From Methylobacter sp. (lineage in GTDB: Bacteria > Pseudomonadota > Gammaproteobacteria > Methylococcales > Methylomonadaceae): a stretch of 34,074 nt of DNA. The stretch is taken from assembly GCA_030655535.1 (NCBI GenBank), contig JAURVK010000144.1, positions 1 through 34,074 on the forward strand. Direction: 5' to 3'. The notes under the pieces are model-generated. The model did not search any database and had not been told where the DNA came from. It saw nothing but the letters and a program-made list of their open reading frames with translations. Of the stretch, positions 1-34,074 are shown in pieces. How positions within the stretch are numbered: position 1 is the first letter of the stretch; every line of letters starts with the position of its first letter. A program made the translations under genes and the position numbers.

Positions 1-350
1 AGCTCAGGTTGTCGCACAAAACAAACCGGATTATACTATATCACTGCTCCCACACCATTTAGGATTTACCATATAATATGCTTAGGCAATAAATGCCCAA
101 GCCTTTCTTATAAGGTGCTGATGCGTAACAATATTTATTATAGGGCATTAAGATAATGAAGGAAGTAAATACAGTAAATTCTTCAAGCCCTTCATGCTCT
201 TCATGCTCTTCATGGTAAAAACAAATGACATTCTCTGAAATCAACACCCGTTTTATAGTGTACGGCGGTGTTAAGACCGCGCACTAATCTGCTATGTTTC
301 AATCCACACCCGACCTCATCCATCGAGTGACACCCACCGACGGATATAAA
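1..350. other. Non-coding stretch with a short repeat tract
   Basis: No gene is supported here. Around 180-215 there is a tandem run of a ttcatgctc-like unit. It belongs to the same low-complexity style of dispersed repeat (encoding HEEHEEHEG-like peptides on the minus strand) seen elsewhere in this window. A 62-codon open frame at 59-247 on the minus strand is built from this repeat and is not called as a gene. The stretch lies downstream of the peroxiredoxin gene. Confidence 0.6.
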
Positions 351-956
351 TTACAGCTTATCGGCATTTTTATCCAGGTACTCTGCAACACCGGCAGGGT
401 TTGCGCTCATGCCTGACTGGCCTTTTTTCCAGCCGGCTGGACATACTTCGCCATGTTCTTCATGGAATTGTAAGGCGTCAATCATGCGCAACAATTCATC
501 CATATCGCGGCCTAAAGGCAGGTCGTTAACAACCTGATGACGGACTTTTCCTGAGCGGTCGATCAGAAAAGTGCCACGGTAGGCAACGGCGGGCGCATCC
601 GCTTCAACATCATAATCTTTACAAATAGAATGAGATATATCTGCAGCCATAGTGTAACGAACAGGGCCTATACCGCCTTTATTAATAGGCGTATTACGCC
701 ATGCGTTGTGAGTAAAATGAGAATCTATAGACACGGAAATCACTTCAACATTACGGCTTTTGAATTCATCGATACGATGATCCAAAGCGATCAATTCGCT
801 TGGACAAACAAAAGTGAAATCCAATGGGTAGAAAAACACTACCGCATATTTTCCGCTAGTGGCATCAGAAAAACTAAATGAATCGACTATTTGACCATCG
901 CCCAGAACGGCAGGAACTGTAAAATCAGGTGCTTGTTTACCGACTAATACGCTCAT
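351..956 (-). CDS. 2-Cys peroxiredoxin (AhpC/Prx1 type)
   Basis: This is a thiol peroxidase of 201 residues that reduces hydrogen peroxide and organic hydroperoxides in the cytoplasm. The peroxidatic cysteine is Cys51 in the motif DFTFVCPSE. The resolving cysteine is Cys172 in EVCPAGW, and FFYPLDFTF precedes the active site as in typical 2-Cys enzymes. The length is normal for the Prx1/AhpC group and the C-terminal tail is present, so it is likely a sensitive typical 2-Cys enzyme. The ATG is preceded by a good ribosome site, TTGGAG, about 8 bases upstream. No dedicated reductase (ahpF) is adjacent, so electrons probably come from the thioredoxin system. It appears monocistronic. Confidence 0.95.
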   Translation of the reverse strand: MSVLVGKQAPDFTVPAVLGDGQIVDSFSFSDATSGKYAVVFFYPLDFTFVCPSELIALDHRIDEFKSRNVEVISVSIDSHFTHNAWRNTPINKGGIGPVRYTMAADISHSICKDYDVEADAPAVAYRGTFLIDRSGKVRHQVVNDLPLGRDMDELLRMIDALQFHEEHGEVCPAGWKKGQSGMSANPAGVAEYLDKNADKL

Positions 957-1233
957 TGATTATCTCCAATAAATAGTGAAAAAACAAAAGACTGTTAACT
1001 TGATGTTAGCCATTGAAAACGATGGCTTGCCGAAATTGTACACCAAGTTAGTCGGGAATTGGAGCGTGTTGTTATTTTGAGCTTGATTTAATTTTAATTT
1101 TATCCCTAATTTGTCATTAATAGCTTACAATAGCCCCCAAAGATTTACTCTATAACGGAGGGGGTCTTTAAAGCTGGTCGGCCCAACATGGCTGTTAAAT
1201 TCACTTAGCTCATTCGTTTGATGAGGTTCTATC

Positions 1234-1749
1234 ATGGCAAAAAATAAACATATTACCGAACCCGATGTGTTCGGTTTTCAGGTACGCATCGTAAGACGCG
1301 GCAAAGAGAGCAGTCGTTATTTCTCACATAAATTATGGGGCAATAAAGGCAAGTCTTTAAAGGCGGCAATTACCTGGCGCGACCAGATGCTGACCGTTTT
1401 AAAAGGCAGCAAGACACGGTTTCTTAAGCCGCCCAAAAATAAAACGACCACCGGCGTCACGGGCGTATCCAGAACCATCAAGTATGATCATCGTAAAGAT
1501 AAAAGCTATCTTTGCTATACCGTTTTTTGGGTCAGTAATTGCAAATCCAGAAATAAAACCTTTCAGGTTGGTAATGTCGATAAGGTCACGGCAGACGATG
1601 AATTGCATGCATTTCGTACCGCCAAGCTGTTCAGAAGCTGCTACGAGCATTCAATTGATAATGACCTTGAATTTTATGACAGTAAATTTACCGGGTGGAA
1701 GAAACTACGCTTGTATGAAGACGAGAATTTGAACGCAGTAGCGATATAA
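1234..1749 (+). CDS. AP2-like DNA-binding domain protein, function unknown
   Basis: This is a basic, Lys/Arg-rich protein of 171 residues with no signal peptide or membrane segment. Two segments resemble AP2/ERF-type three-strand DNA-binding folds: residues about 12-50 (FGFQVRIVRRGKESSRYF then a helix-like KAAITWRDQML) and about 74-130 (TGVTGVSR, YTVFWV, KTFQVG, then a helical segment). This pattern is seen in small bacterial AP2 proteins, often linked to mobile elements or homing nucleases, but no HNH motif is visible here. The ATG has GAGG about 8 bases upstream. It stands alone between peroxiredoxin and the convergent tonB operon. The AP2 assignment is a resemblance judged by eye. Confidence 0.5.
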   Translation: MAKNKHITEPDVFGFQVRIVRRGKESSRYFSHKLWGNKGKSLKAAITWRDQMLTVLKGSKTRFLKPPKNKTTTGVTGVSRTIKYDHRKDKSYLCYTVFWVSNCKSRNKTFQVGNVDKVTADDELHAFRTAKLFRSCYEHSIDNDLEFYDSKFTGWKKLRLYEDENLNAVAI

Positions 1750-1769
1750 AACCAAGTTTTCATGTTAGA

Positions 1770-1869
1770 GGTCTGTTGCAGACCCTTCACCATGCGGTGT
1801 TTGACAAAAAATCGTCAAATTCAAACCGGCAAGCCGCAGCAACTGTAGCCCTGCCTCGGCTGCTGCGGC
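1770..1869. terminator. Hairpin-rich convergent intergenic region, possible terminators
   Basis: This region between two convergent genes holds three inverted repeats. One is GGTCTG/CAGACC at 1770-1784 with a 3-base loop. One is TTTGAC/GTCAAA at about 1800-1819. The third is a 9-bp stem GCCGCAGCA/TGCTGCGGC at 1833-1869, followed on the plus strand by a short A-run and on the minus strand by T-rich DNA. They could end transcription of the AP2-like gene and of the tonB operon, but none is a textbook terminator. Confidence 0.35.
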
Positions 1870-1888
1870 AAAAATATAAGCCTTTAAC

Positions 1889-2611
1889 TCATTTTGTCAG
1901 CTTGAATTGCAAGGTTTGAACGGCTCTTTGGGTAACAGCGACACCATCAACTATTTTTCCCTTGAATTTCCACCGGCTAATAGCCTGTAGTGCGGCATCA
2001 TCAAAGACATCCACAGGTTGAGCCGCTACCACCACGGCATCTTCGACATCGCCGTCTGTGCTGATGGTAAATTCGACTTTAACCCAGCCCTCAATATGAC
2101 GGCTAGCCGCCCGCCTCGGATACTTGGGCGGAACCCGTTCCAGCGGAATAACACCGGTACTGACTCCAGCCGAAGCGGCGCCTTTACCGACATCGGCTTG
2201 TGCATTGCCGGTTTCTCCGATACTGCTGGGTGTACTGGCGGCAGGGACATTCACCGCCGGCCCGCTGGTTTTTACCGCTTGTACCGGTATATCCAGCCTG
2301 GGCACATCCATAGCAGGTATTTCCTGTTTTACCACGGGTGCCTTTTGGATTACCGGCTGCTTTTTGGGCGGCGCTTTCTGGCGTTGCAAAGGCTGCGGCT
2401 TATCCTGCACCTGCTCCACCTTTTTTTCGGGCGGTTTTTCGACTTTAGGCAAAGGCTGCGGCTCACGTTTTAAGCGCACAAACTCCATCATGTTCAGATG
2501 TTCGGTTTTCTTAACCACATGCCGGCTACTCATCAGCATGAATTGCATCAGCCAGAACAGGCCCAGCGAGACAATAACACCGGTCAATAAAGCGGCAACA
2601 GACGACTTCAC
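1889..2611 (-). CDS. tonB: TonB family energy transducer
   Basis: This is the periplasm-spanning protein that passes proton-motive energy from ExbB/ExbD to outer-membrane receptors. It has 240 residues. A single N-terminal membrane helix covers about residues 7-27. A Pro/Lys/Glu-rich spacer (EPQPLPKVEKPPEKK onward) runs to about residue 110. A TonB C-terminal domain covers about 155-240 with YPRRAASRHIEGWVKVEFTI and the ending FKLTK. The start is GTG, overlapping the exbD stop as GTGA, which indicates translational coupling. It is the last gene of the DUF3450-ttpC-exbB-exbD-tonB operon. Its likely client in this window is the copper receptor at 14125-16380. Confidence 0.93.
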   Translation of the reverse strand: MKSSVAALLTGVIVSLGLFWLMQFMLMSSRHVVKKTEHLNMMEFVRLKREPQPLPKVEKPPEKKVEQVQDKPQPLQRQKAPPKKQPVIQKAPVVKQEIPAMDVPRLDIPVQAVKTSGPAVNVPAASTPSSIGETGNAQADVGKGAASAGVSTGVIPLERVPPKYPRRAASRHIEGWVKVEFTISTDGDVEDAVVVAAQPVDVFDDAALQAISRWKFKGKIVDGVAVTQRAVQTLQFKLTK

Positions 2612-3021
2612 TGAGACTCCGCTTCGGTAGCAATAGAAGCGTTATTGATACCGGCCAGGCGAATCTGATCCATAACGCTGACCAGAACATGGGTTTTGGT
2701 CTCCCTGTCAGCGGTAATCACAACCGAACCTAGCGGATTTTCGGCATGCAACCTGGCGACATTCGCTCTAACCGCACGCATGTCGATGACCTTCTTATCT
2801 ATCCAGATTTCACCGCTGGGGCCAATCGCAACAATAATATGCGCCTGCTCCAGTTTCTCGGCGGTTTGAGCTTGAGGGCGATTAACATCGAGTCCCGATT
2901 CCTTGACCGAGGAGCTAGTCACTATAAAAAAAATCAACATAATAAAAACGATGTCGAGCATCGGTGTCATATCAAGTTCAGCATTTTTGTCAGCTGAGGC
3001 ACGGCTATTTTTGCGGCGCAT
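2608..3021 (-). CDS. exbD: ExbD biopolymer transport protein
   Basis: This is the small proton-channel partner of ExbB in the TonB motor. It has 137 residues. A basic cytoplasmic N-terminus is followed by one membrane helix (MTPMLDIVFIMLIFFIV, about 18-36) carrying the conserved protonatable Asp23. A periplasmic domain follows, with VVITADRETKTHVLVSVMDQ as in ExbD/TolR. AGGAG lies about 5 bases upstream of the ATG. It sits 8 bases after exbB and overlaps tonB by 4 bases. Confidence 0.94.
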   Translation of the reverse strand: MRRKNSRASADKNAELDMTPMLDIVFIMLIFFIVTSSSVKESGLDVNRPQAQTAEKLEQAHIIVAIGPSGEIWIDKKVIDMRAVRANVARLHAENPLGSVVITADRETKTHVLVSVMDQIRLAGINNASIATEAESQ

Positions 3022-3029
3022 GGATACTC

Positions 3030-3554
3030 CTAGTGATATTTTAATAAATCGGTCAGGCGATGTACTTCATCATCAACCAGTCCTTCAATACGCTTGCTGA
3101 AATAAAGCCCGCCTATCGCAATGATCATGCCCGCCATAGTCGGTATGGTGGCCTGGGATACGCCGGATGCCATGGCTCTGGCGTTGCTGGTGCCGGTCAC
3201 CGACATCACGTCAAAGACGCTAATCATCCCTGTTACCGTACCCAGCAAGCCCAACAACGGACACAAAACCACCAACATATCGATCACAGGAATGGTTCTG
3301 CTCATTTTAATTTTAGCCTCAGAAATAATACATTCCCTGATGGATAAGGCATGTGGCGTATGCCGGTCTTCCCGACTGTTCCACTGGTCTACCCAAAGAG
3401 CCTTGAGCCCGGGATAGGTCAGTCTGAAAAAAAAGAAGCGCTCAGCCACCAGCGTCCATAAACAGATGGAGGTCAGCAGAATCATCCATAGCACGTCGCC
3501 GCCGGTATTTAAAAAATCGCGGAGCGACTCCAGCAACGTTAACAACGCAGACAT
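3030..3554 (-). CDS. exbB: ExbB/TolQ/MotA-family proton channel protein
   Basis: This is an inner-membrane ExbB homologue of 174 residues, the short form without a large N-terminal extension. Membrane segments lie at about 20-38, 90-115 and 135-155. The family core is clear in the segment reading PLLGLLGTVTGMISVFDVM, followed by GVSQATIPTMAGMIIAIGGLYF. Its ATG overlaps the ttpC stop by one base, so the two are coupled. Having two ExbB-like proteins in one operon is typical of TtpC-type TonB systems as in Vibrio TonB2. Confidence 0.92.
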   Translation of the reverse strand: MSALLTLLESLRDFLNTGGDVLWMILLTSICLWTLVAERFFFFRLTYPGLKALWVDQWNSREDRHTPHALSIRECIISEAKIKMSRTIPVIDMLVVLCPLLGLLGTVTGMISVFDVMSVTGTSNARAMASGVSQATIPTMAGMIIAIGGLYFSKRIEGLVDDEVHRLTDLLKYH

Positions 3555-4882
3555 TACTTGCCTGCCCGGCGGCTGATTAAGCCGGCTGTCTGTTCATCAA
3601 GAATTTGCACCAATACCCGGCTGCGGGAAGCAACAATACTGTGCAGAAACAATAAGGGAATGGCGACAGACAAGCCCAATACCGTGGTAACCAGCGCCTG
3701 GGAAATGCCTTCAGCCATCAGTTTTGGATCCCCGGTGCCGAACAAACTGATCGATTGAAAAGTCACAATCATACCGGTCACGGTGCCAAGCAATCCCAGC
3801 AAGGGCGCTACGGCCGCGACCAGTTTAATAATCGACAAGCCTTTTTCCAGCGTGGGCAATTCGCGGATAATCGCTTCATCCAGTAATAATTCCAGATTAT
3901 CGGTATCTTCAGCGCTATCTTTCTCGGCAACGGCAAAAATACGCCCCAACGGATTATCATCGTTAGCAACAGAACTGTTCATTTGCAGCTCCATTTTTCG
4001 GCCGACTGCCGATAATTGAAACAATCTGAACACGCCGTAAATAAAACCGATCATCCCTAAGGTCATGGTCAGGTAACCAATCAGTCCGCCTTGCTGCACA
4101 CGCTCAATGAGGCCGGGCGTTTGAATCAGCATGCCGAGAATAGCGCCCCGGGTAGGATCAAGGGCAATATCGGCCTGCCCGGATTCTGTTTCAGCAATAT
4201 CTTCAGCCAAATCAAGAAACTTGCCTTCCGGTTGACGGGGGAGATCGGCCAGTTTTCCGGTTTCCGGCAAATAGCGCAAATATTTGCCATCGGCCAGCGC
4301 GTTAAAGACACCGACACGCACGACTTTTGCCTGGCGCGGTTCGCCCGCTGCCGACAGGATTTCACCGTCGTAATAAACCACTTTGCCGGACTCGGTCATT
4401 TCCTGTTGCAGGGTAAACCACAAATGCTCCAGCTGCGCCATCGACGGCAGGGCTTTGTTCTCGGCAATCGCAGATAATACGGCGGTTCTGCCTAGGAACT
4501 CGGCAGAAATAATGGAATTGTTCAGGTTGGCTTTTAAATCACCGGCGACTTGCCGAGCGACGCCGAACAGTTCGCCCAACGGCCCGCTACGCTCGGCCAG
4601 CTTGGCTTCCAGCTGGTTTAACTGTTCGGTGTTGGCCGTCAGTTGCGCCTTCAGTTGACTGCCGATGCTTTCCTGCTTGCCGAGTTCCGCCCGTGCAGCC
4701 GTTAACAGTTGTTGCTGTTTGCCGGGGTCGGCAACAAACTCGGCTTCCCGGGCGGCATTGACCTTGCCTTCCTCGCCTTGAGTTTGTTTAATTTCCTGTA
4801 ATAACTTATCCAGATCCAGGTGATCGGCAAAAGCCGTATTGCAAAGCAATAGCGTTAAAAAAATAAAGATCAGCTTGTTCAT
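3554..4882 (-). CDS. ttpC: TtpC-like ExbB fusion protein (accessory TonB motor subunit)
   Basis: This protein has 442 residues with a signal peptide at about 1-19. A long, largely helical periplasmic domain covers about 20-255 and contains a predicted coiled coil around KQQQLLTAARAELGKQES to LEAKLAER. The C-terminal half is ExbB/TolQ-like: membrane segments at about 265-288, 350-375 and 390-415, and the PLLGLLGTVTGMIVTFQSI signature. This architecture and the neighbours match TtpC, the third motor protein required by the TonB2 system of vibrios. By analogy, the periplasmic domain may help TonB reach receptors across a wide periplasm. The ATG overlaps the DUF3450 stop (ATGA). The family call is confident; the specific role is by analogy. 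Confidence 0.88.
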   Translation of the reverse strand: MNKLIFIFLTLLLCNTAFADHLDLDKLLQEIKQTQGEEGKVNAAREAEFVADPGKQQQLLTAARAELGKQESIGSQLKAQLTANTEQLNQLEAKLAERSGPLGELFGVARQVAGDLKANLNNSIISAEFLGRTAVLSAIAENKALPSMAQLEHLWFTLQQEMTESGKVVYYDGEILSAAGEPRQAKVVRVGVFNALADGKYLRYLPETGKLADLPRQPEGKFLDLAEDIAETESGQADIALDPTRGAILGMLIQTPGLIERVQQGGLIGYLTMTLGMIGFIYGVFRLFQLSAVGRKMELQMNSSVANDDNPLGRIFAVAEKDSAEDTDNLELLLDEAIIRELPTLEKGLSIIKLVAAVAPLLGLLGTVTGMIVTFQSISLFGTGDPKLMAEGISQALVTTVLGLSVAIPLLFLHSIVASRSRVLVQILDEQTAGLISRRAGK

Positions 4883-5607
4883 TTGGCGGCCTCAGGTGCA
4901 GAAACGGGAACGATCAACATGTCGGGCGCCGTTTCCTTGCGGGCAATACGCAAACCGTTACGAATCGAGTTGCTGTAACCGGAAGGTAATAGCTGCCAGC
5001 GTTTCTCCTCTTTATTCCAGAAACCGGTTTCACTGCCGTCCAGCCGTTGGTAATAAAGGGCCACACGACCCAGGCGTAAAAAATTAACCAAACTGGTCAC
5101 TCCGTTCAACTCGATATTCGCCTTATAGGCTTCAATCGTATTGCCGTATTCATTTTCAACCTGAAAGGCCTCCATGATCCGGCGAAATTTTTCGGCATTG
5201 CTGACATCGGCTTTGGCGACCAGTTCTTTTAATTGGCTCAAGCGCTGCTTGCGCTCTTCGGGCAAGAACGGCAAATCCAGCTGAATAAATTGATCCAGGC
5301 TATCGAGCATGTGTACGATCAGCGGTACGATTTCCTGCTTGGTGACTTCAATATCTTTCAGTTGTTTTTCCAGCGAGGCTTTTTCTTCAACCTGGGATGC
5401 CAGCATGTCTTTAATATGCTGATTATAGGTTTGCAAAATATCCGTTTGCCGGGTAACCGAGCGGTATTGTTCCAGCAGCGTATTTTTTTGATCGCTAGGC
5501 ACCACAGGTTGGACGGTTTTCGGGACAAGTTCGGCATATAAAGGCAACGCAAAAACACCTAAAAAAGCTGCGGCCAGACAGCTATTGTGTCGGCTAGAAT
5601 TAAACAT
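4879..5607 (-). CDS. DUF3450 periplasmic coiled-coil protein of the TonB operon
   Basis: This protein has 242 residues. A signal peptide covers about 1-25 (FLGVFALPLYA), followed by a helical, coiled-coil-like region at about 45-110. The more conserved C-terminal part contains FLRLGRVALYYQRLDGSETGFWN. That motif is characteristic of DUF3450, the first gene of TtpC-type TonB operons in many gammaproteobacteria. Its molecular role is not established; a periplasmic scaffold or regulator of the motor is possible. AGGA precedes the ATG by about 6 bases. Transcription of the operon probably starts in the 5608-6017 gap. Confidence 0.85.
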   Translation of the reverse strand: MFNSSRHNSCLAAAFLGVFALPLYAELVPKTVQPVVPSDQKNTLLEQYRSVTRQTDILQTYNQHIKDMLASQVEEKASLEKQLKDIEVTKQEIVPLIVHMLDSLDQFIQLDLPFLPEERKQRLSQLKELVAKADVSNAEKFRRIMEAFQVENEYGNTIEAYKANIELNGVTSLVNFLRLGRVALYYQRLDGSETGFWNKEEKRWQLLPSGYSNSIRNGLRIARKETAPDMLIVPVSAPEAAK

Positions 5608-6017
5608 AGTAGTCCTATTATAAAGTTAAGGCCCTGATCAAAGAGCCTCGGATGTGTTGTATTATAAAGCCTGATTTTCAGTTGTTATAGCTGTGCTTCA
5701 ACCTAGAAAAATCATTTGATTCACGGAAAATACAAAAAGCACGAAAATATTCAAAGAGATACCAGGTTGTAGGTCGTCTCCCAAAAGGTGAATGGCTAAA
5801 TAACCACAACATACCGATTTCTTTCGTGTCGCCTGGGAGACTGTCCGAGAATAGAGTGTTTATATGATTAACCCTATCATCAAACTGGAAAAATTTTAGA
5901 ATTTATTAGTGCCAGTTTTTTAAGGCGTTGCCTGCGACTCATGAGAAGTTACTCATGTTTTTTCCATTGCGTTGTTGTCATTTTCGTTGATGCGGAGCCG
6001 TGCCAAATTGCCGATTC
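5608..6017. other. Intergenic region upstream of the tonB operon with an inverted repeat
   Basis: No gene is seen here. The part nearest 5608 must hold the promoter of the DUF3450-tonB operon, but I cannot fix a convincing -35/-10 pair. An inverted repeat GTCTCCCA (5776-5783) and TGGGAGAC (5834-5841) encloses 50 bases and looks like another small dispersed palindrome. The remainder is AT-rich and featureless to my reading. Confidence 0.5.
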
Positions 6018-6959
6018 CTATGTCGGAACCGATTCTGCCGTAGCGGGCTTCGGCGCCAACGAACCGCCGGTTTCGCCCTGTACATTAACCCATAAATGGG
6101 GTAAACCCAAGCTTCCCAACCAGGCAGAACCGCTATCCTCCTTGAGCATTGCGATGGTAGAAGCGCTGCCCGCGACTACACAGAAATCACCAACCACGCT
6201 AACCGCCGCCAGATGCCGCACCGGCCAACCGGTTTTGGGGTTGAGCACATGACCGTAACGCACACCCTCTACCAAAATGCAGCGTTCGTAATCGCCACTG
6301 CTGGCAAGCGCGCCTTCACGCAATAAAACGGTCTGCATCACGGCTTCTTTGTGACGGGGATCGCGGATACCGACTCGCCACGGACTGCCATCGGCACGAG
6401 GACCAATGACTTTTATGTCGCCGCCTAAATTAACGACGCCATGCCGGATTCCCGCTGCTCCACATAATGCGGCGGCACGGTCAACGGCGTATTCCTTGAC
6501 GATACCGCCGAAATCGATTTCCATGCCCGGGTTTGGAAATTCAAGTACCGGCGATGCCCAACGCAATTTATGCCAGCCGACTTTGTCGAGCAGTTCCTGA
6601 ACTTGCGCCTGATCCGGCAACCTGCCCAGATCAAAGCGCCAAGCGCGGCGCAAGATGCCGGAAGTGATGTCGAATAGGCCGTCGCTCTGTTTATAACAGG
6701 TTGCCGCATAATTCAATAACCCGGCGGTTTCATCATCGACCGCGATACGGCCGCCGGCGGCCGCCACGCGATTAATGGCCGAAAGGAAACTGTCGCTACG
6801 GTAACGCGAATACAGCGCTTCGAGTCGGCGTACATCCGCGATAGCCGCATCGGCAACCTGTTTGGCTCTGGCCGGGCTGTCGGCATAGAGTTGTATGTCG
6901 CAAGGCGAGCCCATCGCCTTGAAATCATAGCGGTAACAGCCCAAGCGCTTGGCTGTCAT
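6018..6959 (-). CDS. apbE: FAD:protein FMN transferase (ApbE family)
   Basis: ApbE enzymes attach FMN covalently to a Thr or Ser in a DxxSGAT-type motif of extracytoplasmic redox proteins, using FAD and Mg. Family motifs are present: FKAMGSPCDIQLYA near the start, DITSGILRRAW, EIDFGGIVKEYAVDRA, VVNLGGDIKVIG, SSGDYER and HVLNPKTGWPV. The call begins at MTAKRL, 313 residues. A longer frame reaches back to 7055 but would overlap the preceding gene; this start lies 31 bases after its stop. No signal peptide or lipobox is evident in this form, which is unusual because many ApbE proteins are exported lipoproteins. It is the last gene of the TlpA-DUF4266-DUF3570-ApbE cluster, so the DUF3570 protein is its obvious candidate substrate. 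Confidence 0.9.
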   Translation of the reverse strand: MTAKRLGCYRYDFKAMGSPCDIQLYADSPARAKQVADAAIADVRRLEALYSRYRSDSFLSAINRVAAAGGRIAVDDETAGLLNYAATCYKQSDGLFDITSGILRRAWRFDLGRLPDQAQVQELLDKVGWHKLRWASPVLEFPNPGMEIDFGGIVKEYAVDRAAALCGAAGIRHGVVNLGGDIKVIGPRADGSPWRVGIRDPRHKEAVMQTVLLREGALASSGDYERCILVEGVRYGHVLNPKTGWPVRHLAAVSVVGDFCVVAGSASTIAMLKEDSGSAWLGSLGLPHLWVNVQGETGGSLAPKPATAESVPT

Positions 6960-6990
6960 GCTAAAAAACCGCAAACCACCACAACGCCGG

Positions 6991-9765
6991 TCAAAACGCA
7001 TAACTCCAGGTAGCCGACAGTGCGCCCTCACGCGGTAGCTGATAGCCGTTGACATCGTCGCTGACCGGCTGTAGCCATTCGAAACTCAGGTTATTGCCCT
7101 GTAAGCTGCCGGTAGGCACAAAGGCGTTGATACCAAAACCGACATCCCAATAACGCCCACCATGATTGGCTGGATAATCCACCGGCCCCAGTTTATTGAA
7201 TGTCCCGTTGTACTCGTTCCTAATCGAACCTTGTACGGTATAAACGCCGCGCACCGACGTTGACAGCCAATTTAACAGGCTGTAGCTGCCCCAGGCGGTG
7301 GACTGAAACATATCGCCGAAGGCAAAACCGGTTTCGTTGTTATGCTCAAGACGTATCGTGCTGTTAAGCTGCGCACCCCAACCATACTTATCCAGTTTTC
7401 CGCTATAAGTGATGCTCGGTTTAAAATCCCAAGTGCCGCTGCCCAGCTGCATACCGTAATGCTGGAAACCGGCATCGATCCGATGGGTATCTCTGAACTT
7501 GACGCCAACATCGCCGGTCGGTGCGCTGACGCCCAGTGTGCCATGCAGATGATGACCGGCTTCATCGAACAGTTTAAACATCGCATAAACGCCGGTATCG
7601 CCGATACCGCTGGTGGTATGCTCGTGCAAGGTATGGTGATTGATCAGCGATTGCCGATTAAAAGTGGCCGATGGCGCCCCATTAAGTTCCCGCGTGGACA
7701 TATCCATATCGACGAACTGAGGCATCAGCATCAGCGTTAACCAGTCGGTCGGTGCGTACATAAGATCGAGCATGATCATATTCATGTTCATCCCGCCCGG
7801 CACGGTAAAGCAGCCGTCGTCGCCGCAGCCCTGTTGTACGATAGCTTGGTCGCTGACCTCATTGGTGCCATGCAGCATAGCGCCGGACTGGGTGCTGTTC
7901 ATATAACGGGCGCCGAACATCACGTCACCGGCCTTATCCATCATGTGATCGAACATGACACCGGCGGGCGCGTGGCCTCCGTGATGATTATGCCCAGCAT
8001 GACCGCTATGTTCGCTGCCGGCCAGAGAGAGTGCGGATAAATCGACCTTCAGAACCGCATTAACCGTGTAATAGTTGTAATCGGCATAAGCGCCCTCACC
8101 GCCGCCGCCCAGTTTCATCGAGCCTGCGTGGGTATAGTATTCGGCGCCCGCCTCAAAACTGACGCCTTTGGCAAATTGTTTGCTGACGGTAAGACCGCCG
8201 CTTAACGCACCGAATCCCGACAGCCGATGATCGCTGGAATAATGTCCAGGCAGTTTATTGCGGTCGAACGGAATGGCTTTATTGATCGGATTAACGGCAA
8301 TTTCATCGACAATTTTGCCGTCGGCATCCACCAGGTTAAAGTCTTTATCGCGGAAATAAACATTGCCATTATCGGGATTGTCCGCTTCAACATAAATAGG
8401 CCTTCCGCTTTGATCAACTGCGGTTTTACTGAAGGCTTGATTGGATGCCATGTAAGGCGTGTAAAAATCGGCGGCATCCTGGGAGTAATAACGCACTTTC
8501 GGAGTGATCGTCCAACCATGACCCAGCGGCTGAACCCAATCGGCTTCAAAGGTATGTGCATTGATGCCCCAGTCATCGTGAAAAAAGCGGTAATCAAAAT
8601 GCAAGGCCGCATCCAGGCCACCGATGTATTGAACGTAACGCAAATTTTCAGTCCATTGATTACGCTCGTTAGGACGCTTTTCAAGTAAGCCGATAGACAC
8701 GCCAGTCAGCACTTCGCCGGTCTGTGCCGGATCAATGAACGCCGCTTCCACCACCTTATAGGGATTTGCCATATAACCGGTACTGCGGGTATAGCCAATG
8801 CCCGCTTCCAGCAGCGCGGTTTCATTCAGCACCTGGGTCAGGCCCAGAGCGGTTCCCCAGTCCTGTCGATTGCCGCGCAGCACGTTATTCCTGCCCTCTT
8901 TTTGAATTCGGCCGCTACCGGAGGTGTTATTGTAAGACTCAGCACCACGGCCGACATCAAAAATATAGGGCGTAGCATCGTGGTCGAGTATGGCGCGGGT
9001 ATCGCTGTCGGTATAACTCAAGCCCAGATTCAAACTGGTCAGCTTCCGATTAAAATCCCAACGTCCGGCCAGATTGCCAAACCGCGATTCATAGTCGTTT
9101 TCCACTGAAATGCCGCCGCCGGCATCCAGCGTCGCCTCATCCCATTCGTAACTCAGTTTGAAATCGCCTTGTTTGCGAATCTCCGGCGAGGCGGAAGAAA
9201 GCGTATGCACTAGCTGGCTGTCTTTGATGTATTCCCCGGTTAAGGCGTCCTGTCTCAATGGGTTCAACTGCTTGTCAAACAGTACGCCATTGTTTTGTAA
9301 AAAAGGCGTTGCTCCTGAAATCACACCACCTTCTTTATTGCCGCCGAAAGAAAGCGGCGCGGTTGCGATGGGCGTCGCGCCGCTCCAGGTATCCTGGGTG
9401 TAATTAAAGGCAAACTTCAAACGGTCGGACAACTTGATTTTAGAACTGCCCAACAGACTGTCCACGACAATCGGGTCAAACCTGCTGTTTACGCCGAAAA
9501 GATTGCGGTTGCTCTCTTCATAATAGCCGTATAAAAAACTGACTTCTTCGTCTGCAGCCTGAGCCGTTGCGGGCATCAAGCCGGGCAACGACAAAGCAGC
9601 GGCGGTCAGTGCCTGCAATGACGCACTGACTGCTGTTGTCGGTTTCGGTTTGGTTATTGTGCGGGTTAATAAACGCTCGCTCAACTGCCTATAAGCCATT
9701 GTCAATAGCGAGTTGCCGGCGTTTTCGGCATGACGCTTGGTTAGTATGCGTTTAATAACAGCCAC
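6991..9765 (-). CDS. DUF3570 outer-membrane protein fused to a His/Met-rich second barrel
   Basis: This protein has 924 residues from a GTG start. The GTG has GGAGG about 8 bases upstream and overlaps the DUF4266 stop by 14 bases; a later ATG at 9699 is the alternative. A signal peptide with a long basic leader ends near residue 70 (ATAQA). Residues about 71-580 match DUF3570: alternating beta-strand pattern, YGYYEE near the start, and a DTWSGATPI motif at about 125-133. A His-rich linker (HSGHAGHNHHGGH, about 586-598) joins a second domain, about 600-924. That domain starts APAGVMFDHMM, contains GGMNMNMIMLDLMYAPTDWLTLM and GIGDTGVY, and ends in the aromatic YAF typical of outer-membrane barrels. 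The second half resembles the transporter/Phenol_MetA_deg-like barrels seen near copper genes. DUF3570 proteins are usually about 400 residues, so this is a fusion of two barrels. Confidence 0.8.
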   Translation of the reverse strand: MAVIKRILTKRHAENAGNSLLTMAYRQLSERLLTRTITKPKPTTAVSASLQALTAAALSLPGLMPATAQAADEEVSFLYGYYEESNRNLFGVNSRFDPIVVDSLLGSSKIKLSDRLKFAFNYTQDTWSGATPIATAPLSFGGNKEGGVISGATPFLQNNGVLFDKQLNPLRQDALTGEYIKDSQLVHTLSSASPEIRKQGDFKLSYEWDEATLDAGGGISVENDYESRFGNLAGRWDFNRKLTSLNLGLSYTDSDTRAILDHDATPYIFDVGRGAESYNNTSGSGRIQKEGRNNVLRGNRQDWGTALGLTQVLNETALLEAGIGYTRSTGYMANPYKVVEAAFIDPAQTGEVLTGVSIGLLEKRPNERNQWTENLRYVQYIGGLDAALHFDYRFFHDDWGINAHTFEADWVQPLGHGWTITPKVRYYSQDAADFYTPYMASNQAFSKTAVDQSGRPIYVEADNPDNGNVYFRDKDFNLVDADGKIVDEIAVNPINKAIPFDRNKLPGHYSSDHRLSGFGALSGGLTVSKQFAKGVSFEAGAEYYTHAGSMKLGGGGEGAYADYNYYTVNAVLKVDLSALSLAGSEHSGHAGHNHHGGHAPAGVMFDHMMDKAGDVMFGARYMNSTQSGAMLHGTNEVSDQAIVQQGCGDDGCFTVPGGMNMNMIMLDLMYAPTDWLTLMLMPQFVDMDMSTRELNGAPSATFNRQSLINHHTLHEHTTSGIGDTGVYAMFKLFDEAGHHLHGTLGVSAPTGDVGVKFRDTHRIDAGFQHYGMQLGSGTWDFKPSITYSGKLDKYGWGAQLNSTIRLEHNNETGFAFGDMFQSTAWGSYSLLNWLSTSVRGVYTVQGSIRNEYNGTFNKLGPVDYPANHGGRYWDVGFGINAFVPTGSLQGNNLSFEWLQPVSDDVNGYQLPREGALSATWSYAF

Positions 9766-9967
9766 AGCCGCCCCCTCCAGCGGCGCTGCTACCCGTAGCC
9801 GCCTCCCGGCTACCGTAAATATGCGCATTAAAGGTACTTTGTAGAGGGTAAGACTCCAAAGCCATCTGCGGCTTGGCAAGCGTGCCCCGCTGCCACGGCG
9901 CCACCGGGGAACAGCCCGAAACACAGATGCACAAGGCCAACAACAGCGCTTGCTGTATTGTCTTCAT
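9752..9967 (-). CDS. DUF4266 small lipoprotein
   Basis: This is a 71-residue lipoprotein with lipobox VSGC, Cys19 being the expected lipidation site. The short mature part carries the DUF4266 signature PVAPWQRGTLAKPQMA, and the C-terminus is Gly/Cys-rich (GGGGCGCY). Small DUF4266 lipoproteins typically sit directly before DUF3570 genes, as here, and the two reading frames overlap by 14 bases. The function is unknown; the CGC tail could bind a metal or form a disulfide. The paired Cys make it a candidate client of the TlpA-like protein encoded just upstream. GAGA precedes the ATG by about 8 bases. Confidence 0.88.
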   Translation of the reverse strand: MKTIQQALLLALCICVSGCSPVAPWQRGTLAKPQMALESYPLQSTFNAHIYGSREAATGSSAAGGGGCGCY

Positions 9968-10027
9968 TTACGGTTTCTCTTCATGGTTGTTTTTCATCAA
10001 ATGTTGCATCGTTCCCATACATTTACC

Positions 10028-10198
10028 TCGTTCCACGCAACGCGTCACTGCCATTAAGTTAATGGATTTAATATAACGTGGGCGCGAATTTATTCGCGCT
10101 TTTTAATGCCTATCGCGCAAATAAATTCGCGCCCACGGCATTCAACCACAACTATTTTCGGTTTAACTTGATAACAGTGACGCAACGCGTCGGAACGA
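10028..10198. repeat. MITE-like palindromic element, copy 1 (between tlpA-like and DUF4266 genes)
   Basis: This is a non-coding palindromic element. Outer arms read CTCGTTCC...GGAACGAG, then CACTGCCATTAAGTTAA against TTAACTTGATAACAGTG. The core palindrome at 10078-10136 is GTGGGCGCGAATTTATTCGC and its inverse. The same core recurs at 14054-14112 and 18878-18938. It sits inside the gap between two genes of what should be one operon, so it may affect read-through or transcript processing. Confidence 0.85.
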
Positions 10199-10240
10199 GA
10201 AAATCGTGCCGTTATGAGAAGCGGCTATTCAAATCGCCGC

Positions 10241-10756
10241 TTATTTCGGTTCCGGCTTCTCTGCCAGCAACTGCCCGGCGACAAGCCGGAGTTCCTCGGC
10301 TGCTCCCTCGCGAAACCCCAAATGGATATGACGGATGACGCCATTACGATCAATCAAGTAAGACGAAGGCATGGCCTTGACGTCAAAGTCCCTGGCGCAC
10401 TTCTCGTTTTCATCCGCCGCCACGGTAAAATTGGCTGGATATTTGGCCAGAAACGTCTTGGCATCCTCATGGGTCTGATCCAGATTAATAGCTATAACTT
10501 GCAACCCACTATCCTTGAGGTCGCGATCCAGTTCGTTCATGAATGGAAAGGATTTAGCGCACGGGGGACACCAAGAGGACCAAAAATCCACATAAAGTAC
10601 TTTGCCGTGGAATTGTTGCAGGTTATAGCGTTGTTTATCGTTGATCGACGACAGCTCACAATCAGGCGCTTTGCTACCAACCTCTGCAGCAAATACCGTT
10701 GGTATTTGGGTAAGCGCCAGCATGGTACAGAGTAGTGTTAATATTCGCTGATTCAT
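10241..10756 (-). CDS. TlpA/ResA-like periplasmic thioredoxin
   Basis: This is a secreted thiol-disulfide oxidoreductase of 171 residues. A signal peptide ends near residue 23 (PTVFA). The redox motif is WCPPC at 62-66, followed by KSFPFMNEL, with the cis-proline segment AMPSSYLID around 125-133. DFWSSWCPPC is typical of TlpA/ResA reductants. It heads the cluster TlpA-DUF4266-DUF3570-ApbE on the minus strand, separated from the next gene by a palindromic element. A likely role is to keep cysteines of the DUF4266 or DUF3570 partners, or a periplasmic metal site, reduced. The upstream ribosome site is weak. Confidence 0.9.
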   Translation of the reverse strand: MNQRILTLLCTMLALTQIPTVFAAEVGSKAPDCELSSINDKQRYNLQQFHGKVLYVDFWSSWCPPCAKSFPFMNELDRDLKDSGLQVIAINLDQTHEDAKTFLAKYPANFTVAADENEKCARDFDVKAMPSSYLIDRNGVIRHIHLGFREGAAEELRLVAGQLLAEKPEPK

Positions 10757-10839
10757 CTGTTGATCTTTGCTTTATAAGCGGTGAAGTCATTGCGCCGACA
10801 GGCCATTCAATGGTTTAAAGGCGGCGCCAAGGTTAACAA

Positions 10840-11289
10840 TTACTGGAATTGCACTACCGAAATGTCCGTCTCTGTGTGTGTTGCATCGTCACCAGCCATG
10901 CAATGCCAGATGACGTCGAATTGTCTGCCCCCAATATTGGTCTTAGTCAGGGACATGTAATACACGCCTTGGCCGGCGTTAAGACTGATGGGAGGACTAT
11001 AATTTGCATCCCCGGAAATGGCATCTGTGCTGGTTGTCATTTGGTTGCCTTTGTAAAGATGAAGGCTCAACAATAATCCCGGCACCGGACCGGATATGTC
11101 CTTTACCTGCGCGCTAAGATGGTGCGTACCGGGACCGCAAGTGACGGCAGCAAGGTCGGTTGCGCTTGCATTATTGCTGCCGGGATCTATTATCCCTCCG
11201 CCGCTATGAGCCAACGCGATACCCGCGTGTCCTGCTGAGATCGAAATTAATGCCGTTATAAAAGCTTTTTTTAAAGATGCGATTTTCAT
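10840..11289 (-). CDS. Small secreted protein with predicted mature N-terminal His, function unknown
   Basis: This protein has 149 residues. The signal peptide covers 1-27 (ending GIALA), so cleavage would leave His28 as the first residue (HSGGGIIDPG). The mature part has two cysteines, Cys51 (VTCGPGTHH) and Cys130 (VIWHCMAG), that could form a disulfide, and an otherwise beta-rich pattern such as GLLLSLHLYKG and GVYYMSLTKT. I do not recognise a named family. A free N-terminal His followed by other His residues is how several periplasmic copper proteins bind copper, and the surroundings are copper-related, so copper binding is a reasonable hypothesis. GAGG lies about 8 bases before the ATG. 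Confidence 0.75.
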   Translation of the reverse strand: MKIASLKKAFITALISISAGHAGIALAHSGGGIIDPGSNNASATDLAAVTCGPGTHHLSAQVKDISGPVPGLLLSLHLYKGNQMTTSTDAISGDANYSPPISLNAGQGVYYMSLTKTNIGGRQFDVIWHCMAGDDATHTETDISVVQFQ

Positions 11290-11502
11290 AATAATATCCT
11301 CGTACCGCTAGCGTATTAGCGGAAAATTAACACTAAACAAGTGCTGTTGATTTCGTCCCCCAGCCATTAGCCTAGACTGGCGAAACTTAACTTTCGTTGC
11401 CTCATTTGATCCCGGTTCTCCTTGAAAGGAGAGTCGGAGAATAACAAAGCCTTGCCCTACTTACCTGTTTCGATGTGGGCATCCTGCAAGAACCGGCAGT
11501 AA
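11290..11502. other. Intergenic region with small hairpins
   Basis: Upstream of the small secreted gene there is a hairpin CCGCTA/TAGCGG near 11306-11325. A TCTCC/GGAGA hairpin lies near 11420-11436, and GCCATTAG...CTGGC-like pairing near 11365. I could not match this to a known riboswitch. It may simply hold the promoter of the 149-residue protein and the end of the HEAT-repeat gene. Confidence 0.35.
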
Positions 11503-12366
11503 TTACTGAAAACCATTCGGTTTCGAGAGCGACTTCAGTCTTATTGCAGCCAACTCCCGCACCGATTTTGCGTCGTCAATCAGTGCTTGTTGGAGCAACG
11601 CGATATCGTCTCCCGCTCGGTCAACGGCGGTTAGTCGCACCGATACATCACTGTCATGCAATGCCTCTCGCAGGACAGCGGCGGCCCCGGTCCCTTCTCG
11701 ATGCGCCAAACTGAAAATGGCCTGCACTCTTACTCTCGCATCTTGATCTGATAGCGCAGTTTCCAGCGTCTCTCTGACGGTTACATCACCCTTTCGTCCT
11801 GCCGCCATCAGGCGCCCGATAGCCTCTGCACGCTCCACAGGATTTTCCGACTTTGCCATTTTCACCAAATCATTAGCTTCGTCAGCTTCCGGCTCGTTTT
11901 TTGTGTTTGCCGCTATCGGCAATGTTTGTCGCTGAATGCCAGCCGATAAGCACATAACGGAATTGGTCTGATCCGCTCCAAATTTTGCTCCAAGTACCCA
12001 AGCTTCCACAACCTGCCCGCGAGGGTCAACCGTCGAAGGCTGTCGTGAGTATCGAAAAACAAGATCTGCCTTACGAGCTAGCAGGCACTCCATGATCTGC
12101 TTTACTGTCGACCCTACACAAGTCGCTGTTACCAACCCGTCAGGCAGAACCGAATAGTTTATCCGCACACCTGTTCTGCTCGCAATGCTGTCGAGCACCC
12201 GCGCCAACGGCGCTTGCCTCGCCTCCAGTTGTAGCTCAGCCCCCACATCTTCAGCCATGACCAGCCGGACGTTTTGCTCGCCCGGATGACTGACATCCAT
12301 AACAGCTAACAGCGTCTCGGGCATCAACAGGAGCAAACAGGTCATCCAGAATTTGATTACAATCAT
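11503..12366 (-). CDS. Secreted STN-domain plus HEAT-repeat protein
   Basis: This protein has 287 residues. A hydrophobic N-terminus (IVIKFWMTCLLLLMPETLLAV) acts as signal peptide. Residues about 40-100 resemble the STN domain (Secretin and TonB N-terminus short domain): LEARQAPLARVLDSIASRTG, INYSVLPDGLVTATC, then MECLLARKADLVFRY. A linker follows, then HEAT-like repeats at about 175-285, including AEAIGRLMAAG, DARVRVQAIFSLA and VSVRLTAVDRAGDD. The STN domain is normally found at the start of secretins and signal-transducing TonB receptors, so its combination with HEAT repeats suggests a periplasmic docking protein. The start at 12366 has a G-rich ribosome site; an upstream in-frame ATG exists at 12429. 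The domain calls are by eye. Confidence 0.7.
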   Translation of the reverse strand: MIVIKFWMTCLLLLMPETLLAVMDVSHPGEQNVRLVMAEDVGAELQLEARQAPLARVLDSIASRTGVRINYSVLPDGLVTATCVGSTVKQIMECLLARKADLVFRYSRQPSTVDPRGQVVEAWVLGAKFGADQTNSVMCLSAGIQRQTLPIAANTKNEPEADEANDLVKMAKSENPVERAEAIGRLMAAGRKGDVTVRETLETALSDQDARVRVQAIFSLAHREGTGAAAVLREALHDSDVSVRLTAVDRAGDDIALLQQALIDDAKSVRELAAIRLKSLSKPNGFQ

Positions 12367-12449
12367 GACAGCCCCCGAAACATACGGCATCTCCACGGCG
12401 GCATATTCCCGCGGATAAATAAAAAGCATACCCCCCCGGCTTTAATAAC

Positions 12450-12612
12450 GTTGTTTAACCGTAACGACTCAGCAGTTAGGAAAATGGAACGCAGATGACG
12501 CTGATAAATAGGATAAACGCGGATAACTCGAAAAAAATCTTATTTGATCTTAATGATCAGCGTCATCTGCGTTCTATTATATTGATGGCTGAGTAGTTAC
12601 GTTCAACCAGCA
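12450..12612. repeat. MITE-like inverted-repeat element (AACGCAGATGACGCTGAT family), copy 1
   Basis: The arms AACGCAGATGACGCTGAT (12488-12505) and its exact inverse (12556-12573) lie inside wider arms, CGTAACGACTCAGC near 12460 and GCTGAGTAGTTACG ending near 12601. A related copy lies at 19726-19876. No coding sequence is present. Confidence 0.85.
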
Positions 12613-12741
12613 CTATGCAATCTTTATCGCATCGCTTTGTTTGGGAACTTAGCAAATTTTTACAATCCTACTTCTTATTTGCATCGGCGGTAAACAAAAA
12701 AAATGCAAATAACTTTAAAGTTACTGCATGACTCCCTAAAG

Positions 12742-12773
12742 AAAAAATCTACGGCGAAACCCGTCGCCGTAGA
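12742..12773 (-). terminator. Rho-independent terminator of the YcnI-like gene
   Basis: On the minus strand a perfect 10-bp stem TCTACGGCGA/TCGCCGTAGA with a 6-base loop is followed by a run of six T. It lies about 85 bases after the stop of the gene at 12859-13695. It therefore separates that gene from the HEAT-repeat gene further on. Confidence 0.9.
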
Positions 12774-12858
12774 CCGAAAAAGGCCAAGAGCCTTACATTT
12801 CAATAGGCTACTGACGCAACCCGCACGGTCACGAGTAGCGGATCTTTCTGAGGCAGTC

Positions 12859-13695
12859 TTACGGCTTTGGCCATAGTTGTGCGCCATTACCATCCATAAC
12901 GGGCATGTCGCGATTGAGCTGTTCGGCAGTTGGCGTGACAGTTATGTCGAGACCCGCGCCGCATGCAGCCGGAAGCGGATTAGCGGCAACGGCAGCAGTA
13001 GTCAGGGTAGCCGCAGTACCTGTCGTGTTTCTGACCACTTTCAGCGTGGCAGGCGAATTGTATCCATCAAGTCCAACGCCGTCGTAATTCGAGCCTACGG
13101 CAGGCGTCCACAGATGTGCGGTTTCATCATTAAACCCGCTAATATTGCTCATCGCACAAACATTGGCGATTGATACCACGAAAGTTACGGTCTTGGCGCA
13201 TGATTCGGGTTTAATAGTGATAGCGTCTGTCCTGAAAGGGATCAGACCGGGATAGTTGACTCCCGGCAGACTACCCCCTCCCGTCCAGAATCCGACTGCA
13301 TTACCTGATGAATTGAATCTCTGGCCTTCAGCTGAATAAACTGCCTTGCTATAAACCTTCTTGTTGTAACCCTCGCCCGCGCCTGCTATCCAATCCGTGA
13401 CGAGGCCGGCAGCCGTACCTGCAACGCTTGCCGCAGAACCGGTCGGCTTGGAGGTAACGGTAGCGGTAGCATCGGGGAACACCACGCTCATACCCATTAG
13501 CGACGCACTATTTGAGTTAGTTGCGGGATTATGGCAACCGTGCCCAATAACTACATTATTGTAGACTCTAGTGCCCTCGAGGATAGTCGGCGATTGTAGC
13601 CTGGTATGGGCAAAAGCGCCCTGACTGGCTGCGACCATAGTTGCGGTCGTCAATGAATACATGGCCAGTTTTTTAAAGGTAATTGATTTTGACAT
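12859..13695 (-). CDS. Secreted YcnI-like (DUF1775-related) protein with predicted mature N-terminal His
   Basis: This protein has 278 residues from the ATG that follows GGAGG by 4 bases. The signal peptide covers 1-29 (ASQGAFA), leaving His30 as the first mature residue (HTRLQSPTILEG). The mature start and the GHGCHNPATNS motif (52-60) resemble the HVxxxP...VPHGCxGSPT pattern of YcnI/DUF1775 copper proteins. The later ESCAKTVTFVVSIANVC (Cys166, Cys180) and HLWTP (194-198) also fit that layout. YcnI proteins bind copper through the N-terminal His. The protein is longer than usual and Ala/Thr-rich in the middle and near the end. It has its own promoter (13897-13925) matching that of the copper receptor gene, and a strong terminator. 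The family assignment is moderate. Confidence 0.65.
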   Translation of the reverse strand: MSKSITFKKLAMYSLTTATMVAASQGAFAHTRLQSPTILEGTRVYNNVVIGHGCHNPATNSNSASLMGMSVVFPDATATVTSKPTGSAASVAGTAAGLVTDWIAGAGEGYNKKVYSKAVYSAEGQRFNSSGNAVGFWTGGGSLPGVNYPGLIPFRTDAITIKPESCAKTVTFVVSIANVCAMSNISGFNDETAHLWTPAVGSNYDGVGLDGYNSPATLKVVRNTTGTAATLTTAAVAANPLPAACGAGLDITVTPTAEQLNRDMPVMDGNGAQLWPKP

Positions 13696-13896
13696 AAGCC
13701 CTCCGCAGGACATTTATTTATTATTATGAGAAATACATTTTTAGAATGAGTATTTCGGAATGAGCAACCCATAACAAAAACAGTAAGCATGTTCCATGCC
13801 AGCAATAAAAATCGCGTTAACGCTGGCTCCTTGAAACGTCTGAGGAATTTTAAAAATAAAAAATGTGTGATATGACCTAATAAAAGTAGGTTAAAT

Positions 13897-13925
13897 AACA
13901 TAGTTTAATTGTTTTTCTGTTTCAG
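13897..13925 (-). promoter_or_regulatory. Promoter of the YcnI-like gene, shared sequence with the copper receptor promoter
   Basis: On the minus strand CTGAAA and TATGTT are separated by 17 bases, matching sigma-70 spacing. The 20-base plus-strand block TAAATAACATAGTTTAATTG at 13892-13911 is identical to 16524-16543. The predicted transcript start would leave a leader of about 190 bases before the ATG at 13695. Confidence 0.6.
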
Positions 13926-13929
13926 GCGG

Positions 13930-14053
13930 CCATAAGGCCTTGCAAAATTAGCCGATAAGAACAAGTCGATTAAATAAAGACAGGTCGGTTTATGTAGCTG
14001 ATTCGCAAGGACAACTCACAAGACAGATCGGCGAAAGTATTTTATTGTAGGTT
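13930..14053. other. Intergenic region between copper receptor and YcnI-like genes
   Basis: No gene is visible here. Together with the promoter block and leader at 13696-13929 and the palindrome at 14054-14112, it fills the 429-base gap between the two genes. A short GGCC-containing palindrome near 13926-13940 lies just upstream of the promoter. Confidence 0.5.
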
Positions 14054-14112
14054 GTGAGCGCGAATTTATTCGCGCGATAGGTGTTAAAAAGCGCGAATAA
14101 ATTCGCGCCCAC
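14054..14112. repeat. GCGCGAATTTATTCGCGC palindrome, copy 2
   Basis: This is the same core palindrome as 10078-10136 and 18878-18938, here without the longer outer arms. It lies directly after the stop of the copper receptor gene and could act as its transcript-end hairpin. Confidence 0.85.
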
Positions 14113-14124
14113 AGATTATGTTGT

Positions 14125-16380
14125 CTAGTAATTTACCGTCATACCGACATTGAACGAGCGGCCCATGCCGGGCACCGCTATTCCAGGTTTGCTCACTTCT
14201 CCTATATAAGCGCCGCCTAAAGGCAGTGCGTAATTCTTATCGAGAATATTGTCTATGCCGCCATCGACCCGTAAATATTTCCAGGTATAACTGCTGCGCA
14301 GGTTGAGCAATGCGTAACCTGCGGTTTTAGGCTCTAAACGAATGTCTTGCACATCTGTTTTAGGCGCGACTATTTGCGTTTCGATAGCATTGGCCCAGCT
14401 ACCGCGTTGGTGCTCAAGCGCCACCGCGGCATTGAACGGCATCTGTTGGTACAGGTTGTCGCCGGTGTCGTTGTTCTGCCCTCTGACATAATTTAAAACG
14501 GTTTTGCCGGTAAGGCTACCGTATTTAGCAGTATCCAATAACAGCTTAGACCCGGACACATCGACGCCGAATAGATGCGCATCGAAGTTAGCCAGTTGCA
14601 GCAACCTAAAGCCGCCGCCGCCATGCATTGTAGTGCGACCTGGCGCTGAGTTGGCGCAGGTCACACCATTACCCGGCTGACAGAGTCTCGCATCAATATA
14701 GTTTTCAACGTGAGTGTAAAAGGGCGTGATTTTAGCTTCCCAGTCTTGCTGATCGGCGTCATGCCAGTTGACCGTACCGCTGACGGTGTGCGCGACTTCC
14801 GGCTTAAGGTTAATATCGCCGACATAGCCATTACCGTCGCCGACCCAGTTATTCATCAACATAGCCATAGGCATGGTGTTCGTGCCCATAACCCGTCCGC
14901 GAGACCAGGCAAAGCGCTCGTAAAGGTTGGGCGAACGGGTTTTTCTGGATGCCCCCAGTTCATAAGTCTGCCTATCATTCGGGGTGTAACGGGTTAACGC
15001 GGTCCAGTCGATATTAATGTCGGTTTGTTTTTTATTTTGACTATTAACAATCCGCGCTTCCGGTGTGATCACGCCATAATCCATCACCTCACCGGCATTC
15101 ATTTCCACAGCGCCGACACGGGCACCCAGTTGAGTTAGCCATTGCCGATTCCAGCGACCTTCCCACTCGGCAAAAAGATCAATGCGATCGCGCTTGCCTT
15201 GATTGATATTCTGAAATGCTCCCGGCCCTTGCATCATAAGCATTGGGTTGGTGCCGATCGGATCCCACCAGTCGTCTAAACGGTAACGCTGATACTCGCT
15301 GCCCACGGTAAGCAAGTGCTTGTCGCTTATATCGATATTGGCTTTTACCGATAAGCCCTGATTAATGCCATGGGTATCCATCGGCATGGTACGGGTTGGC
15401 GTAGTCATTTTATCCCTTAGGAAGTTCATCTTGTGCTGAGCATCCTCGTGATAGGCGCGGGCTTCCAGATTACCCCAATCAAACCGGCTCCTGGTGAAGA
15501 CATTGGCGAACCAGCTGTCGTCTCCGGTCATGTCCATACGCACATTGGGAAAGCCTTGATAAGGGATATTTTGCTGGCCGACTTTGATCACGGCCAGATG
15601 ATCGTCGTTGCGCAAAGCCAGCGACAGCGATTGGTTCTCCGATTTGTAGGCCGAAGAACCCACGACATCATTGCCGTTTATTTTATTTTTAGTAGTGAAA
15701 TTACCGCCAGCCTTGTAATTGCGCGACTCTACCGTTGAGCCGGTGTACTTGATCTCGGCATGTTCGTTGGCTATCGAGGCGGCAATATTGCCTCCTTGTG
15801 CATCGCCGTTGCTGCGATAAAAGACTGAACCTTGGCCTTTAATCAATGGCGCTTCGCCATCTTCGGCAAATTCGGGATCGGCCGAATTAACGCGAATAGT
15901 GCCGCCGATACTGTCGCCGCCCATACTGACCGGCGTGATTCCGGCAAGCACTTGGGCGCTCAACACACTGGAAGGAGAAACATAAGATAGCGCCGGGTTC
16001 ATGTGATTGGCGCAAGCCGAAATCAAATTCATGCCATCGACTTGAGTGCGTATGCGGTCATCCGCCATGCCGTGAATAATGGGGCGACTGGAAATGCCGC
16101 CGCCGCCGGAAAAGCTTACGCCGGGCATACCTTTAAACATTTGCGCGGTATCGCTGGTAGCGGTTCTGGACAGGGCTATTTTGGAAGGGTCGAGAAAGGC
16201 GCCGAACGGCTGATCGATATTGGATGATTGGGCTTTAATAGTCAGCATGTCCAAAACCAGCGGCTCCTCGGTCTTTTTCATAGCCTCTTTTTTCTGAATC
16301 GATTTGTCGGTCGTTACCGGCTCGGCGGCAATTCCGTTCCCTAAATAACTTATTCCCAATAATAGTGCGTATTTTTTCAT
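14125..16380 (-). CDS. oprC: TonB-dependent copper receptor (OprC/NosA type)
   Basis: This is an outer-membrane TonB-dependent receptor of 751 residues. The signal peptide covers about 1-19. A TonB-box-like segment LDMLTIKAQ lies at about 43-51. The plug domain covers about 70-180 (GMPGVSFSGGGGISSRPIIHG, then ISACANHMNPALSYVSP). The barrel follows and ends NVGMTVNY. The SACxNHMNPxLSY segment is diagnostic of the copper receptor family. Cys123 and Met127 (CxxxM) and His316-Lys-Met318 (HxM) match, in spacing and position, the copper ligands known from Pseudomonas OprC. It should import copper using the TtpC-type TonB system encoded at 1889-5607. The promoter at 16529-16557 is shared with the YcnI-like gene. 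Confidence 0.92.
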   Translation of the reverse strand: MKKYALLLGISYLGNGIAAEPVTTDKSIQKKEAMKKTEEPLVLDMLTIKAQSSNIDQPFGAFLDPSKIALSRTATSDTAQMFKGMPGVSFSGGGGISSRPIIHGMADDRIRTQVDGMNLISACANHMNPALSYVSPSSVLSAQVLAGITPVSMGGDSIGGTIRVNSADPEFAEDGEAPLIKGQGSVFYRSNGDAQGGNIAASIANEHAEIKYTGSTVESRNYKAGGNFTTKNKINGNDVVGSSAYKSENQSLSLALRNDDHLAVIKVGQQNIPYQGFPNVRMDMTGDDSWFANVFTRSRFDWGNLEARAYHEDAQHKMNFLRDKMTTPTRTMPMDTHGINQGLSVKANIDISDKHLLTVGSEYQRYRLDDWWDPIGTNPMLMMQGPGAFQNINQGKRDRIDLFAEWEGRWNRQWLTQLGARVGAVEMNAGEVMDYGVITPEARIVNSQNKKQTDINIDWTALTRYTPNDRQTYELGASRKTRSPNLYERFAWSRGRVMGTNTMPMAMLMNNWVGDGNGYVGDINLKPEVAHTVSGTVNWHDADQQDWEAKITPFYTHVENYIDARLCQPGNGVTCANSAPGRTTMHGGGGFRLLQLANFDAHLFGVDVSGSKLLLDTAKYGSLTGKTVLNYVRGQNNDTGDNLYQQMPFNAAVALEHQRGSWANAIETQIVAPKTDVQDIRLEPKTAGYALLNLRSSYTWKYLRVDGGIDNILDKNYALPLGGAYIGEVSKPGIAVPGMGRSFNVGMTVNY

Positions 16381-16528
16381 TTTTTATTTTCTTATAGCGA
16401 TGACAGATATAATAGATTAAGCACATGGCATGCCAAGACGGCAAAGCCTCGCCAGTATTAGCTATCTCTTATTCACCAGACCTATACCATATTGAAAACA
16501 GGTTATATAACGTACCTCAGCGCTAAAT

Positions 16529-16557
16529 AACATAGTTTAATTGGTTTCTTATTTCAG
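16529..16557 (-). promoter_or_regulatory. Promoter of the copper receptor gene
   Basis: On the minus strand CTGAAA and TATGTT are spaced 17 bases apart, within a block of about 38 bases nearly identical to that upstream of the YcnI-like gene. The identical part includes the spacer next to the -10, a likely operator position. The leader to the ATG at 16380 would be about 140 bases. Confidence 0.6.
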
Positions 16558-16570
16558 CAGGCTTTTCAGA

Positions 16571-16655
16571 CGGACGGGCGTTTGCCCCGTTCATAACGTT
16601 TCAACTGGCTGCGAACACACTAAACATTAAGGACGGGGTTGCAAACCCCGTCCCG
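16571..16655. repeat. Palindromic repeat pair (GACGGGG...CCCCGTC)
   Basis: An ACGGGCGTTTGCCCCGT palindrome at about 16573-16590 is followed by the near-perfect palindrome GGACGGGG/CCCCGTCC at 16631-16653. It resembles a REP-type dispersed element. It lies between the divergent copper receptor and DAHP synthase genes, so it is part of both upstream regions. No gene is seen in the rest of 16381-16770. Confidence 0.7.
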
Positions 16656-16770
16656 CTTGGTGGCACTATAGAGGTATACCGGCATGTCCGTGGCAAGAAC
16701 TCACAAAAGCATTTTAAAATCGGTTAAAATAGCCAGTTCTGATAATAATCCTGAACGGGTTGAAAGCGTA

Positions 16771-17859
16771 ATGCATACAAAATATAACACTGATGACCTT
16801 CGAATTTGTGCGACCAAAGAAGTCATAGCCCCAGTTCAGGTTCATACTGAAATGCCGATTAGCGAGACGGCGGCGCAAACGACTGCGCTGGCCCGGCAGG
16901 ACATCCACAAAATACTGGCCGGCCTGGATGATCGCCTGGTCGTGGTAGTGGGGCCCTGCTCCATTCATGATCCGATTGCCGCGCATGAATATGCCCGGCT
17001 TTTAAAAGTAGTTAAAGACGAGTTAGTCGATGATCTGGTGATTGTGATGCGGGTCTATTTTGAGAAACCGCGTACTACGGTAGGCTGGAAAGGCCTGATT
17101 AACGACCCCGACCTGGATTCCAGTTTTAATATCAACAAAGGCCTGCGCATCGCCAGACGCTTGTTGTTGGATGTGAATGAAGCAGGCGTTCCGGCCGCAA
17201 CCGAATATTTGGATTTGATCACGCCGCAATATGTTTCCGATTTGATCGCCTGGGGCGCAATCGGCGCCAGAACCACCGAAAGTCAGGGACACCGCGAGTT
17301 GGCTTCGGGTGTGTCTTGCCCTATCGGTTTTAAAAACTCCACCGACGGCACCATAAAAATCGCCATCGATGCGATAGGCGCGGCGATGAGTCCGCACCAT
17401 TTTATCTCGTTGAATAAAGCCGGTCATTCGGCTATTTTCTCGACCACCGGCAATGAAGACGTGCATATCATTTTAAGAGGCGGCAATGATCGCCCTAATT
17501 ATGATGCAGTCAGTGTGGAACAGGTTGCCGAAGGCTTGGTAAATGCCAAGCTAAAACCGAATATCATGATCGATTTCAGTCATGCCAATAGTTTGAAACA
17601 ATGCCAGCGCCAATTGATCGTCGGCGATGATGTCGCCGGACAAATCGCGGGCGGCGACCACCGGATTATGGGGGTGATGATCGAAAGCCACCTTAAGGCC
17701 GGCAGTCAAAAGGTTGTTGAAGGACAGCCGCTGGTCTACGGCCAAAGCATTACCGATGCCTGCTTGTCCTGGAATGATACCGTTCCGCTGTTAAGAGAAC
17801 TGGCGCAAGCGGTACAAAAACGCAGAGATGTCGACACCAGCCGGAGTTTAATCAAATGA
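16771..17859 (+). CDS. aroG: 3-deoxy-7-phosphoheptulonate (DAHP) synthase, class I
   Basis: This enzyme condenses phosphoenolpyruvate and erythrose 4-phosphate in the first step of aromatic amino acid synthesis. It has 362 residues. The start [12 protein letters not shown] aligns with the N-terminus of E. coli AroG; an in-frame ATG at 16684 would add 29 unusual residues. Family motifs are [65 protein letters not shown] and [11 protein letters not shown]. The regulatory N-terminal segment is present, but which amino acid inhibits it cannot be told by eye. The stop overlaps the start of the ThiS-ThiG gene (ATGA), so the two are co-translated. Confidence 0.95.
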
Positions 17860-18833
17860 TAATTTATGTAAACGGCGAAACCCGCGACTACGCAGAAACC
17901 AGCAAGGTTGCCGATGTAGTTAGCGACCTGGAGTTAACCGGAAAAAAAATTGCGATTGAATTGAATAAAGAGATTTTGCCGTTTCAACAATACGACACGC
18001 AGGCGCTACAGGCCGGGGATCGCCTGGAAATTGTCCATGCGATTGGCGGCGGACAGGATGATTCCTTTATGCTCGCCGGGGTCAAGTATCATTCGAGATT
18101 ATTGGTCGGCACCGGTAAATATAAAAATATGGAAGAAACCCGCCTGGCTATTGAGGCCAGCGGCGCACAAATTGTAACGGTAGCAATTCGTCGCACCAAT
18201 ATCGGCCAGAATCCCGGCGAACCCAATTTGCTGGACGTCATCTCACCGGATAAATACACTATTCTGCCCAATACCGCCGGTTGCTATACGGCCGAAGATG
18301 CAGTCAGAACCTGTCGCTTGGGTCGTGAATTGCTCGGCGGCCACAAGCTGGTCAAGCTGGAAGTACTGGCCGATCAGCTTACCTTGTTTCCCGATGTGGC
18401 GGAAACTTATATCGCCGCCGAACTGCTGGTCAAAGACGGCTTTGATGTGATGGTCTATACCAATGACGACCCGATTGCGGCCAAACGTCTGGAAGATATT
18501 GGTTGCGTGGCGGTTATGCCGCTGGCCGCGCCGATCGGTTCGGGTTTGGGGATACGTAATCCTTATAACATAAGGACCATTGTCGAAAATGCCAAGGTGC
18601 CTATTTTGGTCGATGCCGGTGTCGGTACGGCGTCCGATGCAGCCATTGCAATGGAACTGGGTTGTGCCGGGGTATTGATGAATACCGCGATTGCCGCCGC
18701 TCAAAATCCGATACTGATGGCTTCGGCGATGCGCAAAGGCATCGAAGCCGGTCGTGAAGCGTTTTTGGCGGGACGTATGCCACGCAAGCGTTTTGCTTCT
18801 GCCTCATCGCCGATAGACGGCTTGTTTTTTTAA
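17856..18833 (+). CDS. thiSG: ThiS-ThiG fusion: sulfur carrier and thiazole synthase
   Basis: This protein has 325 residues with two thiamine-synthesis domains. Residues 1-66 are ThiS, beginning [10 protein letters not shown] and ending in HAIGGG. Normally that Gly-Gly is the free C-terminus that carries thiocarboxylate sulfur. Residues about 72-325 are ThiG, which builds the thiazole phosphate ring, with [35 protein letters not shown] (likely Schiff-base Lys167), [12 protein letters not shown] and [12 protein letters not shown]. The linker is only QDDSF, and a Met at residue 72 could be an internal ThiG start. Similar fusions are annotated in some proteobacteria. No thiF is present in the window. 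Confidence 0.92.
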
Positions 18834-18843
18834 TTTCATAGGG

Positions 18844-18980
18844 CTTCACTGCCATTAAGCCAAGGATTTGGTCTATTGTGGGCGCGAATTTATTCGCGTT
18901 TTTAACCTACCGCGCCGCGCGAATAAATTCGCGCCCACAAATAGACAACCCTAACTATATCAGCTTAACTTAATGCCAAT
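18844..18980. repeat. MITE-like palindromic element, copy 3
   Basis: The outer arms CACTGCCATTAAG and CTTAACTTAATG flank the core palindrome GTGGGCGCG...CGCGCCCAC at 18878-18938. The organisation is the same as at 10028-10198. It lies between the thiSG stop and trmB and may end transcription of the aroG-thiSG unit. Confidence 0.82.
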
Positions 18981-19032
18981 AAGGGTTGGGGTTCGAACCC
19001 CACCTTAAACCTACTACGACCATTATATTTTT

Positions 19033-19749
19033 ATGCTTTCTGCTGAACAAAATCCCTCACATAGAATTCGCAGCTTTACCCGTCGTCAAGGACGCATTAC
19101 CCAAGGCCAACAATTGGCTTTGGATAGCCATTGGGACCGGTATGGTCTCGACCCCAATACCGACTATGATTTCAACCGGGTTTTTGGCCGCTTAGCGCCG
19201 TTGATTGTTGAAATAGGTTTCGGTACCGGCGACAGTCTGGCTAAGATGGCGGCGGCTAATCCTGACAAGGATTATATCGGCATTGAAGTACACAAACCGG
19301 GTGTCGGGCATTTAATGCTGCTGCTGGATCAGCAAGGCCTGACCAACGTCAGAATCTATTGTCACGATGCGATCGATATTATCGAGCATAAGATTGCCGA
19401 TAATAGCCTGGCGGGGGTGCATTTGTTTTTTCCCGACCCGTGGCCGAAAACGAAGCATCATAAACGGCGTATCGTCCGCCCCAGTTTTGTTGAATTATTA
19501 GCCCGGAAATTGCAGCCTGACGGTTATTTTCATGCAGCGACCGATTGGCAAAATTACGCAGAAAACATATTAGCGGTATTGTCGGCAGGAATCGGAATCA
19601 GCAATACCAGCCCTACCTGCGACTATTGCGAACGCCCGGAATACCGCCCGTTAACCCGGTTTGAGCAGCGCGGCATCCGCTTGGGGCACGATGTATGGGA
19701 TTTGATTTTCAGGAAAGAAAAAAATGTAAGCACTCAGCCACCAATATAA
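19033..19749 (+). CDS. trmB: tRNA (guanine-N7-)-methyltransferase
   Basis: This SAM-dependent enzyme makes m7G46 in tRNA. It has 238 residues. The N-terminal basic segment RSFTRRQGRITQGQQ is typical. The SAM-binding motif is VEIGFGTGDSLAKMA. The signature FPDPWPKTKHHKRRIVRPSF is present, and ATDWQNYAE follows. The C-terminus RFEQRGIRLGHDVWDLIF is the usual end region, but the last residues (STQPPI and the stop) are encoded by the arm of a dispersed repeat starting near 19726. Only a weak ribosome site is visible upstream. Confidence 0.95.
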   Translation: MLSAEQNPSHRIRSFTRRQGRITQGQQLALDSHWDRYGLDPNTDYDFNRVFGRLAPLIVEIGFGTGDSLAKMAAANPDKDYIGIEVHKPGVGHLMLLLDQQGLTNVRIYCHDAIDIIEHKIADNSLAGVHLFFPDPWPKTKHHKRRIVRPSFVELLARKLQPDGYFHAATDWQNYAENILAVLSAGIGISNTSPTCDYCERPEYRPLTRFEQRGIRLGHDVWDLIFRKEKNVSTQPPI

Positions 19750-19876
19750 TAGAACGCAGATGACGCTGATACTTAAGATAAAAATAAGATTTTTTCCGGT
19801 TATCCGCGTTTATCATATTCATCTGCGTCGCCTAAAGGCGCCTGCTTTTGGCGTCTGCGTTCTATTTTTGGCTGCT
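19726..19876. repeat. MITE-like element (AACGCAGATGACGCTGAT family), copy 2
   Basis: It begins with GCACTCAGCCACCAATATAA and AGAACGCAGATGACGCTGAT, the inverse of the right arm of the copy at 12450-12612. It ends GCGTTCTATTTTTGGCTG. An extra palindromic insertion, GTCGCCTAAAGGCGCC near 19828, is present. It overlaps the last codons of trmB. Confidence 0.8.
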
Positions 19877-19891
19877 GAATAAAATTCAGCC

Positions 19892-21814
19892 TTAGTTTTC
19901 CAAGTGCATCGCGTTAATGATGAACTTCAGCTCGTCGCGTTGCCGCTTTAACGGCTCCAATTCCGCTTCAAGGCTGGCAATGTTTTCAATAATATTGCCT
20001 TTTGATTCGTTAATTTTTCTCAGCATTTGCAAACGACCTTCAATTTGTTTTTTATGATCCTTAATTTGATGCATCAAAGGCGTTAATACCCCGTTACTCC
20101 ATGTTGTGGCATCGGCATTCGCCTGTCTGAGTATATTTCTGGCTTTGACGATCAGCGTGCTGTAAAGCTTGTTGATAACGATACTTTGTTCCGACATCGT
20201 GGTTTTGGTGCTGGAGCGAAATACTTCGCCTTCATCAAAAATCTGTTCCAGTCTAATCTGATATTGTTTGATCGAAAACAGCTGCGGTTCGATCTCCTTA
20301 AAGCCGTATTCATCCTTAAATTTTTTGTGTATCGCCTTGACCAATCGCCGGGTTTCATTGGTAATGTCGATAGAGTCCTGCAACAAATCGCGTAACTCAT
20401 CGAACAATTTACGGATATTTTGTTTCATACCATAAGTTGTCAGGCTCTTAGCCATGTCGTGCTTGGTTGTTTTGATGATGCGATCAATTTTTTCTTTGGC
20501 GAATGAATCGATCAACATCTGCGCTTGAACGCCAAAAACCCGGCGACTGGCTTGGAAGTTCTCGACATTGGCCATGTAAAGATTTTGCCGATCGCGCGTT
20601 TCCGCCATCAATTTACCGGTCATATCCTCATTTTGAAAATCGATTTTTCTAAATTCTTCAAGTTGTGCAATCGCATTTGCCAATGAGGTGCCGGTTAAGT
20701 TGGACGACTCATTAACCAGAAAACCGATGTCGCGAGTTATGGTTCCCAGCAGAATGTTTTTGCGCTGCTTCAAAACATCATTGGCAAGATAGTTTTCCAA
20801 TGCGGCCAAACGGCTTTTTTCCAGCAAAGACTGATCGTCTTTAACCTTCGCAAGCAGGGCTTGTTTGGCTGAAACGGGGAAAATGACGTTCTCGTTGACT
20901 TTTAAAGTCGTCGCCGACGTTTTTATTTGTGAGCGTATCGAATCGTCATAGCCGTTTTCGTCGGCAAGATCATCCCACATCGCATCGATTTTATTCATCA
21001 CTACGGCTAAACCCTGCTTATTGCCGCCTCGATTATGACAAACATGGTTGTGCCACATTTCCAGGTCGCTTTTGGTAACGCCGGTATCGGCAGCGAGTAC
21101 GAAAATAATAGCCTGAGCGCTGGGCAGCATGTTTAAGGTGAGTTCCGGCTCGGTTCCCAGAGCATTTAAGCCGGGCGTATCCAATATCGATAAGCCTTCT
21201 TTTAATAACGGGTGGGGGAAACTGATTAAGGCATGGCGCCAGCAAGGAATTTCGACTTTTTCCGGATTGATTATGCCTTGCTCTACCGCTTCACGTTCAT
21301 TCCACAAACCCAGTTTATCGGCAATGTCCCGATCAACCTGTTTGGTAGCGACCAGCTCCTTAAATGCTTCCTGCATTTGCGTCGGCGAAGTGCAGTCAAG
21401 GTCAATCTGCGTCCAGCGATCCGGGTTTTTTTTAAACTCGGCCAGTGAAATGTCTTCAAGCCGGCTTTCGATATTGAGCAGACGGATATAGTTACCGCCT
21501 TTTTCATCATGAAAAAGTTCGGTGGGCGACATTGTTGTGCGGCCCGGCGAAGACGGGAGCAATCTGACCCCTGTTTCAGCAAAAAACAGGGCATTGATCA
21601 GTTCGGTTTTACCACGAGAAAACTCAGCAACAAAAGCCAGTGTGATTCTATCCGATTGCAGGCCGTTAAGAATATTTAAAATGGTATCGGTACTGTGAGC
21701 ATCATTCATTCCATAGCGGCTACGCCATTGATGATACATTTCTATAGATTGGATCAGTTTTGCACGCCATTGCGAATATTCGTGCATTTGCTCTTTAAAT
21801 TCCATATTCCTCAT
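19892..21814 (-). CDS. Dynamin-like GTPase
   Basis: This is a large GTPase of the bacterial dynamin superfamily with 640 residues from the ATG that has AAGG 6 bases upstream; the frame is open further to 21898. The G1 motif is AEFSRGKT (about 63-70). The G2 region is SSPGRTTMSPTE, G3 is DTPG (212-215) and G4 is NKID (274-277). The C-terminal half is long, helical and coiled-coil rich, ending in QLEE-like and LEAELEPLKRQRDELK heptads. No transmembrane helix is obvious, so membrane contact would be peripheral. Such proteins act in membrane remodelling or stress tolerance. It is a single gene without a dynamin partner. The exact role is unknown. Confidence 0.85.
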   Translation of the reverse strand: MRNMEFKEQMHEYSQWRAKLIQSIEMYHQWRSRYGMNDAHSTDTILNILNGLQSDRITLAFVAEFSRGKTELINALFFAETGVRLLPSSPGRTTMSPTELFHDEKGGNYIRLLNIESRLEDISLAEFKKNPDRWTQIDLDCTSPTQMQEAFKELVATKQVDRDIADKLGLWNEREAVEQGIINPEKVEIPCWRHALISFPHPLLKEGLSILDTPGLNALGTEPELTLNMLPSAQAIIFVLAADTGVTKSDLEMWHNHVCHNRGGNKQGLAVVMNKIDAMWDDLADENGYDDSIRSQIKTSATTLKVNENVIFPVSAKQALLAKVKDDQSLLEKSRLAALENYLANDVLKQRKNILLGTITRDIGFLVNESSNLTGTSLANAIAQLEEFRKIDFQNEDMTGKLMAETRDRQNLYMANVENFQASRRVFGVQAQMLIDSFAKEKIDRIIKTTKHDMAKSLTTYGMKQNIRKLFDELRDLLQDSIDITNETRRLVKAIHKKFKDEYGFKEIEPQLFSIKQYQIRLEQIFDEGEVFRSSTKTTMSEQSIVINKLYSTLIVKARNILRQANADATTWSNGVLTPLMHQIKDHKKQIEGRLQMLRKINESKGNIIENIASLEAELEPLKRQRDELKFIINAMHLEN

Positions 21815-21973
21815 GGCACGCCTTTTGTTGCTAACATGATTATATAAGTTAATCGATATGGGTAATTGCTTCATGCATCGCTCAACCGCCCCATCCATAG
21901 GGTCGTCAGATGACGGTGATTTTTTTTGGATAATTGTAGTCTATATCTAAAGAACTGTTAGCTTAACGAGCTT

Positions 21974-22618
21974 TTAAATACCGTAAAGCTCCTGATAAGC
22001 TTTTATCGTCTCAAGTAAAGACGCATATTGGTCGGCATCGCTCGTTAAATAATCGATAATATTTGTCAGGGTGATGATAGCAACCACCGGCATGGCGAAT
22101 TGATCTTCAACTTCCGCAATAGCGGACATAGCATTTTGGCCTTTTTCCTGTCTATCCAGCGCAATTAATACGCCTGCCGGTGTTGCATGGGCAGTTTTTA
22201 TGATGTCTACGGACTCCCTGACTGAAGTACCGGCAGTTATCACATCGTCAAGTATCAGTACCTTGCCCTGTAACGGCGCCCCCACCAGACTGCCGCCCTC
22301 GCCATGATCTTTGGCTTCTTTGCGATTAAAGGCAAAAGGAATATCTTCACCGGTTAACCGGGCATAAGCAATCGATGTTGCACTGACCAACGGAATGCCT
22401 TTATACGCAGGGCCGTAAAGAATATCCGGTTTAAGTTCGGATTGAATCAATGCCTGAGCGTAAAACTCGCCTAATTTTCCCAATTGAGCGCCGGTATTGA
22501 ATAATCCGGTATTGAAGAAATAAGGACTGGTACGGCCTGATTTTAACTGGAATTCGCCGAATTTTAGTACGCCGCATTCCAGCGCGTAGGAAATAAAGTC
22601 TTTTTGATAATCAAGCAT
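21974..22618 (-). CDS. pyrE: Orotate phosphoribosyltransferase
   Basis: PyrE converts orotate and PRPP to orotidine 5'-phosphate in pyrimidine synthesis. It has 214 residues, the usual length. The N-terminus [49 protein letters not shown] and the PRPP loop [17 protein letters not shown] are all present. The start is the ATG at 22616-22618. The frame also includes an upstream TTG inside the heptamer repeat that directly precedes the ATG. Because of that repeat no normal ribosome-binding sequence is visible. Confidence 0.96.
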
Positions 22619-22664
22619 AAGGTTCAAGGTTCAAGGTTCAAGGTTCAAGGTTCAAGGTTCAAGG
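22619..22664. repeat. Heptamer tandem repeat AAGGTTC, about 6.6 copies
   Basis: Six perfect copies of AAGGTTC (22619-22660) plus AAGG run directly against the start codon of pyrE. On the coding strand the unit reads GAACCTT and contains a TTG codon. Such arrays change copy number by slippage. Confidence 0.95.
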
Positions 22665-23070
22665 CTTCTCTCGTTCCCACGCTCCCGAGGCTGTGAAAGT
22701 ATTCGTATTTAGAAAAATTAAAGAATAACCACGAAGAACACGGACGACTGCAAGGACAGATATTTGCTCCTCGGCAACTGCTCCTGCATTACCCTACTAC
22801 ACGCCATCCATGGCGTTATGCAACATCTGCATTGCCTACATGGATGTAGGCAAGGGGCGTGAGCAGAAGCGGAAGCTTTCACCACATCCCTGTGGATTAT
22901 GCAGGAGGTAGAGCAACGCAGGAGCAGTTGCCGAGAGCACGAAGTTTTTAATGCATTGAATTAATGCTGTTATTTTCTCCGTGTCCTTCGTGTTCTCTGT
23001 GGTAAAACATTTTTTCAGCCCGATTTGGATAATACTTTCACAGTCTCTCCCGCGTGGGAATGCATATTGC
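22665..23070. repeat. Nested composite of inverted repeats between pyrE and hemW
   Basis: Three layers are visible. The outermost pair is TTCCCACGC followed by CTGTGAAAGTATT: plus strand near 22674-22705, and inverted near 23033-23064. Inside it lies AACCACGAAGAACACGGA (22727-22744), paired with the inverse TCCGTGTCCTTCGTGTTCTC near 22979-22998. Innermost is a 167-base element at 22770-22936 with terminal inverted repeats CTCGGCAACTGCTCCTGC. No coding sequence is present apart from the hemW tail, which starts at 23015. Confidence 0.8.
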
Positions 23071-24208
23071 CCTTTTCAGGAATGAATTTTTCTAAAATAT
23101 TGTCCAGAAAATTCCAGCCGTGTTCTGAACAATAATAATGATTATTCTGTCGGATAAGCAAACTCTGTGTCACACAAGCGGATAAAGCAGGCTCCAGTGT
23201 TGCCGCCGCAAGACCTGTTGCTGCTTGATAAGCTTTCAACGTAAACCCCTGTTTCAGGCGCAAATGATTCATGATAAATTCTAAAGGCAGATCCGCTACA
23301 GAAATAACGTCGGCGCCGCCGTTTTGATGCGAGTCGCTTAAGTACTGTTCCGGGCTTTTGGGTTTAAAACTGCGAATAATGTGCTGCGGCAATGCTTGGC
23401 TGATTTTTCCGTGAGCGCCCGCGCCTATACCCAAATAATCGCCAAACTGCCAATAGTTTACATTATGCAGGCATTGCCGGCCTTGTTTACTATAGGCTGA
23501 AACCTCATATTGCAGATAGCCCTGATCCGCCAATAGCTTCTGACACTGTTTTTGTGTGCTGAAGATGGTTTCGTCATCAGGCAGTTTGGGCGGAAATTTA
23601 TAAAACCAGGTATTGGGCTCCAGGGTTAATTGGTAAAACGAAATATGGCTAGGCTTAAGGCTTATAGCGGTTTCTATATCTATTTTGCTGCTGTCCGGGC
23701 GTGCACCCGGCAAGCCGAACATCAAATCCAGGTTGAAATTGTCAAAACCTGACTGGTGGGCAATCTCGGCAGCATGAATAGCTTCCTGTGCCGAATGAAC
23801 GCGGCCCAGTTTTTTTAATAGGGCGTCGTTAAAGCTTTGTATGCCGATCGATAATCGGTTGATACCCAAAGCCCTGAACTCGGCAAATTTATGGCTCTCG
23901 AAAGTACCGGGATTGGCTTCAAGAGTGATTTCCAGCGAGTCTTTAAGCACCAGCTGTCGCTCTATGCCGCGTAATAACCGGTCAATCGATTCGGGTGAAA
24001 ACAGACTGGGCGTGCCGCCGCCGATAAAGATACTGCTGATCGGCCTGGTGATGCTATAGCGCTGTATATCGACGGCTAAATCATTCAGCAATGCGGTTAT
24101 ATAAGCGGATTCAGGCGTATCGGATTTAATCGCGTGTGAATTAAAATCGCAATAAGGACATTTTTGAATACACCAGGGAATGTGAATATAGAGACTAAGC
24201 GGCGGCAA
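23015..24208 (-). CDS. hemW: HemW-like radical SAM heme chaperone
   Basis: This is a cytoplasmic radical SAM protein of 397 residues, long annotated as oxygen-independent coproporphyrinogen oxidase-like and now regarded as a heme chaperone. The cluster motif CIQKCPYC (Cys13, Cys17, Cys20) is followed by DFNSH, as in HemW. Other motifs are IFIGGGTPSLFSP, LEANPGTFE, NRLSIGIQSFND and NFDLMFGLPG-like NLDLMFGLPG. The start appears to be TTG. The last 20 or so residues (after LEKFIPEKG) are read from a dispersed repeat with the TTCCCACGC core, so the tail is atypical. The gene is divergent from the two-component system. Confidence 0.93.
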   Translation of the reverse strand: MPPLSLYIHIPWCIQKCPYCDFNSHAIKSDTPESAYITALLNDLAVDIQRYSITRPISSIFIGGGTPSLFSPESIDRLLRGIERQLVLKDSLEITLEANPGTFESHKFAEFRALGINRLSIGIQSFNDALLKKLGRVHSAQEAIHAAEIAHQSGFDNFNLDLMFGLPGARPDSSKIDIETAISLKPSHISFYQLTLEPNTWFYKFPPKLPDDETIFSTQKQCQKLLADQGYLQYEVSAYSKQGRQCLHNVNYWQFGDYLGIGAGAHGKISQALPQHIIRSFKPKSPEQYLSDSHQNGGADVISVADLPLEFIMNHLRLKQGFTLKAYQAATGLAAATLEPALSACVTQSLLIRQNNHYYCSEHGWNFLDNILEKFIPEKGNMHSHAGETVKVLSKSG

Positions 24209-24380
24209 GAGATTTTTTGCTATTATGGTTTAAAACAGCGGTCAGTTTAACACATGAAACGCTGATTAATAAGACGCCATGTCGGCTTTCAAGTCTACCT
24301 GGCACTTAAGTAAAACTTAACTTTGCTTGATTACGCTTATACCTTTTTGTTGATGACTAACTACTTTAAAACGAGAACAT

Positions 24381-25040
24381 ATGCGACTGTTACTGGTTGA
24401 AGACGACGAAATACTGGGCGACGGACTGGTTGAAGGTTTAAAAATGGAAGGTTATGCGGTTGATTGGCTAACCAACGGCAAACTTGCCGACGAGGCGCTG
24501 AAACTCAATTGCTATGAGCTGATCGTACTGGATCTGAACTTGCCGGACATGGAAGGCCTGGATATTTTGAAAGCGTTAAGAGCGCGTAAAGATGAAACGC
24601 CGGTGATGGTGTTAACGGCCAAGGATACTGTCCCTGATCGCGTACTGGGCTTGGACAGCGGCGCCGATGATTTTGTCATTAAACCGTTCGAGCTGGATGA
24701 AGTTTGCGCACGCTTAAGAGCCTTGGCGAGAAGAAACGAGGGCCGCAGCGTTCCCAATATTGAATATAAGGGTATTATTTTGGACCCTGCATCGCACCAA
24801 GTGACCTGGAACGATGAAAAGGTTGATCTGTCGCAAAAAGAATTTGAGATACTGAGCTTTTTAATGAGCAATATCGGCAAGGTTATTTCCCGCGCCCGGC
24901 TTGAAGAAAGCTTGTATTCATGGGATTCCGATGTGGAAAGCAATACCGTGGAGGTTCATATTCACCATCTGAGAAAAAAACTCGACCCGTCCATTATCCG
25001 CACCGTTCGGGGTGTGGGTTATATTATCGATGAAGATTAA
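24381..25040 (+). CDS. OmpR-family response regulator (QseB/PmrA-like)
   Basis: This protein has 219 residues. The receiver domain covers 1-115, with acidic pocket Glu7-Asp8-Asp9, phospho-acceptor Asp51 (VLDLNLPD), Thr78 and Lys100. The winged-helix DNA-binding domain covers about 125-219, with LSQKEFEILSFLM, RARLEESLYSWD, SNTVEVHIHHLRKKL and RTVRGVGYII. The stop overlaps the kinase start (TAATG). The target genes and signal are not evident; divergent hemW is a possible target through the 172-base shared upstream region. Confidence 0.93.
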   Translation: MRLLLVEDDEILGDGLVEGLKMEGYAVDWLTNGKLADEALKLNCYELIVLDLNLPDMEGLDILKALRARKDETPVMVLTAKDTVPDRVLGLDSGADDFVIKPFELDEVCARLRALARRNEGRSVPNIEYKGIILDPASHQVTWNDEKVDLSQKEFEILSFLMSNIGKVISRARLEESLYSWDSDVESNTVEVHIHHLRKKLDPSIIRTVRGVGYIIDED

Positions 25041-26641
25041 TGAATTATTCGCTACGCCATCTGTTGTTGTTTAGCCTGCTTTCCGCATCGATGTTGATCT
25101 GGGGAGTGACGGCCTATATGAGCTATAAAGTCACCCGCAACGAAGTTGCCAGCCTGTTTGACGCCGAATTGGCGCAATCGGCAAAAGTACTGCATGTGTT
25201 TGTCGAAAGCCTGGTGCGGGAAGGTTCACTCTCCAAGCATTGGGCGCAAGCGCAAACCGACAGACGTCTACACGTCAATACCAGGCGCAAACAAAAACCG
25301 CAAAGCGCCTTTCAACTCTGGTCCAAAGGAGACGGCTTATTACTGCGCTCGGAAAAATCGCCTGAGTTTGCGGTACTTGGATTTAACAAAAAAAATGTTG
25401 ACGATCAATTATGGGAGGTATTCGACGGACTTTTGGAATCAAGCACCTTCGGTCATAAATACGAAAGAAAAGTCGCTTTTCAGCTGTGGTCCAAAAATGA
25501 CGGCTTATTGCTGCGCTCGGAAAGCGCACCCTCGTTTGCCTTTTCCCCGACAGCTCTTGGGTTCAGCGAAACCGATATCGATGGGCATTTGTGGCATGTG
25601 TTTAGCCTTTCCAGCTCAAATGGCGAATATGTTATTCATGTCGGTCAAAAGGAAGAGATACGCGCCGAATTAACCGATGAATTATCCGCGCAATTGGTCA
25701 TGCAATTTCTGGTCGGTTTACCGATTTTAGGCATCGTTATCTGGATTATTGTCGGGCATTCCTTAAAACCGCTTAATCGCCTGGAAATAGCGCTATCCCG
25801 GCGAGAAGCCAGTTTTCTTAAGCCGCTATCCAGCAAAAAACTCCCCAAGGAAATTATCCCGGTGGTCAATGAGATCAACAACCTGTTTGTCCAGCTTGAG
25901 CAGGCCTTTGAACATGAACGCCAGTTTACCGCCGATGCCTCGCACGAATTAAGAACACCGTTGGCAGGACTGCTCACCCAGGCCCAGGTTGCGATGCGTA
26001 CCGGCGACGAGACGGTTCGACATCAGGCGCTAAAGAGAATAGAACAAGCCGTCAATCGCATGACCTACATGGTGCAACAGTTATTGACCTTCTCGCGCAT
26101 TGAATCCGGCACCGAGTTTTTAGCCAAAGAAACGACGATACTCAGTCGTGAGGTGATGCGCAATATTGCGGAACTGGATCCTGAGGCACATAAAAAACGG
26201 ATACACATGGAATACGATGAAGTTAATGCAATACCCATAGTGGCCAACACCCTGCTGATTAATATTTTGATCCGAAATGTTATTGATAACGCGATCAAAT
26301 ACACGCCGAATAACGGCATGATCAGGGTTGCCGTGGTAGGGACGGAACAGCAAATGCTGCTGTGCGTTGAAGACTCGGGACCGGGCATAGCGCCTAATCA
26401 ATATAAAAAATCGCTACAACGATTTCATCGCTGCGTAGAAACCGCCAATAAAGCACAAGGCACCGGACTTGGCTTTTCGATCGTGCAACGCATTACAACG
26501 ATACATGGCGCCGAGCTTATTTTGGATGAGTCCGATCTGGGCGGCTTGAAAGTTACCGTGGCATTTCCCTTGCCGGCAAGAACGGCGGCTAAAAAACATC
26601 CCGGTAAATTAAGCTTTTTTACTAGCAAAAAAAGCGCTTGA
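25040..26641 (+). CDS. Sensor histidine kinase (QseC-like) with a duplicated sensor segment
   Basis: This is an inner-membrane kinase of 533 residues. Membrane helices lie at about 7-27 and 221-239. The periplasmic sensor contains a tandem duplication: residues 91-130 (FQLWSKGDGLLLRSEKSPEF, GFNKKNVDDQLWEVF) and 147-190 (FQLWSKNDGLLLRSESAPSF, GFSETDIDGHLWHVF). One copy is normal in QseC-type kinases. A HAMP-like linker is followed by the H-box ASHELRTPLAG (His302), the N-box NVIDNAIKYTP and the G-boxes EDSGPGI and GTGLGFSIV. The region between the G-boxes reads KKSLQRFHR, slightly off the usual VFERFYR. It is co-translated with the regulator. Confidence 0.92.
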   Translation: MNYSLRHLLLFSLLSASMLIWGVTAYMSYKVTRNEVASLFDAELAQSAKVLHVFVESLVREGSLSKHWAQAQTDRRLHVNTRRKQKPQSAFQLWSKGDGLLLRSEKSPEFAVLGFNKKNVDDQLWEVFDGLLESSTFGHKYERKVAFQLWSKNDGLLLRSESAPSFAFSPTALGFSETDIDGHLWHVFSLSSSNGEYVIHVGQKEEIRAELTDELSAQLVMQFLVGLPILGIVIWIIVGHSLKPLNRLEIALSRREASFLKPLSSKKLPKEIIPVVNEINNLFVQLEQAFEHERQFTADASHELRTPLAGLLTQAQVAMRTGDETVRHQALKRIEQAVNRMTYMVQQLLTFSRIESGTEFLAKETTILSREVMRNIAELDPEAHKKRIHMEYDEVNAIPIVANTLLINILIRNVIDNAIKYTPNNGMIRVAVVGTEQQMLLCVEDSGPGIAPNQYKKSLQRFHRCVETANKAQGTGLGFSIVQRITTIHGAELILDESDLGGLKVTVAFPLPARTAAKKHPGKLSFFTSKKSA

Positions 26642-26704
26642 TGCGCCATTGACGGTTCCGACAGATCCTTATTTTATCGTTAAATGTGGAAGCTACCGAC
26701 TATC

Positions 26705-26748
26705 GGAGTGCAAGCTTTGCTTGCCAGTGCAGGCGAAGCCTGCACTCC
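26705..26748. repeat. REP-like palindrome (GGAGTGCA...TGCACTCC)
   Basis: This is a compact palindromic repeat with GGAGTGCAAGC at one end and GCCTGCACTCC at the other. It lies between the kinase gene and the dehydrogenase gene and could serve as a transcript-end structure. Confidence 0.75.
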
Positions 26749-26793
26749 AGCGACCTAAACTCATCATAATTAAACAACCCGGGGGAAAATAAC

Positions 26794-27657
26794 ATGAAAG
26801 CAGGCATGGTCGGCTTGGGTGCAATGGGCATCGGCATGGCGAGGAATATCGCAAAAGCCGGACACTTGACCGGCGTTTATAACCGCACGCCGGCAAAGAT
26901 GCACAGACTGTCCGACGAATTGAAGGTCACAGCCTTCGCTCAGCCGGAAGAGCTCGCGGCAAACGTCGATATAGTGCTGCTTTGCGTCTTTGCTGACCAG
27001 GATGTTTTAGCCCTGGTGGAAAGACTGGCAACCGCCATTAAGCCCGGCTCCGTCGTCGTCGATATGTCTACGGCTAGCTGCGACACCGCCAAACTAGCCG
27101 CCGCCATGTTGGCCGAAAAACAAGCGGCTTTTTTGGATGCGCCGGTATCCGGCGGCGTTGAAGGCGCTAAAAACGGCACACTGGCAATGATGGTCGGCGG
27201 AAATTCAGCTGCGCTGGAACAGGCCCGTCCGGTACTGGAGGCCATGACCGGATGTATTATGCACATGGGCGCCACCGGTTCAGGTCAGGCTACCAAGGCG
27301 GTCAACCAAATTATGGCGGCGGGCGTCAATCAGGCGGTGACTGAAGCGCTGGCCTTTGCTCAAGCTCAAAACCTGCCGATGGATAAGGTGATCGAAGTCA
27401 TCTCCGGCGGCGCAGCAGGCAACTGGTTTCTTCAACATCGCGGCTCCACGATGACCCATGGCATCTTCGCTCCTGGCTTTAAACTTGCGCTGCACCATAA
27501 AGACTTAAAAATCTGTCAACGCATGGCAAAACAATCCGGCGCATCGACCACGCTGATCGACATGACCATTGCCGATTATCAGCGATTAATCGCGGAAGGC
27601 TACGGCAATGAGGATATTTCCGCACTGTATAGACTGAAAGCCGTAGATTCGGATTGA
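26794..27657 (+). CDS. NAD(P)-dependent beta-hydroxyacid dehydrogenase (3-hydroxyisobutyrate dehydrogenase family)
   Basis: This protein has 287 residues. The N-terminal Rossmann motif GLGAMGIGMARNIAKAGH is followed by VYNRTPAK, which favours NADP binding by the Arg. The substrate motif DAPVSGGVEGAKNGTLAMMVGG is present, and the catalytic Lys lies in GSGQATKAVNQ. The family includes 3-hydroxyisobutyrate, tartronate semialdehyde and glyoxylate/succinic semialdehyde reductases. The substrate cannot be decided by eye; the GarR/GLYR-like branch is most likely. It has a strong G-rich ribosome site. The rubredoxin gene follows 58 bases later. Confidence 0.88.
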   Translation: MKAGMVGLGAMGIGMARNIAKAGHLTGVYNRTPAKMHRLSDELKVTAFAQPEELAANVDIVLLCVFADQDVLALVERLATAIKPGSVVVDMSTASCDTAKLAAAMLAEKQAAFLDAPVSGGVEGAKNGTLAMMVGGNSAALEQARPVLEAMTGCIMHMGATGSGQATKAVNQIMAAGVNQAVTEALAFAQAQNLPMDKVIEVISGGAAGNWFLQHRGSTMTHGIFAPGFKLALHHKDLKICQRMAKQSGASTTLIDMTIADYQRLIAEGYGNEDISALYRLKAVDSD

Positions 27658-27715
27658 AAATTAACCTAGACCTGTTAAAGTCAGCGGTGTTTTAAATAGT
27701 TAACAAGGAATCATC

Positions 27716-27886
27716 ATGTCTGATTACAAAAAATACCAGTGCAGCGTTTGCGGCCATATTTATGATGAAGCGGAAGGCGACCCGGATACCGGTATGGCAC
27801 CGGGTACCTTATGGAAAGATATCCCCGTCGATTGGCGTTGCCCCGAGTGCGGTGCAGAAAAAAGCGCATACGCCTTGATGGCCTAA
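27716..27886 (+). CDS. rubA: Rubredoxin
   Basis: This small iron protein of 56 residues carries single electrons through one Fe bound by four cysteines. Both knuckles are clear: CSVCG (Cys9, Cys12) and CPECG (Cys42, Cys45). Typical rubredoxin residues lie between them: [16 protein letters not shown] and W40. AAGGA lies 7 bases before the ATG. It is followed 22 bases later by a rubredoxin reductase gene, so the pair forms an NAD(P)H-rubredoxin electron chain. It may serve a hydroxylase or oxygen/peroxide reduction. Confidence 0.97.
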
Positions 27887-27908
27887 TCAATCCTTACCGG
27901 GGAATAGT

Positions 27909-28922
27909 ATGCAGATTGTTATAATCGGCTCGGGTGTTGCCGGTGTCAGCTTTGCCGAGAAGTACCGCGCGTTATCGGCCGATGATGACATTACCTTGGT
28001 AACCAGGGAGCATGACGGCTATTATTCGCGGCCGTTGCTGTCCCGCGGTTTCACCAAGGTCGATATTGAACATTCCATCATCCTGAAGCCTTTTGATAGA
28101 CTGCGCGAAAACAACATCAATGTGCTCTGCGGCGTGGAAGTAACGGCCATTAATCGCGCCGACAAATCCATTGCGATCAACGGTTCCTGCCAGGAAAAAA
28201 CGCTGCCATACGATAAACTAATACTTGCGCAAGGTTCTTCCGCATTCATTCCGCCGCCATTCAGGCCGTATGACCAGCTGTTTTTTTGTCTGAACAGTCT
28301 GGTCGATTTGAAAGCCTTGCGACAATTTCGGCAGGTTTTTTTAAATCGAAACCAACGCCCTGACTGGGCGATTATCGGCGGCGGTTTAATAGGTTGCGAG
28401 GTGGCCTCCGATTTGGCGACGGCAGGCGATAACGTTACCCTGTTTCATGCGATGGATCGGTTAATGGAACGTCAGCTGGTGGCCGAGGATTCGGTTTTGT
28501 TGCTTAAGGTGTTGCAGGATTCCGGCGTTGAGGTATTGTTAAATCAGGCTGTGCAGGAGTTTATCAAAGAAGACGACAAGGTTTGCGTAAGAACCGAGGT
28601 GACGACCGAGTTTGACGGCCTGATAGTCGCCTGCGGATTTAAACCGCGCACCGAATTGGCGGTGCTTGCAGGCCTCGAAACAGGCCGGGGCATCAAGGTT
28701 AATCGGCAGATGCAGACCAGCGACGAATCGATTTACGCGCTGGGCGATGTGGCCGAATTGCCGAACGGCAAGCTTTTCGCCTTTATTTTGCCGATACGCA
28801 ATCAGGCCTTATGGCTGGCGGAATTTCTGGCCGGACAAAAACAGGGAGACTGGACGCCGCCGGTTTTTACCACCAAAGCCAAAGTGCATGGTTTTGAGGC
28901 CGTTCATCCCTATAATGTTTGA
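27909..28922 (+). CDS. rubB: NAD(P)H:rubredoxin reductase (FAD-dependent)
   Basis: This is a flavoprotein of 337 residues. The FAD-binding GxGxxG is IIGSGVAG at the N-terminus, with REHDGYYSRPLLSRGF next. The NAD-binding motif is IIGGGLIGCEVASDLA around 155-170, and the second FAD motif is YALGDVAEL near residue 280. It directly follows rubredoxin in the same operon. Related Pseudomonas and Acinetobacter enzymes are about 385-390 residues. This one ends shortly after the TTKAKVHGF segment, so the C-terminal domain is shortened. A G-rich ribosome site precedes the ATG. Confidence 0.9.
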   Translation: MQIVIIGSGVAGVSFAEKYRALSADDDITLVTREHDGYYSRPLLSRGFTKVDIEHSIILKPFDRLRENNINVLCGVEVTAINRADKSIAINGSCQEKTLPYDKLILAQGSSAFIPPPFRPYDQLFFCLNSLVDLKALRQFRQVFLNRNQRPDWAIIGGGLIGCEVASDLATAGDNVTLFHAMDRLMERQLVAEDSVLLLKVLQDSGVEVLLNQAVQEFIKEDDKVCVRTEVTTEFDGLIVACGFKPRTELAVLAGLETGRGIKVNRQMQTSDESIYALGDVAELPNGKLFAFILPIRNQALWLAEFLAGQKQGDWTPPVFTTKAKVHGFEAVHPYNV

Positions 28923-28930
28923 CCTAAAGT

Positions 28931-29007
28931 AGATGTATATAGGCAAAGGGCGCAAAAAAAACAGCTTTCGTCGTTCGCCCTTCGTCTTTTGCCCTTCGCC
29001 TATTAAC
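28931..29007. repeat. Inverted repeat upstream of bluB
   Basis: ATAGGCAAAGGGC near 28938 is mirrored by GCCCTTCGCCTAT ending near 29003, with a purine/pyrimidine-biased middle. It fills the whole gap between rubB and bluB, so the cobalamin genes may be transcribed from rubredoxin or from a promoter within the repeat. No cobalamin riboswitch is seen. Confidence 0.65.
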
Positions 29008-29661
29008 ATGACCCAAAACCGTTACTCCGATGCGGAATGCGCCGCCGTCTATCGCGCCATTTACGAGCGTCGCGATATGCGCCATTTTTTGCCAGACCCC
29101 ATCGATCCCGAACTGTTACTCCGCCTGCTTGATGCCGCGCATCATGCGCCCAGCGTCGGCTTTATGCAGCCGTGGCGGTTTATACGCATCAGCTGCCCGG
29201 AGCTTCGAAAATCCATACACACTCTGGTCGAACAGGAGCGTATCCGCACCGCCAAGGCTCTGGAGGAACGCGAAGACGAATTTATGAAGCTAAAAGTGGA
29301 AGGCATACTGGAATGCCCGGAAGTGCTGGTTGCCGCCTTGTGCGAGCAGCGGGAGCAATATATATTCGGCCGACGCACCCTGCCGGAAATGGATCTGGCA
29401 TCGTTGGCCTGCGCGATACAAAACATGTGGCTGGCGGCAAGGGCGGAAGGCATAGGCCTGGGCTGGGTGTCGATGTTTGAACCGGAAGAGCTGAAAACCT
29501 TGTTAAACATGCCCGAAGACAGCCAGCCGTTCGCGATTTTATGCCTGGGGCATGTCGATAAATTCTACGACAAACCGATGCTGGAACAACAGCAATGGGC
29601 GAATCGCAAAGATCTTAAAGATTTATTATTTGAAAACGTTTGGAATACGCCGTGCCGTTAA
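29008..29661 (+). CDS. bluB: 5,6-dimethylbenzimidazole synthase
   Basis: BluB is a nitroreductase-fold enzyme that cuts reduced FMN with oxygen to give dimethylbenzimidazole, the lower ligand of cobalamin. It has 217 residues from the ATG after the repeat. Signature segments are YERRDMRHFLPDP, AAHHAPSVGFMQPWRFI and AARAEGIGLGWVSMFEP. An in-frame upstream ATG at 28933 would read through the repeat and is less likely. It overlaps cobT, which uses the product. The need for oxygen fits an aerobic host. Confidence 0.95.
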   Translation: MTQNRYSDAECAAVYRAIYERRDMRHFLPDPIDPELLLRLLDAAHHAPSVGFMQPWRFIRISCPELRKSIHTLVEQERIRTAKALEEREDEFMKLKVEGILECPEVLVAALCEQREQYIFGRRTLPEMDLASLACAIQNMWLAARAEGIGLGWVSMFEPEELKTLLNMPEDSQPFAILCLGHVDKFYDKPMLEQQQWANRKDLKDLLFENVWNTPCR

Positions 29662-30704
29662 ATTTTATCATCCCCCCGCTCAAAGCAACGCTTAGCGCTG
29701 CCTTACAAGCCAAAATCGACCAGAAAACCAAGCCGCTGGGTTCTCTGGGTCAATTGGAATCATTGGCGTTACAAGTTGGGCGCTGTCAAAATAGCTTGAC
29801 TCCGCAACTAAACAAAGCATGCATTCTTATCTTTGCCGGTGACCACGGTATTGTTGAGGTTGAAGCCGGAGTCAGCGCTTATCCGCAAACCGTTACTGCG
29901 CAAATGATCGCCAACTTTCTGGCTGGAGGCGCTGCAATCAGCGTTTTTGCCCGGCAACACGACATTGAACTATTGATAGTCGATGCGGGAGTCAATGCTG
30001 ATTTAGACAGCCACCCACAACTGATTAATGCAAAAATCGACAAAGGTACCCAGAACTTTCTAACCCAAACGGCGATGACCTCCGAGGAATGCGACCGAGC
30101 CGTGCAAGCCGGAGCGGATCAGGTTTTGCGTCGATACGAAAGCGGCTGCAACTGCATCGGTTTCGGCGAAATAGGTATCGGCAACACCTCATCCGCCGCC
30201 ATGCTGATGCACCGTTTAACCGGTCTGTCGCTAGTGCGTTGCGTAGGCCGCGGCACCGGTTTAAATGATGGGCAATTACAACATAAGGTCACCATATTGC
30301 AGCGGGCATTGAATCAGCATAAAGGCGCAACAGAGCCTTTAGACGTACTGGCCACTTTCGGCGGTTTTGAAATCGCGATGATGGTCGGCGCTTATCTCAA
30401 AGCCGCCGAACTGAGCATGCTTATTTTAGTCGATGGTTTTATTGCCGGCACCGCGTTGTTGATCGCTCGCAAACTGCATCCTCATGTGCTGGATTATTGC
30501 GTGTTCAGCCATATCTCCAGCGAACAAGGCCATCAGGCTTTATTGCGTCAGTTCAATGCAAAACCTTTGCTGAATCTGGGATTACGCTTGGGCGAAGGTT
30601 CCGGTATTGCCCTTGCTTACCCGCTATTGCAATCGGCGGTTTTGTTTTTAAACGAGATGGCTACGTTTGCTGAAGCCGGGGTTGATCATGAAAATGTCAG
30701 GTGA
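29652..30704 (+). CDS. cobT: Nicotinate-nucleotide:dimethylbenzimidazole phosphoribosyltransferase
   Basis: CobT activates dimethylbenzimidazole to alpha-ribazole 5'-phosphate. It has 350 residues from GTG at 29652; a TTG at 29640 is the alternative, and both overlap the end of bluB. Family motifs are KTKPLGSLGQLESLA, IFAGDHGIVEVEAGVSAYPQ, CIGFGEIGIGNTSSAAM, VLATFGGFEIAMMVGA, VDGFIAGTALL and the catalytic-Glu segment LRLGEGSGIALAYPL. It overlaps cobS at the 3' end. Confidence 0.95.
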   Translation: MPLNFIIPPLKATLSAALQAKIDQKTKPLGSLGQLESLALQVGRCQNSLTPQLNKACILIFAGDHGIVEVEAGVSAYPQTVTAQMIANFLAGGAAISVFARQHDIELLIVDAGVNADLDSHPQLINAKIDKGTQNFLTQTAMTSEECDRAVQAGADQVLRRYESGCNCIGFGEIGIGNTSSAAMLMHRLTGLSLVRCVGRGTGLNDGQLQHKVTILQRALNQHKGATEPLDVLATFGGFEIAMMVGAYLKAAELSMLILVDGFIAGTALLIARKLHPHVLDYCVFSHISSEQGHQALLRQFNAKPLLNLGLRLGEGSGIALAYPLLQSAVLFLNEMATFAEAGVDHENVR

Positions 30705-31575
30705 AAGGCTCAAGGCGAAAGCATTCTTCTCGTTCCCACGCTCCAGCGTGGGAATGCAGTTAGCGATGCTCCGGCGTCGTGTTCGGCAACGCTGGAGCGT
30801 TGCCGGATGCGTTCCCACGCCGGAGCGTGGGACCGATAAACAACTATTCTTATTAGCCCTCAGCTTCTACACCCGCCTGCCCCACCCTAAAACCTTGGAT
30901 TACAAACAGTTGCCTCAGGCAGCCGTATATTTGCCGCTGGTCGGCTGGCTGGCTGGCGGCAGTTGCGCTGTAGTATTTTACTTGGCCGATTTGGTTTGGC
31001 CGCAGACTACAGCGGTCATCCTGGCGCTAAGCGCCGGCATTTTGATGACCGGTGCCTTGCATGAAGACGGCTTTGCCGATGTCTGCGACGGTTTCGGCGG
31101 CGGCATGAATAAACTGCGCATCCTGGAGATCATGAAAGATTCCCATATCGGCGTTTACGGGGTTATCGGACTGCTGTTAATACTATTGTTGAAAATCAGC
31201 GTACTGACCACAATGCCTGCCGCCGCAGTGCCTTCAGTGTTGCTGACCGGACACAGCATCAGCCGCTTGTCGCCGCTGTTGCTGATGCAACGCTATACTT
31301 ATGCGCGGGAACATCCCAGCAAAGCTTCTGACGCAGTTTATCAGCCCACTTTTCAGGAGCTGACTTTTTCTGCTGTCATCGCGTTGTTGCCATTGGCGTT
31401 GCTGCCTGTCTGGTGTGCGCCGGCAATTATCTCCGTATTGGTTGCGACTATCTTTCTGGGGCGTTATTTTTATCGCCATATCGGCGGCTATACCGGCGAT
31501 TGCCTGGGCGCAAGCCAGCAAGTCGCCGAGACTGTTTTTTATTTAAGCGTGAGTGCCTTATGGATATTTATTTAA
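30688..31575 (+). CDS. cobS: Adenosylcobinamide-GDP ribazoletransferase (cobalamin synthase), repeat-derived N-terminus
   Basis: CobS is the membrane enzyme that joins adenosylcobinamide-GDP to alpha-ribazole phosphate. It has about 295 residues with several membrane helices. Motifs are LALSFYTRLPHP (the usual N-terminus), GALHEDGFADVCDGFGGG, KDSHIGVYGVIGLLL, GHSISRLSPLLLM and IGGYTGDCLGASQQVAE. The normal start would be near LFLLALSF at about 30840. The codons before it run through a palindromic repeat (30727-30833), so the first 45 or so residues are repeat-encoded. The real start may be 30688, coupled to cobT, or an ATG within the repeat at 30754 or 30766. Confidence 0.88.
   Translation: MKMSGERLKAKAFFSFPRSSVGMQLAMLRRRVRQRWSVAGCVPTPERGTDKQLFLLALSFYTRLPHPKTLDYKQLPQAAVYLPLVGWLAGGSCAVVFYLADLVWPQTTAVILALSAGILMTGALHEDGFADVCDGFGGGMNKLRILEIMKDSHIGVYGVIGLLLILLLKISVLTTMPAAAVPSVLLTGHSISRLSPLLLMQRYTYAREHPSKASDAVYQPTFQELTFSAVIALLPLALLPVWCAPAIISVLVATIFLGRYFYRHIGGYTGDCLGASQQVAETVFYLSVSALWIFI
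30727..30833. repeat. Palindromic repeat (CGTTCCCACGCTCCAGCGTG family) inside cobS 5' end
   Basis: CTCGTTCCCACGCTCCAGCG and further GTTCCCACGC and GGAGCGTGGGA arms form nested hairpins. The CTCGTTCCCACGCTC core also occurs near 22671. The repeat has no stop codon in the cobS frame. Confidence 0.88.
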
Positions 31576-32264
31576 TTCGTCATACCCAAACCGCTACCGA
31601 TCCGGGGCTGTGTTACGGGAAAAGCGATATTGCCCTGGCGGCTAGTTTTCCCGACGAGATGGCTGATCTGCATGACAAACTGCCCGAGTTTGACGATAAC
31701 TGTAAAGTTTTCAGCAGCCCATTAACGCGCTGCCTGCAACTGGCCGAGACTTTTTCAGACACGGTAACCACCGATACCCGTTTGCAGGAGCTTGATTTCG
31801 GCGACTGGGAAGGCAAGCGTTTTGACGACATCGAAGCCGGTGTTTTGCAGCATTGGACGAATAACTTTGTGACTGCTTCGCCTCCAAACGGCGAGAATTT
31901 TGAAGATTTGTACCAGCGTGCGGGCAGCTTTTGGCAGGACTTGTTAGCCTCGGCAACTGCTCCATGCGTTGCTCTACCTCCTGCATCCGTGCAGTCGACA
32001 GAAGCTTCCGCTCCTCGGCAATCGCTCCTGCATTGCTCTACCTCCTGCATCCATGACAGTCGTGCTCACGCCCCTCGCCTACGTCCTGTAGGCGAAGCCG
32101 AACAGGTTTTGGTGATAACCCATGCGGGCGTCATTCGCGCCTTGCTGGCACGCGCTTTGAACCTGCCCTTAGCCAATTCGTTTCAACTGCGGATTGATTC
32201 CGGTTCCGTGCACAAACTGCGGCAAGCTGACGATTATCTTTACGTCGAATACATCAATTTATAA
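31560..32264 (+). CDS. cobC: Alpha-ribazole phosphatase (histidine phosphatase family) with in-frame repeat insertion
   Basis: CobC removes phosphate from alpha-ribazole phosphate or the cobalamin phosphate product. It has 234 residues, about 30 longer than E. coli CobC. Catalytic elements are LIRHTQT (His8), SSPLTRCLQLA, ELDFGDWEG and VITHAGV (His188). Residues about 130-180 are Ala/Ser/Pro/Cys-rich and lie between the two halves of the catalytic core. They are encoded by a dispersed repeat (31949-32100). The ATG overlaps the cobS stop. Activity depends on that insert being tolerated. Confidence 0.9.
   Translation: MDIYLIRHTQTATDPGLCYGKSDIALAASFPDEMADLHDKLPEFDDNCKVFSSPLTRCLQLAETFSDTVTTDTRLQELDFGDWEGKRFDDIEAGVLQHWTNNFVTASPPNGENFEDLYQRAGSFWQDLLASATAPCVALPPASVQSTEASAPRQSLLHCSTSCIHDSRAHAPRLRPVGEAEQVLVITHAGVIRALLARALNLPLANSFQLRIDSGSVHKLRQADDYLYVEYINL
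31949..32100. repeat. MITE-derived segment within cobC
   Basis: It starts CTCGGCAACTGCTCC and contains GTTGCTCTACCTCCTGCAT twice (near 31968 and 32033). It ends with GCTCACGCCCCTCGCCTACG and a TAGGCGAAGC tail. The same blocks form the terminal repeats and interior of the element at 22770-22936. Confidence 0.85.
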
Positions 32265-32286
32265 TGTTTCACGTTCGCACGCCTTA

Positions 32287-32333
32287 CAAAGCCAGCTTTG
32301 AACTCCGGTTTCTGGAGTCCAAAGCCGGCTTTG
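32287..32333. repeat. REP-like palindrome between cobC and cobD
   Basis: AAAGCCAGCTTTGAACTCC pairs with GGAGTCCAAAGCCGGCTTT, separated by a short loop. It fills most of the 88-base gap between the two genes. Confidence 0.75.
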
Positions 32334-32352
32334 GCAAACACATGAGCTATCA

Positions 32353-33372
32353 ATGAACCACGGCGGCAATATTTACCGGTTTTCCCGGAGACTCGGCTGC
32401 CTGCCGAAACAGATTCTGGATTTTTCGGCCAACATTAACCCGATACAGGCAGTCGATTTAAGCTGTTTGCAACACGTCCAGCTCGGGCCGTATGCCGACC
32501 CTGATTACGGTTTGTTAAAACAGGCGATCAATCAGCGCTATCCTTATCCCCTTGCCGTTGATATTGAACTGTTTAACGGCGCGAGTTCGGCTATCTTCGC
32601 CTTGTTACGTAATTTGCAACCGAAAGACCTGGTTTTGTATACGCCGTTATATGGCGAATATGCGCATATTGCCGGGGAACTGGGTTGCAAGGTGCAACAC
32701 ATCAACCGGCTTAATCAATTATTGGCGGATATTCCCGAACGCAGCACGGTGATTTTTGTTAATCCGTCCACGCCGGACGGTCAGCTTTACGACCTGCAAG
32801 AGTTGTTGGCAACATGGCAGGCGGCAGCTTGCACCATTATCATCGACGAATCGTTCCTGGACTTCTGCGAGGCCGATTCGGTTGCACAACACATAAGGCA
32901 TTACGACAAACTTTATGTAATCAAATCGTTAAGCAAATTTTACGGCTGCGCCGGTATCCGCATCGGCTTTATCCTGGCGGCGACAGCGGCGATCAAGGCA
33001 CTGCAACGCTTTGAGCCCGCCTGGAAGCTGTCCAGTTTGGATATGGCCTATATGCAGCAGGCGTTGGCAAATACCGGATTCATCGAACAGACCCGTCAGC
33101 AGACTAGCCATTTACGGGGTTTACTGTATCAAGCGCTGCAAGGATCAGGTTTGTTCGATAAAATTTATCCGGGACAGGCCAATTTTCTGCTGGCGCGCTT
33201 GGCAGACGGCGGTAACGGTTATCAGTTGCAGACGCATTTGGAATCGTCGCGGATTTTAATCCGCGTCTGCGACAATTTTGACGGCCTGGACAACAGCCAT
33301 GTACGTTTTGCGGTCAAGGATGAGCAGGCCATAGCCCGACTTGCCAGCAGCCTTAAGAACATTAAAAAATAA
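32353..33372 (+). CDS. cobD: L-threonine-O-3-phosphate decarboxylase (class I/II aminotransferase fold)
   Basis: This PLP enzyme makes (R)-1-amino-2-propanol phosphate for the nucleotide loop of cobalamin. It has 339 residues. The start MNHGGNIYRFSRRLG and LDFSANINP are typical of CobD. The PLP-binding elements are NGASSAIF, the Asp of IIIDESFLDF, and the Schiff-base Lys195 in IKSLSKFYGCAGIRIGF. The ending NSHVRFAVKDEQAIARL is normal. It belongs to the bluB-cobTSCDQ gene order. Confidence 0.93.
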   Translation: MNHGGNIYRFSRRLGCLPKQILDFSANINPIQAVDLSCLQHVQLGPYADPDYGLLKQAINQRYPYPLAVDIELFNGASSAIFALLRNLQPKDLVLYTPLYGEYAHIAGELGCKVQHINRLNQLLADIPERSTVIFVNPSTPDGQLYDLQELLATWQAAACTIIIDESFLDFCEADSVAQHIRHYDKLYVIKSLSKFYGCAGIRIGFILAATAAIKALQRFEPAWKLSSLDMAYMQQALANTGFIEQTRQQTSHLRGLLYQALQGSGLFDKIYPGQANFLLARLADGGNGYQLQTHLESSRILIRVCDNFDGLDNSHVRFAVKDEQAIARLASSLKNIKK

Positions 33373-33439
33373 CCACGAAGGACACGGAGAACACGAAGTT
33401 TCATATTTTTTCTTCGTGTTCTCCGTGTTCTTCGTGGTG
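33372..33439. repeat. Long hairpin between cobD and cobQ
   Basis: A 27-base arm starting ACCACGAAGGACACGGAGAA is mirrored by one ending CTCCGTGTTCTTCGTGGT with a single mismatch and a loop of about 14 bases. It is the same family as the inverted pair flanking 22727-22998. Confidence 0.88.
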
Positions 33440-33477
33440 CATATAGCTCTTTATTTGCATATACAAAGAAACTACCA

Positions 33478-34074
33478 ATGAAACCATTAGCCGTATTCGG
33501 CACCAGTTCAGATGCAGGAAAAACCACGCTGGTCATGGCCTTGTGCCGGATTTTTGCCGACCTGGGCTTAAAAGTCGCACCGTTTAAGGCGCAAAACGTG
33601 TCCAATAATTCTGCGGTCACCAAAGAGGGTCGCGAGATTTCCAGAGCCCAATGCCTGCAGGCGGAAGCAGCGCGGGTCGAGCCGAGTTACCTGTTCAACC
33701 CGGTGCTGCTTAAATCGCACGGCAACGGCTCGGTGCAGGTGATTGTGAACGGCCTGGTTTATCAAAACCAGTCGATTGCCGCCTATTACGCTGAAATCGA
33801 CAACCTGAAACAGCAGGTCAAGCAGGCGTTTTCAACGCTCAAGCAGGACTATGACCTGATCATCGCAGAAGGCGCAGGCTCGCCGGTCGAGTTGAATTTG
33901 CTGAACAAGGATTTGTCCAATACCTTTGTCGCCAACAGCTTCAACACCAAAAACATCCTGGTCGCGGACATCGAACGCGGCGGGGTTTTTGCGTCGATTT
34001 ACGGCACGCTGGAGCTGATGGATCCGGTCATGCGCAGCAACCTGATCGGGGTGGTGATCAACAAATTTCGCGGC
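33478..34074 (+). CDS. cobQ: Cobyric acid synthase (partial, runs off the window)
   Basis: CobQ amidates four side chains of adenosylcobyrinic acid diamide using glutamine and ATP. Only the first 199 residues are in the window. The N-terminal nucleotide-binding loop GTSSDAGKTTL (8-18) is followed by FKAQNVSNNSAVT, EISRAQCLQAEAA, NPVLLKSHG, IIAEGAGSPVELNL and ADIERGGVFASIYGTLEL. All are CobQ signatures. The glutaminase half lies beyond 34074. Confidence 0.95.
   Translation, partial: MKPLAVFGTSSDAGKTTLVMALCRIFADLGLKVAPFKAQNVSNNSAVTKEGREISRAQCLQAEAARVEPSYLFNPVLLKSHGNGSVQVIVNGLVYQNQSIAAYYAEIDNLKQQVKQAFSTLKQDYDLIIAEGAGSPVELNLLNKDLSNTFVANSFNTKNILVADIERGGVFASIYGTLELMDPVMRSNLIGVVINKFRG

Follow-up and report, generated by a model that had tools for sequence, protein, structure and literature searches.

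The window analysed here, a 34,074-nucleotide stretch of a Methylobacter genome, carries on its reverse strand a gene (6991..9699, −) that fuses a DUF3570 domain to a part resembling COG4313-type channels. Translation from the ATG at 9699, adopted here as the start and as the origin of residue numbering, yields 902 amino acids with a Sec-type signal recognizable by eye; a start at the GTG at 9765 would yield 924, and the frame is open from the GTG at 9924. Residues 29-544 match DUF3570 (PF12094) in Pfam at 402 bits (cut-off 25; E 3.5e-120). Within this domain, the sequence DTWSGAT (site 1; 9373..9393, −; residues 103-109) contains a predicted FMN acceptor, T109 (codon 9375-9373), and a second SGAT (site 2; 9307..9318, −; residues 128-131) contains a possible second acceptor, T131. 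A first-pass annotation of this DNA had reported both sequences, the former at residues 125-131, a numbering that fits the GTG 9765 start, and the latter as lacking the Asp; both observations were confirmed, as was its placement of apbE 31 bases downstream, with the DUF3570 stop codon ending at 6991 and the apbE ATG lying at 6959.

The adjacent apbE gene (6018..6959, −) encodes an FAD:protein FMN transferase (PF02424, 255 bits against a cut-off of 25.6; E 1.2e-75) that matches ApbE structures in the PDB (best 1vrm, 2.6e-40) and, by the leader rule and tree described below, has no leader. On the other side of the fusion gene, and on the same strand, lie genes for a small DUF4266 protein (9752..9967, −; Pfam E 4.5e-21) with a lipobox-like SGC, assigned by eye, and a C-terminal CGCY; a periplasmic thioredoxin/redoxin-like protein with a WCPPC motif (10241..10756, −); a small secreted protein, P149 (10840..11289, −), with a mature N-terminal His assigned by eye; a HEAT-repeat protein that is a recurrent neighbour (11503..12429, −); and P284 (12859..13713, −), which has a YcnI-like predicted fold and a mature N-terminal His. 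Thioredoxin-like and DUF4266 genes accompany DUF3570 as in the DsbD/DUF3570 system; DsbD itself is absent from the cluster, the DsbD_TM matches of this genome being on other contigs (C13 and C179; the window is C49). Neighbours were counted with phmmer, using the window proteins, on the same strand and within 3 kb at the 45 loci whose flanks extend 3 kb or more upstream and 2.5 kb or more downstream: DUF4266 was found at 43, thioredoxin at 37, P149 at 34, ApbE at 33, P284 and the HEAT protein at 23 each, and a TonB-dependent receptor at 3. In the window, a receptor of this kind is encoded at 14125-16380 (−), with best NCBIfam matches to haem/transferrin-type (E 2.3e-33) and TonB-copper (E 1e-27) models that are both below the cut-offs, and genes for a DUF3450 protein and an energising set of the TonB/ExbD/ExbB type follow downstream of apbE (1889-5607, −; two of the proteins assigned by Pfam, the rest by eye). 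Another genome of the same genus (G313, contig C12, 13176-16728) presents an unfused DUF3570 gene, apbE and a DsbD_TM match in a row.

To describe the conservation of the two sites, we combined 79 loci from a contig scan with loci from further genome searches into an alignment of 126 rows, 106 of the fused type and 20 unfused; a second alignment of 70 rows comprised the window and 69 rows hand-picked from the 79 loci, leaving out near-duplicate, truncated, frameshifted or simply not-taken rows. Methanotrophs (Methylobacter, Methylomonas, Methylovulum, Crenothrix and others) predominate among the named hosts of the 79 loci, three loci (L110, L113 and L137) are labelled Nitrosomonas, and several further hosts are classed only as proteobacteria. 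Across all 106 fused-type rows of the larger alignment, site 1 reads D.W[SGA]GAT in each of the 103 that are readable there, three being truncated or frameshifted, with Ser (83), Gly (18) or Ala (2) at the fourth residue. Site 2 reads GA[ST] in 102 of 105 readable rows (exceptions ASAS, GAAS and SNAS), and D103, W105, G107, A108 and T109 are kept in 70/70 rows of the smaller alignment. These alignments show retention of the GA and the final hydroxyl residue rather than of SGAT as a whole. In site 1 the G, A and final T are invariant and the first Ser varies; site 2, in spite of its missing Asp, is conserved almost as well as site 1. In 5000 shuffles of the window protein, one [ST]GA[ST] arose in 15.7%, two in 1.4% and D..[ST]GA[ST] in 1.0%. 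The motif by itself is only mildly improbable by chance, so that the case rests on conservation, which across the fused-type rows rules out a chance motif.

The proposal that the motif tracks with ApbE held for one class of proteins. Among the 20 unfused DUF3570 rows, GA[ST] occurs in 14/14 beside a leaderless ApbE versus 3/6 without one (Fisher P = 0.018), in a test that counted D..xGA[ST] as GA[ST] within the first 200 residues and that comprises few rows, several of them from one genus. Fused rows, on the other hand, keep the GAT of site 1 regardless of an adjacent ApbE, which is absent within 3 kb on the same strand at 12 of the 45 fused loci with enough flank. The first-pass annotation had also pointed to surveys linking ApbE to DUF3570, and this link is in print: Meheust et al. 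2021 described two conserved [S/T]GA[S/T] motifs in ApbE-associated DUF3570 proteins and showed that the C. luteolum protein is flavinylated by its cognate ApbE in E. coli, a modification whose abolition needed replacement of the serines of both motifs (PMC8238504). The central idea of the first-pass annotation is therefore right, and the status of DUF3570 as an ApbE substrate is not new. With a [ST]GA[ST] motif and an ApbE in its own gene cluster, the fusion protein very probably carries a covalent flavin, and the suggestion of an ApbE-flavinylated outer-membrane protein is supported by the published precedent (PMC8238504), by site conservation and by the predicted barrels.

An AlphaFold2 model built from the 70 rows (mean pLDDT 82.3, pTM 0.75) predicts two regions of strands throughout, from about residue 50 to 555 and from 593 to 902, and has low confidence in a linker at residues 559-574. 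The first region (barrel 1, the DUF3570 part; 8035..9552, −) has 16 strands; short turns join them on one side and long loops on the opposite one, and both flavin motifs are at the second long loop, all of this read from the secondary-structure string and not from coordinates. Provided that the chain ends lie in the periplasm, that loop would be outside or folded into the mouth of the barrel. Barrel 1 aligns with numerous barrels, the best being a BamA model (Z 21.3), and phmmer searches at E up to 1 found no solved DUF3570 structure. A His-rich linker (residues 556-592; 7924..8034, −) leads to barrel 2 (residues 593-902; 6994..7923, −), whose predicted model matches the COG4313 channel 4rl8 (Z 23.5) and FapF 5o65 (Z 23.0). 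The Foldseek fold lists show only ranked matches, and absence from them is uninformative. An outer-membrane location fits these predicted barrels, and the fusion of DUF3570 to a COG4313-type channel, a predicted double barrel, goes beyond the published family. Conservation marks a Cys pair (C625/C630) and a Met series (M637-M667) in barrel 2 (7699..7827, −): M594, M641, M643, M647, M657, M659, M665, M667, M750, C625, C630 and H585 are kept in 70/70 rows, and Met columns at 97% or above number 11 in barrel 2 versus none in residues 50-555. Along two predicted strands, these Mets alternate with Leu-rich positions, from which we infer that they face the lumen.

The distribution of the fused form was examined in genome searches. 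DUF3570 occurs in 20 of 299 genomes sampled from the phylum, with frames of more than 900 residues only in two (G000 and G102) and all others below 500; within the order, fused frames are common and unfused ones also present among the matches listed. No Pfam match at E 0.01 was obtained for the C-terminal part of the fusion, P149 or P284, and no NCBIfam match for these or for the whole fusion protein. Two loci contain four (L115, 1301-14740) and three (L091, 3-8754) tandem fused DUF3570 frames with no apbE found in the locus, and two genomes (G394 and G400) have 8 DUF3570 matches each among the matches listed. Eight plasmid records hold relatives of barrel 2. Of the four neighbourhoods examined, the first includes cytochrome-biogenesis genes together with a gene for a multicopper-oxidase domain, the second cytochrome-biogenesis and DsbD-domain genes, and the third is uninformative; the fourth relative, on a Methylosinus plasmid, adjoins feoB. 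This last gene (L144, 5576-7792) encodes a single protein in which a different barrel (OMP_b-brl) is joined through a His-rich stretch to a Met-rich part resembling barrel 2, and a PepSY gene accompanies feoB next to it.

Two of the neighbouring proteins carry highly conserved His and Cys residues. Across 38 rows, P149 keeps C51 and C130 without exception, H129 and H138 in 36 and H28 in 35. In P284, H36, H58, C60 and W202 are present in 29/29 rows, and H36 directly follows the likely cleavage site (by eye), giving the protein a mature N-terminal His and a conserved Trp. The P284 model (pLDDT 82.6) aligns with YcnI structures from the N-terminal His onward (Z 11.2 to 10.6, 5-6% identity), with weak Foldseek E-values (best 2.9e-3, none at or below 0.001); the uncharacterised Ig-like 3esm follows at Z 10.0, and the remaining matches, including cohesin rows (Z 6.1), reach at most 6.1. 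P284 has no DUF1775 match (0 Pfam families at E 0.01), and we therefore consider it YcnI-like in fold and do not file it as a member. YcnI binds Cu(II) via His27 and Glu50, with Trp137 near by (PMC8424229), and the predicted fold of P284, together with its invariant mature N-terminal His, hints at copper.

Matches to AMO/pMMO were found in 6 of 9 genomes with the fused form (three copies in G102; none in G371, G401 and G403, which are fragmented) and in 0/18 DUF3570 genomes outside the order. Of 5 genomes with unfused DUF3570 from a single Methylococcales genus, 4 matched as well, so that the monooxygenase does not separate fused from unfused forms inside the order. Methane and ammonia monooxygenases need copper. 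As the metal handled by this system, copper can be put forward only tentatively, and a flavinylated outer-membrane reductase acting on iron, or in thiol/redox balance, is a credible competitor that stops somewhat short of being probable. The Methylosinus protein with its barrel-2-like part beside feoB and a PepSY gene points to iron, and 25 DUF3570-system clusters have been tied to a VIT1 iron transporter (PMC8238504); against iron stand the YcnI-like neighbour P284 with its N-terminal His, the Met-rich barrel and the occurrence of fused forms in methane and ammonia oxidisers.

The absence of a leader from the window ApbE was assessed with a home-made rule, distinct from SignalP, that requires a start codon 20 or more residues ahead of the core and, after it, nine residues that include none of D, E, K, R, H, N and Q and have a mean hydropathy of at least 1.6. 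No leader was called from the start at 6959 or from the alternative in-frame ATGs at 7055 and 7001; in a close relative (L061) no more than 25 residues of open frame precede the core, an argument for 6959. We then compared the ApbEs encoded at DUF3570 loci with ApbEs found by searching 1, 19 and 30 whole genomes, using 158 rows for leader counts and 155 unique cores of at least 230 residues for a FastTree phylogeny. Leaders were called in 5 of the 88 rows within 3 kb of DUF3570 and in 58 of the 70 others, and the stretch from an in-frame stop codon to the core spans at most 30 residues in 55/88 of the DUF3570-adjacent rows. On the tree, a split with support of 0.99, chosen after the fact as the best separator of linked and unlinked sequences, places all 85 DUF3570-linked ApbEs and 10 unlinked ones on one side; leaders were called in 5/95 on this side versus 57/60 on the other. 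The four calls among linked ApbEs stem from long frames whose hydrophobic stretch lies well ahead of the conserved start; 3 of the 10 unlinked ApbEs lie 3.9 to 4.8 kb from DUF3570, and, of three rows without a leader call on the other side, L164 and L200 appear leader-like by eye and L161 does not. These comparisons tie a leaderless ApbE clade strongly to a putatively exported substrate. In a Bacteroidota stretch with no DUF3570, ApbE adjoins DUF2271 and PepSY genes, and one genome (G015; L245, 3822-16665) presents a different DUF3570 neighbourhood, with an exported ApbE-like gene about 10.8 kb away. A 2025 review ties leaderless ApbE to the soluble fumarate reductase of Klebsiella or to eukaryotic fusions with it (PMC12052999).

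The lack of a leader in the partner enzyme makes the cytosol the probable place of FMN attachment, ahead of export. The window genome (87.8% complete) cannot decide this timing, because it also encodes a second ApbE of the exported lipoprotein type, with a lipobox-type leader (contig C39; L140, 1348-2424, +). G102, a single contig rated 100% complete, has one ApbE, located beside the fused gene; its ATG is preceded, at a distance of 14 codons, by an in-frame stop, and the interval holds no ATG, GTG or TTG. Likewise, in G231 (about 20 contigs) the only ApbE is leaderless and lies beside an unfused DUF3570 gene. Neither genome has a match to FMN_bind, NQR2_RnfD_RnfE or DUF2271, leaving its leaderless ApbE, as far as sequence searches go, without another substrate from these three families. 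These two genomes, and a leaderless clade that follows DUF3570, argue against flavinylation in the periplasm before insertion, whether carried out by an exported ApbE from another locus or by the neighbouring enzyme after export via an unrecognised route. We consider such periplasmic addition unlikely, even with lipobox-type ApbEs in the window genome and in most genomes searched, and with five unfused loci (L018-L022) that have no neighbouring leaderless ApbE, four of whose genomes encode an ApbE 6 to 12 kb away and two of which (L018 and L022) keep SGAS. It is very improbable that the leaderless ApbE modifies an unrecognised cytosolic protein and that DUF3570 lacks flavin in this organism, its motif being structural: the first Ser does drift to Gly or Ala in 20/103 rows and known leaderless ApbEs do serve soluble fumarate reductase (PMC12052999), but the acceptor T and the preceding GA never vary in 103 rows, and a family member is flavinylated at these very motifs (PMC8238504).

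Taken together, the locus suggests that the fusion gene encodes a Sec-exported outer-membrane protein of two β-barrels, whose DUF3570 barrel would bear FMN covalently on T109, and probably on T131, attached by the neighbouring ApbE. The leaderless enzyme would most likely add FMN in the cytosol to the unfolded precursor, which would then pass SecYEG with its FMN and be inserted into the outer membrane; both FMN sites would then sit within barrel 1 in its second long loop, read here as facing outward or lying in the barrel mouth. To our knowledge, no native FMN-bearing preprotein passing Sec has been described. A SecYEG lumen of up to 2.4 nm with bulky substrates, cited in a review (PMC6028853), would make passage of FMN possible, and the flavinylation of signal-truncated C. 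luteolum constructs, whose DUF3570 protein was recovered from the insoluble pellet, indicates that modification in the cytosol can happen (PMC8238504). The periplasmic thioredoxin might supply electrons that the DUF4266 CxC protein relays to the flavins, with a metal, perhaps Cu(II), as the final recipient and the Met- and Cys-rich barrel 2 as the part that handles it; we give this route an even chance, and could argue equally for or against reduction of a metal by the system. The genes, motifs, conservation and missing leader come from sequence and the folds are predicted, with flavin, timing and copper deduced from them; the whole explanation, a cytosol-flavinylated double barrel with an electron relay to a metal, is on balance slightly favoured. 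Its most specific form is doubtful: a reductive copper-uptake machine of methane and ammonia oxidisers in which Cu(II) would be reduced at the outer membrane by the cytosol-flavinylated double barrel with electrons from the thioredoxin relay, a methionine ladder in barrel 2 would pass Cu(I), and the YcnI-like P284 and P149 would be copper-binding partners. If the copper reading is true, the system is a candidate route for supplying copper to the monooxygenases of these organisms. If the leaderless ApbE serves the exported barrel, attachment of a bulky cofactor precedes translocation by Sec, and no FAD would have to leave the cytosol for it.

Among known systems, the DsbD-type DUF3570 system shares the same four families (DUF3570, ApbE, thioredoxin-like and DUF4266), two [ST]GA[ST] motifs and an ApbE neighbour with the window (PMC8238504). 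Its DUF3570 is a domain of about 420 residues, whereas that of the window is fused to a second barrel; the window has no DsbD, and 316 clusters without DsbD are also counted in that report, the available part of which does not mention a leaderless ApbE. The Klebsiella pneumoniae ApbE likewise has no signal peptide, but its target, fumarate reductase, stays cytosolic, whereas the proposed target in the window goes to the outer membrane (PMC12052999). The COG4313 channel 4rl8 shares the fold of barrel 2 (Z 23.5 over 252 aligned residues, 18% identity), which in the window protein is C-terminal to a DUF3570 barrel and carries conserved Met and Cys residues. With YcnI/DUF1775, P284 shares the predicted fold, an alignment starting at the mature N-terminal His and an invariant Trp, at 5-6% identity and with H58 located 22 residues after its first His, where YcnI has Glu50 at 23 (PMC8424229). 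Beyond these published systems, the present analysis adds a predicted fused double barrel, a leaderless ApbE clade with a putatively exported substrate and, by inference, a lead towards copper.
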